From assembly GCA_009782215.1 (NCBI GenBank), contig WRKO01000004.1, positions 1 to 64,000 on the forward strand: a stretch of DNA of 64,000 nucleotides, read 5' to 3'. The notes under the pieces are model-generated. The model worked only from the letters and a program-made list of their open reading frames with translations, ran no database searches and was not told where the DNA came from. Source of the stretch: Oscillospiraceae bacterium (GTDB lineage Bacteria; Bacillota; Clostridia; Oscillospirales; UBA929). This document shows positions 1 through 64,000 of this stretch, piece by piece. The stretch's first letter is position 1. Each line of letters begins with the position of its first letter. The translations under genes and the position numbers were made by a program.

Positions 1-1818
1 CGCCGCCCCCGGGGCCCCCCCCCTAGCGATAAAGGCCCCCGGGCGCCCTCCGCCGTCCGCTCCGCCGTCCGTTCCGCCGGGTTCATCCCCGTTCTCCGCC
101 GGGCCGGACGGGACGGGGGAAGGGCTTGGGTCGGGCGGAGGGGTTGCGGGGACGGCGGTGGAGTCGCCCCCCGCCGGATTGTTTTTGATGTCGTCATAGT
201 CGCCCGCGAGGTAGCCTTCGGGGTCTAAAACGGCGTAGAAAGCAAATTTCGCGCCGCCGTTCTCGTCAAAGAGCAGCGGACTGCCTTGGCTGCGCCAGCT
301 TGTGGGGTCGTCGATACCCCATATGCTGACGCGCGCAATGTGTTCGCTGTATTTCATATAGATTTGGAAAAGCTCCGCGTAGAGCCTCGCCTGCTTCCGC
401 TCCTCCGCCTCGTCCAGCGTCTTAAAGCCGTTCCAGCGTCCCGCCGGGATATCCAGCTCCGTGACGGAAACCTCCGCTCCCGTCTCAATCCAGCGGACGA
501 TGGTGGCCTCCACATCCTGCGGGTTCAGGTTATCCGTCCAGTAGTGAGCCTGCATCCCCAAGCCTTCAATCAGAAGCCTGTCCGGCTCGATGTTGCGCGC
601 ATCGCCCAGCCACCGCTCGTTAAATTCCTCGGTCATCTGCGCGATGGCTTCGCGCTTGCCGCGCGCTTCCTCGTTGAAATCGTTATAGTAGAGAGTGGCG
701 CTGGGGTCGGCCAGTCTCGCGAACACAAAAGCGTCGTAGATATAATCCGAGCCGTGTTCCCCGGCGGCTTCGTCCGCGCCGTTTGAATAGGCTGTGAACC
801 ACGGGGCGTTTGCGCGCAAGCCGCTCCGCCAGCCAAACGGCAGATTGCCTACGCCGTCGTTAAACGCTTCGTTGACCACATCCCACGCGATGACCCGTCC
901 GGCGAAATGCCCGGCGACGGTGTTGATGTATTCCTCCATGTTTTCCTTGGCCTCGGCGCGGGTGAGCGGCGAGCCGTCAGGATTCATGTTCAGCCAGTCC
1001 GCCGACTGGGAATGCCAAACCAGCGTATGCCCGATGATGTCAATACCGCCCGCTTCAAGAATAGCGCCGACCATCCTGTCGGCGCTCTCAAGGGTGTACG
1101 CGCCGCGCTCCCTGCCGCCCAAAGCGTTTGGTTTCATGGCGTTGCCCGCCGTCAGCGCGTTGAAATGCCGCTGAACCAGCTCAAAGCGCTGCCCGGAGAG
1201 GTCGGGGTTGGAAAACGCCGAGCCGATGAGAAAGTAATCGGCATATCTTTCACGTAGCGAGGGAAGCTGGATGGATGCAAGCCACCCGCCGCCCGAAAGG
1301 GAGAAAAAGGTGAGTTCGTCGATGTAAAACTCCGCGTCGGGCGTGTCGTTTTCCACATAAATGGTCACGAAGTCCGATTCGGGATAAATATGCCGCCCGG
1401 TCAGTTGAACCCACCCGTCGCCACGAGAGACGGTTTTTCTGTCTAAGTTAAAATAAGACGCGCCTTCGTCTCGCCCCACCTGCGTTGACAGGCGGAAAAG
1501 CGAGCTGTCCGGCGACTTGGCTTTCACCCAAACCGACACAACATACGTCGCGCCGGGCCGGACGAAAAAAGTGACGTCCAGCGCGGGGCCGTGCCACGGG
1601 GCCGAGCGCCCGGTGACAAGAAGGGAGCGCGACCCGCTGTACGCCTCGTCATTGGTCACGGCAAGCGTTTCCACCTCGCCGCGGCCCTCGAAGCCCATAG
1701 TCGTGCCAATCTCAAACCCAACCACCCGCATTTCCGGCGGCGGTTCCTCAGACAGCGCGGCCGGCACCGCCGAGAGGATAAACACGAGCGCCGCCAAGAG
1801 GGCAAATCTTTTTTTCAT
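1..1818 (-). CDS. Secreted endo-1,4-beta-xylanase, GH10, with N-terminal carbohydrate-binding domain (3' end cut by window)
   Basis: The reading frame is open from an ATG at 1818 to the window edge (606 codons seen), so the C-terminus is missing. It starts with a signal peptide (MKKRFALLAALVFILSA). A beta-sandwich carbohydrate-binding domain of the CBM4/9/22 type follows (about residues 25-190, with YSGSRSLLVTGR). The GH10 barrel spans about 195-510. The acid/base Glu is in WDVVNEAF (about residue 317) and the nucleophile Glu is in VTELDIPAGR (about 454). The family hydrolyses internal beta-1,4 bonds of xylan outside the cell. The last 80 visible residues are a Pro/Gly/Asp-rich linker, so another domain probably lies beyond the edge. 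The start overlaps the degV stop (ATGA), so translation is probably coupled to degV. Confidence 0.9.
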   Translation of the reverse strand, partial: MKKRFALLAALVFILSAVPAALSEEPPPEMRVVGFEIGTTMGFEGRGEVETLAVTNDEAYSGSRSLLVTGRSAPWHGPALDVTFFVRPGATYVVSVWVKAKSPDSSLFRLSTQVGRDEGASYFNLDRKTVSRGDGWVQLTGRHIYPESDFVTIYVENDTPDAEFYIDELTFFSLSGGGWLASIQLPSLRERYADYFLIGSAFSNPDLSGQRFELVQRHFNALTAGNAMKPNALGGRERGAYTLESADRMVGAILEAGGIDIIGHTLVWHSQSADWLNMNPDGSPLTRAEAKENMEEYINTVAGHFAGRVIAWDVVNEAFNDGVGNLPFGWRSGLRANAPWFTAYSNGADEAAGEHGSDYIYDAFVFARLADPSATLYYNDFNEEARGKREAIAQMTEEFNERWLGDARNIEPDRLLIEGLGMQAHYWTDNLNPQDVEATIVRWIETGAEVSVTELDIPAGRWNGFKTLDEAEERKQARLYAELFQIYMKYSEHIARVSIWGIDDPTSWRSQGSPLLFDENGGAKFAFYAVLDPEGYLAGDYDDIKNNPAGGDSTAVPATPPPDPSPSPVPSGPAENGDEPGGTDGGADGGGRPGAFIARGGAPGAA

Positions 1819-2696
1819 TCGTACGCCTCCAATTCAAACGGCTCCCCATAGAAACAGGCAGCCATGGCAATCGGGCCGCAGTTGATGGCGATAACGCCGC
1901 CGATATGATGAAGGACCATCTCCTTGGGTCTCACCATCTCGCCGATGATGTTCTGCGCCCGCTCGATTTCCGAGGGCGGCACGTCGGCGTAGAGAATCTC
2001 GATGCGCTGCGTTTCCGGCGCGACGGCGTGTTCCATGACCAACTGCGCCGCGCGGGGGATGACGTTTCCGTCGCCCCGCACCTTATCAATCGGCGCGATG
2101 ACGCCGTCTTTAATCAAAAGAAGCGGGCGGAGGCCTAGCGCTTCGCCGACAAAGGCTTTCATGCCGGAGATGCGGCCGCTTTTTTTCAGGTGCTTGAGGG
2201 TGTAGACCCAGAGGATGCCGCGGTTGCGGGCGGTAAGGTCGCGCAGGGTTTTCACGATTTGCGCAAACGGGACGCCCTGCTCCGCCATTTCGGCGCATTT
2301 GAGGATATTGCGCCCGTATATAAACGCATAGGAGCGGGAATCTACAATTTCAATCGGAAGTCTCTCCTCGTCGGAGAGCAGCTTTCTGGCCAGAAACGCG
2401 GAATTGCATATGCCGCTGGCGGTGGAGGACAGGGTATGTACGAGGATATTCGTATAGCCTTCGGCCTTGGCTTTGCGGTAGATTTGGAGCCAGTCGTCCG
2501 GGACAATCATGGTCGTGCGCGGAATCTCCTCCATCCGCACAAGGTCTTTCCAAAACTGGCGCGGCTCAATTTCGTTTTCCCAAACATCCATGCCGTTGTA
2601 GCTGACCATCACCGGAATGACCCAGATGGGCTTCCCGGCGATTTCCTCTTTGGTTAAATCACCCGGCGAATCAATCACAAACAGAATCTTTTCCAA
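1815..2696 (-). CDS. degV: DegV family fatty-acid-binding protein
   Basis: A 293-residue DegV (EDD-fold) protein. It begins EKILFVIDSPGDLTKEE and contains the lipid-pocket region IVDSRSYAFIYG. Family members bind a fatty acid, and FakB-type members present it to the fatty-acid kinase FakA. No fakA is visible here, so the exact role is open. The length is normal. The start is TTG at 2696 with GGGGGG about 8 nt upstream. A TTGAAA-N17-TATAAT promoter lies 37-65 bp upstream. The gene overlaps the downstream GH10 start by 4 bp; that pairing looks like chance co-transcription. Confidence 0.85.
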   Translation of the reverse strand: MEKILFVIDSPGDLTKEEIAGKPIWVIPVMVSYNGMDVWENEIEPRQFWKDLVRMEEIPRTTMIVPDDWLQIYRKAKAEGYTNILVHTLSSTASGICNSAFLARKLLSDEERLPIEIVDSRSYAFIYGRNILKCAEMAEQGVPFAQIVKTLRDLTARNRGILWVYTLKHLKKSGRISGMKAFVGEALGLRPLLLIKDGVIAPIDKVRGDGNVIPRAAQLVMEHAVAPETQRIEILYADVPPSEIERAQNIIGEMVRPKEMVLHHIGGVIAINCGPIAMAACFYGEPFELEAYE

Positions 2697-2732
2697 TATA
2701 CAGCCCCCTTCATTTATGCTTCGGCCCTGAAC

Positions 2733-2761
2733 ATTATACCTTAGCTGGAGAAACTTTTCAA
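2733..2761 (-). promoter_or_regulatory. Sigma-A-type promoter for degV-xylanase
   Basis: On the minus strand, TTGAAA (2761-2756) is followed after 17 bp by TATAAT (2738-2733). It overlaps the last codons of the upstream membrane-protein gene. Confidence 0.7.
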
Positions 2762-3802
2762 GACCGAACTGAAAGTAATCAGTAAAATCGGGAAGGCAAT
2801 CATCCCCGCGACACCCGTCAGGATAAACCCGGCGTACATCGCCATAAAGGTGGGCAGGGCGCCCAGCCCGATTTGGCTCCCCACCAGCTTAGGCTCGATA
2901 AATCCCCGGGCCAGCACGATGACGCCGTAAATCACCGCCAGTCCTATCGCGCGGGCCGTTTCCCCCGCGATTAAGGCGGTAATGGCCCACGGAATGAGCA
3001 GCATCCCCGCGCCCAGCACCGGCAGCGCGTCCACAAGGGCAATCAGCAGAGCGGAGAGAAGGGCTGTGGGGATTTGCAGGAATATAAACCCCGCCAGAAG
3101 CTGCCCGAAGGTAATCAGCATCATTATCCCCTGCGCCTTCAGCCATTTGCCGAGGGTTTTCCTGAGCTGGGAGGTGACGGACAATATTCTATGCCGCGTC
3201 TTTTCGCTGAATGGAGAGAGGAGGGAGCGCGATATGCCGGGATAATCCGCCGATATGAGAAAGGTTGACAGAATCAGTGCGATGATGAACAGCAGGATAT
3301 ACGGCAGCTTGGCGGCAAAGGCTCCCACCGCCCCCGTCAGCCATCCGATGACCGCGGCCGGTATGGCGGACAGGCCGTTCAGCACCCCCTCCGCGCCGCG
3401 CCGCAGAATGTCGCGAAGGCTTTCGGGAGCCGCCTCAATCAGCCGTTCCAACCGGGCGGAAAAGCTCTCGTTCATCTCCGGAAGCCTCGCCATCAGCGAC
3501 GGAGCGCGGTCAATCAAGCCGTTGATTTCCCAAAAGAGCCATGACAGCAGATACCAGCACGCCGCCAAAATCGCCGCCACGAGCAGCAGCGTCAGCAGAG
3601 CCGCCCCCGCTTTGCGCGGCAGCCGCCATTTATGATGCAGAAAACGCACGGCAGGCTCCATCAGCCGCGCCAGCGCCAGCGCTATGGCAAAGGGCAAAAT
3701 CACCGGCAGAAGCCACCGAAACAGAATAAACAGCGCCGCCGCCGCGACGCCGGTATAGAGCGTGTTCCTCGCCCACGCCGGCCAGTTTTTCACAAAGCGC
3801 AT
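2741..3802 (-). CDS. ytvI: AI-2E/YtvI-type membrane protein (sporulation integral membrane protein YtvI family)
   Basis: A polytopic membrane protein of the AI-2E transporter (PerM/YtvI) superfamily. It has an N-terminal hydrophobic pair, a soluble amphipathic stretch (about residues 100-150), and later helices including the family signature around EPKLVGSQIGLGALPTF. Members with about 350-370 residues in spore formers are usually annotated YtvI; the molecular function is unsettled. I prefer the ATG at 3802 (353 aa, preceded by GGTGGGG) over one 39 nt upstream that has no ribosome site. The gene diverges from rpmF, and the rpmF promoter lies just beyond this start. Confidence 0.75.
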   Translation of the reverse strand: MRFVKNWPAWARNTLYTGVAAAALFILFRWLLPVILPFAIALALARLMEPAVRFLHHKWRLPRKAGAALLTLLLVAAILAACWYLLSWLFWEINGLIDRAPSLMARLPEMNESFSARLERLIEAAPESLRDILRRGAEGVLNGLSAIPAAVIGWLTGAVGAFAAKLPYILLFIIALILSTFLISADYPGISRSLLSPFSEKTRHRILSVTSQLRKTLGKWLKAQGIMMLITFGQLLAGFIFLQIPTALLSALLIALVDALPVLGAGMLLIPWAITALIAGETARAIGLAVIYGVIVLARGFIEPKLVGSQIGLGALPTFMAMYAGFILTGVAGMIAFPILLITFSSVLKSFSS

Positions 3803-3834
3803 ATACCCCACCCGAAATATAACGATAATAATGC

Positions 3835-3863
3835 TTGACAAGAGCCTGTGTGCCTAGTATAAT
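3835..3863 (+). promoter_or_regulatory. Sigma-A promoter for rpmF operon
   Basis: TTGACA (3835-3840), 17 bp, TATAAT (3858-3863): a consensus promoter 45 bp before the rpmF start. Confidence 0.9.
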
Positions 3864-3908
3864 ATTTTTCGCGGCACTTTATGATTGTGATGTAACGGAG
3901 GTGTATAT

Positions 3909-4109
3909 ATGGCGGTTCCAAAATTTAAGACAAGCAAACAGCGCAAAGCCAAGCGGCGCAGCTCGGTCTGGCGTCTCGACACACCCAATCTGGCGGCCTG
4001 CCCCAAGTGCGGCGAGCTGCGGCGTCAGCATACGGTCTGCAAGGCCTGCGGTTTCTACAACGGGCGCGATGTGCTTCGGCTTGAGGATGAGAAGAAGAAA
4101 AAGGATTGA
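3909..4109 (+). CDS. rpmF: 50S ribosomal protein L32
   Basis: 66 residues starting AVPKFKTSKQRKAKRRS with the zinc-ribbon cysteines CPKC and CKAC, which is the full L32 pattern. The start ATG at 3909 follows CGGAGG. The YceD/DUF177 gene that usually precedes rpmF is not here. The 3' end overlaps the start of the downstream DUF512 gene by about 20 bp, so the two are probably translationally coupled. Confidence 0.97.
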   Translation: MAVPKFKTSKQRKAKRRSSVWRLDTPNLAACPKCGELRRQHTVCKACGFYNGRDVLRLEDEKKKKD

Positions 4110-5187
4110 CGGTTTCCCGCCGTTTACCCCGGATGACGCCGCCGAACAGGCGGCGATTTCGGCGTGGATTGCACGAGCAGACCGGACGCCTGTCCGCACC
4201 TGCGCCAATCACTGCGTATTCTGCTTCATAGACCAGAACCCGCCGGGCTGCCGCGAGAGTCTGTACGTCAAGGACGACGACGCGCGGCATTCTTTTTTGT
4301 ATGGAAATTACATCACCCTGACCAACCTCACCGAGCGGGATATCACGCGTATCTGCCGGATGAAGCTCAATCCGCTGGGCATTTCTGTCCATACCACCGA
4401 CCCGGTTTTGCGCGAGCGGATGCTGCGGAACAAGCGCGCCGGGGAATGCATGGGTCTCATGCGGCGCTTTGCCGCCGCCGGGGTGAAGATGAACGTGCAA
4501 ATCGTCCTCTGCCCGGGGATGAATGACGGCCCGGCGCTGGAAAAGACGCTATACGACCTCCAGACGCTGGACGACGCCCTCATCAGCGTCTCCATCGTGC
4601 CGGTGGGGCTGACAAAGCACCGCTCCGGCCTGAAATTTCTGCATCCGGTGACCAAAGAAGACGCGCTGGCCGCCATCGAAGCGGCGGAGCGGTACCTGAA
4701 CGTATGGTGTTCGGACGAAATGCTGCTGAAAGCGGAAATGCCCATCCCTCCCGCGTCGCATTACGACGATTTTCCGCAGTTGGAAAACGGCGTTGGGATG
4801 CTGGCTCTGTTTGCCGATGAGTGGGCATACGCCGCCGGGGACGCGCTTCCGTCCGCCGCCCCGTGTACCGTCGCCACCGGGTTTGCCGCCGCGCCCCTGC
4901 TGTCGGAATTGTTGAAAGACTTCCCAAGCGTGACCGTCGTTCCGGTGAAAAACCGTTTCTTCGGAGACAGCGTGGACGTCGCGGGTCTGCTGACCGGGGG
5001 CGATTTGCTGCATGGCTTGCGCGGGCTGGATTTGGGTGAACGGGTACTGATTCCTTCGTCAATGCTGCGGCGGGGCGAGGATGTGTTTTTAGACGATATG
5101 ACGGTGGGAGAGCTGTCGGAAAAGCTGGGCGTTCCGGTTATTACCGTTTGCCCGGACGCGGAGTCGCTGCTGGAGGAACTGACATGA
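4087..5187 (+). CDS. DUF512 radical-SAM-like protein, short form lacking the usual PDZ head
   Basis: This is the DUF512 family, often found beside der in Clostridia. The iron-sulfur motif CANHCVFC and the family signature FIDQNPPGCRESLYVKDDD are clear, as are FLYGNYITLTN and the C-terminal DUF512 block (VATGFAAAPLLSELL, NRFFGDSVDVAGLLTG). The family's reaction is not established. The probable start is ATG 4087 (or TTG 4081), inside the end of rpmF, giving about 366 residues. Family members usually carry an N-terminal PDZ domain of about 80 residues; here only about 35 residues precede the first Cys. The frame is open further upstream, but that stretch is the out-of-frame reading of rpmF. The stop overlaps the der start (ATGA). 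Confidence 0.85.
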   Translation: MRRRKRIDGFPPFTPDDAAEQAAISAWIARADRTPVRTCANHCVFCFIDQNPPGCRESLYVKDDDARHSFLYGNYITLTNLTERDITRICRMKLNPLGISVHTTDPVLRERMLRNKRAGECMGLMRRFAAAGVKMNVQIVLCPGMNDGPALEKTLYDLQTLDDALISVSIVPVGLTKHRSGLKFLHPVTKEDALAAIEAAERYLNVWCSDEMLLKAEMPIPPASHYDDFPQLENGVGMLALFADEWAYAAGDALPSAAPCTVATGFAAAPLLSELLKDFPSVTVVPVKNRFFGDSVDVAGLLTGGDLLHGLRGLDLGERVLIPSSMLRRGEDVFLDDMTVGELSEKLGVPVITVCPDAESLLEELT

Positions 5188-6503
5188 GGACGATTGCCAT
5201 CGTGGGCCGCCCCAATGTGGGCAAAAGCCTGCTTTTTAACAAGCTGGCGGGCAAGCGTCTGTCGATTGTGGAGGACACGCCGGGCGTGACCCGCGACCGG
5301 CTCTATGCCCGCTGCGAATGGCGCGGACGGACGTTCAGTCTCATCGACACCGGCGGCATTGAGCCGCACACCGACGACTATATGCTGCTCTTTATGCGTA
5401 AGCAGGCGGAGATTGCCATAGAAACCGCCGACGTCATCGTCCTTGTCTGCGACGTCAAAACCGGCTTGACGGCGGCGGACGCCGACGTGGCCGCCATGCT
5501 GCAAAAAAGCAAAAAGCCGGTGGTGGCGGCTGTCAACAAAGTAGACGGCGTGGGGGCGGTTCCCGCCGAGGTGTATGAATTTTATAACCTCGGTCTGGGT
5601 GAACCGATTCCCGTCTCCGCGCTGCACGGCCACGGTACCGGCGACCTGCTGGACGCGTGCTTGGACTTGATGCCGCCCGACGGCGAGGCTGAGGAGAGCG
5701 GAGAGGACATCCGCGTCGCCATCATCGGCAAGCCCAACGCGGGGAAAAGCTCGCTGCTGAATATCATTTTAGGCGCCGAGCGTTCTGTCGTCAGCGATGT
5801 TCCCGGCACCACGCGCGACGCGGTGGAGGATGCGGTGGAGAACGAATACGGGCGGTTTATCCTCACCGACACCGCCGGTATGCGCCGGAAGTCAAAGGTG
5901 GACGGCGGGATTGAGTATTACAGCGTCCTACGCGCCGTCGCCGCCGCCGAACGCAGCGACGTCTGCGTTGTGATGATTGACGCCCAGGAGGGCGTCACCG
6001 AACAGGACGCCAAGGTGGCGGGCATCGCCCATGAGGCGGGAAAGCCGTCGGTCATCGCACTCAACAAGTGGGACGCGGTGGACAAGGACGAGCATACCGT
6101 GAAAAAATCCGTCAATGAGGTTCGCGTAAAGCTGGCGTATATGCCCTACGCGCCGGTTATCTGCGTCTCCGCCAAAACCGGGAAGGGTGTGGATAAGCTC
6201 TTCCCCGCGATACGCGAGTGCGCGGAGCAGACCCGCCGGAGGATTACCACCGGGCAGCTCAACGGGTTTTTAGCCGAGGCGGTGGCGCGGATGCAACCCC
6301 CGTCCGATAAGGGGCGGCGGCTGAAGATATACTATATGACGCAAGCCGGCACGGCGCCGCCGCACTTCATTGCCTTCTGCAACGACGTGCGGCTGTTTCA
6401 CTATTCGTACAAGCGGTATCTTGAAAACCGCATCCGTGAGACGTTTTCGCTGACCGGCACGCCGATACGCCTGACCATACGGGAGCGAGGGGACGACAAG
6501 TGA
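5184..6503 (+). CDS. der: Ribosome-assembly GTPase Der (EngA)
   Basis: A tandem-GTPase protein of 439 residues. The first G domain has GRPNVGKS, DTPGVTRD, DTGG and NKVD. The second has GKPNAGKSS, DVPGTTRD, DTAG and NKWD. A KH-like C-terminal domain follows (GLRRLKIYYMTQ-type region, FCNDVRLFHYSYKRYLENRIRE). Der is needed for maturation of the 50S subunit. The start ATG 5184 follows GGAGGAACTGAC and overlaps the previous stop; its own stop overlaps the next GTG start. Confidence 0.97.
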   Translation: MRTIAIVGRPNVGKSLLFNKLAGKRLSIVEDTPGVTRDRLYARCEWRGRTFSLIDTGGIEPHTDDYMLLFMRKQAEIAIETADVIVLVCDVKTGLTAADADVAAMLQKSKKPVVAAVNKVDGVGAVPAEVYEFYNLGLGEPIPVSALHGHGTGDLLDACLDLMPPDGEAEESGEDIRVAIIGKPNAGKSSLLNIILGAERSVVSDVPGTTRDAVEDAVENEYGRFILTDTAGMRRKSKVDGGIEYYSVLRAVAAAERSDVCVVMIDAQEGVTEQDAKVAGIAHEAGKPSVIALNKWDAVDKDEHTVKKSVNEVRVKLAYMPYAPVICVSAKTGKGVDKLFPAIRECAEQTRRRITTGQLNGFLAEAVARMQPPSDKGRRLKIYYMTQAGTAPPHFIAFCNDVRLFHYSYKRYLENRIRETFSLTGTPIRLTIRERGDDK

Positions 6504-6979
6504 AGCTTCTCGTCTTTTCGGACTCGCACGGGAAAACCCGCGCCATGCTTTCCGCCGCGGAGCGCGAAGCGCCGGACATGATTGTCCATTTGGGCGACCA
6601 CGCCTGCGACGCGCAGGAGATAAGCGCCCGGTTCCCCGCCATACCGCTGCTCTGCGTGCGCGGAAACTGCGATTTCACCCCGGAACACGCCGTTCTGGAA
6701 ACGCCGGAGCTGTGCGGCCGGAAGCTGTTTATCGCTCATGGGCATTATTATGGCGTGAAAAGCGGGACGGCCGGGATTGTCCGCGCGGCCACAGACGCCG
6801 GCGCGAATATCGTCCTTTTCGGGCATACGCACAAGGCGATTATAGACCAGTCCGGCCGTACGCGCCTGTTCAACCCCGGATCAATTTCCAATCATATGTG
6901 GAACCGTGAAAGAACCTATGGAATCATCCATCTCGGCAAGGACGCCATTCAATGTGAAATCAAAAAAGCGCCCGCCTGA
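6500..6979 (+). CDS. YfcE/MJ0936-type metallophosphoesterase
   Basis: 159 residues with the calcineurin-like metal motifs in order: DSHG (residues about 8-11), GDHACD, GNCD, HGH and GHTHK. The family hydrolyses phosphodiesters, often non-specifically, with Mn or Ni. The start is GTG 6500, overlapping the der stop by 4 bp. It is the last gene of the rpmF-DUF512-der unit. Confidence 0.88.
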
Positions 6980-7005
6980 AAAGCCTCGTACATCGTCGGC
7001 GCTTC

Positions 7006-7034
7006 TTGACAATTTCCGCTCCCGGTGATATAGT
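7006..7034 (+). promoter_or_regulatory. Sigma-A promoter for ThuA-like gene
   Basis: TTGACA (7006-7011), 17 bp, TATAGT (7029-7034); the ATG is 41 bp downstream. Confidence 0.8.
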
Positions 7035-7074
7035 TTTTTTGTATCCATCACTGCTGATACTGGAGGCCGCTGTC

Positions 7075-7800
7075 ATGGCAAGGGTAACCGTATGGAATGA
7101 ATTTCTGCATGAAAAACGCAACGACGAGGTGAAGGCCATCTACCCGGACGGGATACACGCCGTCATTGCCGGATTCCTGCGCGGCGCCGGGCATGAGGTT
7201 GGCACGGCAACGCTGGAGATGCCGGAACACGGCCTAACCGCGGAAGTGCTGGAGCAGACCGATGTGCTGATATGGTGGGGGCATATGGCGCATGACAAGG
7301 TTGACGACGCCGTCGTCAACCGGGTGAGAGACCGTGTCCTTGAGGGAATGGGGCTGATTGTGCTGCACTCGGGTCACGCATCGAAGATTTTCCAAGCCCT
7401 GATGGGAACCGATACATGGAATCTGCGATGGTATCACAGCGACACCTATGAACGCGTCTGGGTCGTTGACAAGAGCCACCGCATCGCTCAAGGGCTGGAC
7501 GATTGCTTTGTCATCCCGCAGGATGAGGTTTACGGAGAACACTTCGGCATCCCCGAACCGGAGCATCTTGTTTTCATCACATGGTTCCCCGGCGGCGAGG
7601 TCTTTCGCTCCGGCTGCTGCTTCCACCGGGGCGCGGGCAAAATCTTCTATTTTCAGCCGGGACACGAAACATTTCCAATCTACCATCAGAGCGAGGTGCA
7701 GACCGTCATCAAGAACGCCGTCGACTGGGCGCGCCCCGCTTCCATAAACAAAGTGACCTACACCACCGGCAATGTGACCCTGATGGAGGAAGACGCCTGA
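7075..7800 (+). CDS. ThuA-like (trehalose-utilisation-type) protein
   Basis: 241 residues of the ThuA superfamily (class I glutamine-amidotransferase-like fold). The strand WWGH and the block [19 protein letters not shown] are typical, as are the final [14 protein letters not shown] and the WARP end. ThuA members in sugar-degrading bacteria are linked to oxidation or handling of disaccharides, but no reaction is proven. The start ATG 7075 follows TGGAGG. It stands alone after a strong promoter. A second, more distant ThuA lies at 57199-57876. Confidence 0.8.
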
Positions 7801-7848
7801 CCCTTGGGGGTTATATTGTCAAGAACGTTTTTCGCGACTCGGAAAAAA

Positions 7849-7890
7849 TACGCAAAAAAACAAGGCAGGGGTTAAGCTTCCCTGTCTTGT
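7849..7890 (-). terminator. Hairpin with a T-run on the minus strand
   Basis: A 10-bp stem (7861-7870 with 7880-7889, one G-U pair) and a 9-nt loop. The T-run follows only on the minus strand (A-run at 7853-7860 on the plus strand). It would therefore stop minus-strand transcription, yet no minus-strand gene lies upstream of it. It could still act weakly after the ThuA gene. Confidence 0.4.
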
Positions 7891-7995
7891 CGTATGTCCA
7901 TACATCAACCTTAGAAAAATCTTAACATTTTCTCCCCCGTATGTTTGATTTTCATTGTTATGATGAAACAAATAAACAATAGGGAGAGATAACAC

Positions 7996-8940
7996 ATGAA
8001 TCATACTGTAAAAAGGTCAAGAAGGTTTCCGGTTAAGAGCCTTATGCTTATGGCTCTGATGGTCGGGGCCTACTTTATTTGGACAAGCTCGCCTTGGGCA
8101 GAACGCACCGAAACATCGGGCGCGGCGGGATACGCCATACCGTTGCAGTCTATTGCCGAAACTCGAAATACGGAACCCAGCGTGGCAGAGCCGTCCATAA
8201 CGCCATCGAATATGCCGGGATTTACCGTGCCGACTCACATTGCGGACATCACGGACACGCGCTATTTGGAACTTGTCAATTTAGAATATCCGGTCAAAGA
8301 CGAACCTGACGGCAGCTTAATCGGTGCGGCATGGCCTGATGTGCCGGTTCGCGCCAAAGAAGTGACGCTCCATAAGACGGCGTTGGCGGCAGTGCGTGAA
8401 TTGTTTTCGGCGGCACGTGAATCACACGACGGCACATTCTACATATCCAGCGGATACCGCGGCTATGACCAACAGAAGAGGACTTATGACAATGCGCCGG
8501 ACAAGTCCTTCGCTCAGCCGCCGGGTCACAGCGAACACCAAACGGGATTGGCCGCCGATATTTTTATCATCGGTATTGGGCAGCATGATATGGCCGGGGC
8601 GAGTGAAGCGCAATGGCTGGCGGAGAACGCTTGGAAGCATGGCTTGATATTGCGCTATGCGGAGGGCAAACAGAATATAACGGGCATAGCGTATGAGCCG
8701 TGGCATTTCCGATATATCGGCCAGCCCCACGCTTGGTACTGTTATCAGAACAATCTGTGCCTTGAGGAATACATCCAATTCCTTAAAGAGAACGGCGGCT
8801 ACCAAACAACGCTGGACGGCAAGACCTATTCCGTCTTGTACCAAGTCCCGCAAGATGGTATAATATATTTGCCGGAGCATCAGAACTTCTGGGTTTCCGG
8901 CGATAATACGGGCGGTTTTATCGTTACGGCTTGGGAGTGA
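7996..8940 (+). CDS. Membrane-anchored D-alanyl-D-alanine carboxypeptidase, VanY/M15B family
   Basis: 314 residues: a short cytoplasmic tail, one membrane anchor (about 15-32), a variable linker, then the M15 peptidase domain. Family residues are visible: SSGYRGYDQQKRTYD, the zinc site SEHQTGLAADI, and the catalytic/zinc block YEPWHFRYIG. It would remove the terminal D-Ala from peptidoglycan stem peptides outside the membrane. The start follows AGGGAGAG. It is followed 4 bp later by a VanR-like regulator and then a VanS-like kinase, so the three form one unit. No van ligase, racemase or dipeptidase genes are nearby, so a resistance role is not supported by the window; cell-wall homeostasis is as likely. 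Confidence 0.88.
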   Translation: MNHTVKRSRRFPVKSLMLMALMVGAYFIWTSSPWAERTETSGAAGYAIPLQSIAETRNTEPSVAEPSITPSNMPGFTVPTHIADITDTRYLELVNLEYPVKDEPDGSLIGAAWPDVPVRAKEVTLHKTALAAVRELFSAARESHDGTFYISSGYRGYDQQKRTYDNAPDKSFAQPPGHSEHQTGLAADIFIIGIGQHDMAGASEAQWLAENAWKHGLILRYAEGKQNITGIAYEPWHFRYIGQPHAWYCYQNNLCLEEYIQFLKENGGYQTTLDGKTYSVLYQVPQDGIIYLPEHQNFWVSGDNTGGFIVTAWE

Positions 8941-8944
8941 TTGT

Positions 8945-9658
8945 ATGGATTATATCGTGCTTATTTGCGACGACGACGAGGATATTCTATCGGCGCTTCA
9001 GATATACCTGAACCAAGATGGCTACAAGGTCATCCGCGCCAAAAACGGCCTTGAAGCCGTCCATGCCGTGGAGCGTGAAACTGTACATTTGGTTCTGCTT
9101 GATGTGATGATGCCGGAGATGGACGGCATACAGGCGGCGGTCAAAATCCGTGAAACCCACAATGTGCCGATTATATTTCTCAGCGCGAAAAGTGAAGATA
9201 CAGACCGTATCCTCGGCTTAAATATGGGCGGCGACGATTACATCACAAAACCCTTTAACCCTGTGGAATTGATGGCGCGTGTCCGGGCGGCTTTGCGCCG
9301 TTACGCAAGGCTTGGCGGCTTGTCAGAAATCTCACAGACGGAAAACGGGAAGGACATATATCAGACTGGCGGCCTGATTCTTGACGATAACCAAAAGCGC
9401 GTGACGGTTGACGGCGAGGACGCGGTATTGACCGCCCTTGAGTATAACATACTGAAACTGCTGATGACCAACATGGAGCGCGTGTTTTCATCAGCGCAAA
9501 TTTATGAGGCGGTTTGGGACGAACCGGCGTTTTATGTGTCCAAAACTGTGTCGGTACATATACGGCATATACGTGAAAAAATCGAAATCAATCCCAAAGA
9601 GCCGCAATATTTGAAGGTCATTTATGGTTTGGGATATAAGGTGGTGAAGCTGGCATGA
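8945..9658 (+). CDS. OmpR-family response regulator (VanR-like)
   Basis: 237 residues. The receiver domain (1-120) has acidic DDDED at the start, phospho-acceptor Asp53 in LLDVMMPEMDG, and the KPF lysine. A winged-helix DNA-binding domain follows (about 135-235, ALEYNILKLLMTNMERVFS...VSVHIRHIREKIE). It probably controls the upstream carboxypeptidase and itself. Its stop overlaps the start of the kinase gene (ATGA), the usual arrangement for a cognate pair. Confidence 0.93.
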   Translation: MDYIVLICDDDEDILSALQIYLNQDGYKVIRAKNGLEAVHAVERETVHLVLLDVMMPEMDGIQAAVKIRETHNVPIIFLSAKSEDTDRILGLNMGGDDYITKPFNPVELMARVRAALRRYARLGGLSEISQTENGKDIYQTGGLILDDNQKRVTVDGEDAVLTALEYNILKLLMTNMERVFSSAQIYEAVWDEPAFYVSKTVSVHIRHIREKIEINPKEPQYLKVIYGLGYKVVKLA

Positions 9659-11040
9659 GCAAGGCCATACGCTCTCCGATGACGAAACTGGCCTTGCTGA
9701 TTGCCGGGTATATAACCGCGCTGTCGGTTGCCTGTGAGTTTCACACGATGTTTTACGACCATATAGAAAGGGCTTTAGGGAATTGGTTCAAAATGCCGGC
9801 GGCCGCCGCGCTTCCGCTCTTCGCGGCTTGCTCAGGCGTACTTGGCGTTTCTGTCTGGAAATCCGAAAGACGTCCCCGCGTATGGCATAAAATTGATTTT
9901 TCCCTGCTGTCCGTTCTGGTCTTATGCACCGTCATTTACGGCACATACTACACCCTGCGCGACCATATAGAGACACAGGTTCTGCTGCTGTCAATCGGCG
10001 TTTATGTGATTGTCATGACTTATTTCATGGAAACCGCAGCCCGTTTACGCGACAGAACGATGAAAGACTCTCTGTATTGGGTTCGATTTTTCAAGCAGTA
10101 TCCAATATGGAGTCCGATAGGGCTGCTGATGGCGCTGCTGCTGTCCGGGAATCTTCTGTGCCTGTATATGTGGCTGCCGCTGAACGCAATCCGTGGTTTG
10201 TATCAGGAAACAACCCCGCATTTAAGCGGCGAAGTAATTGGTGTGTACAGAGACAGGTTGGATATATCCGTGGCCTTGCTTTTGCTTTTCGTGCTGATTG
10301 GACTGACATATTTCTGCGCTTTTGTGTTATCACTGTCCGCCCGGTATGAAAAAGCAAACGCCGAAAAAATCCGGGCGGAGCGGTTCAAGGCAGAATTGAT
10401 CACCAACGTGTCCCATGACATCCGAACGCCGCTCACTTCGATTATAAACTATGTAGATTTGCTAAAAGCCTTGCCCGTGGAACATGAATCTTTTACGGAA
10501 TATGTGAATGTACTGGACAAAAAATCTACCCGTCTGAAAATGCTCATTAACGATTTAATGGAAGCGTCAAAGGCGGCTACAGGCAACATGGCGGTGAATC
10601 TGCGAGAGATTGAATTGTCTGAAATCGTCGGGCAAATTGCCGGAGAGTTTGAGGAACCATTCACCGAACGCGGCTTGACGCTTGTACTGCGTCAGCCCGA
10701 ACAATCCGTGTTCATACAAGCAGATAGCGGACATTTGTGGAGGGTATTTGAAAATTTATTTGGCAATGCGGCTAAATACGCTTTGACTGGAACTCGCGTG
10801 TTTGCGGAGATTGTCTTGCGAGATAGCGGGGCTGTGTTTTCAATCAAGAATACGTCACTGAACCCCATTGAAATATCCGGGGATGCGCTCACCGAACAAT
10901 TTATGCGTGGCGACCGCGCCCGGCAAACCGAGGGAAGCGGTCTGGGGCTGTATATTGCCAAAAGCCTTGTGGAACTGATGGGAGCGAGTTTTGCGGTAAG
11001 CACGTCGGGTGATTTATTTGAGGTGGGAATCATGTTTTGA
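9655..11040 (+). CDS. Sensor histidine kinase (VanS-like), cognate of the preceding regulator
   Basis: 461 residues. The N-terminal half has several hydrophobic helices (about 10-30, 40-60, 80-100, 105-125, 155-175, 205-230), more than the two of classical VanS. Then comes the HisKA box NVSHDIRTPLTS with His254, and an HATPase domain with N box FENLFGNAAKY and G box GSGLGLYIAKS. The membrane part is the likely sensor; its signal cannot be told from sequence. It overlaps the response regulator gene by 4 bp. Confidence 0.9.
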   Translation: MSKAIRSPMTKLALLIAGYITALSVACEFHTMFYDHIERALGNWFKMPAAAALPLFAACSGVLGVSVWKSERRPRVWHKIDFSLLSVLVLCTVIYGTYYTLRDHIETQVLLLSIGVYVIVMTYFMETAARLRDRTMKDSLYWVRFFKQYPIWSPIGLLMALLLSGNLLCLYMWLPLNAIRGLYQETTPHLSGEVIGVYRDRLDISVALLLLFVLIGLTYFCAFVLSLSARYEKANAEKIRAERFKAELITNVSHDIRTPLTSIINYVDLLKALPVEHESFTEYVNVLDKKSTRLKMLINDLMEASKAATGNMAVNLREIELSEIVGQIAGEFEEPFTERGLTLVLRQPEQSVFIQADSGHLWRVFENLFGNAAKYALTGTRVFAEIVLRDSGAVFSIKNTSLNPIEISGDALTEQFMRGDRARQTEGSGLGLYIAKSLVELMGASFAVSTSGDLFEVGIMF

Positions 11041-11081
11041 TCGTCAATATTTTTTGAATTCTAAACGCTTTTCCGGCATGG

Positions 11082-11165
11082 TATAATTTCCCCGGAAAAA
11101 GGGCATCCTTTCATGGAAACGCTTCGCCGCCGTATGCGGGGAGCGTAAGAGGAGGATGTTTTTTC
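11082..11165 (+). promoter_or_regulatory. TATAAT box followed by a structured leader with terminator-like stem covering the ribosome site
   Basis: TATAAT is at 11082-11087. The leader then folds on paper as nested stems: GCATCCT (11103-11109) with AGGATG (11153-11158), ACGCT (11119-11123) with AGCGT (11142-11146), and CCGC (11127-11130) with GCGG (11136-11139). Six T's follow (11159-11164), and the ATG is at 11166. The ribosome site GAGGAGG lies inside the outer stem. The structure could therefore stop transcription and hide the ribosome site together. I do not recognise a known riboswitch class. Confidence 0.5.
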
Positions 11166-11528
11166 ATGCTTAAAGCAAGAATCATTGCCGTCATAGCCGC
11201 ACTGACGCTGTCGGGGGCGGTTCTCACGGCGCTGGCGCTGTCCGTCCCCGACGCGCCGGCTTACAGCACGCCGCCCGTCATTGAACTGCCTCCCGCGCTC
11301 CCGTCCGAACCGGAGAAGCCCGCGGTCAGCCCGGTAAACGGGTTTTGGATTTGCGAGCTTGACGGCTATGCCGCCGTCTTTCACAACGCCGACCGCACCG
11401 TCCCCGTCGAGACGACCGGCATCGCCATCCGCTCCCTGCGGATGGCCGATCAGGTATTGCTGCGGGAGGGCGTATTTTTTGAGGACTATATGGATGTGGT
11501 GATGTTTCTCGAAGACTTTGAGCCGTAA
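11166..11528 (+). CDS. Small anchored protein with BofC-like C-terminal domain
   Basis: 120 residues: an N-terminal membrane anchor or signal (about 5-27), a Pro-rich linker, then a compact domain. Its pattern (GYAAVFHN...PVETTGIAIRSLRMAD...LREGVFFEDYMDVVMFLEDFE) resembles the C-terminal domain of BofC-like proteins of spore formers. The assignment is by pattern only; function unknown. It sits outside the cytoplasmic membrane. The stop TAA shares its last A with the tepA start (TAATG), so the two were one operon before tepA was split. Confidence 0.6.
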   Translation: MLKARIIAVIAALTLSGAVLTALALSVPDAPAYSTPPVIELPPALPSEPEKPAVSPVNGFWICELDGYAAVFHNADRTVPVETTGIAIRSLRMADQVLLREGVFFEDYMDVVMFLEDFEP

Positions 11529-11698
11529 TGATGGACGAGAGCTTCGGATTTCCTGATGAAACAGGCTTTGGCGAACAGGAGCGGGCGTCCGTTTTGGAGT
11601 TGGGCGCCGTCACGGCGCAGGGAGCGAAAACGGCCATTCACTGTCTTACAATCGTAGGGCAGGTCGTAATTACAGACAGTGACTATACCCGCCAGTGA
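11528..11698 (+). pseudogene. tepA: tepA 5' fragment, interrupted by the integrated element
   Basis: The ATG at 11528 opens a frame whose codons 36-46 (AIHCLTIVGQV) are the conserved beginning of the TepA/ClpP-like domain. At codon 46 the frame crosses into the element and ends after ten foreign codons (56 aa in all). The rest of the domain starts 7.25 kb away at 18915. Joining codon 46 to the sequence after 18914 gives uninterrupted IVGQV-EGHQLLP, as in intact TepA. Full length would be about 229 residues. As it stands the fragment has no catalytic part. Confidence 0.9.
11636..11683. other. attL: left junction of the integrated element
   Basis: Chromosomal half-site ATTCACTGTCT (11636-11646) plus 10 nt, the shared core GGGCAGGT (11657-11664), then the element arm TCGTAATTACAGACAGTG (11664-11681). 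The recombinase stop codon is at 11683-11685, immediately beside the arm. See attR for the partner. Confidence 0.9.
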
Positions 11699-13272
11699 AT
11701 TTCCATGTCAAAGTCCTTTGTATTTCGGTCCCGCTCTCCGATTCGGATGGATTCCACGAAGGCGTTGACAATGTCTCTGTTCAGCTCCGTGAAGTTCTGA
11801 TACCGGGCAATGGTTTGATTGATTTTGGATTCCGTCTCCCGCAAAGAGAAAATCGTTTCCAGACGCGCCTGCAAACGGGCATATTCCTTCATCAGCTCCT
11901 CCTTTTTGACCTTCAGTCGCGACGATATAACGGAAAATTCTTCGCCGGTTATCACCCCGCTCGATTTGTCAACGTAGGAATCGCTCAAGGCGCCGTCTAT
12001 TTTTCTCTGCTCGGCGATGTTTTTGTCTTTTGCTTTTTTGAGCGGGGCAAGCTCTTTGCCGAAATCTCTGCTCTGCCGGGTATGCTTTTCAAGATGCTCA
12101 AAGTCGCAGTACGCTTTAATCAGGTTTTGGATTTTACCTGACATTTCTTCGACCAGCGCGTCATATTTTACCATAGCGCAGTTACACAGGACAATCCCGG
12201 ACTTCCTGCCCGCGCACCGCAGATACCTCGTGCCCTTGTTGATTTTACCCGAACCGGACAGCACCAGCGCTCTTCCGCAGAGCTTACACTTGACAAGCCC
12301 GGCAAATACGTTGGCGGCCGCGCCGCCTGTGCTGGGGCTTCGGTTGTGCATCCCCCGGCCGGCCTTCATGGCCTGAGCACGGTCATAGTCTGCTTTGCTC
12401 ACGATGGCTTCGTGCGTGCCTTCCACAACGACCCATTCGCCGGGAGGCTTTTCTTTGACGGATTTTGACTTGTAGGTGGGCTTCCCATAGCGGCACTGAA
12501 CCAGAGTCCCGGTATAATTGGGGTTTCGCGTGATGTGCCAAACCGTGTGGTCGCTCCATCTCAGGTTTTCCGCGTCCGCGCCGCTCCGGTTGGTCGCGTA
12601 TCCTTTGACGGCCCGGTATTTGCTTGGACACGGGACGCCTTCATCATTCAGCAGGTTGGCAATGGCTTTGTTACCGTAGCCGGCAAGATACAAGTCAAAT
12701 ATCCTCTTCACAACGGAGGCTGCGTCCGGGTCGACGGCGAGCCTGTGGCTGTTCTGCGAATCCTTTATGTAGCCGTAGGGGGCAAAAGCTCCGGTAAACT
12801 GTCCTTGCTTTTTTTTGTGGGTCATTACGGAGCGGATGTTTTCCGAGAGGTCTTCCAGATACCATTGATTGACAAGCGAATTGATTTGTATGTTCTTTCG
12901 GCTCCCCTTCTGCGCGCTGTCGGCATAGTCTTGCAGGCTGATGAAGCGAACGCCCCACTCGATGAAAAGCCCGTTGATATATGTTTCTACAAGCGAAACG
13001 TCTCTGGCAAATCTTGACAGAGATTTACAGAGGACGACGTTGAACTTGCCGTCCTCTGCGTCCGCGAGCATTTGATTGAAAGCCGGACGAGCCGCGTCGG
13101 AGCCGGAATAATCTTCGTCCGAATAGACCTTGTAAATGTCCCAATCGCGCTCCCGCGCATATTCTACGAGCATATCGCGCTGGTTGATGATGCTTTCGCT
13201 GTCTGCTTCCCGCTTGTCCCGGTCTTCCTCCGACAGCCTTATATAAATCGCCGCGTTAGGCATTATGGTCAC
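11683..13272 (-). CDS. Large serine recombinase (integrase of the tepA element)
   Basis: 529 residues. The N-terminal resolvase domain (about 5-150) has the catalytic serine in YIRLSEED (residue about 14) and the arginines of the SRFARD block. The recombinase domain (about 165-290) has PYGYI, the VDP and KRIFDLY blocks, and NPNYTGTLV. A zinc ribbon follows (CKLCGRAL ... CAGRKSGIVLCNC), then a long coiled coil (about 385-500) typical of integrases that use attP/attB. The catalytic mechanism is a 2-bp staggered cut with serine-DNA linkage. It points toward attL and ends 2 bp from the attP arm. It is the only mobility gene in the element. Confidence 0.95.
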   Translation of the reverse strand: MTIMPNAAIYIRLSEEDRDKREADSESIINQRDMLVEYARERDWDIYKVYSDEDYSGSDAARPAFNQMLADAEDGKFNVVLCKSLSRFARDVSLVETYINGLFIEWGVRFISLQDYADSAQKGSRKNIQINSLVNQWYLEDLSENIRSVMTHKKKQGQFTGAFAPYGYIKDSQNSHRLAVDPDAASVVKRIFDLYLAGYGNKAIANLLNDEGVPCPSKYRAVKGYATNRSGADAENLRWSDHTVWHITRNPNYTGTLVQCRYGKPTYKSKSVKEKPPGEWVVVEGTHEAIVSKADYDRAQAMKAGRGMHNRSPSTGGAAANVFAGLVKCKLCGRALVLSGSGKINKGTRYLRCAGRKSGIVLCNCAMVKYDALVEEMSGKIQNLIKAYCDFEHLEKHTRQSRDFGKELAPLKKAKDKNIAEQRKIDGALSDSYVDKSSGVITGEEFSVISSRLKVKKEELMKEYARLQARLETIFSLRETESKINQTIARYQNFTELNRDIVNAFVESIRIGERDRNTKDFDMEIHWRV

Positions 13273-13329
13273 TCCGTTCAGCGTTTGATTTGATTATACC
13301 ATAGCCGGACGGCGATTTCATTGCCAATG

Positions 13330-13461
13330 TCATCCGGTTTGCAACGGCCGGCGGGCCTTGGATTCCCCGCGTCTGACGGCTTCATATTGTATGAGGATTC
13401 CCGTGACGGCCTTCCGCCGTTCCTCCTCTGACTCCGCCTTAAACACTTCAACGACCCTCAT
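13330..13461 (-). CDS. 43-residue protein preceding the recombinase
   Basis: It begins MRVVEVFKAESEEERRKA. The ATG at 13461 has an excellent ribosome site (GGAGGTGAGCGA). An in-frame ATG 75 nt upstream lacks one. Short ORFs of this kind, starting with a V-x-VFK-type strand, often stand just before serine recombinases in Firmicutes elements; that is recollection, not a search. It is mostly charged, with no membrane segment. It lies 57 bp upstream of the recombinase on the same strand, so the two are probably co-transcribed. It could be a directionality or accessory factor. Confidence 0.65.
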   Translation of the reverse strand: MRVVEVFKAESEEERRKAVTGILIQYEAVRRGESKARRPLQTG

Positions 13462-13616
13462 TCGCTCACCTCCGTTATCATTCCTAGTTTTTCCATATTC
13501 GCGCCTTTTATTCTCAATATCCCTATTTTCACTCAATCGCTATGAACTTAAAAATCAGCGCCGATATTCCATATTTCGCCAATTTAATTACAAAACCAAT
13601 AAATACGTTTAAGTTC

Positions 13617-13646
13617 TTGACAGAAAGACGACGCATATGATAGAAT
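13617..13646 (+). promoter_or_regulatory. Promoter for the element's hybrid kinase
   Basis: TTGACA (13617-13622), 18 bp, TAGAAT (13641-13646). Immediately upstream, TTTAAGTTC (13608-13616) is the inverse of GAACTTAAA at about 13544-13552; this pair could be an operator. The stretch 13540-13620 is clearly richer in A+T than the flanking chromosome. Confidence 0.7.
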
Positions 13647-13730
13647 ACACACGCCGCAAAAGGTTCACATTCTTTAGTGCCGACAGTATATATCCGGCTT
13701 TGCAAATTTATGGAACAGGGGCAATGGGAT

Positions 13731-16700
13731 ATGTCAAGCTTAGATACCGTGAAAAGTACCCGGAAACTGTTGGACGAGTTGGAGCTTCTTGTCAGCGCCG
13801 CCGAAGCGAGCGACTATACCTTTTCACTCAGCACCGAAGGCCTGTCCGATGAGGAAGCAAAGATTGTGCTTTTGCTTAAAAAGGCACTGAGCAAGTACCG
13901 CGCAGAGCTTCAGTATGACGCCATGAGATACAAGCTGACATGCAAATCCATGGGCATGGTTATGTGGGATATGGACGTGGTGGACGGCGACCCCTTAAAC
14001 CCCAAGAATCAAATCACTTGGTCGCAGGAGCTGCGCCATGCTCTGGGCTTTTCAGACGAAACCGATTTCCCGAACGTATTTGCCAGTTGGATTGACCGGC
14101 TGCACCCCGAGGACAAAGACCGCGCGGTTCAGTTCTGCGTCGACCATATTCTCAACCGCACCGGCGGCAAGGAAAACGAAGCCGTAGACCTAGAGTTCCG
14201 CGTGATGCATAAAAACGGGGAATACAGGCATTTTCTCGCGTTTGGCGCCACGCTGAGAGACAAAGACGGAACGCCGCTCAAGGAAGCCGGCTCTTGGCTG
14301 GATATAACCGAACGCAAAAAGATGGAGCGTCAAATCGTTGATATGAACGAGAGCTTGACGCTCATTCTCGACTCAATGTCCGCGGGTATCGTCGTCGTCC
14401 GTTTGGAAGACAGCATGGTGCTTTACGCCAACAAGGTGTCTATGGATGTTTTCGGCTGCGAGGATTTTGAGCGGGACGTAGCCGGCAAGAGCGTCTATAA
14501 CCTTATGCCCGAGACGCAGCCGGACGGTCGGTCAACCTTTGATATGGCGACTGAGTTTCTTACGCTGGACAGAGTCCCCACGGATTTTCAATGCTATAAG
14601 CTCAGCGGGGAGCTGTTCACAGCCCGTATTACCTCATGCAATATTACATACAAGGGAAAGCTGTCCGCCCTTGCCATCGTCGAGGATGTTACCCTGCAAA
14701 AGCAGTTGGAAAAACGGAATGAGCGCCGTCAGTTTATGAACGATACGCTTAACAAAGCTTCCGTCGTTTTCGTTTCGCGCAATGAGGATTCCTTTGAGGA
14801 TAATATGTCGGCGGGCATATCGGCCATTGCCGGCCTTGCCGATGTTGACCGCCTTTCGGTGTGGAAGAATTTCGACCGGCCCGACGGGATGCACGCGTCG
14901 ATGGTTTACCGCTGGGACAAAGCCTCCGGCGGCACCACCGAGCCTACCCCGGACTTTGCCGACGTCAAGCACGCCGAGTTCGCGCCCAACTGGCAGACGT
15001 CCTTTATTGCCAACCAGACCATTAACGGGCCTTGCACCGCCATGCCCAAGCCCGAATCCGTCATACTCGGGGCATACGGCGTTGCGTCGGTGTTTGTTGT
15101 GCCCGTTTTTGTCAGAAACGATTTTTCCGGCTTTGTATTCTTTGAGGACAGAAAAAACGAGCGTACGTTTGACGACGACTGCGCCTATATGCTGAAAAAC
15201 GCCGCGTTCCTGCTGGTGAGCGCGTTTACGCGCCATGAGGCGGAGATTCATGCCGCCGAGGCGGAAAGCCGGGCAAAGCTCATGCTCGACACCTCCCCCT
15301 TGTGCTGCCAGCTTTGGGATAAGGGCTTTACCAATATAGACTGCAACGAAGCCGCCGTCAGGCTGTACGGCTTTAAGGACAAGCAGGAGTATCTGGACAG
15401 ATTCTTTGAAACGCTTCCCGAGGTGCAGCCGGACGGCAAACGCTCCTCCGATATGGCCGTCGAGGTGCTTACCAAAACCCTTGAGGAAGGAAGCTGCCAC
15501 TTCAACTGTATGCACCGTATGCCAAACGACGGTTCGCTGATGCCCGCCGAGATCAATTTGTACAGGGTCAATTACAAAGGTTCTCACGCCGTTATCGGCT
15601 ATACACGGGATTTGCGCGAGCAAAACAAAATTATGGCGGAGATTGAATACCGCGACACCCTGATGCGCGCCGTAAACAGCGCCGCCGAACTGATGCTCAA
15701 CTCGGATATAGAGCTTTTGGATATACGCCAAAGTATGGGTATATTGGCAAACGCAATGGGCGTGGGGCGCGTTACCCTGTGGAGAAACCACACCATAGGC
15801 GGTAAGCTGCATTGCAGCTTGGAGTACGAGTGGTCGGAAAACATGGCGGAGCGTACCGGCGACCCGCAAACGGTTCGGCTGCCCTTTACCGAAATCCCCC
15901 ACTGGGAAACTATTCTGTCAGCGAGAACGTGCATTAACGCCCACATGAGCGACATTATCTCGTCGCAGGGGGCGCTGGCCCAAAAACTGCTGTCGGAAAT
16001 CCGCTCCATCTTGGCTGTCCCCGTATTTATCAACGACGCTTTTTGGGGCTTTGTGGGCTTTGACGATTTGGTGAACAAGCGGGTATTTACCCAGACTGAG
16101 GAATCGCTGATGAGTTCCGGCAGTCTGCTGATTACCAACGCGATTCTCCGGCAGGAAATGGTCGTCAATATGCGTGATACCTCCGCCCAGTTGGAGACGG
16201 CGCTTCAAGCCGCCAACGAAGCCAACCGGGTGAAGTCTGTTTTCTTGGCGAACATGAGCCACGAGATTCGCACGCCCATGAACAGCATCATGGGGTTTGC
16301 CGAGCTTGCGCGGGATGATGATCTTTCCGGGAAAACCAGAGATTATCTCTTGAAAATATCGGAGAACGCGGATTGGATGCTCCATATCATAAACGATATC
16401 TTAGATATCTCCAAAATTGAATCGGGCAAGATTGTTCTGGACTGCGTCCCCTTCGACGTCCATGAGATTTATGAGCATTGCAAGTCGATGATTATGCCCA
16501 AAGTCGAGGAAAAGGGCTTGGCGCTGTACTGTTATGCCGAACCGTCTGTCGGGAAAAAGCTGCTCGGCGACCCTGTCAGGCTGCGTCAGGTCATCACAAA
16601 CCTCCTTTCCAATGCCGTAAAGTTTACAAATTCCGGCACCATCAAGCTCTTGGCGTCTGTCCTAAGCTCTGATGAAAACAGCGCGTCGATACGTTTTGAG

Positions 16701-17918
16701 GTAAAGGACAGCGGCATCGGCATGAGCGAAGAGATGATTCAAACGATATTCGATCCGTTTGTTCAGGCGGACGACGATACCACGCGGAAATACAGCGGCA
16801 CGGGGCTGGGCCTTGCCATAACCAAAAACCTTGTCGAGCTGATGGGCGGCTCTCTTGAGGTCGTCAGCGCCGTCGGAGTGGGCAGCAAGTTCAGCTTCGA
16901 GATTCTCTTCAGTTTGATTGATACTCCCTTGAAAGTCAAGTCGGAGGAGATGCCGTATAAGGCTCTGGAAAAGCCCGTCTTCAAGGGTGAGGTTCTGATT
17001 TGTGAAGATAACGATATGAATCAGCAGGTGATTTGCGACCATCTTAAAAGAGTTGGGTTTCAAACGGTGGTGGCGCACAACGGGCAGGAAGGGGTGGATA
17101 TTGTCACGGCGCGGATCGAAAAGGGTGAAAAGCCCTTTGATTTGATATTCATGGATATACACATGCCCGTTATGGACGGATTGGAAGCGGCGCTGAAAAT
17201 ATCCGATTTCGGCGTAAAAACGCCTGTGGTGGCGCTGACGGCGAATGTTATGCTCAACAATCTGGAAATGTACAAGACAAGCGGAATGGACGGATATTTG
17301 GGCAAGCCGTTCACAGCGCAGGATTTGTATAAATGCCTGATGAAATATTTTGCCCCGCTGAATTTCTCCGCTGTGAGTCTGGAAAATCTGGAGGCGGACG
17401 ATGAACAGCTCCTGAATATTTTGAGGCTCAATTTTGTCAAGAGCAACCAAACGACATTCAATGATATCGAAAGCGCGATAAGCGCGGGCGATATCAAGCT
17501 GGCGCACAGGCTGGTTCATACGCTGAAAAGCAACGCGGGGAATATCCATGAGAAGACACTGCAAGCCGCCGCCGCCGCCGCGGAGGGGATGCTTAAAGAT
17601 AAAAAGAATCTTCTGAAAGACGGGCAACTGGATATACTCGGCGAAGAACTGAAATCGGCCCTTGAGAAATACGCGCCTATGCTTGCCGCGGACAAGGCGG
17701 CGGACATCGTGGAAATTGCCGATGAAGCGACGATACAGGCGGTGCTTGAACGGCTGGAGTCCATGCTTGTCAATCAGAACATGGAGTGTATGAGGATGGT
17801 CGGCGACGTCCGGGCGATAGCCGGAACGGAGGAATTGGTACGGGAAATGGAGGATTTTGAATTTGAGCGAGCTGTTATTGCTTTGCAAAAATTCAGAAAG
17901 GGGAGAAGTAAAAAATGA
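13731..17918 (+). CDS. Multi-domain hybrid histidine kinase with PAS/GAF sensors, receiver and HPt (element cargo)
   Basis: About 1,395 residues from ATG 13731 (after AGGGG); an in-frame ATG at 13710 is possible but has no ribosome site. There is no signal peptide or membrane helix, so it is a cytoplasmic sensor. Domains by rough residue: PAS (60-195, ending SWLDITERKK), PAS (205-325), GAF (345-485), PAS (500-620), GAF (645-790), HisKA with [15 protein letters not shown] (His about 844), HATPase with NLLSNAVKF and GTGLGLAITKN, receiver with FMDIHMPVMDG (Asp about 1142), and HPt with LVHTLKSNAG (His about 1263). It is a complete His-Asp-His relay. Its stop overlaps the start of the receiver-GGDEF gene (ATGA-type overlap), which is the obvious final acceptor. 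Confidence 0.92.
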   Translation: MSSLDTVKSTRKLLDELELLVSAAEASDYTFSLSTEGLSDEEAKIVLLLKKALSKYRAELQYDAMRYKLTCKSMGMVMWDMDVVDGDPLNPKNQITWSQELRHALGFSDETDFPNVFASWIDRLHPEDKDRAVQFCVDHILNRTGGKENEAVDLEFRVMHKNGEYRHFLAFGATLRDKDGTPLKEAGSWLDITERKKMERQIVDMNESLTLILDSMSAGIVVVRLEDSMVLYANKVSMDVFGCEDFERDVAGKSVYNLMPETQPDGRSTFDMATEFLTLDRVPTDFQCYKLSGELFTARITSCNITYKGKLSALAIVEDVTLQKQLEKRNERRQFMNDTLNKASVVFVSRNEDSFEDNMSAGISAIAGLADVDRLSVWKNFDRPDGMHASMVYRWDKASGGTTEPTPDFADVKHAEFAPNWQTSFIANQTINGPCTAMPKPESVILGAYGVASVFVVPVFVRNDFSGFVFFEDRKNERTFDDDCAYMLKNAAFLLVSAFTRHEAEIHAAEAESRAKLMLDTSPLCCQLWDKGFTNIDCNEAAVRLYGFKDKQEYLDRFFETLPEVQPDGKRSSDMAVEVLTKTLEEGSCHFNCMHRMPNDGSLMPAEINLYRVNYKGSHAVIGYTRDLREQNKIMAEIEYRDTLMRAVNSAAELMLNSDIELLDIRQSMGILANAMGVGRVTLWRNHTIGGKLHCSLEYEWSENMAERTGDPQTVRLPFTEIPHWETILSARTCINAHMSDIISSQGALAQKLLSEIRSILAVPVFINDAFWGFVGFDDLVNKRVFTQTEESLMSSGSLLITNAILRQEMVVNMRDTSAQLETALQAANEANRVKSVFLANMSHEIRTPMNSIMGFAELARDDDLSGKTRDYLLKISENADWMLHIINDILDISKIESGKIVLDCVPFDVHEIYEHCKSMIMPKVEEKGLALYCYAEPSVGKKLLGDPVRLRQVITNLLSNAVKFTNSGTIKLLASVLSSDENSASIRFEVKDSGIGMSEEMIQTIFDPFVQADDDTTRKYSGTGLGLAITKNLVELMGGSLEVVSAVGVGSKFSFEILFSLIDTPLKVKSEEMPYKALEKPVFKGEVLICEDNDMNQQVICDHLKRVGFQTVVAHNGQEGVDIVTARIEKGEKPFDLIFMDIHMPVMDGLEAALKISDFGVKTPVVALTANVMLNNLEMYKTSGMDGYLGKPFTAQDLYKCLMKYFAPLNFSAVSLENLEADDEQLLNILRLNFVKSNQTTFNDIESAISAGDIKLAHRLVHTLKSNAGNIHEKTLQAAAAAAEGMLKDKKNLLKDGQLDILGEELKSALEKYAPMLAADKAADIVEIADEATIQAVLERLESMLVNQNMECMRMVGDVRAIAGTEELVREMEDFEFERAVIALQKFRKGRSKK

Positions 17919-18853
17919 ATAACGAAGGGAAAAACAGCGTGCTTGTCATAGACGATGAAAAGGCAAACATCATCAAGCTGACACACATATTAAGCCCCGA
18001 ATATACCGTATACGCTTCAAAAAACGGTAAAAACGGGGTCGAGATGGCTCTGAAAAATTTGCCGGACGTGATACTGCTGGATATTCTCATGCCGGAAATG
18101 GACGGCTACGAGGTGTTCCGTGTTTTGAAAAACGCGGATGAAACGAAGGAAATCCCTATCATTTTTATCACCGGGCTTGGAAATGACGCCGATGAGGAAA
18201 AAGGGCTGGCGTTGGGCGCCGCCGATTATATCAGCAAGCCTTTCAGTCCCGCAATCGTTAAGCTGCGGATTCAGAATCAGGTCAGAATATTGAACCTCAT
18301 CGACGAGATAAAGCTCTTGGGCGTAATAGACCAGTTGACCGGCGTATCCAACAGGCGCAGCTTTGACGAACGGCTGCGCTCGGAGTGGGACCGCGCCAAA
18401 AGGGATAAAACACTGCTCAGTATTTTCTTAGTTGACATAGACAATTTCAAGCCGTACAACGATATGTACGGCCATATGCAGGGAGACGCGGCGTTACAGG
18501 TAATCACAAAAATAATCAAGCAGTCGCTGAACCGCTCTGTTGATTTTATCGCCCGCTGGGGCGGCGAGGAATTTGCCGTATTGCTGCCAAACACAGATTT
18601 GTTCGGAGCTACGAGCATTGCCCAGAATATCCGTAAAACCGTTGAAAAAACCGTCATCCCTTGCGTAGACGGCGAGTCTACAAAGGTAACGGTGAGCATC
18701 GGCATCAATACCCTTACGTCCGAATCGGAAAATACCGCACATTACTTCTTTGTCGGCGCCGACCGGGCGCTTTACGCCGCCAAGGCCATGGGGAAAAACA
18801 AGGTTTGCAGCTATGAGGATATCGGCAGAAAGCGGTTAAGCAATCCCTCTTAA
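17915..18853 (+). CDS. Response regulator with GGDEF diguanylate cyclase domain (element cargo)
   Basis: 312 residues: receiver (1-120, Asp56 in LLDILMPEMDG, KPF lysine present) and GGDEF domain (about 140-305) with an intact active site RWGGEEF. An RSVD sequence five residues before GGEEF matches the product-inhibition I-site (RxxD). It should make cyclic di-GMP from two GTP when phosphorylated. It overlaps the hybrid kinase gene by 4 bp, and the HPt of that kinase is the likely phosphate donor. No c-di-GMP receptor or EAL gene is in the element. Confidence 0.93.
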   Translation: MNNEGKNSVLVIDDEKANIIKLTHILSPEYTVYASKNGKNGVEMALKNLPDVILLDILMPEMDGYEVFRVLKNADETKEIPIIFITGLGNDADEEKGLALGAADYISKPFSPAIVKLRIQNQVRILNLIDEIKLLGVIDQLTGVSNRRSFDERLRSEWDRAKRDKTLLSIFLVDIDNFKPYNDMYGHMQGDAALQVITKIIKQSLNRSVDFIARWGGEEFAVLLPNTDLFGATSIAQNIRKTVEKTVIPCVDGESTKVTVSIGINTLTSESENTAHYFFVGADRALYAAKAMGKNKVCSYEDIGRKRLSNPS

Positions 18854-18880
18854 CCCGTCAGAGCCGGCGCGCTGACCGGG

Positions 18881-18940
18881 ATTCACTGTCTGTAATGACG
18901 ATTTGGGGGCAGGTGGAGGGGCATCAGCTACTGCCTCAAA
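18881..18940. other. attR: right junction of the integrated element
   Basis: Element arm ATTCACTGTCT (18881-18891) plus GTAATGACGA, then TTTGG and the core GGGCAGGT (18907-18914), then chromosomal tepA sequence from 18915. The left arm (18883-18901) and the right arm now at 11664-11682 are reverse complements at 18 of 19 positions. ATTCACTGTCT lies 15 nt from the core here, but 10 nt in the chromosomal half-site at attL. Confidence 0.9.
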
Positions 18941-19467
18941 ATGTAAAAACCACCAAATATGAACATGTTTTGCCGCAGTTAGCGGCTATTGAGGAGTCCC
19001 CGGAAATCGGCGGACTCCTGATTTTGCTCAACACGGTCGGCGGCGATATAGAGGCGGGGCTGGCCATCGCCGAACTCATCCGGGGGTTGTCAACCCCGGC
19101 GGTGTCGCTGGTGCTGGGCGGCGGACACTCGATTGGCGTCCCGATGGCGGTGGCGGCGCGGGTGTCAATGATTGCGCCGTCGGCGGCCATGACCATCCAT
19201 CCCGTGAGGATGAACGGCACGGTGCTGGGCGTGCCGCAGACCTTTGCCTACTTGCAGAAAATCCAAGAGCGCATCGTCCGCTTCGTGGCGCAAAACAGCC
19301 GTGTGAGCGAAGACGCGTATATGGGCCTGATGCACCGCGCCGACGGTCTGGCGGGCGACATGGGCAGCGTTATCCACGGCGCCGAAGCCGTGGAAATGGG
19401 TCTGATTGACCGCCTCGGCACACTGAGCGACGCGCTGGGGGAGTTGCATAGGATGATAAAGGATTAG
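18895..19467 (+). CDS. tepA: TepA/ClpP-like protease, 3' part with an element-supplied start codon
   Basis: 190 residues that begin at ATG 18895, inside the element arm. The first seven codons (MTIWGQV) replace the native LTIVGQV, and from EGHQLLP onward it is genuine TepA. It includes LNTVGGDIEAGLAIAELI, the nucleophile-elbow block GGGHSIGVP and MTIHPVR. TepA is a membrane-associated ClpP-like peptidase of spore formers, usually next to spoIIIE. I see no good ribosome site before this ATG, so expression is uncertain. The catalytic core is kept and only the roughly 39-residue N-terminal extension is lost. The next gene is convergent. Confidence 0.85.
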   Translation: MTIWGQVEGHQLLPQNVKTTKYEHVLPQLAAIEESPEIGGLLILLNTVGGDIEAGLAIAELIRGLSTPAVSLVLGGGHSIGVPMAVAARVSMIAPSAAMTIHPVRMNGTVLGVPQTFAYLQKIQERIVRFVAQNSRVSEDAYMGLMHRADGLAGDMGSVIHGAEAVEMGLIDRLGTLSDALGELHRMIKD

Positions 19468-19480
19468 CCTTGGGTTCCTC

Positions 19481-20968
19481 TCAAGGCCCTCCAAAGGAGC
19501 CTCCAGACTTTTTGCCGCAACGGCCTCCCCGTCCGGGCCCTTTCCCGCCAATCAAGCAATCCGCTTTAACGGCCTGCTCGGCCTTGGCGCCGCCGCCGTG
19601 CGCGCGCAGAAAGCGGAGCATAAAGTCTTGCGCGTTTTTCGGCGAAAGGTTGCGGATTCCGCCGCTGCCGAAGAATTTTCCCAACTCAAGAAAGCACGTA
19701 TACCCGCTGCCGAACAGCTCGTTTACGGCATAGCCGACGGAGTGGGGAAACACGCCCTTGTTGTAAAATCGGTCTACAATCTGTCCCACGCGCCGTATTT
19801 CCAGCAGGTCGTCGAAGGACATGAATTCGTTTTGAAACACTTGATAGGGCGGTTCCTGATGGTACAGATACCCGTATTTCGCGCTTTCCTCGCGTATTTT
19901 TGTGCCCTTGAGCATTTTCAATACGCCCACCTGCAGCATATGCGGGCGCAGCGCCAGACAGCGGTCAACGCCGTCTTTGAACCCGGCCGGCGTTTCAAAG
20001 GGCAGGCCGGCAATCAAGTCAAGGTGGATGCGCGTATTGCCGAAGGATATCAGCTTGCGGAGATTGGCCAGCGCGGCGTCTAAATCCGTCTCCCTGTTGA
20101 CCGCTCGGAGGGTGCGCGGATTGAGGGACTGGACGCCGATTTCAAGTTGCATCCTGCCTGCCGGCATCTTTTCCGTCACGGCAAGCAGCTCATCGTCAAA
20201 GAGGTCGGCCGCCGCCTCAAAATGAAAGGCACACTCGGTTTGCATGGACAGGATATGCCGCAGGATGGCGGCGGCGCGGCGTTTGTCCGCGTTGAAGGTT
20301 CTGTCTATGAATTTCACCATCCGCGCCCCGTTTGCCGCAAGCAAGTCTATCTCGTGAAAAACGCGCTCCAAAGGGAGGGTTTGGACGCCGGAGAAGGTAG
20401 ACGACAGGCAATATGAGCAGGAAAAAGGGCAGCCTCTGGAGGATTCGTAATACACGAGTTGGTTTTGAATCGACGCCATCCTGCCCTCAGCGAACGAGTC
20501 AAAGAAGCTCTGTGTGAACGGCGACGGCGTCTCGCATCCCATGCCCGGTTCGCGGCAGGGGGAACTGTCCTCCGCAGCCGCGCCCGCAAGCCGGAGAAGC
20601 AGCTCGGCAAAGGCCTTTTCCCCGGGGCCTTTGATAAGATGGTCGGCAAAGGGAGACTGGGCCGGCTCCGCCTCAAACGACACTTCGGGGCCGCCGAGGA
20701 CAATGACGCAGTCCGGCAAAAGGGCTTTGACCGCGCCCGCGGTTTCGCGTACCGCGCCGATGTTCCAAATATAGCAGGAAAAGCCGAGTACGTCAGGTCT
20801 TTCCGTGTATATGGTATCAATGATTGAATTGGCGGAGTCGTTTACCGTATGCTCCCGGATACGTACCTCGGCTTGCGGCACGCTCCGGTCGCAGTACGCT
20901 TTCAGATACCACGGCGCCAAGGATTTGTGGATATGCTTCGCGCTGATATCCAGCAAGAGGACTTTCAT
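19481..20968 (-). CDS. B12-binding radical SAM protein (DUF4080-type)
   Basis: About 495 residues from ATG 20968 (after AGGGGGTG). An N-terminal cobalamin-binding-like domain (KVLLLDIS, VLGFSCYIWNIG, VLGGPEVSF) is followed by a radical SAM core with the cluster motif CPFSCSYC (about residue 185) and EIGVQSLNPRTL. The C-terminal half matches DUF4080. Such proteins carry out B12-assisted radical chemistry, often methyl transfer; the substrate is unknown. The C-terminal 40 residues are Gly/Lys-rich and look like a low-complexity tail. It is convergent with tepA. Confidence 0.82.
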   Translation of the reverse strand: MKVLLLDISAKHIHKSLAPWYLKAYCDRSVPQAEVRIREHTVNDSANSIIDTIYTERPDVLGFSCYIWNIGAVRETAGAVKALLPDCVIVLGGPEVSFEAEPAQSPFADHLIKGPGEKAFAELLLRLAGAAAEDSSPCREPGMGCETPSPFTQSFFDSFAEGRMASIQNQLVYYESSRGCPFSCSYCLSSTFSGVQTLPLERVFHEIDLLAANGARMVKFIDRTFNADKRRAAAILRHILSMQTECAFHFEAAADLFDDELLAVTEKMPAGRMQLEIGVQSLNPRTLRAVNRETDLDAALANLRKLISFGNTRIHLDLIAGLPFETPAGFKDGVDRCLALRPHMLQVGVLKMLKGTKIREESAKYGYLYHQEPPYQVFQNEFMSFDDLLEIRRVGQIVDRFYNKGVFPHSVGYAVNELFGSGYTCFLELGKFFGSGGIRNLSPKNAQDFMLRFLRAHGGGAKAEQAVKADCLIGGKGPGRGGRCGKKSGGSFGGP

Positions 20969-21033
20969 ACCGGCACCCCCTGTAAAAGAAGGGGGAGGGC
21001 GCACAGAGCGCTCTCCCCGGGTTATCCCTAAGC

Positions 21034-21270
21034 TCAGTCCGTCACATACGGAAGAAGGGCGATATGCCGCGCGCGCTTGATGGCCTCGGTCATTTCGCGC
21101 TGATGGGTGGCGCAGGTGCCGGTCATGCGGCGGGGAAGGATTTTGCTGCGCTCCGAGAGGAAGCGGCGGAGCTTGGCAGCGTCTTTATAGTCGATTTTCT
21201 CCACACGGTCGGCGCAGAAGGAGCATACCTTCCTGCGTTTGCGTCCGCGCGGTCCGCGGTCGATTCCCAT
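21034..21270 (-). CDS. rpsR: 30S ribosomal protein S18
   Basis: 78 residues from ATG 21270, with [11 protein letters not shown], the conserved [22 protein letters not shown], and the TCATHQRE block. It is the last gene of the rpsF-ssb-rpsR operon. Confidence 0.96.
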
Positions 21271-21303
21271 AAGTTCATTTCTCCTTAACAATAATTTTTC
21301 GGG

Positions 21304-21762
21304 TTAGAAAGGAAGCTCCCCGTCGTCGTCGTCCAGTTCGGCGAAGGTGGCGGGGGCGTCGGGGTCAAACGGCAGCGCCTCGTCCTGCTTTGAGCTCTGC
21401 CGGGACGGCCCGGCGGGCGGCGGAGCGCCGTAGCTTGGGGAGTCCTGCTTTCTCTCGGCGAAATGCACCTCTTCGGCGACGACTTCAAACGACGTACGCT
21501 TGTTGCCTTCCTTGTCCTCCCACTTGCGGGATTGGAGACGGCCGGTCACCGCGACAAGCTGCCCCTTTCGGAAGTATTTGTGTACAAAGTCGGCGGTGCC
21601 GCGCCACGCCACGATGTCGATGAAATCGGTCTGCCGTTCTTCGCCGCGCTGAAAATCGCGCTCTACGGCGAGTGAAAAGGTGGTGACGCTGATGCCGCTC
21701 TGTGTGGTGCGCAGCTCCGGCTCGCGGGTAAGGCGGCCCATGAGGATAATCTTGTTGAGCAT
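21304..21762 (-). CDS. ssb: Single-stranded DNA-binding protein
   Basis: 152 residues: an OB fold (1-105, MLNKIILMGRLTREPELR ... FVHKYFRKGQLVAVTGRL) and a short disordered linker. The acidic tip DDDDGELPF recruits repair and replication partners. It lies between rpsF and rpsR, the normal Firmicutes order. Confidence 0.97.
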   Translation of the reverse strand: MLNKIILMGRLTREPELRTTQSGISVTTFSLAVERDFQRGEERQTDFIDIVAWRGTADFVHKYFRKGQLVAVTGRLQSRKWEDKEGNKRTSFEVVAEEVHFAERKQDSPSYGAPPPAGPSRQSSKQDEALPFDPDAPATFAELDDDDGELPF

Positions 21763-21777
21763 ACCGATTCTCCCCCC

Positions 21778-22074
21778 CTATTCGTCCTTGCAGATAATCA
21801 GGCTGCGAAGCACGCTGTCTGTGATGCGGTAGACGCGGTCAAGCTCATGCGGGAAATCGGGCGTCGACTCAAAGTTGATTAAGACGTAATACCCTTCGGC
21901 ATGGTCGTCAATCTCATAAGAGAGACGGCGCTTGCCCCACTCGTCAACTTCGCCCAGTTCCCCGTGCTGTTCGACAAGGGCCTTGAACTTTTCGACGGCG
22001 GCGGCGGTGGCTTCTTCACTCAGCGTCGGGTTGAGAATGAAGATGGTTTCATACCTGCCTTTGACTTTTGCCAT
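21778..22074 (-). CDS. rpsF: 30S ribosomal protein S6
   Basis: 98 residues from ATG 22074 (after AAGGAGG). It contains YETIFILNPTLSEE, the EVDEWGKRRLSYEI core and YVLINFES. It pairs with S18 on the 30S platform. A longer in-frame start upstream lies in the leader and lacks a ribosome site. Confidence 0.96.
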   Translation of the reverse strand: MAKVKGRYETIFILNPTLSEEATAAAVEKFKALVEQHGELGEVDEWGKRRLSYEIDDHAEGYYVLINFESTPDFPHELDRVYRITDSVLRSLIICKDE

Positions 22075-22183
22075 GTTTGCTGATACCTCCTTCTGGACAT
22101 CAGACCCCGCAGGGCGGGGTAAGGAGCTGTGTTCAAATATAAACACGCTCCGTCATTATACAGAGCTTTGTACGCATTGTCAA
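22075..22183 (-). promoter_or_regulatory. rpsF operon promoter and leader
   Basis: On the minus strand, TTGACA (22183-22178), 17 bp, TATAAT (22160-22155). The roughly 75-nt leader has a GC hairpin CCCCGC-CCT-GCGGGG (about 22106-22120) just before the ribosome site. Leaders of this operon in many bacteria bind the S6:S18 complex for feedback. The position fits, but I could not confirm the CCG bulge of that motif. Confidence 0.75.
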
Positions 22184-22322
22184 GTTTTTTTTGCGCGTTT
22201 TTCGCATACTTTTCGCACGCGGGAGCGAACCATGCGCCGGCAGCGGCGCCGACCTAAAGTCAGCGCCCGCAAATGACGATAGATTGTGTATAGGCATATC
22301 CAGTTGAAAGGATGCGATTGGA

Positions 22323-23051
22323 TTGAAAATAGCGTATGATACGCGCTCCGTCGTAGCTCAAGCTCAATATACCGTACCGCCGCCCGTGCCGGAAGCCGCC
22401 GAGGCGGGCTTTCCCGCGCCGTTTGAAGAGCCGGCGGCAACGCTGGAGCTTTCCCGCCCGGAAGCGGGAGCAAAGGACGCGAAAACCCCCGGCCCGAAAG
22501 ACGCGTCGTCCCGTTTGACGCGCCGTTTGGTGGCGGCGGCTTTCCAAGGCGAGGTGCGTTCCATCATCTCCGAAGCGTATGAAAACCTGTCCGAATGGAT
22601 TAAAGCGGCCATGAGCGGCGATGAAAAAGCGATGGCCGCCATTCGCCGCCTGAACAAGCTGATTCATCGTGCCAATCGCAAGATTGGGGATTTAGACAGG
22701 GAGGATGTCCTGCGACTCAAGCAGCGGCAGGCCGAAAAGCGCCAGCAGGATTTTCGCGCCGGACAAATCGAGCGGGAACTGCACCGCCGCATACAGGAAC
22801 GCAAGCTGCGCGAACGGCGCTATCTGAACGACAGGCAGAACGACGAGGAAAAGCAAGGCCCCGCCGTCCCGGAGTCTTCCCCCGCCGCGCTCCAAGCGAA
22901 AATCCACGCCTTAGCCGCCGCGCTGGCTCAGCTCACCGCCGCCCCCTTGCCTGCCCCTGCCGACAGCGGCGCGGTTGACGGGGGATACGCCGCAGAAGCC
23001 GCCCCGGCCGTCATTGCCCCCGTGGAAACGGCGGAGCTTCCCGCGGAATAA
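22323..23051 (+). CDS. Unknown protein with basic, helical central region
   Basis: 242 residues from TTG 22323 (AAAGGA about 10 nt upstream). The ends are Ala/Pro-rich and probably disordered. The middle (about 60-180) is highly charged and helical, with LTRRLVAAAFQGEVRSIIS, AIRRLNKLIHRANRKIGDL and a Lys/Arg/Gln-rich coil. I recall similar uncharacterised proteins in Clostridia but no function. It has no signal peptide or membrane segment. It has its own terminator and is not in an operon. Confidence 0.65.
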   Translation: MKIAYDTRSVVAQAQYTVPPPVPEAAEAGFPAPFEEPAATLELSRPEAGAKDAKTPGPKDASSRLTRRLVAAAFQGEVRSIISEAYENLSEWIKAAMSGDEKAMAAIRRLNKLIHRANRKIGDLDREDVLRLKQRQAEKRQQDFRAGQIERELHRRIQERKLRERRYLNDRQNDEEKQGPAVPESSPAALQAKIHALAAALAQLTAAPLPAPADSGAVDGGYAAEAAPAVIAPVETAELPAE

Positions 23052-23077
23052 AGCGTAATTCTTCCTTAAATACACAG

Positions 23078-23105
23078 GGTGCGCCGCCCTTGGCGCGCCT
23101 TTTTT
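23078..23105 (+). terminator. Rho-independent terminator
   Basis: GGTGCGCC (23078-23085), 6-nt loop, GGCGCGCC (23092-23099), then six T's. It ends the unknown gene at 22323. Confidence 0.85.
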
Positions 23106-23114
23106 GATTGATGC

Positions 23115-23143
23115 TTGCTTGAAATGAAGATTTTTGGTATAAT
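23115..23143 (+). promoter_or_regulatory. Promoter for the HD-GYP/hybrid kinase operon
   Basis: TTGCTT (23115-23120), 17 bp, TATAAT (23138-23143), 55 bp before the ATG at 23198. Confidence 0.7.
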
Positions 23144-23197
23144 ATCCGCGAGGCCAAACACCCGGCATACGATTGGGTGCGATTAGGAGGAAAGGCA

Positions 23198-24268
23198 ATG
23201 GAAAAAAGCCGTGAATTGATTGTCATTGTGGATGATGACATTACGAATCTGACCATCGCGAGGAAAAACCTCGCGGAGACGTATGCCGTTTTTACCGCGC
23301 CGTCGGGGAAAAAGCTCTTTTCCCTGCTGGAAAAGGTAGAGCCAGACTTGATTCTTTTGGATGTGAATATGCCGGAGATGAATGGGTATGAGGTCATACG
23401 GCAACTGAAAAACAACGAGGAGACCAAGCAAATCCCTATCATCTTCCTTACGGCCAAGGGCGGAGGCGAAAGCGAGCTGGAGGGCTTGTCGCTGGGCGCG
23501 GTTGATTATATCGTCAAGCCGTTCTCCCCGCCGCTTCTGCGTAAGCGGATTGAGCTTCATCTGCTGGTCGCCGCTCAAAAGCGGGAGCTTGTGATCCTGA
23601 ACAACCATTTGCAGGAGCTTGTGGACGCCAAGACTCAATCCGTTTTGGAATTGCAGAATACACTGCTGCACGCTATGGCCGAGCTTGTGGAATACCGCGA
23701 CGACATCACCGGCGGCCACGTTGACAGGATGCACAACTATTTGGGCGTGCTGCTGAGAGCGCTGGAACAGAAAGGCTCGTACCGCGACGAGGTGAAGTCG
23801 TGGGATATGGAGCTTGTGCTGCAATCGGCAAAGCTCCATGACGTGGGGAAGATTGCCATCCCGGACGAGATTTTGCTCAAGCCGGGGAAGCTGACGGCGG
23901 AAGAATTTGAGAAAATCAAAGAACACACGACATTCGGCGAGAAAATCATTTCCAAGGTCAAGGACAACACAACCGACCAAGCCTTTTTGGATTACGCGCG
24001 GACGTTTGTCTCCTCGCACCATGAGAAATGGGACGGGCAAGGCTACCCGCGGGGTCTGAAGGGCGAAGACATTCCGCTTTTGGGGAGAATCATGGCCATT
24101 GTTGACGTTTACGACGCGCTTGTGAGCGTACGTCCCTATAAAAGCGCGTTTTCGCACAAAGAAGCGATCGAAATCATCAAACAGAGCAGCGGAACGCATT
24201 TTGACCCCGAGCTTGTGGAAATCTTCCTCTCATGTGAAAAAGATTTTGAAAGGACGGGTGTAACGTGA
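23198..24268 (+). CDS. Response regulator with HD-GYP phosphodiesterase domain
   Basis: 356 residues from ATG 23198 (AGGAGGAAAGGCA). Receiver (1-120, Asp55 in [11 protein letters not shown]), coiled linker, then HD-GYP domain. The metal and signature residues are intact: [19 protein letters not shown] (HD and the downstream K-P-x-K/L part), HH, and the GYP loop in [16 protein letters not shown]. Such proteins hydrolyse cyclic di-GMP. The stop overlaps the GTG start of the hybrid kinase, its likely partner. Functionally it opposes the diguanylate cyclase of the tepA element. Confidence 0.93.
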
Positions 24269-27200
24269 GAGGCATACGCCTTACCGCGCTGCTATTGCTT
24301 TGCGCCGTGATTTTAGGATTCGCCGGCTGTACCAATCCGCCGGAAGCTCCTCCTTTCGACGCCGCTTCAATACAGTCGTTCCGGGACATTCCGGGCATAA
24401 CGGAGGCGGAGATTGCCGCGATAGAAACGCTTCAAGCCCGCGGCGAGCCGCTGATTTATGCCGCGTCCCGCAGCACCGAGCTGTTTGAGCGGCAGGACGG
24501 AACAATGGGCGGCTATACGGCGTTGCTCTGCATCTGGCTGAGCGAGCTGTTCGGCGTCGAGTTCCGGCCCGAAATCCAAGGTTTGGGCGCCATGCTGGAT
24601 AACTTGAGAAACGGAGGCATCAGCTTCGCCACGCTTTCCGACACCCCGGAACGCCGCCAGACCTTTTTGCTGACCGACCCCATCGCCCAGCGCTCCGTCG
24701 TCATGCTGCGCGCCGAAAACAGCCAGTCCATTGACGTTATCATCCGGGACAGGCTGCCGCGCTATGTTTTTGTGGAAAATTCCGTGGTGACGGACTTGGC
24801 CATCGAGGCGATGGTTCCAGACTCCTTTGAAAAAATCATCGTTCCAGACGAAGCCGGAGCGTATCGGGCTTTGGCGGACGGCGCCGCCGACGCCTTTATC
24901 GCAACCAACACGATGGAGGCGGCTTTTGACCATTACGGCAGCGTACATACCGAAGACTTTTTACCGCTTATCTTCCTCCCCGCGGCTATGGTGGCGGGAC
25001 ATCAAGACTATGAGCCGGTTATCAGCCTTGTAACCAAGATGCTGGAAAACGGCGCTTACGGATATCTGACCACCCTATACAAGCAGGGGTATCAGGATTA
25101 CAGGCGGCATAAATTCTCGCTTCTGCTGAACGAGGAGGAGACGGAGTATCTGCGCGACAACCGCGTAATGCCCTTCGCAACGCAGTATATGTCCTACCCC
25201 TACAGCTTCTATGACACGACTGAAGGCCGCTGGGAGGGCGTCGTCTTTGATGTGATGGACGAATTGTCGTGGCTGACCGGGCTTACCTTTGACCAAGTTA
25301 ATGACGACAGGCTGGAATTGCCCGAATTGCTGGCTTTGGTGGAGCGCGGAGAGGCTTATTTTATGCCGAATATGATTATAAGCCATGAGCGCAGGGATCG
25401 GTTCATTTTTTCGTCTCATATGTATCTGACGGATAGATTCGCGCTGCTATCCAAGCGGAATTACCCCAACATAGAGATGAACGACATTCCGTATGAACGG
25501 GTGGGGCTTGCCGGAGGGACGGCGTTTGCCGATATGTTTCATAGCTGGTTTCCGAATGCCCTGTATGCGCGGGAATACCCCACCACCGACGACGCTTTTC
25601 TGGCGCTGGACAGGGGCGAGGTTGATTTTGTCCTATCCAGCAAGAGCCGGCTTACGGCTCTGACCAATTATTATGAATACTCCGATTACAAGGCCAATTT
25701 CCTGTTTAACACCGCGTTTGAAGCCACCTTCGGCTTCAACAAGGATAAAGACGTTCTCCGCTCTATCGTCAACAAAGCGCTCCCGCTGATTGACTCTGGG
25801 AGGATTGTGGAGCAATGGGTCAGCAGAACCTATAATATCGAGATTATGCAACTGCGCGCGCAGCGCCCTTGGCTGATTGGCGCGGCTGTTCTGTCTTTTA
25901 TTGTGCTGGTTCCCATTTTGATCATGCTCGGTAAAAACCGCAGAATGGCTTCAAGGCTATTGGTGGCGGTGGACGACGCGACTGAGGCGAACAGGCTCAA
26001 GCAAACCTCCCTTAATGCCTTGGAAAGCATCCTGAACAGTATCGACGGGCAAATCTACACCACCTCTCCCGGCACCGGCAAGATCCTCTTCATCAACGAC
26101 CAGTTGAAAACTTTCTTCGGCATTGAGGGAGACTCCGCCATCGGGAGATATTGCTACGAGGTTTTCCGCGGTCTCGACAACAGGTGCAGCTTTTGCCCCT
26201 GCTTTGAGCTTGAGAAGAACCCGGACAAAACGGTGGTGTGGGAAGAATATCTGCCCGGACACAAGCGGTATATCCGCCACTCTGACCGCTACATCGACTG
26301 GCCTGACGGCAATAAAGTCCATCTGCAGCTTGCCGTTGACATGACCGAGATGGTTCACGCCAAGGAGCAGGCGGAGCAGAGCAACCGCTCAAAAAGCGCG
26401 TTCCTCGCGCATATGAGCCATGAGATACGCACCCCCATGAACGCCGTCATCGGCCTAGCGGAGCTCGCGCTTCGGGAACACAGCCTAAGCGCCGCCCGCG
26501 ACCATATCGCCTCGGTTAAGCAGGCGGGCGCCAACCTTTTGTCTATCATCAACAATATCTTAGACTTTTCAAAAATCGAGACGGGAAACCTGCGGATTAC
26601 CCCGATGAACTACTTGCTTTCCTCGCTGCTCAATGACGTTATCAGCATCACCAGAATGAAAATCATCGACACCGCCCTCCTGTTCACAGTCAATGTAGAC
26701 AGCCGTATCCCGGACGCCCTGATTGGTGACGAGCCGCGCATACGGCAGATTCTGGTCAATCTGCTGGATAACGCCACGAAGTATACCGACCGCGGATACG
26801 TATCCTTTACCGTGCGCGGGGAAACCGCCGCCGAAAACTCCGTCACCCTGACGATGGAGATTGCCGACAGCGGGAGGGGGATAAAGCAGGAGGATGTTGA
26901 CAATCTGTTCGGCGAATACATACGGGTGGATACGGACTTGAACAACGGCATTGAGGGCGTGGGGCTGGGGCTTACCATTACCAAGCGCCTTGTATCCGCG
27001 ATGGGCGGCGACATTACCGTGCAAAGCGAATACGGGAAAGGCAGCACGTTTACCGTTACGCTTCCGCAGAAAATCCATACCCCAAAAAAGCTGGCAAGCG
27101 TTGAAAACCCGCAGGATAAGCGGGCGCTTATCTATGAAACCCGTGAAATCTACGCAAAATCAATCGCCGACTCTATCGAAAATCTGGGAAGTTCCTGCGT

Positions 27201-28500
27201 CGTCGCGGCCAATGACGATGAATTGCGCGGCGCGCTGGCTGCCGAATCGTTCGACTTTATTTTCACCTCGCTCAAGCTTTACGAGCAAAGCAAGGAATTG
27301 CTTGAACCGGCCGGTACGGGGGTAAAAATCGTCCTGCTCGCCGAATTTGGCGAGACCATCCCCGTCAACGGCCCGGCGACGCTTTCCATGCCGGTATATT
27401 CCCTGTCCCTCGCCCAAATCCTAAACGGCGGGAGCGACAGGTTTTCCTACCGCGAGAGCGGTGAAGCCACCGTCCGATTTGTCGCGCCGGACGCCAAGGT
27501 TCTTGTCGTTGACGACATCAACACCAATCTGGTCGTGGCGAAGGGCTTGCTTCTGCCCTATCAACTGGATATTGATTTGCGCAACAGCGGCATCGAAGCC
27601 ATCAAAGCGGTTCAGATGAAGGATTATGACGCCGTTTTCATGGATCACAAGATGCACAAGATGGACGGCGTCGAAGCCGCAAGGCGTATACGGGAGCTGG
27701 AGGGCGGAAAAGGCAAGAATCTTCCCATTATCATGCTGACGGCCAACGCCGTTGCCGGTATGAGAGAAAAGTTCTTGGAAAGCGGTTTTGATGACTTTTT
27801 ATCGAAACCAATCAATACCGTCAAGCTGAACGAGGTCTTGGAAAGATGGATTCCCAAAGAAAAACAGCAAATACCGTTTTGGGAAAACAGCGAGCGCGGC
27901 CCCTCGGGGACGGACGATTCGCCCTTTGAGATTGAAGGGCTGAACTATCGGAAGGGCATCTCTATTTCCGGCGGGTCGCCGGATTATTACGCCGAAACGC
28001 TCGCCACCTTCCACGCGGACGCGCTTGAACGCATCCCCGCCTTGCAGGAATGTCTTGACAGCGGCGACCTCTCTTTATACGGAACCTATATCCACGCGCT
28101 GAAAAGCGCGGCCGCCGGAATCGGGGCGGACGAGCTGTCGGAAATGGCGGCGAGCTTGGAGTCGATGGCCAAGCGAGGAGACCCCGGCGCAGTCAAGATT
28201 CGCAGCGCGGGATTCATTAAAGGGCTGACGCTTATGCTTGAGCAAATCGAAACGACCATAACCGCGTACGAAAAAAAGACCGGCATCCCCGTTTCCTCCG
28301 AGATGCTGTTCAAATCTACGCTCATTGATTTGAAAATGGCCCTGATTAAGATGGACGCCGACACCATCAACCGAACGGCGGACTTGTTGCAACGGTCGTC
28401 GGGTGAAAATCACGCCACCGCTGTCAAATTGATTTGCAACAGCATATTGATGGCAGAATACGACAACGCGGCGTCTCTGATTGACGACCTTCTGCCGTAA
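24265..28500 (+). CDS. Hybrid histidine kinase with two extracytoplasmic solute-binding domains, PAS, receiver and HPt
   Basis: 1,411 residues from GTG 24265. A lipoprotein-like signal ends GFAGC (Cys about 20). Two SBP_bac_3 (PBPb) domains follow (about 55-280 and 300-535), then one membrane helix (about 536-558). The PAS domain (about 580-700) carries a Cys cluster RCSFCPC, and the HisKA box is [13 protein letters not shown] (His719). After the HATPase ([20 protein letters not shown]) comes a degenerate receiver with no proper acceptor (about 940-1060). A true receiver (Asp1127 in [10 protein letters not shown]) and an HPt (His1277 in [11 protein letters not shown]) complete it. This is the BvgS/EvgS-like plan: small-molecule binding outside, phosphorelay inside. 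It is co-transcribed with the HD-GYP regulator. Confidence 0.92.
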
Positions 28501-28502
28501 CC

Positions 28503-31500
28503 TTACGGGCCGGGAATCAACACCGGCTCGCACCCAATGCTTTGCTGCTGGCTGGAGAGCTGCATATACCTAAACCGCACTTGAACGTACCATGCCTTGT
28601 GAGCGCCGCCTCCGAGTATCAATTTAATTTCGGTATATTGACCATTATCCGGGAAAACCAGCCATTTCTCCTCTTCAAGCTTTGCCTCCGTTTCGGCGTA
28701 ACGGTATTCATAAAACCGCAACTGCTGCTTGCCGTTAAACTGTATGCCAATGCCGTCCTGAGGGTCGTTGAATCCGGGGGAGATAGCCATATCCACCGTC
28801 CAGTTTTCGGGTAGCGGCGGTTGCGGCGGCTTAAACGGATCGCCAAACCACTTGACCTCCGGGGGGACATCAGAAACATTATCGCCGCCGGTCGAATCCG
28901 CGACTACCGCGCTGGTGATGGCTCCGTCGGCGACGGTGACGGTGATGGTTGTCGGCAGGCTGGCCGCCAGACCGTCCCAGATGCCTTTGGACAGCTTGGC
29001 CGTAGCCTTCTTGCGGGCGGTTAATGGTATCGTGCCGTCATTCGTGAGGCGCGGCATTTTCCCCCATTTGCTCTTGGACGGCTGGTCGTGTTCGTTCCAA
29101 AACTCCCAGTCGCGTAATACAATCGGGTCAATCTTGCCGTTCGCCAGCTCCAAAGAGCCGCCGAAGCCCAAGGCCGCCCGCGGTACGATGTCCAGCCGCT
29201 GTGCCAGTGTGCGGGGCTTTTTGCCTGTGGGGACGGTGCGGATGGTGATGGCGGTGTTGGTCGTGATGGCGTCCGAAGCGTTAAACGGAAGCGCTTTCTC
29301 CTTGCCTTTACTTGTCGTTTCGCTCGGAGCCGGAATCCATGTCACCCCGTTGTCAAGCGAATACTCATGGGTAAGCTTCATCTTGATGGTTTCGCTCTTA
29401 TAGTCAAGCTTCAGCTTGGTCGGGTTGCCGAGGGGCGCGGGATTGATTTTGAATACCTTGCCCGCCGGGTAATAATCGCCGTCCCTATGCGCCGCGACGC
29501 TACGGAAATAGAAAGAATTCCGCTCTTTTGGCGCGTCCGATTCGGGCCGCGCTCTGATGGTATGCTCGTTTGCGCTGAGAATCTGCCAATCCGGGTTTTC
29601 CGGCAGCTTTCCGTTCTGCGATACAACCTGAACAAACTGATACGTCAAATCGGGCGCGGCGGGGTTGGGAGCCTGCTTTGACGGTTTTGTCATCAGACTC
29701 CATGTGTCCGCGCCGTAGAAAGGCGCGAGCTTTTCCGAGTTGCCCTTGGGACGCGCTTTGATGGCGGGGAATTTGATTTGCGCCCCTCCAAGGTCTTCCA
29801 CCCAAAGGGTCAGCGGCTTGTCAAACAGCTTGGACAACGCCGCGCCCGGCGTCGGAAGCTCGCCGTTTGTCCACTTCCCGCCGCCGTTGACGCTATATTT
29901 GACAGCGATAAACCCGGTGGGGAGAGAGACGGTCTCCGCCGTGAGGTTGATAGACGCCGTTACTCCCGACGGAGCCTCCGCAGGGATGATGACCGGCTCG
30001 GCGCCGGAGGGGGGCATCGGGGTGTAAGATTCAGAATTTTCCACAACAGCCTTAACAGGAACATTAGCTTTATACTGTGGATGCGCGTCAGTCCACCCGG
30101 TAGCGACGCCGTAGCGTAAGTAGCTTTGGCCGGGCCCCGATATCGCCTGCGATGCGTACCCTCCACTGATTTCTACCGGCACGTTGAGACCGCTACCCTC
30201 CGCCTTCACCACGACGGCAAAATTTAATTCCCCGACACTCAGCGGGGTCGTGAGGTTGACTGTATAGTAACCGGGGTATTGCGGGGTGAATGTCCCCTGC
30301 GCGGTTCCGTTGACAGCCTCGTTCAGCAACACGGTGCCGGAAGCGTCCCCGGCGGCGGCGTAAACGGTATGCACAGCCCCGGCGTTATGTATGTATACGA
30401 TAATCTGCGTCAGTAATCCGTCCTCGTCCGGGCAGTAGAACACATTCCCGTAATAAATGGTATTGGCGTTGGTGTTGAGCGAAGAGGTCGAGCCGAACGG
30501 GTCGTATTCATAAATGCCGCCTGTGAAGTCCGGGTCATAGCCGGTGACGGCGGCAACCGTCCTCAGTGGCGTATAGTAGGACATCCAGAAGTACCCGCCT
30601 TCGCCCCCCCACGTGGAACCCCAACTGTTTCTGACCAGCCACGCGCCGGGGCCGGACGGCTGGGTTCCCGTGAAGCTGCTACGGCTGTATTCGTCGTCCC
30701 AGCCGATAATCAGTACGTCGTGGTTGACGTCAAGGCTGGTGGTGTAATAGGATGTTCCCGTCTGGTTTGAGCCGGAGGTGGAGCCAGGGGTGTGATACCC
30801 TGCGGTGACCGCGCCGTAATCCAGCACGGCCTGTTTGATTTGGTTTTGGTAAGCGGGGGTTGAGCCGGCGGTGGCGGTGCCTGTCAAGTCCGGTATGTAC
30901 ACCATGCCCGTGACCTTCCCGGCTTTTTCCATCGCCTGTGTATCCGCCACAGGCCGGGGGGTGTTGCTGACGACATACCCGTCCGTGCTTTGAAGAACCG
31001 TGCCGCCGAGGATGCTTCGCGCGAAATACGCGCCCGCCATCTGCGCATTGCCGCCGCCGTCGTTGGGGCGGTTATACCCAAACTGGTTGCCGCCGTCCCG
31101 GCTTAGGGCGTGGCGCATATGGTTTTCGGAAAAGTACGCCCCCGTCAGAGACAGGTTGCTTAGGACATAAGCCTCCAGCGCCCCCGTGGACGCGAACGCC
31201 CAGCAGACGCCGAGACTGGATTGATTTTTAACCGGCGTGGTTCCCGTTCCGCGCGGGTCATATATCGTCTCAAAAGCAGTGCTTTCGTATAAGCCTCTGG
31301 CGGACGGCAACGGCTCCTGTGTGTAAGATATCGCCGGGGGTATATATCCTCCGGGCGCGACTCCGCCCTCCCCCGCCAGATAGGCAAGCAGCGCGGGATT
31401 GACTTCGACTGTGAGCAGAGGGTCAGTCTCCGCGCCAACCGGCGGGGCGGCGGCCGGAACCGCTGAGGTCAGCAGAATCAGCGCAAGAATAAAGCCCCAT

Positions 31501-31520
31501 ATTCTCTTAAATCTAAGCAC
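28503..31520 (-). CDS. Secreted papain-like (C1A) cysteine protease with lectin-like and novel C-terminal modules
   Basis: 1,005 residues from GTG 31520 (AAGGGGGA upstream). A signal peptide (about 1-30) is followed by a C1A domain (about 80-350). Active-site elements are visible: Gln-Cys in KNQSSLGVCWAF (Cys about 106), His in DVNHDVLIIGWDD, and Asn in VRNSWGSTWGGEGGYFWMSYY. A beta-rich region of the lectin-like type found after bacterial C1A domains follows (about 360-500). The C-terminal half (about 520-950) holds a repeat module starting INLTAETVSLP that is shared with the neighbouring LRR protein. There is no LPxTG or SLH anchor. It probably cuts proteins at the cell surface. It is convergent with the kinase gene, 2 bp apart. 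Confidence 0.87.
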   Translation of the reverse strand: MLRFKRIWGFILALILLTSAVPAAAPPVGAETDPLLTVEVNPALLAYLAGEGGVAPGGYIPPAISYTQEPLPSARGLYESTAFETIYDPRGTGTTPVKNQSSLGVCWAFASTGALEAYVLSNLSLTGAYFSENHMRHALSRDGGNQFGYNRPNDGGGNAQMAGAYFARSILGGTVLQSTDGYVVSNTPRPVADTQAMEKAGKVTGMVYIPDLTGTATAGSTPAYQNQIKQAVLDYGAVTAGYHTPGSTSGSNQTGTSYYTTSLDVNHDVLIIGWDDEYSRSSFTGTQPSGPGAWLVRNSWGSTWGGEGGYFWMSYYTPLRTVAAVTGYDPDFTGGIYEYDPFGSTSSLNTNANTIYYGNVFYCPDEDGLLTQIIVYIHNAGAVHTVYAAAGDASGTVLLNEAVNGTAQGTFTPQYPGYYTVNLTTPLSVGELNFAVVVKAEGSGLNVPVEISGGYASQAISGPGQSYLRYGVATGWTDAHPQYKANVPVKAVVENSESYTPMPPSGAEPVIIPAEAPSGVTASINLTAETVSLPTGFIAVKYSVNGGGKWTNGELPTPGAALSKLFDKPLTLWVEDLGGAQIKFPAIKARPKGNSEKLAPFYGADTWSLMTKPSKQAPNPAAPDLTYQFVQVVSQNGKLPENPDWQILSANEHTIRARPESDAPKERNSFYFRSVAAHRDGDYYPAGKVFKINPAPLGNPTKLKLDYKSETIKMKLTHEYSLDNGVTWIPAPSETTSKGKEKALPFNASDAITTNTAITIRTVPTGKKPRTLAQRLDIVPRAALGFGGSLELANGKIDPIVLRDWEFWNEHDQPSKSKWGKMPRLTNDGTIPLTARKKATAKLSKGIWDGLAASLPTTITVTVADGAITSAVVADSTGGDNVSDVPPEVKWFGDPFKPPQPPLPENWTVDMAISPGFNDPQDGIGIQFNGKQQLRFYEYRYAETEAKLEEEKWLVFPDNGQYTEIKLILGGGAHKAWYVQVRFRYMQLSSQQQSIGCEPVLIPGP

Positions 31521-31613
31521 GATGTAATCCCCCTTATGTAGTGATGGCTGCTTTTGCGTATGACAATATACGCCCATATCTATTATCGTAGAAAAGGTGC
31601 AAAAAGTAAAGAG

Positions 31614-33713
31614 CTAAAAGGCTTCGGGCAGCAGTTTTTTGCCGAAATCCTTAATCGGCGCTTGGCCTAGGTGCGGGAAAAAATGAGGGGACAGTTGTAA
31701 TACGCCCTTAACCACGCCCAGTTCATCGCCCCCCGGCGGCGTTATGGCCGGCATGGTCATCGTTTGCCGCAGGGAGGCGGGCTTTTTGCCCGTGGCCGCT
31801 TTCCAGATGGTCACGCCTGTTCCTCCGGCAATCTCTTTCGTCGCGTCCGTCACCGTATGCACAACCGTGACATCCAGCTTCGCCGTGGCCGAGCCGAGCG
31901 TTGTGCTTCCGAAGTTCACGAAATCGCCCTTTTTCAGCTTCAGCACCGGCTTGGCCGCGGTGGGTTGTTTGTAGGTCGGCGCTTTGCCCATGATGGCCGG
32001 GGAGATTTTCTGCGCCTTGCTCGCGGGGTAGTATTTCCCGCCGGCCGCGTACGCCGCCTTCCGCACCAGATAAGTCTCCTTATCGGCCTTCGTCTCCACA
32101 ATCGCCGTCCCGTCGGCGGGCATCGGCGTATAGCCGTCCGCGGGCGCCTTGGCGCCCTTCGCCAGCTTGCCGTACTCAAACCCATCCGCGCCGCTGAACG
32201 TAACCAGCGTACTCTCGTCTGTTACGCTCAACTGCCCCTTATCGACCAGCACCCAGCGGTTGTTGCTCTCCCTGTAATAAGGCGCCAACTTCCCCGGCTT
32301 CGGCACCAGCGTTTTCGCCCGCGCCTCTATCTTCGGAAACTTGATGACCTTTGTGTCGTCGATATCGGCCTCCTTGGTGAGTGGCTTGCCGCTATCATCC
32401 AACTGGTCGGAAACCCACAAATCCAAGTCCTTATTGAACAGATTGCTGACCTTCTTCTCGTCCGTCGGCAGCGCGCCCTTCTTCCACTTCTTCCCGCCGT
32501 CCACACTGTACGCCGCCACGTTGAAGCCACCCGGCAGGGTGATGGTCTCCGCCGCGAGGTTGATATGCGCGCCCTCCCTGTCGCCCGGGATGACAGTGTC
32601 CGTAACAGAGTCGCCAAACATGGCCGTCGCGGTTACATTCGCTTCGGGCATGGTAAACTTTGCCGTGGGGCTAAATTGGCTTGTGCCCTCGACAAACTGA
32701 ATGGTGTTGTAATCGTTGTGAAAGGCCCAGATCCCGAACGTAACGCCCGGGGAAGGCACGGCAGTGATGGTAACCGTCGCGCCCGGCGCGTACTCCCCGC
32801 CGCCTGTGGCGGTAATGCCTTCTTCCGCATAAACGGAGACGATGAAAGTTCCGGGCGGCAAATCTATGTACATTGCTGTAAAATCGACTGCTTTTTCCGG
32901 CATGATGAATTTCAATGGGTTGTCGTTACTTGTGTAACCTCCCACATATTCAAGCATGTTCGAATCTTCCCACCCCAAGAACCTCTTCCCCTCTGGCGGG
33001 GTATCGGCGGTGATGGTGACGATTTCGCCCGGCAAGGCTGTTGCTTTGTCCGTCGTGCCGTCGTTGACGGTGACGGCGTATCTGGGGACAGGAATCATTT
33101 CAGTGCTGTAATTGTTGTTTTGTACTGGCGTCCAAGTCGGTGTCGTCCAGCCGGTTTTGCCCTCATAATAGTAGATTTTCAAGTTGGAGTTGCCAAAATG
33201 GAACGCCTGTTCAGCGACAGAGGGGGCATTGCCCTCAAAGGTGACGCTTGTCAGACTTAAGCACTCCATAAACGCGCTGGTCTCTATGCTGGTTACACTG
33301 GCGGGTATGACTACATTGATTAAGCCGGACTTTTGGAACGCATTATAGCCAATGCTTGCCACACCATTGGGGATGGTAACACTTTTAAGGTTGGTATAAT
33401 GAATCGAATTGAAATTATTGGAAAACGATGACCCTCCTATACGGGTTATGCCGGATCCAATAACTATGGAACTTATAGTTTCAACGTGGGCTTGCCAAGG
33501 AATACTATTGTCCATCAACTGAGCTAATGTCCAGTCCGGCATCGCTCCGCTTCCGCTGATTGTCAGTACACCGGCGTCGTCCAATGACCAAGACAGGCCG
33601 GTGCCGAAAGTGCCGCCGGCAACCTCCGCAGCCGACGCGACCGGGGCGACCCCCGGGAGGAGTGCGGCGAGAATGACCGCCGTGAGGATAAGGCTCATAG
33701 CGCGTTTTTTCAT
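31614..33713 (-). CDS. Secreted BspA-like leucine-rich-repeat protein with shared C-terminal module
   Basis: 699 residues. A signal peptide ends ASA (about 29). BspA/LRR_5 repeats follow (about 50-200, e.g. ITRIGGSSFS, LKSVTIPNGVASIGYNAF, VIPASVTSIETSAF). Two divergent beta repeats (about 205-370, with FLGWED and FMPEKAVDFTAMY) come next. The C-terminal module (about 381-680) begins INLAAETITLP and has SVDGGKKWKKGALP and KFPKIEARAK, clearly homologous to the C-terminus of the adjacent protease. No sorting signal is seen. Such LRR proteins usually bind host or microbial surfaces. The start ATG follows AAGGGGGAA. Confidence 0.85.
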   Translation of the reverse strand: MKKRAMSLILTAVILAALLPGVAPVASAAEVAGGTFGTGLSWSLDDAGVLTISGSGAMPDWTLAQLMDNSIPWQAHVETISSIVIGSGITRIGGSSFSNNFNSIHYTNLKSVTIPNGVASIGYNAFQKSGLINVVIPASVTSIETSAFMECLSLTSVTFEGNAPSVAEQAFHFGNSNLKIYYYEGKTGWTTPTWTPVQNNNYSTEMIPVPRYAVTVNDGTTDKATALPGEIVTITADTPPEGKRFLGWEDSNMLEYVGGYTSNDNPLKFIMPEKAVDFTAMYIDLPPGTFIVSVYAEEGITATGGGEYAPGATVTITAVPSPGVTFGIWAFHNDYNTIQFVEGTSQFSPTAKFTMPEANVTATAMFGDSVTDTVIPGDREGAHINLAAETITLPGGFNVAAYSVDGGKKWKKGALPTDEKKVSNLFNKDLDLWVSDQLDDSGKPLTKEADIDDTKVIKFPKIEARAKTLVPKPGKLAPYYRESNNRWVLVDKGQLSVTDESTLVTFSGADGFEYGKLAKGAKAPADGYTPMPADGTAIVETKADKETYLVRKAAYAAGGKYYPASKAQKISPAIMGKAPTYKQPTAAKPVLKLKKGDFVNFGSTTLGSATAKLDVTVVHTVTDATKEIAGGTGVTIWKAATGKKPASLRQTMTMPAITPPGGDELGVVKGVLQLSPHFFPHLGQAPIKDFGKKLLPEAF

Positions 33714-33813
33714 TGTGTTGTTCCCCCTTGATTTTTTTACCCTTGCGGAGACTGCCCATACTTATTTTATCGTGGGGGACGGGCTAAAGTAAACATAAAA
33801 GGGGCTTTAGTAG

Positions 33814-34515
33814 TCAACTCTTTACCGAGAAACGCGATTGCCAGACGTAGTGCGTCCGGCCGGACATAACGAGGGCGAAACCGTTGTCTTTGCTCGTTTT
33901 GAGTTTTTTGCGAAGGTTGTAGATATGTGCCTTAACGGTGCGCACGTCCTCCGTCTGCAAGTCTCCCCAAATCGCCTTGTAGAGCTCCCCGGCGGTGAAG
34001 CCTTTTTCCGGTTGTTTGACGAAAAACAGGAGAAGGGCAAACTCCTTGGGTGTGAGCAGGAGGTCGCGTCCGTCGAGAACGGCTTTTTGTTTGAGCGGGT
34101 CGAGCGTCAGGGGCGGCAGGCGGATGATTTCGGGCTGCCGCCGTCTTTCCATCTCCACCCTCCGCAGGATGGCTTGGCAGCGAGCCAGCAATTCGTCCAT
34201 CCGGTAGGGCTTGGTCATATAATCGTCGCCGCCGCTTTGCAGGCCCTCAACAATCTGGCGCGGCTCGTCCCGGCAGGTGAGATACAGCACCGGGACGGTG
34301 TACAGCTCCCTTACGCGCTTGCAAAAATCCAGCCCAAGCCCGTCGGGCAGCATTACGTCTAGGATGATTAAGTCGGGCGGCTGCTCGCGCAGGCGTTCCC
34401 AGCCTTCCTTCAGGGTCTCCGCCGCGACCGTCCGATAGCCCGCGCTCTCCAGCAGTTCTTGGTTGGCGAGCATTACGTCGGTTTCGTCTTCAATCAGCAG
34501 AATGGTCTGTTTCAT
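33814..34515 (-). CDS. OmpR-family response regulator
   Basis: 233 residues. Receiver with EDETD, Asp53 in ILDVMLPDGLG and KPY lysine; winged helix (about 135-230, LTPKEFALLLFFV ... TVKAHIYNLRKKL). It overlaps the 3' end of the following-strand kinase gene by 26 bp, so it is the cognate regulator. It lies directly upstream of the LRR and protease genes on the same strand and may control them; that is inference from position. Confidence 0.92.
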   Translation of the reverse strand: MKQTILLIEDETDVMLANQELLESAGYRTVAAETLKEGWERLREQPPDLIILDVMLPDGLGLDFCKRVRELYTVPVLYLTCRDEPRQIVEGLQSGGDDYMTKPYRMDELLARCQAILRRVEMERRRQPEIIRLPPLTLDPLKQKAVLDGRDLLLTPKEFALLLFFVKQPEKGFTAGELYKAIWGDLQTEDVRTVKAHIYNLRKKLKTSKDNGFALVMSGRTHYVWQSRFSVKS

Positions 34516-36436
34516 CCGCGGCCCCTTTCTCCAGCGCGGCTTTCAGCTCAAAGGAGACCCTTGTGCCTTTGCCGCGCGCGCTTTCGATGTGTATTTCCGA
34601 ACCGTGCGCCTTGATGATTTCCCCGCAGATATGAAGCCCCAGCCCCGTCCCGGAGTTTGCCTCCCCGCCGCCGGAGTAAAAGCGCTCCTTGGCGCGGGCG
34701 CGTTCTTCCTCGTCCATTCCCCTGCCCGTGTCCTTCACGTAGAGTTCCACGCCCTGTCTGCTCGGACGCGCGCCCAGCGTCACCGTCCCGTTTTTGGTAA
34801 ACCTCACGGCGTTGTCGGTCAGGTTGACCAACACCTGCGTTATCCGTTCCCCGTCGGCCCAAACGTCCGGCAGCGCGTCCGGCAGCGCAAGGACAACCTT
34901 GTTGTGGTTTTTGTTCAGCACCGGGAAATAGGCGTCTGTCATGCCGCGAATCAGCGGCGGCAAGGCAATCCGGGCAAGGCGGCAGTTCAGCTCCGGGGCC
35001 GCCTCGTGGGCAAATTCCATAAGTTGGCTGACCATCAGGGCCATGCGTTCCGCCTCCGATTCCACCAGCTTCATTTTTTGCACGGTGTATTCATCGGGTA
35101 CCTCCGCCGTCTCGGCGCGGCGGCGGGTGAGCTGGGAATAGTTTGACATCACGGTGAGCGGCGTTTTTAGTTCATGGGAGACGTTTTGCAAAAATTCCCC
35201 TTTCAGCCTGTTGCGCTGCTCCAGCGCGGTGTTTTCCTCCGCCAGCCGCCGCTCGTTTTCCGCGGCGCGGTTGTTTACCAGATACAGCGCCAGCATTTGC
35301 GCGAAGATAAAGATGAGTATCCCCACGGTCGTCAGCTCGAAAAAGCTGATTGCGGCGGACGCGCCCAGCATATCCAATACCCCGAAAGCCATAAAAATCA
35401 TCTGCCCGCAGAACGATATGGCGTGTTCGGGTTTGAAGCGCCTGATTCCCCTGAGGACGCAGACGGAGCATATGGCCATGACCGTAAAGACAAAGACGAT
35501 GTGTACCGTTAAGTACCGCGCGGCGATTCTGACGGGGAGACTGACAATCAAAGCCGCGAAAACCGCGCTCACCGCGCCGACGATAGCCGGCACCATCTTA
35601 GGGATGCCGTACATTGACCGCGTGAACAGCGAATACAGCACGCAGATTGTCAGCAGTGTGAGGGTGGCCGCCACGAACTCAAACGGGTAATCCAGCGCGG
35701 GGAAGAAAGGATATGTAAATCCCCCGCCGCCGGACAAAAAGAAGCCCGTGACCAGCGAAATGAGCGAGAACCACAGATTGCTCCTCACGCTTGGCATAAA
35801 GATAAAGTAGCCGAAATAAAACAGCGCGCACATCCCCGCTATGACGACGGGAATCATGCGGTATACCGTGTCGCACAGAATCCGGTAGCTTGCCGTGCCG
35901 TGCGACCCTATGGTAAAGCCGGTATAGTAAGCGTCGTCGCGGACAATACCCGCAACCTGCGCCACCAGTTCAATCACGCCGTCAATCGGGCGCGCGGCGG
36001 CGGAGAACGGGGCGACGCGGTAAAAATTATGGCTCTCATCGTCTTCGTCAATCCGCCCGAAGGTTTCCGCCAGCCGCCCGTTTATGTACAAAACGGACGC
36101 GTAATTCGGGCTTAGCCCGAAAATCATATAATCTCCGTCCGGCACGGCAAAACGCACCCGCGCCGTATAGTACCGCGCTGTTTCGTCAAAGCCGCCGGGG
36201 GCAAGCCCTTCCAATTCATCCGGGAAGAGGAGTCTTCCGGGGTAAAACTCCGCGTCCCCCACGTGCGCCACCGAGGACACAAAGTCAAAGCCCGTCAGGT
36301 CGGCCAAGCCGCCCGGAGCGTGAACGGATATCCGGGGAACGGCAACATTCAGCCTGTACAGCATCGCCACAACCGAAAAGGAAAGCAGGCAGAAAAAGAC
36401 CCCCGCCGCAAACAAACGGGATTTCAATCCCGGCAT
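34490..36436 (-). CDS. Histidine kinase with 7TM (7TMR-DISM-type) sensor
   Basis: 648 residues. An N-terminal anchor (about 10-27) is followed by an extracellular beta domain (about 45-185, YYTARVRFAVPDGDYMIFGLSP, the 7TMR-DISM extracellular pattern). Seven closely spaced helices (about 190-385) and a short coil come next, then HisKA with NVSHELKTPLTV (His421) and HATPase with NLTDNAVRF and GTGLGLHICGE. DISM domains are thought to bind carbohydrate-like ligands. It is followed by its response regulator. RBS GGAGGAGG precedes ATG 36436. Confidence 0.88.
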   Translation of the reverse strand: MPGLKSRLFAAGVFFCLLSFSVVAMLYRLNVAVPRISVHAPGGLADLTGFDFVSSVAHVGDAEFYPGRLLFPDELEGLAPGGFDETARYYTARVRFAVPDGDYMIFGLSPNYASVLYINGRLAETFGRIDEDDESHNFYRVAPFSAAARPIDGVIELVAQVAGIVRDDAYYTGFTIGSHGTASYRILCDTVYRMIPVVIAGMCALFYFGYFIFMPSVRSNLWFSLISLVTGFFLSGGGGFTYPFFPALDYPFEFVAATLTLLTICVLYSLFTRSMYGIPKMVPAIVGAVSAVFAALIVSLPVRIAARYLTVHIVFVFTVMAICSVCVLRGIRRFKPEHAISFCGQMIFMAFGVLDMLGASAAISFFELTTVGILIFIFAQMLALYLVNNRAAENERRLAEENTALEQRNRLKGEFLQNVSHELKTPLTVMSNYSQLTRRRAETAEVPDEYTVQKMKLVESEAERMALMVSQLMEFAHEAAPELNCRLARIALPPLIRGMTDAYFPVLNKNHNKVVLALPDALPDVWADGERITQVLVNLTDNAVRFTKNGTVTLGARPSRQGVELYVKDTGRGMDEEERARAKERFYSGGGEANSGTGLGLHICGEIIKAHGSEIHIESARGKGTRVSFELKAALEKGAADETDHSAD

Positions 36437-36617
36437 AGGTCAACCTCCTCCCCGCATCTTCTTACCGACAGTATAGCACACCATACACGGGCAGGACAAG
36501 CGCCGCCCGGCGTGGCGGCGGAAAAGCGCGGTTATGTTGCTGTTCACAAAGCGCCAAACGCCGCATATATATTAAGAGAAATCCCAAGCGCGCGGCTTGG
36601 AGAGGGAGGGTTGGCGA

Positions 36618-36866
36618 TTGAAGGGAACCATTGAGGAAAGAGCTTGCGAGATAGCCGCTTACATCATAGAGACCAAAGCGACGGTACGTGCCGCCGCTCA
36701 TAAATTCGGCATTTCTAAAAGCACCGTACATAAAGACTTGTCTGACCGTCTCCGGGTATGCAACCGGGCATTGTACGCCGCCGCAAAGCAGGTTTTGGAC
36801 GAAAACAAAGCTCAGCGGCACTTGCGCGGCGGGATGGCAACACGGAGGAAATACAAAGGCGCGTAA
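36618..36866 (+). CDS. spoIIID: Sporulation transcription factor SpoIIID
   Basis: 82 residues from TTG 36618 (GGAGGG 7 nt upstream). It starts KGTIEERACEIAAYII, as SpoIIID proteins do, and carries the HTH ATVRAAAHKFGISKSTVHKDLSDRL. SpoIIID is the mother-cell regulator that follows sigma-E. A CATATATATT sequence at about 36562-36571, with TTCACAA about 14 nt before it, is weakly like a sigma-E promoter. A strong terminator follows. Confidence 0.95.
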   Translation: MKGTIEERACEIAAYIIETKATVRAAAHKFGISKSTVHKDLSDRLRVCNRALYAAAKQVLDENKAQRHLRGGMATRRKYKGA

Positions 36867-36890
36867 GAGCGGGCCGCGTCCGCCCGAACA

Positions 36891-36922
36891 AAAGGAGGTC
36901 CCCGTGAGGGGGCCTCCTTTTC
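36891..36922. terminator. Terminator after spoIIID
   Basis: AAAAGGAGG (36891-36899) pairs with CCTCCTTTT (36914-36922); an inner CCCC/GGGG stem encloses GTGA. Symmetric A and T runs make it potentially bidirectional. Confidence 0.85.
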
Positions 36923-37272
36923 GCACCGCAGGCTGCCGTTATGCAGTCCCGGCACTCTTGACGGCTTTTTTACGGCTTTCGCTTGAACCGGCCAAATCGA
37001 CCGTTTGAAAGAATCGCCGCGCTTTGACCTTTCACCTGAATCACGCAAAGCTCGTCGGATAGTCAAACCCTGAAGATGACTCTGCTTTAGGCCCCGGTCT
37101 GAAAGCATTTTGCGCTCAAACGCGGTAACGCGCTCTCGGCTTTTCACCGTCCGAGCTTATTATGGCCCGCGCCGCGTAAAATATCGGTGGTAATTTGATG
37201 TTTTCGCGGGACATATTTCGGGTATGCTTCGAATAGGTTATATTTACCATTTCAAAAGAGGAGGCGCAATCT
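36923..37272. other. Intergenic region with no recognisable gene
   Basis: 350 bp between the spoIIID terminator and the yaaL-like gene. I find no tRNA, known RNA or credible ORF. A 111-codon minus-strand frame (37147-36812) has no ribosome site and runs into spoIIID, so I do not call it. GACATATTTCGGG (about 37209-37221), 55-65 bp before the next ATG, is a weak sigma-E -35 candidate. Confidence 0.5.
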
Positions 37273-37485
37273 ATGCCGTTAAGCGTATCCAAACGTGAGG
37301 CGTCCGAACGGGATTTACTGCTTGGAGAGCTGCTGGAAACACAGCAGCGGTTGAGCGAGGCGAACGCGAGATTTAATATGGTCACCCAGCCGGAGCTGAT
37401 TGAGCAATGCGTCTATGAAATCAACGCGCTCAAGGCGCGGCGCGCCTACTATATCCGTGTTCTGCGCGAGGAGGGCGGAATATGA
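37273..37485 (+). CDS. YaaL-like (DUF2508) protein
   Basis: 70 residues, all helical, with the DUF2508 pattern ARFNMVTQPELIEQCVYEINALKARRAYY. The family often lies just before bofA in Firmicutes, as here. Function unknown. RBS AGAGGAGG; its stop overlaps the bofA start by 4 bp. Confidence 0.8.
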   Translation: MPLSVSKREASERDLLLGELLETQQRLSEANARFNMVTQPELIEQCVYEINALKARRAYYIRVLREEGGI

Positions 37486-37664
37486 AAAAAATTGCCTTGA
37501 AAATCCTTATCCGTTCTGTCTTGGGATTTGCCGCCCTTCTGCTCTTTAACACAGCGGGAGGGGGTTTCGGGCTGTCCGTCGGGCTGAACATCCTCAACGC
37601 CGGCGTCTTGGGGGTTCTGGGTATCTCCGGCTTTGCCCTGCTGCTGGTTTTACAGCTTCTATGA
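37482..37664 (+). CDS. bofA: Pro-sigma-K processing inhibitor BofA
   Basis: 60 residues, two hydrophobic helices, with the family pattern LGFAALLLFNTAGGGFGLSVGLN and GVLGISGFALLLVLQLL. In Bacillus BofA holds the SpoIVFB membrane protease inactive in the outer forespore membrane. It overlaps the neighbours on both sides by 4 bp. Confidence 0.9.
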   Translation: MKKIALKILIRSVLGFAALLLFNTAGGGFGLSVGLNILNAGVLGVLGISGFALLLVLQLL

Positions 37665-38926
37665 CAAGGATTAAACGCGGTATTTCGCTGTCGGCAAAGC
37701 CTTTGCTCATCGCGGCGGCGCTCCTCGCGTCCGTCTGGGCCGCCGCGCGGTATAACGCGGCGTCCACCCTCATGGCCGCTTTCTCTCAAAACCTGAGCGG
37801 AGAGGCGGCTTTGACACTGCTGCGCGCCGAAACCGCGTCCGCCGCTTTACGCCCGCCCGCCTACGAAACGCTGCTTTCTCTCGGTTCGCCGTTCTTGGCG
37901 GCGCTCAGGGGCAAAGACGACACCTCGCCGCCGGGGCAAGGTGTCGCGACGCCCGCGCGCATTGAGCCGCCGCCGCCGAACCCGCCCACAATGACGCCGA
38001 TGCTGCCCCACGCGGCCGAACAAACCGCTTCTCCGCCGCCCTCGCCCTCCCCGGACGCCGGCAGCGGCGATTTGCCCCCTCTGTGGGACGACCGCGTATG
38101 GCCGCGGCCCGCCGAGGACGACCCCGGCGCGCGCCCCCTGCGCGAAGTGACGCTGCTCCCCGTCGGCCCGGACGGAAGCTGGCTGACCGACGGGACGGTC
38201 GCCGTCAACAACGAAACGTCATTTTCCATCGACATCCCCGCCATGCTCGCGCTTCCGCCCAAGCAAAGCGCGTCGGACGGGCCTCAAATCCTGATTATAC
38301 ACACCCACGCCAGTGAGAGCTTCCTGCCAGACGAACGGGATTTTTACATACCGACCGACATCGAACGCACCGAGGACACCCGATACAACGTCGTGCGGCT
38401 GGGGGACGAAATTGCCAAAAGACTCGAAGAGGATTACGGCCTGACCGTCCTTCATGACCGCAACATCAACGATTTTCCCACCTACTCCGGCTCCTACGCC
38501 CGCACCCTTCGCGCCATCGAGGGGTATCTGAAGGAACACCCCACCATCCAAGCCGTCCTCGACATTCACCGGGACTCCATCACAAGCCGCGACGGCTATA
38601 CCTACAAGACCGTCTGCGACTCCTCCTACGGCAAGACGGCGCAGATGATGTTCGTCGTCGGCACCAACGGCACCGGCCTCCCGCACCCCGGCTGGCGCGA
38701 CAACCTCGCCTTCGCCGCCCAGCTCCAAAGCCGCCTGCTCCAAGCCAGCCCAACCCTCATGCGCCCCATCCACCTGCGTAAGGAACGCTTCAACCAGCAC
38801 GCCTCGCCCGGCTCCCTCATCCTCGAAATCGGCACCGCCGCCAACACCCTCACCGAAGCCCTCCGCGCCGCCAACCTCCTCTGCGACGCCGTTGGCCCCT
38901 ATCTGGCCGAAATCCTTCTGCCGTAA
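37661..38926 (+). CDS. spoIIP: Stage II sporulation protein P (peptidoglycan hydrolase)
   Basis: 421 residues. Membrane anchor (about 12-32), long Pro-rich disordered linker (about 90-165), then the SpoIIP amidase/endopeptidase domain: LIIHTHASESF (zinc His), YNVVRLGDEIAKRLEEDYGL, LDIHRDS and the LEIGTAANTLTEA block. It cleaves septal peptidoglycan in the DMP complex during engulfment. The linker is richer in proline than usual. It is the last gene of the yaaL-bofA-spoIIP unit. Confidence 0.95.
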   Translation: MTRIKRGISLSAKPLLIAAALLASVWAAARYNAASTLMAAFSQNLSGEAALTLLRAETASAALRPPAYETLLSLGSPFLAALRGKDDTSPPGQGVATPARIEPPPPNPPTMTPMLPHAAEQTASPPPSPSPDAGSGDLPPLWDDRVWPRPAEDDPGARPLREVTLLPVGPDGSWLTDGTVAVNNETSFSIDIPAMLALPPKQSASDGPQILIIHTHASESFLPDERDFYIPTDIERTEDTRYNVVRLGDEIAKRLEEDYGLTVLHDRNINDFPTYSGSYARTLRAIEGYLKEHPTIQAVLDIHRDSITSRDGYTYKTVCDSSYGKTAQMMFVVGTNGTGLPHPGWRDNLAFAAQLQSRLLQASPTLMRPIHLRKERFNQHASPGSLILEIGTAANTLTEALRAANLLCDAVGPYLAEILLP

Positions 38927-39015
38927 GGGCCGCGGTTTATCCTTTTGCGTGATACTCCGCGGCAACGTCCTCAATTTTTGGCTCTATGTTCAATTTTTCA
39001 GTCATCCCTTTTCCC

Positions 39016-40494
39016 TCACAGCTCCGCGCTGAACATGAACGCGGTGCTGGGGTTATCGCAACCGTCAAGGAATACCTCCGCAGTCCAATATTTATCGGGG
39101 TACGGAATGTTTACGCCCTGACCGAGCATGGTGTTTCTGGTCACGTCATACATGGGATAAACGTCGTAGCCCTCGCTTTTATGCAAGGCTTCCATATCCC
39201 CCGAATATACGGCGTAGGCGAATTGGGAAAGAAAGGGTGGCCCCGCCGTAAAATCATTTTCATCCCTTTGGGACACAAAGTCGAAATGGGTAAACCCCTC
39301 GGGCACGGGGGTTTTGGCCTTCATAAAACGCCCCCAAAAGGTGTGTACCGGACCCACGTCCACATTAAGCCCGTAATGGTGGGCGAATACAACGTCGTAA
39401 TCCAATTCCGTTTTATATTCCTTCATGCCGTCCAATGTTCCAAAAATTTCCTTGTGGACTTCCATATCCGTAAAGCCCTCTGTTTCCAATTTCCCGATAA
39501 AGCGCATGGCGGGCATTTTTTTGTATTCAAAGCTGTCGATTTTGAAGCCGTCCTGCTGGCGCTCCACGACGTCGGGCATGAACAGCGCCCATTGCACAGC
39601 GGCGTCGCAGTCTTTCAAGTAGTTGATATACCCGAAGATATTCACGCCGTCTGTGCCGTACGCTCCGGTTTTCTCTCCCGCTATCCATTCGCGCACGCCG
39701 CGCTCACGCATGACCGAAAAGTCGGAAAACATCTTTGCGGCAACCTCCTGTAACCGCGGGTCATGCGGCCTGCCGGAAAGCTCGTCGTCAAATCTGTCCA
39801 GCGCCTTGAACACCGCCGCGTTGACCACGCCGGACGGTTCAAGCTCTTTCAAATACGCCCGGAGCCGCGCGTTTTGCTCTTTGAACCGCGCAAGCACGCC
39901 CTGCATTAAAATCTGCTCGTTTTCCGCGAGTTTGTCGTCGCTCCATTCGGCGTCGTCTAAAATCCAATCGGTCAGCGCGTCAAAAACAGTCGGGTTTTGC
40001 CCCCTTGCTTTGGCTGAACGGTTGGCGACCTCCTTGTATTTCTCCGCATCCGTCAGCTTCCCGCTTTTTTGCATTTCGATGCCGTACCAGTAAAATTCAT
40101 CGATCAGTTTGCGCGACATGTCAAATCCTCCTTGAATGGCAATATTGATAGACAGCGGGTGAAACAATTTGACTTGCCCCCGCCGTATTTTCGAGGGCGG
40201 CACGCCGTGAAACCGCGTAAACGCCTTTGAAAAGCTCTCCTGCGTGTCGTATTGATACCGCATCGCCACATCAATGATTCTGCTGTCCGGCTTCAGTAAA
40301 TCCTGCGCGGCTAAGCTCAATCGCCTGTTGCGGATATACTCGCCGACGGTCAGCCCCATTACCAAATGAAAAATAAGCTGAAAATGTGAGCTTGACGAAT
40401 AAGACTGGTTCGATATTTCGTCTATGTTAATCTCGTCGGTCAAGTGTTCCTCAATGTATTGCACCGCTTTTGACAGGCATTGTATCCAGTTCAC
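39016..40494 (-). CDS. AraC-family regulator with GyrI-like effector-binding domain
   Basis: 492 residues from GTG 40494 (AAGGAGGG upstream). N-terminal AraC HTH pair (about 5-105, DEINIDEISNQSYSSSSHF ... QESFSKAFTRFHGVPPSKIR), a helical middle of unknown role (about 135-330), and a C-terminal GyrI/Rob-like ligand domain (about 340-490, MPAMRFIGKL, GFTHFDFVS). Similar regulators bind toxic hydrophobic compounds and induce efflux. The MATE pump gene starts just upstream on the same strand, which fits. Confidence 0.83.
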   Translation of the reverse strand: MNWIQCLSKAVQYIEEHLTDEINIDEISNQSYSSSSHFQLIFHLVMGLTVGEYIRNRRLSLAAQDLLKPDSRIIDVAMRYQYDTQESFSKAFTRFHGVPPSKIRRGQVKLFHPLSINIAIQGGFDMSRKLIDEFYWYGIEMQKSGKLTDAEKYKEVANRSAKARGQNPTVFDALTDWILDDAEWSDDKLAENEQILMQGVLARFKEQNARLRAYLKELEPSGVVNAAVFKALDRFDDELSGRPHDPRLQEVAAKMFSDFSVMRERGVREWIAGEKTGAYGTDGVNIFGYINYLKDCDAAVQWALFMPDVVERQQDGFKIDSFEYKKMPAMRFIGKLETEGFTDMEVHKEIFGTLDGMKEYKTELDYDVVFAHHYGLNVDVGPVHTFWGRFMKAKTPVPEGFTHFDFVSQRDENDFTAGPPFLSQFAYAVYSGDMEALHKSEGYDVYPMYDVTRNTMLGQGVNIPYPDKYWTAEVFLDGCDNPSTAFMFSAEL

Positions 40495-40610
40495 GCGAAA
40501 CCCTCCTTTCAAGGATATTTTACATTTATACGGCTGAAAGTCATGTCTTAAAATCCGATATTTTGTCCGCTTATTCCTTTTCGTATTCCAAAATATCCCC
40601 ATCAACCCGC

Positions 40611-42023
40611 CTATCCGGGCGGGGTTTCTTCCGTATCGGGGCTTAGCTCCGGCGGCTTAGGCTTGGCCTCCCCCAAACCGGGCATAACCAGTGATTTGGT
40701 TTTCCAGCGGCCTTGGGCGTATAGGATGGACGCGAACGTCAGGCTGAATACCCAGCCGATGCCGAAGCAATAGAAGATATAGTCCATGCCGAAATACATC
40801 TCAAGCAGATAGGCGGAGGGGACGCGGATGGCGATGAACCCTACGATGGTGGTAAACACCGGCACCATCACCTGTCCCGACCCGCGCATGACCGCCACCA
40901 GCATGAACTGGATGATTACAAGGAATGAAACGGGAATGACGGAGAACAGATAATTCATCCCATTTTCTATCACCGCCGGATCCGGGTTGAAACGCGCCAG
41001 CAAAAACCGTCCGAACAGGAGGGCCAAGGAGCCGACCACGGCGTAGGTACACAGCGCCGCCGTAATGGTGACGCGCAAGCCCTGCTTCACCCGGCTAATC
41101 TGCCGCGCGCCTATGTTTTGCCCGGTAAACGTGGTCAAGGCGGCGAAGAAGCTGAATATGGGCAGAAAGACAAAGGCGTCAACCCGGGATGCGTTGCTGT
41201 AGCCCGCGATAAACGCGGGGCCGCCGCGGTTGACTAAGTTTTGCATGGCGAGCATCCCTACGGAAAAGAGGGATTGCTGCACCGACGACGGCAGCCCCAC
41301 CCGCAGTATTTTCATTAAGATGGCTTTATCCAGCCCGAGGTTGAACAGCGAAAGCTCTAGCTCCGGGTATTTCCTGCTGATGTACCATACGCCGTACAGC
41401 CACGAAAAGGTCTGCGCGATGACCGTAGCGATGGCGACGCCCGCGACGCCCATATTGAAGACAAGAATAAACAGAAGGTCAAGGACGATGTTAATGATGC
41501 AGGCGATAATCAAAAACCGCACCGGCGTCTTGCTGTCGCCCAAGCCCTGCAATATCCCCGCGTTGAAGTTGTAGCCCATCATCCCGACGACGCCGATAAA
41601 CGTAATCGTGACATAGGACACGGCCATATCCATCGCCGTCTCCGGCACGCTGAGCAGGTTCATCAGCCAAGGGGTAATCAAAACGCCAATCACGGTCAGC
41701 GGGATAAAGGATATCATCACAACGGAATAGATGGTGCGGATGGTCTTGCGCACCGTCTCCATCTCTTTGGCGCCGTAATTCTGCGAAAGAATGATGGTCG
41801 CGCCCATGCCCAGACCCATGAACAGCGCGACAACCAGCAAGATGACCGGAAACCCGTTGCTCACCGCCGCCTGCGCGTCCGTTCCCACGGTGTTGCCCAC
41901 GATGATGCTGTCCGCAATGTTGTAAAATTGCTGGAAGAGGTTGCCGATCAACAGCGGGACAGAAAACCTGATGATATTCTTAAGCGGGCTGCCCACTGTC
42001 ATATCGGTAAGTCCGCTCTTCAC
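40611..42023 (-). CDS. MATE family efflux transporter
   Basis: 470 residues, 12 membrane helices, beginning with the MATE pattern GSPLKNIIRFSVPLLIGNLFQQFYNIADSIIVG. It exports drugs or metabolites using an ion gradient. The start overlaps the proA stop (ATGA), so both share one transcript. Ends in a short charged tail. Confidence 0.92.
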   Translation of the reverse strand: MKSGLTDMTVGSPLKNIIRFSVPLLIGNLFQQFYNIADSIIVGNTVGTDAQAAVSNGFPVILLVVALFMGLGMGATIILSQNYGAKEMETVRKTIRTIYSVVMISFIPLTVIGVLITPWLMNLLSVPETAMDMAVSYVTITFIGVVGMMGYNFNAGILQGLGDSKTPVRFLIIACIINIVLDLLFILVFNMGVAGVAIATVIAQTFSWLYGVWYISRKYPELELSLFNLGLDKAILMKILRVGLPSSVQQSLFSVGMLAMQNLVNRGGPAFIAGYSNASRVDAFVFLPIFSFFAALTTFTGQNIGARQISRVKQGLRVTITAALCTYAVVGSLALLFGRFLLARFNPDPAVIENGMNYLFSVIPVSFLVIIQFMLVAVMRGSGQVMVPVFTTIVGFIAIRVPSAYLLEMYFGMDYIFYCFGIGWVFSLTFASILYAQGRWKTKSLVMPGLGEAKPKPPELSPDTEETPPG

Positions 42024-43273
42024 TCCCGCACCTGCCCTTCGCCTTCGACTACATACTGCGTGCTGGTCAGCGCGGCAAGCCCCATCGGCCCGCGCACATG
42101 CAGTTTCTGCGTTGAAACGCCAAGCTCCGCGCCCAAGCCAAACTCCTCTCCGTCCGTGAACCGGGTGGAGACGTTGACATAGACCGCGGCGGCGTCCACC
42201 CGGTCAGCAAACCGCTTGGCGGTGAAATAATTCTTGGTGACAATCGCCTCGGAGTGGCCCGAGCCGTACCGCGTGATATGCGCCGTCGCCTCATACAGCC
42301 CACCCACCACGCGCACGGCGAGATCGTAGTCGTTGTATTCCGTCTCCCAATCGGCCTCCGCCGCCGGGATGTTGTTGGGGCCAGAACCCAATATCGCCAG
42401 CGATTCCTCACAGCAATGCAACCGCACGTCATACGGCGCGAGGGCCTTGGCGGCCTTGGGCAGAAACTCATCGGCGACGCTCCGCGCCACCAGCAGCGTT
42501 TCGGCGGCGTTGCAGACGGACGGGCGGGAGCATTTGGCGTTGACCAGTATGCGCTCCGCCATAGCGAGGTCGGCTTCATCGTCCACATAGACGTGGCAGT
42601 TGCCCCAGCCGGTCTCGATGACCGGCACCTTCGCGTTTTCAACCACCGTCTTAATCAGCCCCTTGCCGCCGCGCGGAACCAGCGCGTCCAGCAGCCCGGC
42701 CAGACCCATCATCTCCACCGCCGACGAACGGTCTGTATCGGCAATCAGGCAGATGCAGTCGGCGGGCAGGCCGACGCTTTCCAGCGCCTCGCGGGCAAGC
42801 TCCGACAATATCGCGTTGGATTTCAGCGCCCCGCGCCCGCCGCGCAGCAGAGCCGCGTTGCCGCTCTTGACGCAGAGCGAGGCCACGTCGGCGGTCACAT
42901 TGGGGCGGTTTTCATAAATCACGCCGACAACGCCCAGCGGGACACGCCTTTTGCTTATCAGCATCCCGTTCGGATGCCGCACCGCGCCGTCCGCACCCCC
43001 AACCGGGTCGGTATAGCTTGCCACCTTGCGCACACTGCCCGCCATCCCCGCAATCCGTTTCGGATTGAGCAACAGACGGTCAATCAGCGCGTCGGTCATC
43101 CCTTCGGCGCGCGCGGCCTCGATGTCAATTTGATTCTCCGTGAGGATACGCTCCTCATTTTCCTCCAGCAGCGCCGCGTACCTTTCCAGCGCGCGGTTTT
43201 TCTGCTCCGTGTCGGCCACGCGCAGCATCCCCGCCGCGCCCCGGCACCGCTCCGCAAGCTCTCTGACCGTCAT
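42020..43273 (-). CDS. proA: Glutamate-5-semialdehyde dehydrogenase (gamma-glutamyl phosphate reductase)
   Basis: 417 residues from ATG 43273 (AAGGGGG upstream). It has the ProA blocks VPLGVVGVIYENRPNVTADVASLC, GGRGALKSN and VPVIETGWGNCHVYVDD, and the catalytic Cys in NAKCSRPSVCNAAETLL. It reduces gamma-glutamyl phosphate in proline synthesis. proB is not in the window. Two palindromes and a TTGACA box lie upstream. Confidence 0.95.
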   Translation of the reverse strand: MTVRELAERCRGAAGMLRVADTEQKNRALERYAALLEENEERILTENQIDIEAARAEGMTDALIDRLLLNPKRIAGMAGSVRKVASYTDPVGGADGAVRHPNGMLISKRRVPLGVVGVIYENRPNVTADVASLCVKSGNAALLRGGRGALKSNAILSELAREALESVGLPADCICLIADTDRSSAVEMMGLAGLLDALVPRGGKGLIKTVVENAKVPVIETGWGNCHVYVDDEADLAMAERILVNAKCSRPSVCNAAETLLVARSVADEFLPKAAKALAPYDVRLHCCEESLAILGSGPNNIPAAEADWETEYNDYDLAVRVVGGLYEATAHITRYGSGHSEAIVTKNYFTAKRFADRVDAAAVYVNVSTRFTDGEEFGLGAELGVSTQKLHVRGPMGLAALTSTQYVVEGEGQVRE

Positions 43274-43310
43274 TGCCAATCGTCCCCCTTTATCTCTACA
43301 TATGGACATC

Positions 43311-43384
43311 ATATCATAGCTCCGCTATGATATAGATTTCAAAATATAATGTTTGTGTACAAACATTATATCACAATATGTCAA
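43311..43384 (-). promoter_or_regulatory. Two perfect palindromes in the proA-MATE promoter region
   Basis: Palindrome 1 is ATATCATAGC-TCC-GCTATGATAT (43311-43333). Palindrome 2 is ATATAATGTTTG-TGTA-CAAACATTATAT (43344-43371). A minus-strand TTGACA is at 43384-43379. A TATAAT lies inside palindrome 2 but only 8 bp from the TTGACA, so the true -10 is unclear. These are likely operators. Confidence 0.6.
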
Positions 43385-43428
43385 GCGCCGCCCGGACAGG
43401 CGGCGTTCGCATATTCCCTACAACCCTC

Positions 43429-43773
43429 TCAGCCCCGCCGCGCCCGGCAGATGCTCCGCGCCTTCTTCGGCGTCAGCTTGTGCCGCTTCAGCGCGTTTTG
43501 CATCCCCGACTCGCTGCACCCAAACCGGCGGGCGCGCTTCGCGTCCGAATCGGCGGGGCGCGTCTCCACATCCGCGCGAAGCCTCTCCGGGTCAATCTTC
43601 GTCCACGTCCGGTTCAGCGGCCTCTTCTTCAGCCCGCCCGTCTCGTCCCGAAGCCGCTTCCACTGCGCAATCGTGCTGTCCCCCAGCCCGAACAGCAGCC
43701 CCGTCGCCTTATATGTATGCCCGGCGTCAATATGCCGCAGCACCGCTTCCCGAAACTTCGCATCGTATGCCAT
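43429..43773 (-). CDS. IS630-family transposase, N-terminal (OrfA) part only
   Basis: 114 residues with the HTH region of IS630/Spn1-type transposases (YDAKFREAVLRHIDAGHTYKATGLLFGLGDSTIAQWKRL, given here only as the first 40 positions' pattern: basic, HTH, then KIDPERLRADVE). No DDE catalytic part follows at lower coordinates, and I see no terminal inverted repeats. It is a remnant, or a domesticated DNA-binding protein. RBS AAAGGTG is present. Confidence 0.7.
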   Translation of the reverse strand: MAYDAKFREAVLRHIDAGHTYKATGLLFGLGDSTIAQWKRLRDETGGLKKRPLNRTWTKIDPERLRADVETRPADSDAKRARRFGCSESGMQNALKRHKLTPKKARSICRARRG

Positions 43774-43814
43774 AATTTCATTTCACCTTTACCGGGTAAT
43801 GGTTTTTACGGGGG

Positions 43815-43843
43815 TTGACGCTCCTGCGATACTGTGATAAAAT
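43815..43843 (+). promoter_or_regulatory. Promoter for the toxin-antitoxin pair
   Basis: TTGACG (43815-43820), 17 bp, TAAAAT (43838-43843); ATG 28 bp downstream. Confidence 0.7.
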
Positions 43844-43871
43844 AAATAGAGAAATTGGAGGATGAACTGTA

Positions 43872-44114
43872 ATGCAAATAACGCTATCCTCTAAAGCGGT
43901 TAAGGCTCTTCACGGTTTGGAAAAGTCAACCCAAGCCCGCATTATGGCGGGAATTTTGGGGCTACCCAAAGGTGATATCAAGCCTTTGCAAGGGGCAAAC
44001 GGAACCCTCAGGTTGCGCGTCGGGGATTATCGTGTGTTATTCTCTTACACTGCCGAAACGAAAATTTTAATCGAAAAGGTTTCGCCACGGGGCGGAGCCT
44101 ATAAGGGGGTATAA
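43872..44114 (+). CDS. RelE/ParE-type toxin
   Basis: 80 residues of the RelE superfamily: LSSKAVKALHGLEKSTQARI, then GDIKPLQGANGTLRLRVGDYRVLFSY, with the C-terminal basic strand. RelE toxins cut mRNA on the ribosome; ParE members poison gyrase, and the sequence alone does not decide. RBS GGAGGATG. The antitoxin gene follows after 2 bp, the reverse of the usual antitoxin-first order. Confidence 0.85.
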   Translation: MQITLSSKAVKALHGLEKSTQARIMAGILGLPKGDIKPLQGANGTLRLRVGDYRVLFSYTAETKILIEKVSPRGGAYKGV

Positions 44115-44116
44115 AT

Positions 44117-44311
44117 ATGTCGCCAACCGCCAAAACCATATCCGGTATGGTTGATTTGCTGTCCGACCGTGAAAAAGAACTGGTTTTTGCGCTTGTCAGC
44201 CACCTGCTGCCCGACGACATCGCGACGCCGGAGGACTTGGCCGATATAGCCCAAGCCCGCGCCGAACACGAACGCGGAGAAACCATAGACCTAAAAGACT
44301 TAACCCTCTAG
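44117..44311 (+). CDS. Antitoxin partner of the RelE-type toxin
   Basis: 64 acidic residues, helical, ending RGETIDLKDLTL as many small antitoxins of RelE toxins do. No DNA-binding domain is obvious. Its place 2 bp after the toxin is the main evidence for the role. Confidence 0.75.
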   Translation: MSPTAKTISGMVDLLSDREKELVFALVSHLLPDDIATPEDLADIAQARAEHERGETIDLKDLTL

Positions 44312-44333
44312 CCCCTCACACCTACCCAAAAGA

Positions 44334-44363
44334 AGCCGCCCCCGCCCCGGGAGCGGCTCCTTT
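44334..44363 (+). terminator. Weak terminator after the toxin-antitoxin pair
   Basis: AGCCGC (44334-44339) pairs with GCGGCT (44353-44358) around a GC-rich loop, followed by CCTTTG. It sits between convergent genes. Confidence 0.5.
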
Positions 44364-44381
44364 GCATTGCTATTGGTTAAA

Positions 44382-44855
44382 TTAATCCTCCTCGGAGGAA
44401 GAACCTCCTCCGCCGCCCGGAAGAGGCCCGGACTTCCATGAGTTGTCGCTGTAGTGAACGGTTCGCCTTCCAGTGTATGTTGCCGTATCAATGCTGGGAG
44501 TTCCATTTTCGGCAACACTGTAATTAACCGTGAAACTACCGTCTATTCCCTCAATCAGCCTCTCAAATTTACCCTTGTAGAGATTGCCGCCTGTGCCGGT
44601 CCAAGTAACAGGGCTGCTACGGCTGATGGAGCCGCTGCCGGTGATATCACCCATTGCCGCTCCTTCTGTCAGCACCCCCTGAGCTGCAACAAGAATTGAG
44701 CGGCCCTCCGCCATTGCGGTGCGGTCGTTGGCTTCGTTAATCCAGCCGATGACGACCGGGGACAAGGCCGCCATGAGTATGGCGATGATGACGAGGACGA
44801 CGATGATTTCGACTAGGGTGAAGCCTTTCTTTTTGTTTTTGCGTAAAGCGTTCAT
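44382..44855 (-). CDS. Type IV pilin-like prepilin
   Basis: 157 residues from ATG 44855 (AAGGGATGG). Classic class-III leader: short basic KNKKKG followed by FTLVEIIVVLVIIAILMAALSPVV, so a prepilin peptidase would cut after the Gly. The globular part is Ser/Gly/Thr-rich and ends GGGGGSSSEED. It would be a subunit of a pilus or pseudopilus. No pilus assembly genes are near, so it is an orphan gene served from elsewhere. Confidence 0.88.
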   Translation of the reverse strand: MNALRKNKKKGFTLVEIIVVLVIIAILMAALSPVVIGWINEANDRTAMAEGRSILVAAQGVLTEGAAMGDITGSGSISRSSPVTWTGTGGNLYKGKFERLIEGIDGSFTVNYSVAENGTPSIDTATYTGRRTVHYSDNSWKSGPLPGGGGGSSSEED

Positions 44856-44892
44856 ATTGAACCATCCCTTCAAAAAAATAATAGGTAGGCTT

Positions 44893-44921
44893 AGTATATC
44901 GTCATAACGACGTATTGTCAA
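44893..44921 (-). promoter_or_regulatory. Promoter for the pilin gene with overlapping dyad
   Basis: Minus strand: TTGACA (44921-44916), 17 bp, TATACT (44898-44893). The spacer holds CGTC-GTTAT-GACG, and ACGTATT(T)GT appears both here and at about 44951-44960, toward the divergent XRE gene. Confidence 0.75.
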
Positions 44922-45011
44922 GCGGTTTGTTGAAATTATTAGTCAATTTGACGTATTTGTTGCGGGGCCTGTGGTTTGTGCGATACGCTCGTAAGCAGGG
45001 GGATGTGTGTG

Positions 45012-45332
45012 TTGTCTTTACGGATAGCGGATATGCGCAACTACAGGAAGCTGAAACAGGCTGATATTGCGAAATTTCTCAATATGTCGCAACAAACTTA
45101 CTCGTCGTATGAAACAGGCAGGCGCGAGATGAATTACGAGACGCTCTGTCTGCTCGCCGATTTTTTTGAAGTAAGCACCGACTACCTACTCGGGCGTGAG
45201 AAAAAAACGCCCTCCTACCTTACGGAGGAGGAGCGTGAGCATATAGAATTATACCGGGGCCTCGACAGGCGCGGACGTGAGACAGTCAGGACGGTGCTGG
45301 CGCTGGAAAGCTCGCGGGGACGGAACGCATAG
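45012..45332 (+). CDS. XRE-family transcriptional regulator
   Basis: About 106 residues. HTH at about 4-62: MRNYRKLKQADIAKFLNMSQQTYSSYETGRREM and LLADFFEVSTDYLLGR. The C-terminal part is helical and charged. Probable start TTG 45012, placed 9 nt after GGGGG; an ATG nearer to the G-run is possible. It is divergent from the pilin gene, and the repeats between them are candidate operators. Confidence 0.8.
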   Translation: MSLRIADMRNYRKLKQADIAKFLNMSQQTYSSYETGRREMNYETLCLLADFFEVSTDYLLGREKKTPSYLTEEEREHIELYRGLDRRGRETVRTVLALESSRGRNA

Positions 45333-45381
45333 GGAATATGCGCGGGAGGAGGGCATAGAGCCGCTCTGACACTTGCGTGTA

Positions 45382-45977
45382 TTATTTGCCTTGCTGACTT
45401 CTAATACATTGGCTGAAAAGCGATTTTGTCAAAATAAGAAAGTCATCCACTTCCGGTATTATTTTCGGAATTTTCTGCCCCGACACAGCCACGGCAATGA
45501 CTATTTTCCCAATCACCTTTAGCTGCCTGTATAAGCTGATATAGTCCGTGTCGGCGCTCATAATAAAAGCCGCGTCGTAGGAATTATAGTGAGCCTTGCT
45601 TAATGCGTGAATAGCCAAATTTATGTCGGTTCCTTTTTCAACCTTATAATATGTATCCCTGTTTTCAATATTCATTGGCACCCCGTTTTTTGTTGGTCTG
45701 GCAATATATCTGCCGAAAACCACATCCTGATATTTGGCGGTGGCCATGCCTTGAAGCCATTTGTAGTTGCTGATAATTCTTTCATCCTGCATCAAAAATT
45801 GGTTCGGTTCCGGCGCAAAGATAAAAGCCTTGATAAAATCGGCGTTTTTTCCGCCGTAAGATTTCTGAACAATTTTCTGTAGTCCAGCTTAGGCGTTGGC
45901 TCTCCGTAGCTCATATAGTATTCCTGAAGGGCAATGTCAAAATTCATGTGATCCATGAACACCATTCCGCGCAACAA
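45382..45977 (-). pseudogene. NYN-domain (LabA/DUF88-type) nuclease-like gene with a frameshift
   Basis: The N-terminal part (from about 45977, MVFMDHMNFDIALQEYYMSYG) has the first acidic motif of NYN/PIN-like ribonucleases. The frame then closes at 45792-45794. The remaining domain continues in another frame: GGKNADFIKAFIFAPEPNQF, KGTDINLAIHALSKAHYNSYDAAFIMSADTDY in pieces, and VAVSGQ. The switch lies at or near a run of six A's (plus-strand T-run 45845-45850). One missing or extra base rejoins the parts into about 195 residues. It may be a real mutation, a sequencing error, or less likely frameshifting. NYN proteins cut RNA. Confidence 0.75.
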
Positions 45978-46073
45978 AAACAACCTCCCAATGTTTCCGG
46001 GGCAAGGTTTCCCCTGCCCCGGCATTCGTTATCTCATCGCAAGGGCAGGTCAAATAACCATCCTCACAATATA

Positions 46074-46102
46074 ATTATATACACCGCGTCACCGCTTGTC
46101 AA
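46074..46102 (-). promoter_or_regulatory. Sigma-A promoter for the NYN gene
   Basis: Minus strand: TTGACA (46102-46097), 17 bp, TATAAT (46079-46074). A fully consensus promoter before a broken gene suggests the break is recent or not real. Confidence 0.85.
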
Positions 46103-46128
46103 GCAATATTTATAAGTATTTTCCCTTT

Positions 46129-47139
46129 TCAATACCCGTCCGGGTTTTGGCTGGCCCAGCGCCACGCGTCGGCGCACATATCCTCTAGGGAGCGTTTGGT
46201 TTCCCAGCCGAACAGCTCCTTTGCCTTGCCCGCGTCCGCCCACATGGCGGCGACGTCGCCGGGGCGGCGGGGGCGGACTTCGGTGGGAATGGGCTTACCG
46301 ATGGCGTTTTCCATGGCGCGGACGATTTCCAAAACGCTTGTCCCCTGCCCCGCGCCGAGGTTGACGGCCTCCACGCCGGTAAAGGTTTCCAAGTATTTCA
46401 GCGCCGCCACATGGCCCTCGGCGAGGTCGCAGATATGCAGGTAATCGCGGACGCCGGTGCCGTCGGGGGTGTCGTAGTCGTTCCCCGTGACCGGCAGGAC
46501 GGGCAGCCTGCCGGTCATCACTTGCAGCAAGTAGGGCATAATGTTGAGCGGTATCTTGGGCGAGTCTCCGATTTGCCCGGAGGGATGCGCGCCGATGGGA
46601 TTGAAGTAGCGCAGCAGCACCACGCCCCAATCGGGGTAGGCGGCCACCGTATCGGTTAAAATCTGCTCGTTCATCACCTTGCTGGTTCCGTAGGGGTTGG
46701 CGCAGTTTCCCGTGGGGTGCCGCTCGGTAATGGGCAGGAATTGCGGGGAGCCGTAGACGGTGGCGGAGGAGGAGAAAACCATGCGGGTCACGCCCGCGTC
46801 GCGCATGACTTTACACAGCGCGATGGTGGAGTTGAGGTTGTTTTCGTAGTATTTCAGCGGCTTTCCGATTGATTCGGGCACAGCCTTGTACCCTGCGCAG
46901 TGGATGACCGCCCAAATATCGTAGTCCTTGATGATGCGCGCCAGCGCCGTTTCATCGCAGACGTCAGCGTCAACCACGGCGAAGTCCTTGCCGGTCAAGC
47001 CGCGCAGACGGTTGTAAACCTCTGGCGCGGCGTTTGAGAGATTGTCCGCCGAAACAGCCCCGTAGCCCTGCTCCAGCAGCGACACGATAACGTGCGAGCC
47101 AACATAGCCCGCCCCTCCGGTTACAAGAATGTTTTTCAT
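46129..47139 (-). CDS. galE: UDP-glucose 4-epimerase
   Basis: 336 residues, NAD-binding GGAGYVGSH at the start, DNLSNA, catalytic Ser in VFSSSATVYG, and the YGTSK Tyr/Lys pair. It interconverts UDP-galactose and UDP-glucose in the Leloir pathway. It starts one base after the GH4 gene stops, so it belongs to the SIS-GH4-galE operon and would handle galactose released by the glycosidase. Confidence 0.96.
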   Translation of the reverse strand: MKNILVTGGAGYVGSHVIVSLLEQGYGAVSADNLSNAAPEVYNRLRGLTGKDFAVVDADVCDETALARIIKDYDIWAVIHCAGYKAVPESIGKPLKYYENNLNSTIALCKVMRDAGVTRMVFSSSATVYGSPQFLPITERHPTGNCANPYGTSKVMNEQILTDTVAAYPDWGVVLLRYFNPIGAHPSGQIGDSPKIPLNIMPYLLQVMTGRLPVLPVTGNDYDTPDGTGVRDYLHICDLAEGHVAALKYLETFTGVEAVNLGAGQGTSVLEIVRAMENAIGKPIPTEVRPRRPGDVAAMWADAGKAKELFGWETKRSLEDMCADAWRWASQNPDGY

Positions 47140-48468
47140 TTATAACGACCCCTTAAAATAATCTAAATAATCACGGTTCTTCTCAAACATCGCCCTGACC
47201 ATATCCCGTATCTCGCCCAGCGACAGCACGGCGGAGGTCAGAGGATCCATCATAATGGACTGATAGACCTTCATCTTGTCCCCGGTCAGTACCGCCTCAA
47301 CGGCAAGCTCCTCCAGTTCGCTTGACAGAGAGCAGAGGGCGGCGAGCTGGCGCGGCATCTCCCCCACCCTGAACGGCGTGATACCCGCCTTGTCCGCAAG
47401 GCACGGAACCTCCACGCAGGCTCCGCGCGGCAAATTGTCGATGATGCCGAAGTTGCGGATGTTTCCGTTGAAGCGGAAAGGCTTTCCGTCCCCAAAGACG
47501 GCGTTGAAGATGTAGGCGGCGTATTCGCCGTTCCAAAGGGTGTTGACCTCCCCCTCGTCAATCCACTTTTGAAACTCCGTTTCCCATGTGTCCTCGCCCT
47601 TGAGGTATTCGTTGAGGATGTAGGCGTAGACGCCGGGGTTCCAGCCGGTGCCGTTTGTGCAGTATTTATCGATTAAATCGGGGCGTTTGCGGAACCAAGC
47701 GCAGTATTCGCTGTTGTGTCCGCTCGATTCGGTGATGTAGTAGCCGAACGCCTTAAACAGTTCGTTCCGCACGATTTCCTCATTGTAAATCTCCGGTTTT
47801 TCCACCGCTTGGCGCAGGCGCGGATAGGCGTCCTCGCCCCGCACCTTATAGTCGAGGTAAAACGCCTGATGGTTGATGCCCGCGCAGGTGTAGGTGACGT
47901 CCTTCATATCCTCGCCCAACCAGCCCGCCAGCATCCCCGCCGTCCCCTGCACCGAATGGCACAGCCCCGATATGGTCAGCTTGGGATATTTCCCCTGCAT
48001 AATACGGCAAAGCATCGCCATCGGGTTGGTGTAGTTGAGAAAAACGGCCTTCGGGCAGTATCGCTCTATGTCCTTGCAGATATCCAGCATCACCGGCGCC
48101 GTGCGCAGAAAGCGGAAAACGCCCGCCGGGCCGCGCGTGTCGCCGACATTGATATCCACGCCGAAAGCTTTGGGAATTTCAATGTCATGCCGCCACACCT
48201 GCACCCCGCCGTTGAGGATGGTGCAGACGACGCCGTCGGCGCCGTCCAGCGCGGCGGCGCGGTCGGTTGTGGCTTCCACTCTGGCGTCCGGGCAACCCCG
48301 CGCCTTGATAATCTTCTCCACGGCGCGGCGGGAGTAGTCCAGCCGCCCGGGATGGATATCCATTAAAGAAATGACCGCGTCCTTAAACGCGTCAAGGGTC
48401 AGCAGGTCGGCCACCAAATTTCTGGTAAAGCCCATCGACCCCGCGCCGATAAATGTGATTTTTTTCAT
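47140..48468 (-). CDS. GH4 family glycosidase (alpha-galactosidase/alpha-glucosidase type)
   Basis: 442 residues from ATG 48468 (GGGGG 6 nt upstream). NAD-binding [16 protein letters not shown], the VGDTRGPAG block, the metal/catalytic region [21 protein letters not shown] with Cys-His, and [12 protein letters not shown]4 enzymes use NAD and Mn and work by oxidation-elimination. The CHSVQ pattern is that of MelA-like alpha-galactosidases. With galE next to it, release of galactose from alpha-galactosides is the best guess. No signal peptide: cytoplasmic. Confidence 0.88.
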
Positions 48469-48517
48469 ACACATCCCCCTTTGTAAAAGCCCCCGCGTCC
48501 CGCGCAGGGGTTTGAGT

Positions 48518-49558
48518 TTACAGCCGTACCCAAGGCGGCGAGCCGTCGCCTATGTCAGGGTTTTTGCCGTCGCAGATGGCTTTGTAAAACGCGATGGCCT
48601 GCAGGGAATAGAGGAGCGGAATCCCCCGTATGCCGTAGTTTTGGTAGTCGGGCAGGGTGACATTCAGCGCCGCTCCGAAGATGTTTTCTTTTTTCGAGGA
48701 AATGGTCATGATCTGCGCCCCGCGTTTGGCCAAATCGCGCGTCAGCACAGACTGATACGCGTCGTCCAGCGGCGACGTCACCACAATGGCGAGGGTGCGC
48801 CCGTCCACCTGCCCGATTCTGCTGTGGCGTATGTCTAAAATGTTGGAGTAGATGGCGGGGATGCCGCACATCCGCCCAATGGTAATCATACCCGCTTCCG
48901 CCACGCCCGCCAGCTCGCCGTCGGCAATGACGACAATCTTGTCCCATGTGCCGCTCTGCCCGATACCCTCCAGCTCGGCGGCGTACTGCCGTATAAACGG
49001 CTCGTGGTGGTCGATGGCCTCGCGGATTTCATTCAGCAGCACAAGGTCGCCGCTCAAAAGGCCGATGATGTAGAGGTTGGTGAGGTAGGTGCTGGTCGCC
49101 GTACGGGTAGCGCAAACCGTCTCGTCGAGCGTCCACGGCATTTCCAGAGCCAAATCGGATACGGCGGCGAGCTTGGAGTCCTTCCGCGGACAGATGGAGA
49201 TGGTCTGCGCGCCCGATTCCACGCGGAACCGCTGCACGGCGTTCAAGACCTCCGAGGTCTGCCCCGAACGGCTGGGGACAATCATCAGTGTGCCGTTGAG
49301 CATATCCCTGTAATACTCCGCGTTGAGCATCAAATCGCCCGCCGCGTAGGACATGGTTGACAGCCCGCCCCTGATTTTAAGCGAAAGCTCCGCCGACTTG
49401 CAAAGGGCGTACATGGTGCCGCAGCCGGTAAAGGTGATGGAATAAAAGCCGGATATGCCGAAGAAGTCTTTGATATCGGCCTCCATACTCTGTAAATAAA
49501 CGCCGGTCTGTCGCAGCGATATAGGCTGAGAGAAAAGCTCTTCCTCCACCTTATACAT
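48518..49558 (-). CDS. SIS-domain sugar isomerase/deaminase-like protein
   Basis: 346 residues from ATG 49558 (CAGGAGG). Two SIS domains: first with [17 protein letters not shown] and [15 protein letters not shown], second with [15 protein letters not shown]. Related to the isomerase half of GlmS and to FrlB/AgaS-like deglycases. It probably acts on an amino sugar phosphate or similar intermediate. It is first in the operon with GH4 and galE. A TATACT box at 49602-49597 with TTGCGT 17 bp away is the likely promoter. Confidence 0.85.
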
Positions 49559-49667
49559 ATCAGCACCTCCTGACATATGCCGTGCCCGCTGGAATCAGTA
49601 TACCATATTTAGTATGAAGACGCAAGCCTTTGCAGGGACGGCGGGCCGCCGTCCGCGCAAGAAACGC

Positions 49668-50918
49668 TCAGTCCTCCTCCCCCGTTATTTCGGGAGCGGG
49701 ACGCAGCTCGGCGATGGCGGCGGACAGCTCTCCCCGCACATCCCCGCCGTCCCAGATGCGGGCGGCGGCGTCCCCGAACGCGCTCCAGTAAGCGGACGCG
49801 CCCGGCACAGACGGCGCGGCGTACGCAACGGCCAACTGCCCGATAAACCCGGCGGCATAAGGAGGCGACCGAACCGCCAGCTCCACCGACGGCAGTTCGC
49901 CGGTCAATTCCATCCGCAGAGTCTGCATTTCCTCGCTCAAAAGCTGCCACGCAAACCAGCTCGCCTCGTCAGGGTGTTCCGAATACGCGTTCACCAACAT
50001 CACGCGGGAAAACGCCAGCGACGTCAAGGCGGTCTCCTCCCCCATCAGAGCAGGCAGCGGAACCACGCCGAAATCCATCCCGGCGCTGAGAAACCGCCCG
50101 ACGCTCCACGACCCGGTGATGCACAGCGCCGCCCTGCCCGAAGCGAAAATCCTCTCCGCGTCGGCAAGTTCCTCCGACGATAAGCCGGCCGCGCCCCGCA
50201 ATTCCTTGAAAATTGTCATCCCCTCAATCGCGCCGTGGGTGTCTAGGTTCAGCGCCTCCGGGTCGTCCCCGCCCGGGCCGAAGGGGCGGTTGCCCCTCGC
50301 GCCGAGAAAGGACGCGGCAATATGCGCCGATTGCGGGTTCATCACAAGCCCATGCCGCTCCTCGCCGCCAAAGCCCCGCGCAAACGCGAGCAGATCCTCC
50401 CACGTCTCCGGGAGTTCCTCCTCCTCAATCAGCCGTTTGTTGTAAAAAAGCGCCGCCGTGTCCGTCGTCACCGGGTAGCCATATAGAACCCCGCCGACCG
50501 TAGCGGCCTGCGCGGACGCGGGGAAGACCGCGTTTCTGGTTCTCGTCTGATCTCTGGCGGGCAGCACAAACAACGCCTCGGCAAGCTGTCTGACGTCGGT
50601 GTGCGGCACGATGAACAAATCCGCGCGCGCGCCCGACGCGGACTCAGCCCAGACGGCCTGCGCCATATCGGCTGAATCAACGCCCACGGCTTGGACGGTA
50701 ATGTTGGGATACCGCTGGTTGAACAGCTCCGCCGCTTGGTTGATAAAGTCCACCCCCGCCCCGGGGTCTGTCCACACGGTCAGCGTGATGTCCCTTGAGG
50801 TCAAAACCGGCTCGTCGGGGTCAACCGGGACGTCGGGCGACGCTTCCTCTTCCTCCGCGTCCATACAGCCCGCAAGCAGCATCATCGCTGCCAGCAGAAG
50901 GGGCAGTAACCGTTTCAT
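49668..50918 (-). CDS. Extracellular sugar-binding lipoprotein (ABC transporter solute-binding protein family 1)
   Basis: 416 residues. Lipoprotein signal ending LLAGC (Cys about 18), acidic linker, then the SBP_bac_1 pattern ITLTVWTDPGAGVDFINQAAELFNQRYPNI, LPETWEDLLAFARGF and ITGSWSVGRFLSAGMDFGVVPLP. It would bind an oligosaccharide outside the membrane. No permease or ATPase genes are near. It starts 3 bp after nrdR stops, so it appears to be read from the nrdR promoter. Confidence 0.88.
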   Translation of the reverse strand: MKRLLPLLLAAMMLLAGCMDAEEEEASPDVPVDPDEPVLTSRDITLTVWTDPGAGVDFINQAAELFNQRYPNITVQAVGVDSADMAQAVWAESASGARADLFIVPHTDVRQLAEALFVLPARDQTRTRNAVFPASAQAATVGGVLYGYPVTTDTAALFYNKRLIEEEELPETWEDLLAFARGFGGEERHGLVMNPQSAHIAASFLGARGNRPFGPGGDDPEALNLDTHGAIEGMTIFKELRGAAGLSSEELADAERIFASGRAALCITGSWSVGRFLSAGMDFGVVPLPALMGEETALTSLAFSRVMLVNAYSEHPDEASWFAWQLLSEEMQTLRMELTGELPSVELAVRSPPYAAGFIGQLAVAYAAPSVPGASAYWSAFGDAAARIWDGGDVRGELSAAIAELRPAPEITGEED

Positions 50919-50921
50919 CCG

Positions 50922-51383
50922 CTATGGCTCCCTCGCGTTGAGCAGCTTATCCACCTCGGTCAGGAAGGTGGACACATCCTTAAACTGCCGGTAAACCGAC
51001 GCGAAGCGTACGTAAGCCACCTCGTCCACGACGCGCAGGCGCTCCATCACATAATCGCCCAGCTTGGAGGAGGGTATCTCCCGCTCAAGGCTGTTGAGCA
51101 GATACTGCTCTATGTCGGTCACCAGCTCTTCAAGCTGCTTGAGCGTCACCGAGCGTTTGTCGCAGGCGCTCAGCAAGCTGTTCAGGAGCTTCGCGCGGGC
51201 AAAAGACTGACGGGTCCCGTCTTTTTTGATGACCAAGAGCGGCAGGCTCTCAATCGTTTCGTAGGTCGTAAAGCGCTTGGCGCATTTGAGACACTCCCGG
51301 CGGCGGCGGATGCTTCCGCCTTCCTCCGTCGGGCGCGAATCGACGACCTTGCTCTCCAGAAATCCGCAGAATGGGCACTTCAT
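50922..51383 (-). CDS. nrdR: Transcriptional repressor NrdR
   Basis: 153 residues from ATG 51383 (GGAGGAG). Zinc ribbon [15 protein letters not shown] ... [17 protein letters not shown], then an ATP-cone (about 50-140). NrdR senses ATP/dATP and represses ribonucleotide reductase genes. Confidence 0.96.
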
Positions 51384-51411
51384 ACAAAACTCCTCCATCA
51401 GTCGCGAAGAC

Positions 51412-51624
51412 TTATATTGTCAAGTCCTCCGCCGTATAGTCTTTGCCCAGCTTCGCCGGACGGGGTGGGACGCGCTTGAGCGGGTCATAGCGGAACGCGC
51501 GGCAGCGCCCGTAGGCGTCCACAACCCCGCGCTTCACACAGGCCATCTCCTTGACGTTCAGCGGTTCGCTCCGCTTGCAGTATATACAGCGGGGGTCGAT
51601 ATGCTTAGATAAAATGGCTTTCAC
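51412..51624 (-). CDS. Small cysteine-rich protein upstream of nrdR
   Basis: 70 residues from GTG 51624 (GGGGGG upstream). Cysteines CIYC ... MACVKRGVV ... [18 protein letters not shown] suggest a metal site. I recall similar short proteins beside nrdR in Clostridia, without a known function. An ATG at 51672 is in frame, but lies about where transcription would start given the promoter at 51671-51699, so it is not the start. Confidence 0.7.
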
Positions 51625-51670
51625 CGGCCGCGTCCCCCCTGTATCTGGGTTGAGTTTCACTTCCAAAGGC

Positions 51671-51699
51671 ATTATACTGTATACTAGATGCTTTGTCAA
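51671..51699 (-). promoter_or_regulatory. Sigma-A promoter for the small gene-nrdR-lipoprotein unit
   Basis: Minus strand: TTGACA (51699-51694), 17 bp, TATAAT (51676-51671); full consensus. Confidence 0.9.
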
Positions 51700-51789
51700 G
51701 TTTACAGACAATTCACCTTTCTTTCACACCGCCGACATATTTTTCGGCTATAGTGGTTACAGTACATTTACCGGAAAGGATGGCTCTAT

Positions 51790-52986
51790 ATGGAACCTGT
51801 TGAAAAGAAAAAACGCCCCGCGCTCGCGCTCGTTTCCCTGCTCGTCGTCTTCACCCTCCTCGCCGGCGGCACGGGAGGCGTCATAGGCTACCACATCAAC
51901 CAAAACGCCCCCGCCGCGCCCGCCGCCGCCTCTCCCCTGCTCCCCGACCCGCCGACGGCCCCATCCCCCGAACCGCCCCGCCTCCCGGCCGCCTCCGATT
52001 CCTCCGCCGCCGTCCCCGCCGTAGCCCATGACGGGGAGATGACCATCCAAGAAGTCTTCCTGCAGGGAGACACGTCCGCCGTGGCCGTCACCACCGTCAG
52101 CGGAGGCTCCGGCGTCTTCGGGCAAGGCTCCGCCAGAGAGGCCGCCGGCTCCGGCTTCATCCTCACCGCCGACGGCCACATCCTCACCAACCACCATGTC
52201 GTCGAAGACGCCTCCGCCGTCACCGTGCGGCTCCATGACGGCACCGAATACCCCGCCGAAATCGTCGGCGGCGACCCCGTCACCGACGTCGCCGTCCTCA
52301 AAATCGACGCCCCCGGCCTCACCCCCGTCCGCCTCGGCGACTCCGACGCCCTGATGGTCGGCGATCAGGTCGTCGCCATCGGCAACCCGCTGGGCGAGCT
52401 GTCCAACTCGCTCACCGTGGGCTATATCAGCGCCAAAAAACGCATCGTTTACATCGACGGCACCCCCCGCCTCATGCTGCAAACCGACGCCTCCGTCTCC
52501 CCCGGCAACTCCGGCGGCCCCCTCATCAACCTGCGCGGCGAGGTCGTCGGCGTCGTCAGCGCCAAGACCATCGCCTCCGGCGTGGAGGGCATCGGCTTCG
52601 CCATCCCCATCAACATCGCCGCCGACATCGCCGCCGAACTCATCCAGCACGGCCAAATCCCCGCCCGCCCGCTGCTCGGCGTCACCTACCAAGACGCCCC
52701 GCCGGACGGCTCCAAGGCCCCCAAAGGCGTCTATATCGCCGAGGTCGCCGACGGCAGCCCCGCCGCCAAGGCCGGCGTCAAGCCCGGCGACGTCATCCTC
52801 TCCTTCAACGGCGAGCGCACCACCGGCGGCGCGGAGCTGCTCCTCGCACTCAACGCCCTCCGCGTCGGCGCCGTCGCCCCCATCACCGTCTACCGCAACG
52901 GCGAGGAAATCACCCTCACCGTCACCCTCGACGCCGAACGCGACCCCGCACCCCCCCAACGCCCCGCCATCCCGTGGGGCCGATAG
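51790..52986 (+). CDS. HtrA/DegP-like membrane-anchored serine protease with PDZ domain
   Basis: 398 residues. One N-terminal membrane helix (about 12-35), Pro/Ala-rich linker (to about 85), trypsin-like domain with the triad in ILTNHHVVEDA (His), PVTDVAVLKID (Asp) and SPGNSGGPL (Ser), and one PDZ domain (about 300-390, AEVADGSPAAKAGVKPGDVI). It is a quality-control protease facing outward. Codons are unusually C-rich at third positions compared with the neighbours. TATAGT at 51749-51754 is a candidate -10. A strong terminator follows. Confidence 0.93.
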   Translation: MEPVEKKKRPALALVSLLVVFTLLAGGTGGVIGYHINQNAPAAPAAASPLLPDPPTAPSPEPPRLPAASDSSAAVPAVAHDGEMTIQEVFLQGDTSAVAVTTVSGGSGVFGQGSAREAAGSGFILTADGHILTNHHVVEDASAVTVRLHDGTEYPAEIVGGDPVTDVAVLKIDAPGLTPVRLGDSDALMVGDQVVAIGNPLGELSNSLTVGYISAKKRIVYIDGTPRLMLQTDASVSPGNSGGPLINLRGEVVGVVSAKTIASGVEGIGFAIPINIAADIAAELIQHGQIPARPLLGVTYQDAPPDGSKAPKGVYIAEVADGSPAAKAGVKPGDVILSFNGERTTGGAELLLALNALRVGAVAPITVYRNGEEITLTVTLDAERDPAPPQRPAIPWGR

Positions 52987-53006
52987 CTTTACACCCACCA
53001 ACCCTT

Positions 53007-53035
53007 ACAGCCCCAGTCATTTGGGGCTGTTTTTT
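53007..53035 (+). terminator. Rho-independent terminator after the HtrA gene
   Basis: ACAGCCCC (53007-53014), 8-nt loop, GGGGCTGT (53023-53030), then five more T's. Confidence 0.95.
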
Positions 53036-53129
53036 GTGTGCGGAAACCGAACATATAGAGCAGGAATCGACGTGTCCGTACTCTTGCAACGGTTACAGCG
53101 ATTTTTAATACGAACTAATGTACTAAATA

Positions 53130-53145
53130 GTAACGAATATGTTAC
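53130..53145. promoter_or_regulatory. GTAAC-N6-GTTAC dyad upstream of the surface protein
   Basis: A short inverted repeat in an A+T-rich stretch about 80 bp before the first ATG of the surface-protein gene. It may be an operator. I do not see a well-spaced promoter pair here. Confidence 0.35.
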
Positions 53146-53226
53146 CTTTCACACATTTTGATTTCGGTTGTGCTATGCTAAAAACATCAAGGGCCACAAG
53201 CCCGAATTAAAAAGGAGGTACTCCCA

Positions 53227-55314
53227 ATGAAGGAGACCAAAAAAAGTCAAAACGCACAAGCCCACCTCAGCAGCGCGGCCCCAAAATTTAATCCGAAAGG
53301 AGAAAGAGAAATGAAAATCCAAAGCAACGCACAAGACCACCTCAGCGACGCGGCCACAAAAAATAATTTGAAAGGAGCAAAAACCATGAAAACCAGAAAC
53401 CACTCCCTCCGACGCGTGTTCGCGTCCGCGCTGGCCGTCACGACGGCCGCCGCCATCGTCATCGCCGGCACTTACGGCTGGTCGGCAATCTCTCAAATCG
53501 CGAAAGGCACAGCAGATGGAACCACCCAAAACGGGGGTGGCGAAAACCAAACCGGCCCCGGCGGCCGACTCCACTTCGACTTCGACCGCGAATCAGGCGC
53601 CGCCGAAGTCTACGCCGAAAACTTCGGCACGGAACCCCTCTTCGTCCGCGCACGGCTCAACGTCACGACCGACCTCGACCCCAGCGAAGTCACCTACTCC
53701 TACGGCGGCGACAAAATCTTCATGCCCACCTTCCTGAAAGACTCCACCAAGCTCTATTCCGACGTCACCGGCGACGCCATCGACCCCCTCCGCGAGGACG
53801 CGCCTGTCCCTGAGTACCCCGACTACACCGAAAACCAAACGTACACAACCACCGCCTACTACACCGACCAGACCAACGCCCTCGCGACGCACAAAGCGAA
53901 ATCCACCCTGACCGGCTCCGCCCCCGCGCCCATCGCCGATTGGGACGGCGACCCCGTTGACCGCTGGTTCCGCGACGCGGACGGCTGGTACTACTGGGGA
54001 GCGCCCCTCGAAGCCGGCGAAGCCACCTCGCTGCTGCTCAACGCCATCGAGCTCAAAGCTGACCGCGATGATTGGGAATTCGTCATCCTGCCGGAAGCGG
54101 AATTCACGACATTCGACGACGTTGCCGAGTTCACCAGCACATCCCCCGAAGCGGACAAGCTGCTGGAAGGAATTGTACCCGAAATAATCGAAAGCGGCAT
54201 GTTGGCGAAAATAGGGCGTTATGATACTTCTGGAAACACCTTCTGGCTTGCCCACGACGTTAACAGTGAGATTTTGAAACGGCAAGTGCTTACCGTCACC
54301 GTTGTTAACGAAATTGATTTGACGGACGCCGTACGTTCTTGGGACGTATCCGCAGCGAAAGACAACTCCGTCATGGCGTGGTATACCGGAACAAGCGAAA
54401 CCAATGCGCAAGGCGAGCCGATGTACAACGTTTTCCTTGGTGCGGACGGCAAAGTAAAGACCGGAGAGGACGCGAGCGGCTTATTCTCTTACTTCGACAG
54501 AGCCGTATCGATGGACGTTTGCGAACTGGATACTTCTTACGCGACCAACTTTGACTTTATGTTCTACTATGCAACAAACATCACAAGCCTTAACATAAGC
54601 GGTTGGAATACCTCGAATGTGACCACTATGGGCAACATGTTCCAAGACGCAAACAAACTCACCAGCCTAGATTTGAGCGGTTGGGATACCTCGAATGTGA
54701 CCATTATGCGGAGTTTGTTCTGGAGAGCATACGCCCTTGCAGACCTTGATTTGAGCGGTTGGGACACCTCTGATGTGACTATTATGAGCAGCATGTTCGC
54801 CGACGCGTATAGGCTTACGAGTCTTGATTTAAGCCACTTCGACACCTCCAAGGTGACCAATATGAGCAGTATGTTCTCTTCCGCAACCGACCTCGTAAGC
54901 CTCAACTTGAGTGGCTGGAACACTTCAAATGTGACCGCTATGAACAGCATGTTCAATGGGACTCGCTCCCTCGAAAGCCTTGACTTGAGACACTTCGACA
55001 CCTCGAACGTAACCACGATGATGTCTATGTTCGGCGGCACATATGGCGGCGCGAGCAAGCTCACCAGCCTTGACCTGAGTAGCTTCGACACCTCGAAGGT
55101 GACCGATATGAGCAATATGTTCCTAAAAACAACAGCCCTCAAATACCTTGACATGAGCAACGCCGTCTTCACCAGTGTCACAAGTTCGTCCAATATGTTC
55201 GCCGACAGTGGGCTGATAAGCGGCGGCGAGATAATTGTGGGAAGCGAAACGGCACGGACGTTCATCAATGGACGCTACCCCAAACCAGCCGCCACGATAA
55301 CGGTTGCCGACTAA
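53227..55314 (+). CDS. Surface protein: TasA/camelysin-like head with DUF285 (BspA-type) repeats
   Basis: The most likely start of the mature reading is ATG 53386 (GAAAGGAG upstream; 642 aa, MKTRNHSLRRVF then a signal helix). Two in-frame ATGs at 53227 and 53311 each have their own AGGAG site and precede duplicated 25-28-residue leader units. After the signal, the TasA/SipW-dependent pattern SAISQIAKGTADG, VYAENFGTEPLFVRARL suggests a beta-sandwich matrix protein (about residues 30-290 from 53386). The C-terminal part has about eight 25-residue DUF285 repeats (e.g. LDLSGWDTSNVTIMRSLF). No cell-wall anchor. TasA-like proteins need signal peptidase SipW, which is not in the window. Confidence 0.83.
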   Translation: MKETKKSQNAQAHLSSAAPKFNPKGEREMKIQSNAQDHLSDAATKNNLKGAKTMKTRNHSLRRVFASALAVTTAAAIVIAGTYGWSAISQIAKGTADGTTQNGGGENQTGPGGRLHFDFDRESGAAEVYAENFGTEPLFVRARLNVTTDLDPSEVTYSYGGDKIFMPTFLKDSTKLYSDVTGDAIDPLREDAPVPEYPDYTENQTYTTTAYYTDQTNALATHKAKSTLTGSAPAPIADWDGDPVDRWFRDADGWYYWGAPLEAGEATSLLLNAIELKADRDDWEFVILPEAEFTTFDDVAEFTSTSPEADKLLEGIVPEIIESGMLAKIGRYDTSGNTFWLAHDVNSEILKRQVLTVTVVNEIDLTDAVRSWDVSAAKDNSVMAWYTGTSETNAQGEPMYNVFLGADGKVKTGEDASGLFSYFDRAVSMDVCELDTSYATNFDFMFYYATNITSLNISGWNTSNVTTMGNMFQDANKLTSLDLSGWDTSNVTIMRSLFWRAYALADLDLSGWDTSDVTIMSSMFADAYRLTSLDLSHFDTSKVTNMSSMFSSATDLVSLNLSGWNTSNVTAMNSMFNGTRSLESLDLRHFDTSNVTTMMSMFGGTYGGASKLTSLDLSSFDTSKVTDMSNMFLKTTALKYLDMSNAVFTSVTSSSNMFADSGLISGGEIIVGSETARTFINGRYPKPAATITVAD
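53260..53388 (+). repeat. Tandem duplicated leader with repeated ribosome site and ATG
   Basis: Two imperfect copies of about 75-80 bp: about 53250-53313 and 53325-53388. Each has AACGCACAAG.CCACCTCAGC..CGCGGCC, then an A-rich stretch, (G)AAAGGAG, and an ATG. They stay in frame with each other and with the gene. Confidence 0.75.
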
Positions 55315-55472
55315 CGCACCCACCCCGTAGGGGACGCAGTCCTCTGCGTCCCGCACGTACCCCACGTACCCCACCGCAACCCCTGCGACCCCGACACCAC
55401 GCGACCGTCCACGGGCGGGATGACCCCGCCCCTACGCAGACCACCCCGCCGTCCGCGGACGGCAACCCAACA

Positions 55473-55707
55473 CCACCCCGGCGCTACCGCGCCACCCCTC
55501 CAAGGAGGGGAATAGGAAAGGAGTTGATGCCACGCAGCACGTCCAAAGTATGCTAGGAAAGGAGTGATGACACGCGACACCCCAAACCATGCGAAAGGAG
55601 TGAGCGTCATCAAGAAAGAGTGAAGCCCCTGCTACGGCGGGGGCTTCGGGTTTGCGCGTCCCCCATTCCCCTCCTTGGAGGGGTGGCGCACCCGCGCCGG
55701 GGTGGTT
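55473..55707. repeat. Long imperfect inverted repeat enclosing mini-ORFs
   Basis: The left arm (55473-55513; CACCCCGGCG ... CACCCCTCCAAGGAGGGGAAT) is matched by an inverted right arm (about 55666-55707; ATTCCCCTCCTTGGAGGGGTG ... CGCCGGGGTG). The roughly 150-bp interior holds two or three direct repeats of AGGAAAGGAGT(T)GATG and two mini-ORFs. The flanks 55320-55460 carry GC-rich phrases (GTAGGGGACGCAG, GGGCGGGATGACCCCGCCC) of the kind scattered between genes in related genomes. It looks like a short non-autonomous repeat element. Confidence 0.6.
55528..55624 (+). other. Two mini-ORFs with strong ribosome sites
   Basis: ATG 55528 encodes MPRSTSKVC (ends 55557); ATG 55568 encodes MTRDTPNHAKGVSVIKKE (ends 55624). 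Each follows AGGAAAGGAG. A hairpin GAAGCCCC-N9-GGGGCTTC-like (about 55623-55648) comes at once after the second stop. I do not recognise the peptides. They could be translated leader peptides or only a by-product of repeats. Confidence 0.4.
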
Positions 55708-55746
55708 CCGCGTCCCGACCGGGGTTTTTTTGCGAAAAAAAACCCC

Positions 55747-55776
55747 TTGACAGGGGTTGTGGGGTTGTGGTATGAT
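55747..55776 (+). promoter_or_regulatory. Plus-strand promoter facing the small-peptide gene
   Basis: TTGACA (55747-55752), 18 bp, TATGAT (55771-55776). No plus-strand ORF follows; it would start an RNA antisense to the 3' end of the minus-strand gene at 55856-55948. Confidence 0.75.
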
Positions 55777-55782
55777 GTGAAC

Positions 55783-55872
55783 AGAGGGCGGGAGTGTCTG
55801 CGGACGGCCTGCCGAACGTGTTACAATGTAACCGTCATCCTTGCAGGGGGGACGGTTACATTGCTTTTTGCG
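55783..55872 (+). ncRNA. Candidate antisense RNA (type I antitoxin)
   Basis: The predicted transcript starts about 7 bp after TATGAT and ends at a hairpin. The stem is CAATGTAACCGTC (about 55823-55835) with GACGGTTACATTG (about 55850-55862), followed by CTTTTTG. It is about 85-90 nt long and overlaps the stop-codon end of the opposite peptide gene. The extent is inferred from promoter and hairpin only. Confidence 0.5.
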
Positions 55873-55948
55873 CAAACAGAATTACAAACAACCACGCAAT
55901 CAGAATACTGACTATGTAGCGAAGGACTGTTTTGGTGCGCGTACTCAC
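55856..55948 (-). CDS. 30-residue hydrophobic peptide, candidate type I toxin
   Basis: From GTG 55948, with a very strong site (GGGAGGTGGGAG) upstream. Sequence: basic head STRTKTVLR, then one membrane helix YIVSILIAWLFVILFA, then QKAM. The stop codon TAA is inside the stem of the terminal hairpin. A consensus promoter lies 80 bp upstream, and a convergent promoter faces it from the 3' side. Size, composition and layout match TxpA/BsrG-type toxins in arrangement, though not in sequence. Tandem starts further upstream have no ribosome site. Confidence 0.6.
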   Translation of the reverse strand: MSTRTKTVLRYIVSILIAWLFVILFAQKAM

Positions 55949-56029
55949 TCTGCTCCCACCTCCCTTACCATAGCGTTCCATGGCAGGTTGGCAGACCGCC
56001 CGCGCACACTCCCGCGTACGCTTGAGGGT

Positions 56030-56059
56030 ATTGTAGCACGCGGCGGCGAATGTTGTCAA
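56030..56059 (-). promoter_or_regulatory. Promoter for the 30-residue peptide gene
   Basis: Minus strand: TTGACA (56059-56054), 18 bp, TACAAT (56035-56030). It would give a leader of about 75 nt before the GTG. Confidence 0.8.
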
Positions 56060-56106
56060 GGAAATTTTGACATTTTTGTTTTTTTGTGGGAGGCTGGGGC
56101 GCGCCC

Positions 56107-56787
56107 CTAAAACACCACCCGCCGCATCAGGCCTTCGTAGTAGCCGCGGGGGTAGTGGTCGTTGGCGCGGGCGACGAGGGGCAGGCGGGGGAAGCCGACG
56201 TGCAGCTTTGCGCCGACGTGGCGGAAGCCGAGCAGCGCGGGCGGGACTTTGGTGACGATGTCGTTGCCGTTTTCCACGCGCACGGTTTTATCCACGCGCT
56301 TATTGTAAGACAGCATAAACGCCCGGTTGCCCACGCGCGGACAGCCGAACAGCACCGCCTCGATGTCCCTGTCGGGGAGGTTGTACTGCAAATCGACGGC
56401 GCACAGCACGGCCAGCGCCGCGCCGAGCGAATGGCCGGAGATTTTGATGACGCGGGCGTCCCGTCCGGCCTCCGCCAGAATCAAATCGCGCACACAGGGG
56501 GACTTATAGGCGTTGAGAAAGCCGGTATGTACGCGGATTTTCGACGTGACGCTGTCGTAGGGGATTGTCCGCTTCCAGAAGGTGAGGTTGGTCTTCCAAT
56601 CCGCAGGGGCGTCCGACCCCCGGAAGGTAATCCAAAGGGTATGCCCATGCTTCCGCATAAAATACTGCACACCGGACTTGGGGTTATCCACCATCGCCGT
56701 GCAGGTGTGCGGCGTATACGGCTGAATATCCCGGTAGGCCGCCGTTGCGTATTCCAGCGATTTAAGTATCGTCCCGCTCTCCATCAT
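56107..56787 (-). CDS. Lipase class 3 family hydrolase
   Basis: 226 residues, alpha/beta hydrolase of the Lipase_3 family. TLWITFRGSD (oxyanion region), nucleophile in SGHSLGAALA (Ser about 120), Asp in VENGNDIVTKVPP, His near the C-terminus (HVG or NDHYP). No signal peptide is seen, so it is probably cytoplasmic. The substrate is likely an acylglycerol or phospholipid. No ribosome site is strong before ATG 56787. Confidence 0.85.
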   Translation of the reverse strand: MMESGTILKSLEYATAAYRDIQPYTPHTCTAMVDNPKSGVQYFMRKHGHTLWITFRGSDAPADWKTNLTFWKRTIPYDSVTSKIRVHTGFLNAYKSPCVRDLILAEAGRDARVIKISGHSLGAALAVLCAVDLQYNLPDRDIEAVLFGCPRVGNRAFMLSYNKRVDKTVRVENGNDIVTKVPPALLGFRHVGAKLHVGFPRLPLVARANDHYPRGYYEGLMRRVVF

Positions 56788-56884
56788 ACCACCCCCCTTA
56801 TAGGGTATGCGGGGAGGGGGCGGCGCGTGCGCGTCCCGTTGCGCCGACTATGCTTGGTGTGATATACTGTTAGAGGGTGGTGTC

Positions 56885-57202
56885 ATGTTTCGCGGCAGAA
56901 AGAAAAAGGCGGCGTATCAGGCCGATATCGCGCATATCGACGGGCAGAGGGTGAAATATGTCACCGAGCGCGAGGCGGACGGCGGTGCGGAAACGGTCGT
57001 CGGGCGGCGCGGGTCGGTCAACATTATAGATGGCAAGCTCAAGGTCGTCTGCGGCACGGAGGTCTTTTGCGCAGACGCGGGCATGGTCAAAGCCGCCCTG
57101 CTGATGAGCCTCGAAGGCGCAGTGCTGAGCGGCTTTGACGAAACGGTTGGCCGTGAGCGTACGCTGGTGGTGTATTTTCATTATTACCGGAAGGTCAACT
57201 AA
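56885..57202 (+). CDS. Unknown 105-residue protein
   Basis: From ATG 56885 (GAGGGTGGTG). A basic head FRGRKKKAAYQ is followed by a beta-rich domain: VKYVTEREADGG, VGRRGSVNIIDGKLKVVCGTEVF, LMSLEGAVLSGFDETVGRERTLVVYFHYYRK. No recognised family. TTGCGC-N18-TATACT (about 56839-56868) may be its promoter. It converges on the ThuA-like gene with a 4-bp overlap of stops. Confidence 0.65.
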   Translation: MFRGRKKKAAYQADIAHIDGQRVKYVTEREADGGAETVVGRRGSVNIIDGKLKVVCGTEVFCADAGMVKAALLMSLEGAVLSGFDETVGRERTLVVYFHYYRKVN

Positions 57203-57876
57203 CCCGCGCACCACCGCAGGGCGTTTTCCAAAACGGTTTGAAACTCCGCGTTGTGCCATACCGGGAGCAGATGCCCCGGCGTGAGGACGCAGACGCGGCC
57301 TTTGCCCTGCGTCCGCGTGTAGCCCGCCGCGCAAATCCACGCCGGGCTGTTGTGGTACGGGTTTTCCTCGTATTGGCTCTCCTCGCCCTGCGCCGATGAA
57401 TAGGACGCCATGAAGACGTCGGCGTCGTCCGCGATGATGTCCAGACGGTAATGCTCGTCCGTTTCGCAAAACCGCCCCGCGCCCGCCGCGATTGGGTGCG
57501 GCTTGACAGGCTGCACCGTGACCGGGCAGTCGGCCGGATGATAGGCAAAACGGCAGCCCAGCAGGGCGTCAAGCGTTTGGGTGTTCTTCCCGGCGACGGT
57601 GGCATTGTGGACGGCGAGCAGACCGCCGCCGCTTTCCACGTAATCGACAAAGGCTTGCTGCACCGCCTCGGTTTTCCAGCTATCCCTGTCGGTTTGCGAT
57701 ATCTCGCCGCTCTTGGCCAACAGAACGACGGGATAGTCCTTGAGCTTTACGGGGTCAAAATCCTTCGCGTCGGTGATGATATCGAAGGTAAACCCCTTCC
57801 CCTCCAACGGCTTCACACCGTTGACCGGCACCTCGGGCGGATGCCAGTAATCCCCGCAGAGCAGTAAAACTTTCAT
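57199..57876 (-). CDS. ThuA-like protein, second copy
   Basis: 225 residues starting KVLLLCGDYWHPPE, with VESGGGLLAVHNATVAG (the GxxxLH-type block), YHPADCPVTVQPVKPHPIAAG, and the close GRVCVLTPGHLLPVWH. It lies 76 bp downstream of a GH10 gene on the same strand, which supports a role in xylan-derived sugar use. It is only distantly related to the copy at 7075. Confidence 0.8.
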   Translation of the reverse strand: MKVLLLCGDYWHPPEVPVNGVKPLEGKGFTFDIITDAKDFDPVKLKDYPVVLLAKSGEISQTDRDSWKTEAVQQAFVDYVESGGGLLAVHNATVAGKNTQTLDALLGCRFAYHPADCPVTVQPVKPHPIAAGAGRFCETDEHYRLDIIADDADVFMASYSSAQGEESQYEENPYHNSPAWICAAGYTRTQGKGRVCVLTPGHLLPVWHNAEFQTVLENALRWCAG

Positions 57877-57952
57877 AAATGTAACCGTTCCTTTCTAAGC
57901 GTCTCCCCGCCGAAGGCAGAGAGGAGAGCCGGCGGACGCGCAATGCGCGCCC

Positions 57953-58927
57953 CTACTGGATGATTTTACGCAGCGCGTCGTACGACGGCTTGACGCGGGC
58001 GTCCTTGGTCATCAGCCCCGCCGGGGCGTTGAGCCAGCCGCCGTCGGAAAAGCTCCAATAGGTCGTGGCCTCCACCAACGGGCTTTGCAGTATCCGCGTG
58101 TAGAACGCCGTGAGCTCCGCCGCCTGCCGAGCCTCGCCCTCCGGCGTGGTCGGCCAGTCGTCCGGGTTGAAATCATTGAGGTCTACGATGTGCGCCGGCA
58201 TGAGGTCGCCGGAAACCAGATTGATTTCAGTGAAGTGCAGCGGCAGCCCAAAGCGCTCAAAGCGCTTCAAAACCGTCTCGGTCTTTTCCGCGCTCCAGCA
58301 GCCTTGGTGCATATGCGATTGCAGCCCGATGGCGTCAATCTTGATGCCCGCGTCCAAGAGCTTTTCAATTAAGTCGCTGTAGTCCTCGCTCATGTCGAAG
58401 TCGTTAATCAGCAGGGTGGCATCGGGGTTCGCGGCACGCGCCGCCTCAAAAACCATCTTGACCAGCCCCACCTGCCCGTATTTCTTGCAAATCCGCGTCA
58501 CGCCGTTGTCGTAACGGTCGAATATCGGCATGATGACCACCTCGTTGATGACGTCCCACATGTCGATGACGCCGCGGAACGCCGTCACGTCACGTGTGAT
58601 GCGTTCAAGCTGGAGGTCGAGAATTTGCTCGTCGGTCAGGCCGTCCAGCAGCCACGGCGCGCAAACCGTGTGCCAGCACAGCGGATGGCCTTTCACGGTA
58701 ATCCCGCGCTCCTTGAGCCACTTTGCCGCCGCCAGTATCCGCTCGGTGTCCGGCTTGCCGCGCTCCGGCTCAAACCGCCCCCAGTAAAAGGGTAGCGTGA
58801 TGAAGTTGAACAGCTCCAGCATCTTCTCCACCCGCACCTCAGCGTACTCCTTCTCCTTGCCCGACAGCGCCCCGTTCACCACCTGCACCGACTCAAACCC
58901 CGCGCACCCATGCAGCATTTTTTTCAT
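57953..58927 (-). CDS. GH10 endo-1,4-beta-xylanase, intracellular form
   Basis: 324 residues. I choose ATG 58927, 9 nt after AAGGAG, over one directly abutting that site. It is a single GH10 barrel: WGRFEPERGKPD, GHPLCWH, acid/base Glu in WDVINEVV (about 129), nucleophile in HFTEINLV (about 234), and WSFSDGGWLN. No signal peptide or binding domain, so it probably acts on imported xylo-oligosaccharides, complementing the secreted GH10 at 1-1818. Followed by the ThuA-like gene. Confidence 0.93.
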   Translation of the reverse strand: MKKMLHGCAGFESVQVVNGALSGKEKEYAEVRVEKMLELFNFITLPFYWGRFEPERGKPDTERILAAAKWLKERGITVKGHPLCWHTVCAPWLLDGLTDEQILDLQLERITRDVTAFRGVIDMWDVINEVVIMPIFDRYDNGVTRICKKYGQVGLVKMVFEAARAANPDATLLINDFDMSEDYSDLIEKLLDAGIKIDAIGLQSHMHQGCWSAEKTETVLKRFERFGLPLHFTEINLVSGDLMPAHIVDLNDFNPDDWPTTPEGEARQAAELTAFYTRILQSPLVEATTYWSFSDGGWLNAPAGLMTKDARVKPSYDALRKIIQ

Positions 58928-58940
58928 TTTGACCATCTCC

Positions 58941-59147
58941 TTAACTCCCTTTTTTTCGCCTAAACGTGACCAAAAGAGCGCCGCGCACTTGGACAGAGGT
59001 TGCCATGTAGCTATACGTCACAAGCTCCCATCCCGCCGCGTCTTTTTCATTGATAATCTGGTCAAATTTGTCCACATCAGATTTGTTTGCCTTGTCAGAA
59101 AACCATTTTGTTTCTGTAAATACAATCTCTGTTTTGTACTCGTACAT
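58941..59147 (-). CDS. DUF4177 small protein
   Basis: 68 residues from ATG 59147 (AAAGGAGGAG). It starts MYEYKTEIVF and has the DUF4177 centre FDQIINEKDAAGWELVTYS and a strand at the end. Function unknown. It is 13 bp upstream of the GH10 start, so the two are probably co-transcribed. Confidence 0.8.
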   Translation of the reverse strand: MYEYKTEIVFTETKWFSDKANKSDVDKFDQIINEKDAAGWELVTYSYMATSVQVRGALLVTFRRKKGS

Positions 59148-59324
59148 TTTTTCTCCTCCTTTCCGCAATATAAACGTTCCGCCCTGTCGCCGCTCACCCT
59201 TGCCGGCGCGGAAAACAATGATGCAACGGCGCCGCGCATGACCAGTATACCACATACCCCGCCGTGTTTCTACCCCCCTTTGACCAATAATATGATTGTT
59301 GATAGGGATATATTTTCCCATGCG

Positions 59325-60275
59325 TTAACTGTATGCCAGTTTTATAATCAAATCCGATATTTGTTTCAATGTTCCTTCTATCAAATTGACGCATACGCTT
59401 CTACCCTCTTCGCCCGACATAAGAGTTACATGACATTCGTGTATCAGCCAGTCAATTAATATCATTTTTTGCGAAACGGTTTTGCAAGCCGGCCATTTTA
59501 CAATAAAGTCGTTAAATATAGATGTTGCGCGTCCGCCGGGTATATTTACGGCGTTACAACTGCGGCGGTATTCCCGGTATGTATAAATAAATCCGCACTC
59601 GCATTTTATCGGTGCCGTATAGCTTTGCGCTTGTAAAACCGCGCCGCAATGATGGCAGAGTATTTTCCCTCTTTCCATTAGTTTGCGCACTTCTTTCGCC
59701 TGTTTACACCTTACATAAAACGTAAGCCCTACAGCGTCAAGAAGTTCCTCGTTAGTCATTCCTTTCGCGTCGCTCTGATAAAGCCTCCATAAATCGCTGC
59801 GCGAAGCCTTTTTAGCCCATTTGAATTTATTAAATTTTTCAAGGTCAATATTTTCAGTCAGTTTGCCCATGTCGGTTTTTTCACGCTCGACACGTTTTTT
59901 ACTGCGTTCTATTTGATTCTTACGCCGTTTTTCGGAAACGTCGGCACAATATTGTTCAAAACCGTTTTTATATTTGTTTTCCGCTTCAAGCAAAGCGTCG
60001 TTCAGCGTTTTTTCGTCAAAAACAGATATTCCCAAGACACTAAAACAGTCGGCGGCGACGGTAACAGTCAGCAGCTCACAATTATAACTGCGACCGTAAC
60101 CGTAAGCCCACCCATGCGTATTCATGTATTTGTGATATTTGTTATGAACCTTAAACCGATTTCGCATTTCGCTGTCAAACGACACGAATAAATCGTGAAT
60201 TTTTGGCTCAAAAAAGTTCAACAACTCGCCATATGTAGGTTTTCTGTTTTTCTGATATTTATCTTTCCATTCCAT
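59325..60275 (-). CDS. Conserved unknown protein with internal zinc ribbon
   Basis: 316 residues, much richer in A+T than its neighbours. The N-terminal domain (about 10-95, DUF3788-like by eye: GELLNFFEPKIHDLF ... WAYGYGRSYNCELLTVTVAAD) is followed by a Lys/Arg coil (about 110-150). A helical region (SDLWRLYQSDAKGMTNEELLDAVG) and a zinc ribbon CHHCG ... CECGF (about 207-228) come next. The C-terminal block (about 240-300) has PGGRATSIFNDFIVKWP and MILIDWLIHECH. No known activity. RBS GGGAGAGG. Confidence 0.65.
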   Translation of the reverse strand: MEWKDKYQKNRKPTYGELLNFFEPKIHDLFVSFDSEMRNRFKVHNKYHKYMNTHGWAYGYGRSYNCELLTVTVAADCFSVLGISVFDEKTLNDALLEAENKYKNGFEQYCADVSEKRRKNQIERSKKRVEREKTDMGKLTENIDLEKFNKFKWAKKASRSDLWRLYQSDAKGMTNEELLDAVGLTFYVRCKQAKEVRKLMERGKILCHHCGAVLQAQSYTAPIKCECGFIYTYREYRRSCNAVNIPGGRATSIFNDFIVKWPACKTVSQKMILIDWLIHECHVTLMSGEEGRSVCVNLIEGTLKQISDLIIKLAYS

Positions 60276-60336
60276 TTTAAGCCTCTCCCAAAATACAAAT
60301 TTTCTACGTTCCCTTATATCCCTGCCGCCTACCGTA

Positions 60337-60948
60337 TTATTTCGACGCCACGGCGCAGGGGTAGACCTTCGCCGCGCCTGCGGACAGCAGGGTTGCCCGA
60401 GCCTCGTTCATGGTGGCGCCGGAGGTGCGGATATCGTCAACGAGCAGGACGCGCTTGTCCCGCGCCGAGCCATGCGCTTTGAATACGCCCCGGACGTTTT
60501 CGCGCCTTGCGGCGTCGTCCTTCATCTTGGTCTGCGATTTGACGGAACGAGTCTTAACGAGCAGCTTTTCCGCCGGAAGCCCCAGTTGTCCGGCCACAGC
60601 CAGCGCCAGCAGACGGCTCTGGTCATACCCGCGCCGCCAACGCCGGAACAACCCGCACGGTACCCAAGCAACGACGTCCGCTTCCGCCCCCGAAGCCTTC
60701 ACCGCCTGCGCCGCCAGCTCCCCGAACACCGCCGCGTAGCCTGAGTAGCCGCGGAACTTATATCGGTGCAGCGCCAGCCGCACGGCGTCCCGGTAAAACA
60801 ACGGAGCGATGACCGGCGCCGCGTCCGCTTTCACCGGCTCGCGCCACGGCAGCTTGTCCTGACAGTCCAAGCAAAGCCCGTCCGCATGGTTTACGCGGCA
60901 AAACACGCACCGCCGGGGAAAGAGAAACGCCAAAAAATCAAGCACCAC
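60337..60948 (-). CDS. comF: ComF family phosphoribosyltransferase-like protein
   Basis: 203 residues: N-terminal zinc ribbon CVFCRVNHADGLCLDC, YKFRGYSGYAAVFGEL, VPCGLFRRWRRGYDQSRLLA, and the PRPP loop VLLVDDIRTSGATMNEA. ComF is needed for DNA uptake in naturally competent bacteria, probably at the inner face of the membrane. In many Clostridia it directly follows recD2; here a small gene pair separates them. Confidence 0.93.
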   Translation of the reverse strand: MVLDFLAFLFPRRCVFCRVNHADGLCLDCQDKLPWREPVKADAAPVIAPLFYRDAVRLALHRYKFRGYSGYAAVFGELAAQAVKASGAEADVVAWVPCGLFRRWRRGYDQSRLLALAVAGQLGLPAEKLLVKTRSVKSQTKMKDDAARRENVRGVFKAHGSARDKRVLLVDDIRTSGATMNEARATLLSAGAAKVYPCAVASK

Positions 60949-60971
60949 CCGCGCCCCCTTGCCGATTGCGA

Positions 60972-61202
60972 TTAAGCGGCCTTGCTGTTGTAATCAACAA
61001 TAACGACTTCATTCATAGCCAGCTTGGCCGCCGCCGCAATTTCCTCCAACCGTTTAACCACATCGCCGGTATACAGTATCTCACTGCATTCAGAACACTT
61101 ATGACAAGGCACATTGCGTACAATGACAAGACAGCCCCCTAAATCGGCGACATCTGTCGTCGTTGCCGAAAACGCTTCAGCTCCGCAGGAAATACATTTC
61201 AT
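60972..61202 (-). CDS. YgiT/MqsA-type zinc-finger protein, putative antitoxin
   Basis: 76 residues with two CxxC pairs (MKCISCGAEA ... VPCHKCSECSEILYT), as in the N-terminal domain of MqsA antitoxins. No HTH domain follows, so it is the short form. It overlaps the stop of the DUF4258 gene by 4 bp, the usual partner. Confidence 0.83.
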   Translation of the reverse strand: MKCISCGAEAFSATTTDVADLGGCLVIVRNVPCHKCSECSEILYTGDVVKRLEEIAAAAKLAMNEVVIVDYNSKAA

Positions 61203-61543
61203 CGTGAACCCTCCTTTCGATGTTTCATGTCAACGCCCCAATCCTTTTCATTGGGATAATATGCGGTGATAACATACATATATCCGCCGTTCACGCTGGC
61301 GACAATATGAATTTTCTTATTTTGCTCCGTTTCGCCCAGCATTAAGCAACTCGGAAAAGGCTTGTCCTCTTTGTATTGCTGTATGATTTCTCCTATCCGT
61401 ACGGCGTTTTTAATATTCTCAATGGTTATGCCCCGTTCCCTCATTCGAGTGGCTGCGTGTTTCGTCAGCACAATGCTGCTGTCGTGGCACAAATCCCGCA
61501 AACCGCCAATATCCAACAAGCATACCTGCCCCCTCTCCGTCAT
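61199..61543 (-). CDS. DUF4258 protein, putative RelE-like toxin
   Basis: About 114 residues with the DUF4258 core: LTKHAATRMRERGITIENIKNAVRIGEIIQQYKEDKPFPSCLML and HIVASVNGGYMYVITAYYP. The fold is thought RelE/MqsR-like. The start is uncertain: ATG 61543 has no clear ribosome site, while TTG codons about 61520 follow GAGAGGGGG. A TAAAAT box just before 61543 may be a promoter -10. Paired with the zinc-finger gene, it is probably a toxin-antitoxin module placed between recD2 and comF. Confidence 0.75.
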   Translation of the reverse strand: MTERGQVCLLDIGGLRDLCHDSSIVLTKHAATRMRERGITIENIKNAVRIGEIIQQYKEDKPFPSCLMLGETEQNKKIHIVASVNGGYMYVITAYYPNEKDWGVDMKHRKEGSR

Positions 61544-61583
61544 ACTGATTTTACCACGCGGAAGCAAAAAACACAAACAATAA

Positions 61584-63776
61584 TCAGCCCTCGGCTGCCA
61601 GCAAACCCCGCAAGCCACTGTAGCGGCGCAGGCGCTTGTCGTTTTGCACCATCGCGGCGACCACGTCGTCTTGCCCCACCATAATCAGCCAGTCCTGCGC
61701 CCTTGTGATGGCGGTGTAGAGGACGCGGCGGGTCATCAGCTTGCGCGGGCCGGGCATGGCGGCCAGCACCACGGCTTTGTACTCGCTGCCCTGCGCCTTA
61801 TGCACCGTCAGCGCGTATGCCGGCTCAAGCTCTCCGAGCGCGTCGAAGGGGTATTCCGCCAAGCGGTCGTCATACCGCACGGTCAAAAGCTGCGCCTTGG
61901 CGTCGATTTCGCCGATGACGCCGATTTCGCCGTTGAAAATGCCCGTCCCGGCCTGAGGCGTCTGCTCCTGCCGCCATGATATGTCATAATTGTTCCGCAC
62001 CTGCATGACGCGGTCGCCCTCGCGGTATAAAAACTCCCCGAAGCGCTTTTCCAGCTTGTGGTCGGCCGCCGGGTTGAGTGCCTCCTGCAAAACCTTGTTG
62101 AGGCTGACCGTGCCGCACGGGCCGCGCCGCGTCGGGGTGAGAACCTGAATCTGCTCCGGTTCCACGCCCAGCTTGTCCGGCAGGCGGACGGCGCACAGTT
62201 CCTTGATAGTCTCCACCGCCGAGAGCATATCGCGGCGGCGCAGGAAAAAAAGGTCTTTTTGCGCCTCGTTCCGCATCGGAGGCATCTCGCCGCGGTTGAC
62301 GCTGTGCGCCCCGGTAACGATACGGCTTTCGGCGGCTTGGCGGAAGATTTCGGTCAAACGCACGGCGGGCGTCCCGCCGCCGGATAAAATATCATCCAAA
62401 ACCGTCCCCGGCCCCACCGCCGGGAGCTGGTCGGGGTCGCCCACCAGCACCAGCCGCGCGTCGTCCGGCATGGCGCGGGCCACGCAGTCCATCAGCAGCA
62501 CATCCACCATCGACACCTCGTCCAGTACCAGCACATCCGCGCCGAGCGGATTTTCCTCATCCCGCTGGAAACGCGTCTGCCCACACGCCGGGTCATAGCC
62601 GAACTCCAGCAGGCGGTGGATGGTGGAGGCTTCCCGCCCGCATACCTCGCTCATCCGCTTGGCGGCGCGTCCGGTCGGCGCGGCCAGCAAAACCCGCAGC
62701 CCCAGCCAGTCAAACAGGCGCAGCAAGCCGCGCACCGTCGTCGTCTTGCCCGTACCCGGCCCGCCGGTCAGCACCATCAGGCTGCGCTCCGCCGCCATGA
62801 CGAGCGCGTCTCTCTGCGATTGGGCGTATCCGATGGAAAGCTCCCGTTCAATCCGCCCGATGACGTTGTCGATGTCGCGCGGGAGGGGGAAAGAAAACGC
62901 CGAGCGACGCTTGACAAACGCCGCCACATTCCGCTCCGCCTCATACAGATGCGTCAGGTAAACCGCGCCGTCTTCACACGCGACGACTTTGTTCTCGCAA
63001 AAGAGATCCTGAAGCGCGTCCTCCAGCAAATCCTCCTCCGCCCCCAGCAGCTCGGCGGCGGCGGGAATGAGCTTCTCGCGGGGGAGGTAGACGTGTCCTT
63101 GGTCGAGATTGAAGTATAGCTCGTAAATCAACCCGGCTTTCAGGCGAACCGCGTCGGAGTCTCCCACGCCCAGCGCCCCGGCGAGCTTGTCCACCAACAG
63201 AAAAGCCGCCTCAAACGGCGCGTACAGCAAGACATACGGGTCTTTCCGCAGCCGGTCCGCAGCCTCCGTGCCATACCGCTTGGTCAGCTCCGCCGCGTAC
63301 GCGGGCGAAAGCCCGTGCCGCGCCAGCAGCTCCATCAGACGGCGGAGGGAGGTTTGGCGGGCAAACAGCGCCCCGATGGATTCCGCCCGCTTGGGCGTGA
63401 CGCCGCGCACCTCGCTCAGGCGGGCGGGATGGTGTTCCATCACATCCAGCGTCTCCGTCCCGAAGCGTTCCACCAGAAGGCGCGCCGTAGCCCGCCCCAC
63501 CCCTTGGATGATGCCTGAGGCGAGGTATTCTAAAATGGCCGCCGCGTCCGACGGCAGGCTGCGTTCAACCATCTGCGCGGCAAATTGCGCCCCGTGCGCC
63601 GGATGCTGCGTCCACCTTCCCCGCGCGGACAGGCTTTCGCCCGGCGCGGGAGAGGGGATATGCCCCACGGCGGTGTGCAGGGAGCCGTCCCCGCACGCTA
63701 CGCGGAGTACCGACCAGCCGGTCTCCTCATTCGCGTAGACAATCGCCTGTATAACGCCTTCCAGAGTCTCCTCCAT
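61584..63776 (-). CDS. recD2: RecD2-type ATP-dependent DNA helicase
   Basis: 730 residues. N-terminal OB-like and helix-hairpin-helix region (about 1-190, ASGIIQGVGRATARLL), then SF1B helicase motifs: GGPGTGKTT (Walker A, about 340), VLDEVSMVD (Walker B), GDPDQLPAVGPG, and ALTVHKAQGSE near the end. The enzyme unwinds DNA 5' to 3' and aids repair without RecBC. RBS GGAGGA-type sequence lies within the upstream small ORF. Confidence 0.95.
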   Translation of the reverse strand: MEETLEGVIQAIVYANEETGWSVLRVACGDGSLHTAVGHIPSPAPGESLSARGRWTQHPAHGAQFAAQMVERSLPSDAAAILEYLASGIIQGVGRATARLLVERFGTETLDVMEHHPARLSEVRGVTPKRAESIGALFARQTSLRRLMELLARHGLSPAYAAELTKRYGTEAADRLRKDPYVLLYAPFEAAFLLVDKLAGALGVGDSDAVRLKAGLIYELYFNLDQGHVYLPREKLIPAAAELLGAEEDLLEDALQDLFCENKVVACEDGAVYLTHLYEAERNVAAFVKRRSAFSFPLPRDIDNVIGRIERELSIGYAQSQRDALVMAAERSLMVLTGGPGTGKTTTVRGLLRLFDWLGLRVLLAAPTGRAAKRMSEVCGREASTIHRLLEFGYDPACGQTRFQRDEENPLGADVLVLDEVSMVDVLLMDCVARAMPDDARLVLVGDPDQLPAVGPGTVLDDILSGGGTPAVRLTEIFRQAAESRIVTGAHSVNRGEMPPMRNEAQKDLFFLRRRDMLSAVETIKELCAVRLPDKLGVEPEQIQVLTPTRRGPCGTVSLNKVLQEALNPAADHKLEKRFGEFLYREGDRVMQVRNNYDISWRQEQTPQAGTGIFNGEIGVIGEIDAKAQLLTVRYDDRLAEYPFDALGELEPAYALTVHKAQGSEYKAVVLAAMPGPRKLMTRRVLYTAITRAQDWLIMVGQDDVVAAMVQNDKRLRRYSGLRGLLAAEG

Positions 63777-63906
63777 CCAAAGCCTCCGATACCCAATCTT
63801 CCGCGCGCGCCGTCAGCGGGACGCCGAACCAGCGTCCGACCAGCGCCCAAACCGCCATAACCGCGCCGAAAGCGCAAAGAACGGCGCAAATCATAGTCCA
63901 CAGCAT
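63727..63906 (-). CDS. Possible 59-residue membrane protein overlapping the recD2 start
   Basis: From ATG 63906, with GGGGGGTGATG just upstream. One N-terminal hydrophobic helix (MICAVLCAFGAVMAVWALVG), then a polar tail. It overlaps the first 50 bp of recD2 in another frame. The ribosome site and membrane helix support it; the overlap argues for caution. Confidence 0.45.
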   Translation of the reverse strand: MLWTMICAVLCAFGAVMAVWALVGRWFGVPLTARAEDWVSEALDGGDSGRRYTGDCLRE

Positions 63907-63953
63907 AGCATCACCCCCCGGTACCCTATGCTATGCCGCGCGGCGCTGCGCGG

Positions 63954-64000
63954 TTACGCCGCGCGTCCGAGCAGCCCGTCCAGCAGCCCGTATGTCAGCA
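63954..64000 (-). CDS. C-terminal end of an upstream gene (cut by window)
   Basis: A minus-strand frame enters from the edge, reads LTYGLLDGLLGRAA and stops at 63956-63954. It is too short to identify. The spacing to the next small gene fits an operon leading into recD2. Confidence 0.35.
   Translation of the reverse strand, partial: LTYGLLDGLLGRAA

Follow-up and report, generated by a model that had tools for sequence, protein, structure and literature searches.

The window analysed here comprises the first 64,000 nucleotides of contig WRKO01000004.1 from an Oscillospiraceae bacterium of termite-gut type (assembly GCA_009782215.1). Within it, a gene for a C1 (papain-type) protease and a gene for a leucine-rich repeat (LRR) protein lie next to a two-component system made up of a response regulator and a 7TM-type histidine kinase; the features are summarised in Table 1. 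The N-terminus of the protease is signal-peptide-like, with a hydrophobic segment starting at about residue 29. All four genes share one strand; 36 bp separate the protease gene from the LRR gene and 100 bp the LRR gene from the regulator gene, and this arrangement makes co-transcription possible. A promoter scan gave 7 promoter-like sites, each with 9 of 12 matching positions, against 2.5 in shuffled sequences, with one site in each gap.

Table 1. Positions of the genes and of their parts in the window
Feature	Residues	Position (nt)	Strand	Evidence
C1 (papain-type) protease gene, 1024 aa		28503..31577	-	ORF and translation; Peptidase_C1 E = 6e-18
Peptidase_C1 domain of the protease	107-333	30579..31259	-	Pfam PF00112
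Lectin_like domain of the protease	355-511	30045..30515	-	Pfam PF18560, E = 8e-20
Module units 1-3 in the protease	541-798	29184..29957	-	BLASTP to LRR protein, E = 2e-21; profile match
Module unit 4 in the protease	~806-905	28863..29162	-	Match to profile built from tails (own tail a seed)
Last ~119 residues of the protease, outside the module, unassigned		28506..28862	-	AlphaFold pLDDT mostly <50
LRR protein gene, 699 aa, N-terminal signal-peptide-like segment		31614..33713	-	ORF and translation
BspA-type LRR_5 region of the LRR protein	79-179	33177..33479	-	Pfam PF13306, E = 3e-16
InlB B-repeat-like stretch (Flg_new_2) of the LRR protein, better of two	292-366	32616..32840	-	Pfam PF18998
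Module units 1-3 in the LRR protein	380-660	31734..32576	-	BLASTP; profile match; AlphaFold model
39-residue tail of the LRR protein, outside the module		31617..31733	-	Missing from ~80%-identical paralogous module
Two-component system, upstream of both module genes		33814..36436	-	Pfam
Response regulator		33814..34515	-	Pfam
7TMR-DISM histidine kinase		34490..36436	-	7TMR-DISM_7TM domain, Pfam

When the two whole proteins were compared by BLASTP, residues 541-797 of the protease aligned with residues 382-654 of the LRR protein (30% identity, E = 2e-21), giving a common region about 280 residues long, hereafter called the module. The original prediction held that both proteins end with homologous stretches. 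This homology is real, and the motifs quoted for it are present in both translations, but the boundaries given in Table 1 show that the region does not extend over the whole ends of the proteins. The paralogue of the LRR-protein module that is about 80% identical to it ends at its own stop codon. The further claim that neither protein has a sorting signal held as far as it was tested: neither an LPXTG-like end with its charged tail nor a C-terminal hydrophobic segment is present in either, and no SLH domain was matched in either by Pfam at E values up to 1.

Profile searches of the module against Pfam, NCBIfam, PHROGs and PDB matched no well-described family, in keeping with its earlier description as unnamed. 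Among 31 members, Pfam, searched at E values up to 10, gave only scattered matches (BNR/Asp-box in 8, best E = 0.078; DUF4185 in 1, E = 2.5e-4), and no consistent match was obtained from PHROGs (two families, one member each, best E = 0.0028) or NCBIfam (one family in one member, E = 0.0093). The PDB sequence search returned five chance-level rows for the three-unit alignment (best E = 0.45) and nothing at E up to 1 for the four-unit alignment. A search with PF13620 was uninformative. None of the open-licence PMC papers listed for the topic described such a module. The common region is an apparently undescribed, lineage-specific family.

The AlphaFold model of the LRR-protein module (mean pLDDT 88.1, pTM 0.79) predicts a beta-sandwich for each of units 1 to 3, with a likeness to FnIII/Ig domains in units 2 and 3 at the least. 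The top eight Foldseek rows were all FnIII/Ig tandems (E = 2e-4 to 8.5e-4), but with TM-scores of only about 0.2. The best VIA-align match had a Z score of 5.3 and an rmsd of 3.1 over 73 residues of unit 3, with unit 1 barely covered, and a Z below 8 may reflect merely a common arrangement. An internal duplication of units 1 to 3 was unsupported by profile comparison (hhalign probabilities of 0.2-5.5%), so that only the predicted fold would speak for a common origin of the units. Besides this short form of three units there is a long form, in which a unit 4 follows, as it often does; a profile made from six seed tails, including that of the window protease, matches 33 of the 40 tails of at least 50 residues. 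Conservation is 91-94% at six lysine and tryptophan columns of the module, each covered by 92-97 distinct sequences.

The genome from which the window is taken has 9 module matches on 6 contigs by profile search. The module was found in 12 of 57 genomes, this one counted; in one relative, G004, 48 matches are spread over about 43 genes. In wider samples, which need not include Lachnospiraceae carriers, it was detected in 13 of 394 genomes of the order, one of them weakly (E = 4e-5), and in 2 of 391 genomes of the class, namely the genome of the window and one with a weak partial match (E = 5e-4). As judged from these matches, the module is a many-copy feature of the lineage and not a peculiarity of two neighbouring genes. 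A phage origin was also considered and rejected, as viral_contigs contained no relatives.

The two modules of the window are not each other's nearest kin. The LRR-protein module is 78-81% identical to a module on another contig of the same genome, against 30-35% to that of the neighbouring protease. In a quick tree of 96 of the 109 module proteins, chosen by length, both fell inside one branch of 19 rows, where the LRR-protein module paired with the module from the other contig (support 100) and the protease module grouped with three modules from other genomes (support 93). The idea of a joint surface machine under the 7TM system is thus unsupported, because the module occurs in many copies on 6 contigs and the LRR-protein module is closer to a copy elsewhere than to its neighbour. 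A 7TM-type kinase and a regulator lie directly upstream of a module gene at one locus (L140) of another genome; this was the single similar arrangement found in a search with the two-component system.

The position of the module was determined in the 101 distinct proteins whose 3' end is closed, a set that also takes in partial copies. In 78 of them the module, counting unit 4 where it is present, lies within 40 residues of the stop; it is near the N-terminus in 9 and internal in 14, and at least 40 residues follow it in 23, the window protease among them. For the short form, 61 of 64 C-terminal modules end 0-7 residues before the stop and 46 end 0-2 residues before it. For comparison, among 10 ORFs with SLH domains in the loci, the SLH region ends 2-9 residues before the stop in 6, is cut at the 3' end in 2 and is N-terminal in the available sequence in 2. 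A signal-peptide-like segment was recognised by a crude hydropathy rule in 96 of 103 module proteins with a closed 5' end. The module is also basic: across 100 of the 109 module proteins, chosen by length, its net charge is +4.7 per 100 aa against -4.7 for the rest of the same proteins, it is the more basic part in 99, and lysine makes up 12.6% of it against 4.2% elsewhere.

The proteins that carry the module are diverse, and include proteases, LRR and GLUG proteins, RCC1 proteins, some glycoside hydrolases and a transglutaminase-like protein. The cargo was scanned with Pfam in 94 of the 109 proteins (of the 15 omitted, 7 are truncated where a contig or locus ends; the other 8 are complete, and one of them was scanned separately). 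Among the best 25 of 35 and the best 25 of 33 families, the commonest recognisable cargo consists of GLUG, LRR, S8 protease, RCC1 and Ig-like proteins, and SLH does not appear. A profile made in this analysis, with seeds taken from the SLH sequences of the loci, likewise detected SLH in none of the 109 module proteins. We then compared the cargo of 37 pairs of modules longer than 200 residues that are at least 60% identical. No cargo similarity was detectable in 15 pairs and a stretch of less than 80 columns only in 11, while the other 11 do have at least 80 columns in common; the 78%-identical partner of the LRR-protein module has Big_5 cargo in place of LRR. The module is exchanged between unrelated cargo. 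For the proteins of loci L134 and L135, the sole similarity beyond the module starts close to the signal peptide, at residue 41, and the 'beta-helix' label of L135 comes from a match below the Pfam cut-off.

The binding of SLH domains, which hold secreted proteins on cells elsewhere, depends on CsaB pyruvylation (PMC5817068). G004, which is 99% complete, has no SLH and no CsaB match, whereas SLH matches number 3-120 in each of the remaining 15 genomes tested; CsaB is present in 18 of 20 genomes. Absence from a draft genome may be an assembly gap, because G012 (83% completeness) lacks CsaB yet has 32 SLH matches. CWB2 (PF04122) was found in none of 10 genomes, a set that includes 7 carriers of the module. 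The numbers of module and SLH matches are not anticorrelated across 16 genomes (Spearman -0.15, p = 0.58; 0.04 without G004), so that the case for a replacement of SLH/CsaB comes from one genome.

From the computed family, position, charge and cargo exchange, and from a fold that is only predicted, we infer with slightly better than even confidence that the module serves non-covalent surface retention. It probably holds its carriers on the cell surface because related bacteria place it on dozens of unrelated secreted proteins. After export, it would attach to some part of the envelope of the cell that made it, the simplest candidate being an anionic wall polymer, and would keep the cargo on the cell in the role that SLH domains with a pyruvylated polymer have elsewhere. 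The original suggestion that the module may anchor both window proteins to the wall is strengthened by its position, charge and cargo swapping, by the lack of detected SLH in the same proteins, and by the roughly 43 module genes of G004, where neither SLH nor CsaB was detected. The 23 proteins with a longer stretch beyond the module, the 11 close pairs with common cargo and the dependence of the replacement on one genome count against it.

A module with this basic charge might just as well bind acidic polymers of plant, humic or host origin. It is conceivable, if unlikely, that it tethers secreted enzymes and adhesins to plant polymers, to humic matter or to the insect gut lining and not to the producer cell. 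The carriers include MAGs with termite sample codes and one titled Sheep_Rumen, which point to fibre-rich habitats; beta-sandwiches are common in carbohydrate-binding modules; and among 40 cargo proteins of G004, a set covering part of its 48 module matches, GH43, GH28, GH95 and CBM26 were each found in one. The commonest cargo among the best 25 families per list, however, does not consist of fibre enzymes, and substrate binding leaves G004 unexplained unless its surface proteins are held otherwise. Plain spacers, too, are often built of FnIII/Ig-like sandwiches, which counts against an anchor, and the structures matched by the model are FnIII/Ig tandems of a generic kind, with low TM-scores and a best VIA-align Z of 5.3. 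The module is nevertheless improbable as a passive element of FnIII-like repeats (a stalk, spacer or stabilising cap) that binds nothing itself, as a stalk needs an anchor at the far end, yet little or nothing follows the module in most proteins; the lysine enrichment and the kept lysine and tryptophan columns also argue against it.

That the module is instead a C-terminal sorting signal for covalent attachment, perhaps by a sortase-like enzyme that recognises the conserved TGKKPAS region or uses its lysines, seems very improbable. The many short-form modules that end directly before the stop would agree with this, as would two sortases of the window genome that carry module units (one unit 3, the other unit 4). 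Such fusions, however, concern 2 of 5 sortase matches and occur only in that genome; in the other 15 genomes no sortase match lies in the same frame as any of the module matches listed, no sortase was matched in G014 (64% completeness) despite its 6 module matches, and neither window protein has an LPXTG-like end.

A surface-retention module of this kind would resemble known anchoring systems in part. Like SLH domains with a CsaB-pyruvylated polymer (PF00395, TIGR03609), it is terminal, mostly C-terminal, and found on many unrelated secreted proteins of a lineage, and non-covalent anchoring is proposed for it. The SLH fold, however, is alpha-helical, whereas the module is a predicted beta-sandwich; it has no sequence match to SLH and is multi-copy where SLH/CsaB were not found. 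The GW modules of Listeria InlB and of autolysins are C-terminal tandem modules that retain proteins on the cell; InlB binds lipoteichoic acid, and GW modules resemble SH3 domains (PMC4010754). The module shares the C-terminal tandem arrangement, but 31 copies gave no such Pfam match and the top Foldseek rows were FnIII/Ig, although an absent row does not exclude an SH3-like fold. The CWB2 triple domain of Clostridioides occurs on proteins of varied function, including proteases (PMC5817068); it is like the module in being triple and in its varied cargo, and differs in its absence from the 10 genomes. With bacterial FnIII/Ig-like repeats the module shares a probable fold class, but it is a fixed, lysine-rich block of three or four units that usually closes the chain.

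We tentatively suggest, as a possibility, that this basic three- or four-unit FnIII-like block is a further non-covalent anchor in Clostridia beside SLH and CWB2, which in one termite-gut lineage may have wholly replaced SLH/CsaB and may carry much of the surface proteome. If this is true, a cell-surface location could be predicted for many proteins of such gut bacteria whose place in the cell is unassigned. A bacterium that has lost a textbook anchoring system but still exports a large set of proteins would also be a natural experiment on anchor exchange. The module may also yield a display tag.

The C1 protease and its LRR neighbour (the window pair) are each encoded by a long minus-strand ORF. 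By Pfam, the protease has a papain-type Peptidase_C1 domain with a Lectin_like domain behind it, and the LRR protein carries a BspA-type LRR region plus two InlB B-repeat-like stretches. BLASTP aligned residues 541-797 of the protease with residues 382-654 of the LRR protein at 30% identity (E=2e-21), which bears out the original prediction that their C-terminal parts are homologous. No family covering these parts was found in Pfam or NCBIfam, and both proteins lack an LPXTG-like end. The LRR protein continues for 39 residues past the position at which a paralogous module of about 80% identity stops, an extension that looks as if a stop codon had been lost or a tail added.

AlphaFold modelling of the LRR protein's module, based on 31 sequences, gave a mean pLDDT of 88.1 and a pTM of 0.79, and we read the predicted model as three beta-sandwich units. 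The Foldseek hits of this model are FnIII/Ig tandems of a generic kind, at TM about 0.2 and a best E of 2.1e-4, and the viral library gave similar matches; VIA-align Z scores of at most 5.3, with the first unit barely covered, may mean a common arrangement only. Profile comparison saw no homology among the units. Where the chain runs at least 50 residues further, a profile built from these tails detected a fourth unit in 33 of 40 proteins, the window protease included. The protease model is mostly confident across units 1-4, but not over its final ~125 residues.

A search of the 54 contigs of the window's genome with a seven-copy profile (A1) gave 9 module matches on 6 contigs (7 full copies and 2 partial); the module is thus a many-copy element of this genome. 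Outside the window pair, the module is carried by an LRR protein of 803 aa, by a Big_5-domain protein of 925 aa on another contig than the window, by proteins of 709 aa and 1409 aa (the latter labelled subtilase-like by eye), by a fragment that lies at a contig end, and by two sortases with only the last part of the module, units 3 and 4, at the C-terminus. No sortase-module fusion occurs among the matches listed for 15 other genomes. The LRR protein's module shares 78-81% identity with that of the 925-aa protein and about 30-35% with that of the protease. A quick tree of 96 modules, with SH-aLRT as its only support measure, places both window modules inside one 19-row branch but gives them different nearest kin: the module of the 925-aa protein for that of the LRR protein (support 100), and three modules from other genomes for that of the protease (support 93).

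Locations of the genes and regions discussed
Feature	Location	Strand
Protease gene	window 28503-31577	-
LRR protein gene	window 31614-33713	-
39-residue extension	window 31617-31733	-
Paralogous module carrier	L021:5633-8410	
Hybrid sensor kinase gene	window 24265-28500	+
DUF285-repeat protein	window 53227-55314	+
Sortase with units 3 and 4	L026:6872-8074	-
Sortase with units 3 and 4	L121:2896-4245	-
Kinase-regulator-module-SLH row	L140:357-8639	
Transglutaminase-like carrier	L134:2936-5362	
Unrelated carrier	L135:2939-5059	

The module was found in 12 of 57 genomes, the window's included: each of the 6 genus members, 5 of 12 other family members and 1 of another family of the order. Wider samples gave 13 of 394 genomes for the order and 2 of 391 for the class, each including one weak match, and no relatives were found on the viral contigs searched. 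A scan of named genomes yielded 23 loci, from Oscillospiraceae MAGs and three Lachnospiraceae MAGs, one of the latter titled Sheep_Rumen. The Lachnospiraceae modules (L150, L151, L161) belong to large proteins, of which three are encoded on one contig; all three complete ones are of the long, four-unit form, and neither of two scanned singly has a Pfam match. Several Oscillospiraceae carriers are coded Nt197P3 and Th196P3, after the termites Neocapritermes taracua (Nt197) and Termes hospes (Th196) (PMC7024585), and from these relatives we infer a termite-gut-type label for the window's bacterium.

Upstream of the window pair lie genes for a kinase with a 7TMR-DISM_7TM region and a regulator with a Trans_reg_C domain (Pfam). 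The four genes share one strand, and a promoter-like site (9/12 matches) lies in each of two gaps, of 100 and 36 bp. A 7TM-type kinase and a regulator also stand directly upstream of a module gene in one other genome (L140), where an SLH-protein gene completes the row on one strand. Both arrangements are compatible with local control; they give no evidence for the joint surface machine under the 7TM system that had been proposed. Convergent to the protease gene is that of a large hybrid sensor kinase, in which two SBP_bac_3 stretches are combined with receiver and Hpt domains. The window also encodes a protein with three stretches of DUF285 repeats, outside the module match set.

The related genome G004, 99% complete and of the same genus, has 48 module matches, or about 43 module genes, because five match pairs share one frame each. 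SLH was not found in it, against 3 to 120 matches in each of the other 15 genomes searched, nor was CsaB, present in 18 of 20 genomes searched; CsaB pyruvylates the wall polymer bound by SLH, and direct SLH-peptidoglycan binding is still debated (PMC5817068). G004 has two sortase matches and no CWB2 (10 genomes tested, 7 with the module). A G004-only branch holds 21 of its 36 module rows in the tree (support 86). The simplest account of these counts is that SLH anchoring was lost and the module expanded in this lineage. This should not be over-read, because module and SLH counts across 16 genomes are not anticorrelated (rho -0.15, p=0.58; 0.04 without G004) and another genome, G012 (83% complete), in which no CsaB was found, has 32 SLH matches.

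Of the 101 proteins whose 3' end is closed, 78 have the module (unit 4 counted where present) finishing at most 40 residues before the stop, and 61 of 64 short, three-unit forms finish 0-7 residues before it. A less likely rival reading of such a terminal position would be a covalent sorting signal. By a crude rule, a signal-peptide-like segment is present in 96 of the 103 proteins whose 5' end is closed. An SLH profile made in this analysis matched none of 109 module proteins; for comparison, 6 of 10 SLH ORFs have a true C-terminal SLH. Net charge per 100 residues is +4.7 in the module and -4.7 in the rest, lysine 12.6% and 4.2%, and the module is the more basic part in 99 of 100 proteins.

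The cargo families listed include GLUG, S8, C1, LRR, RCC1, glycoside hydrolases, MACPF and the M26 N-terminal region. For the 37 module pairs that share at least 60% identity, similarity between the cargo parts is undetectable in 15, limited to fewer than 80 columns in 11 and more extensive in 11. In one genome, 96%-identical modules are carried by a transglutaminase-like protein and an unrelated protein without a Pfam match above cut-off (L134 and L135), a pair that may reflect recent module transfer or gene conversion. A module serving as a passive stalk, or binding fibre or host material, is a less likely rival reading. As a guess from its charge and from the GW modules, which hold InlB on lipoteichoic acid (PMC4010754), its ligand may be an anionic wall polymer. 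Because of its position, the export of its carriers, the lack of SLH in them and of an LPXTG-like end in the window pair, its charge and the variety of its cargo, the module is best read as probably retaining its carriers on the producing cell.
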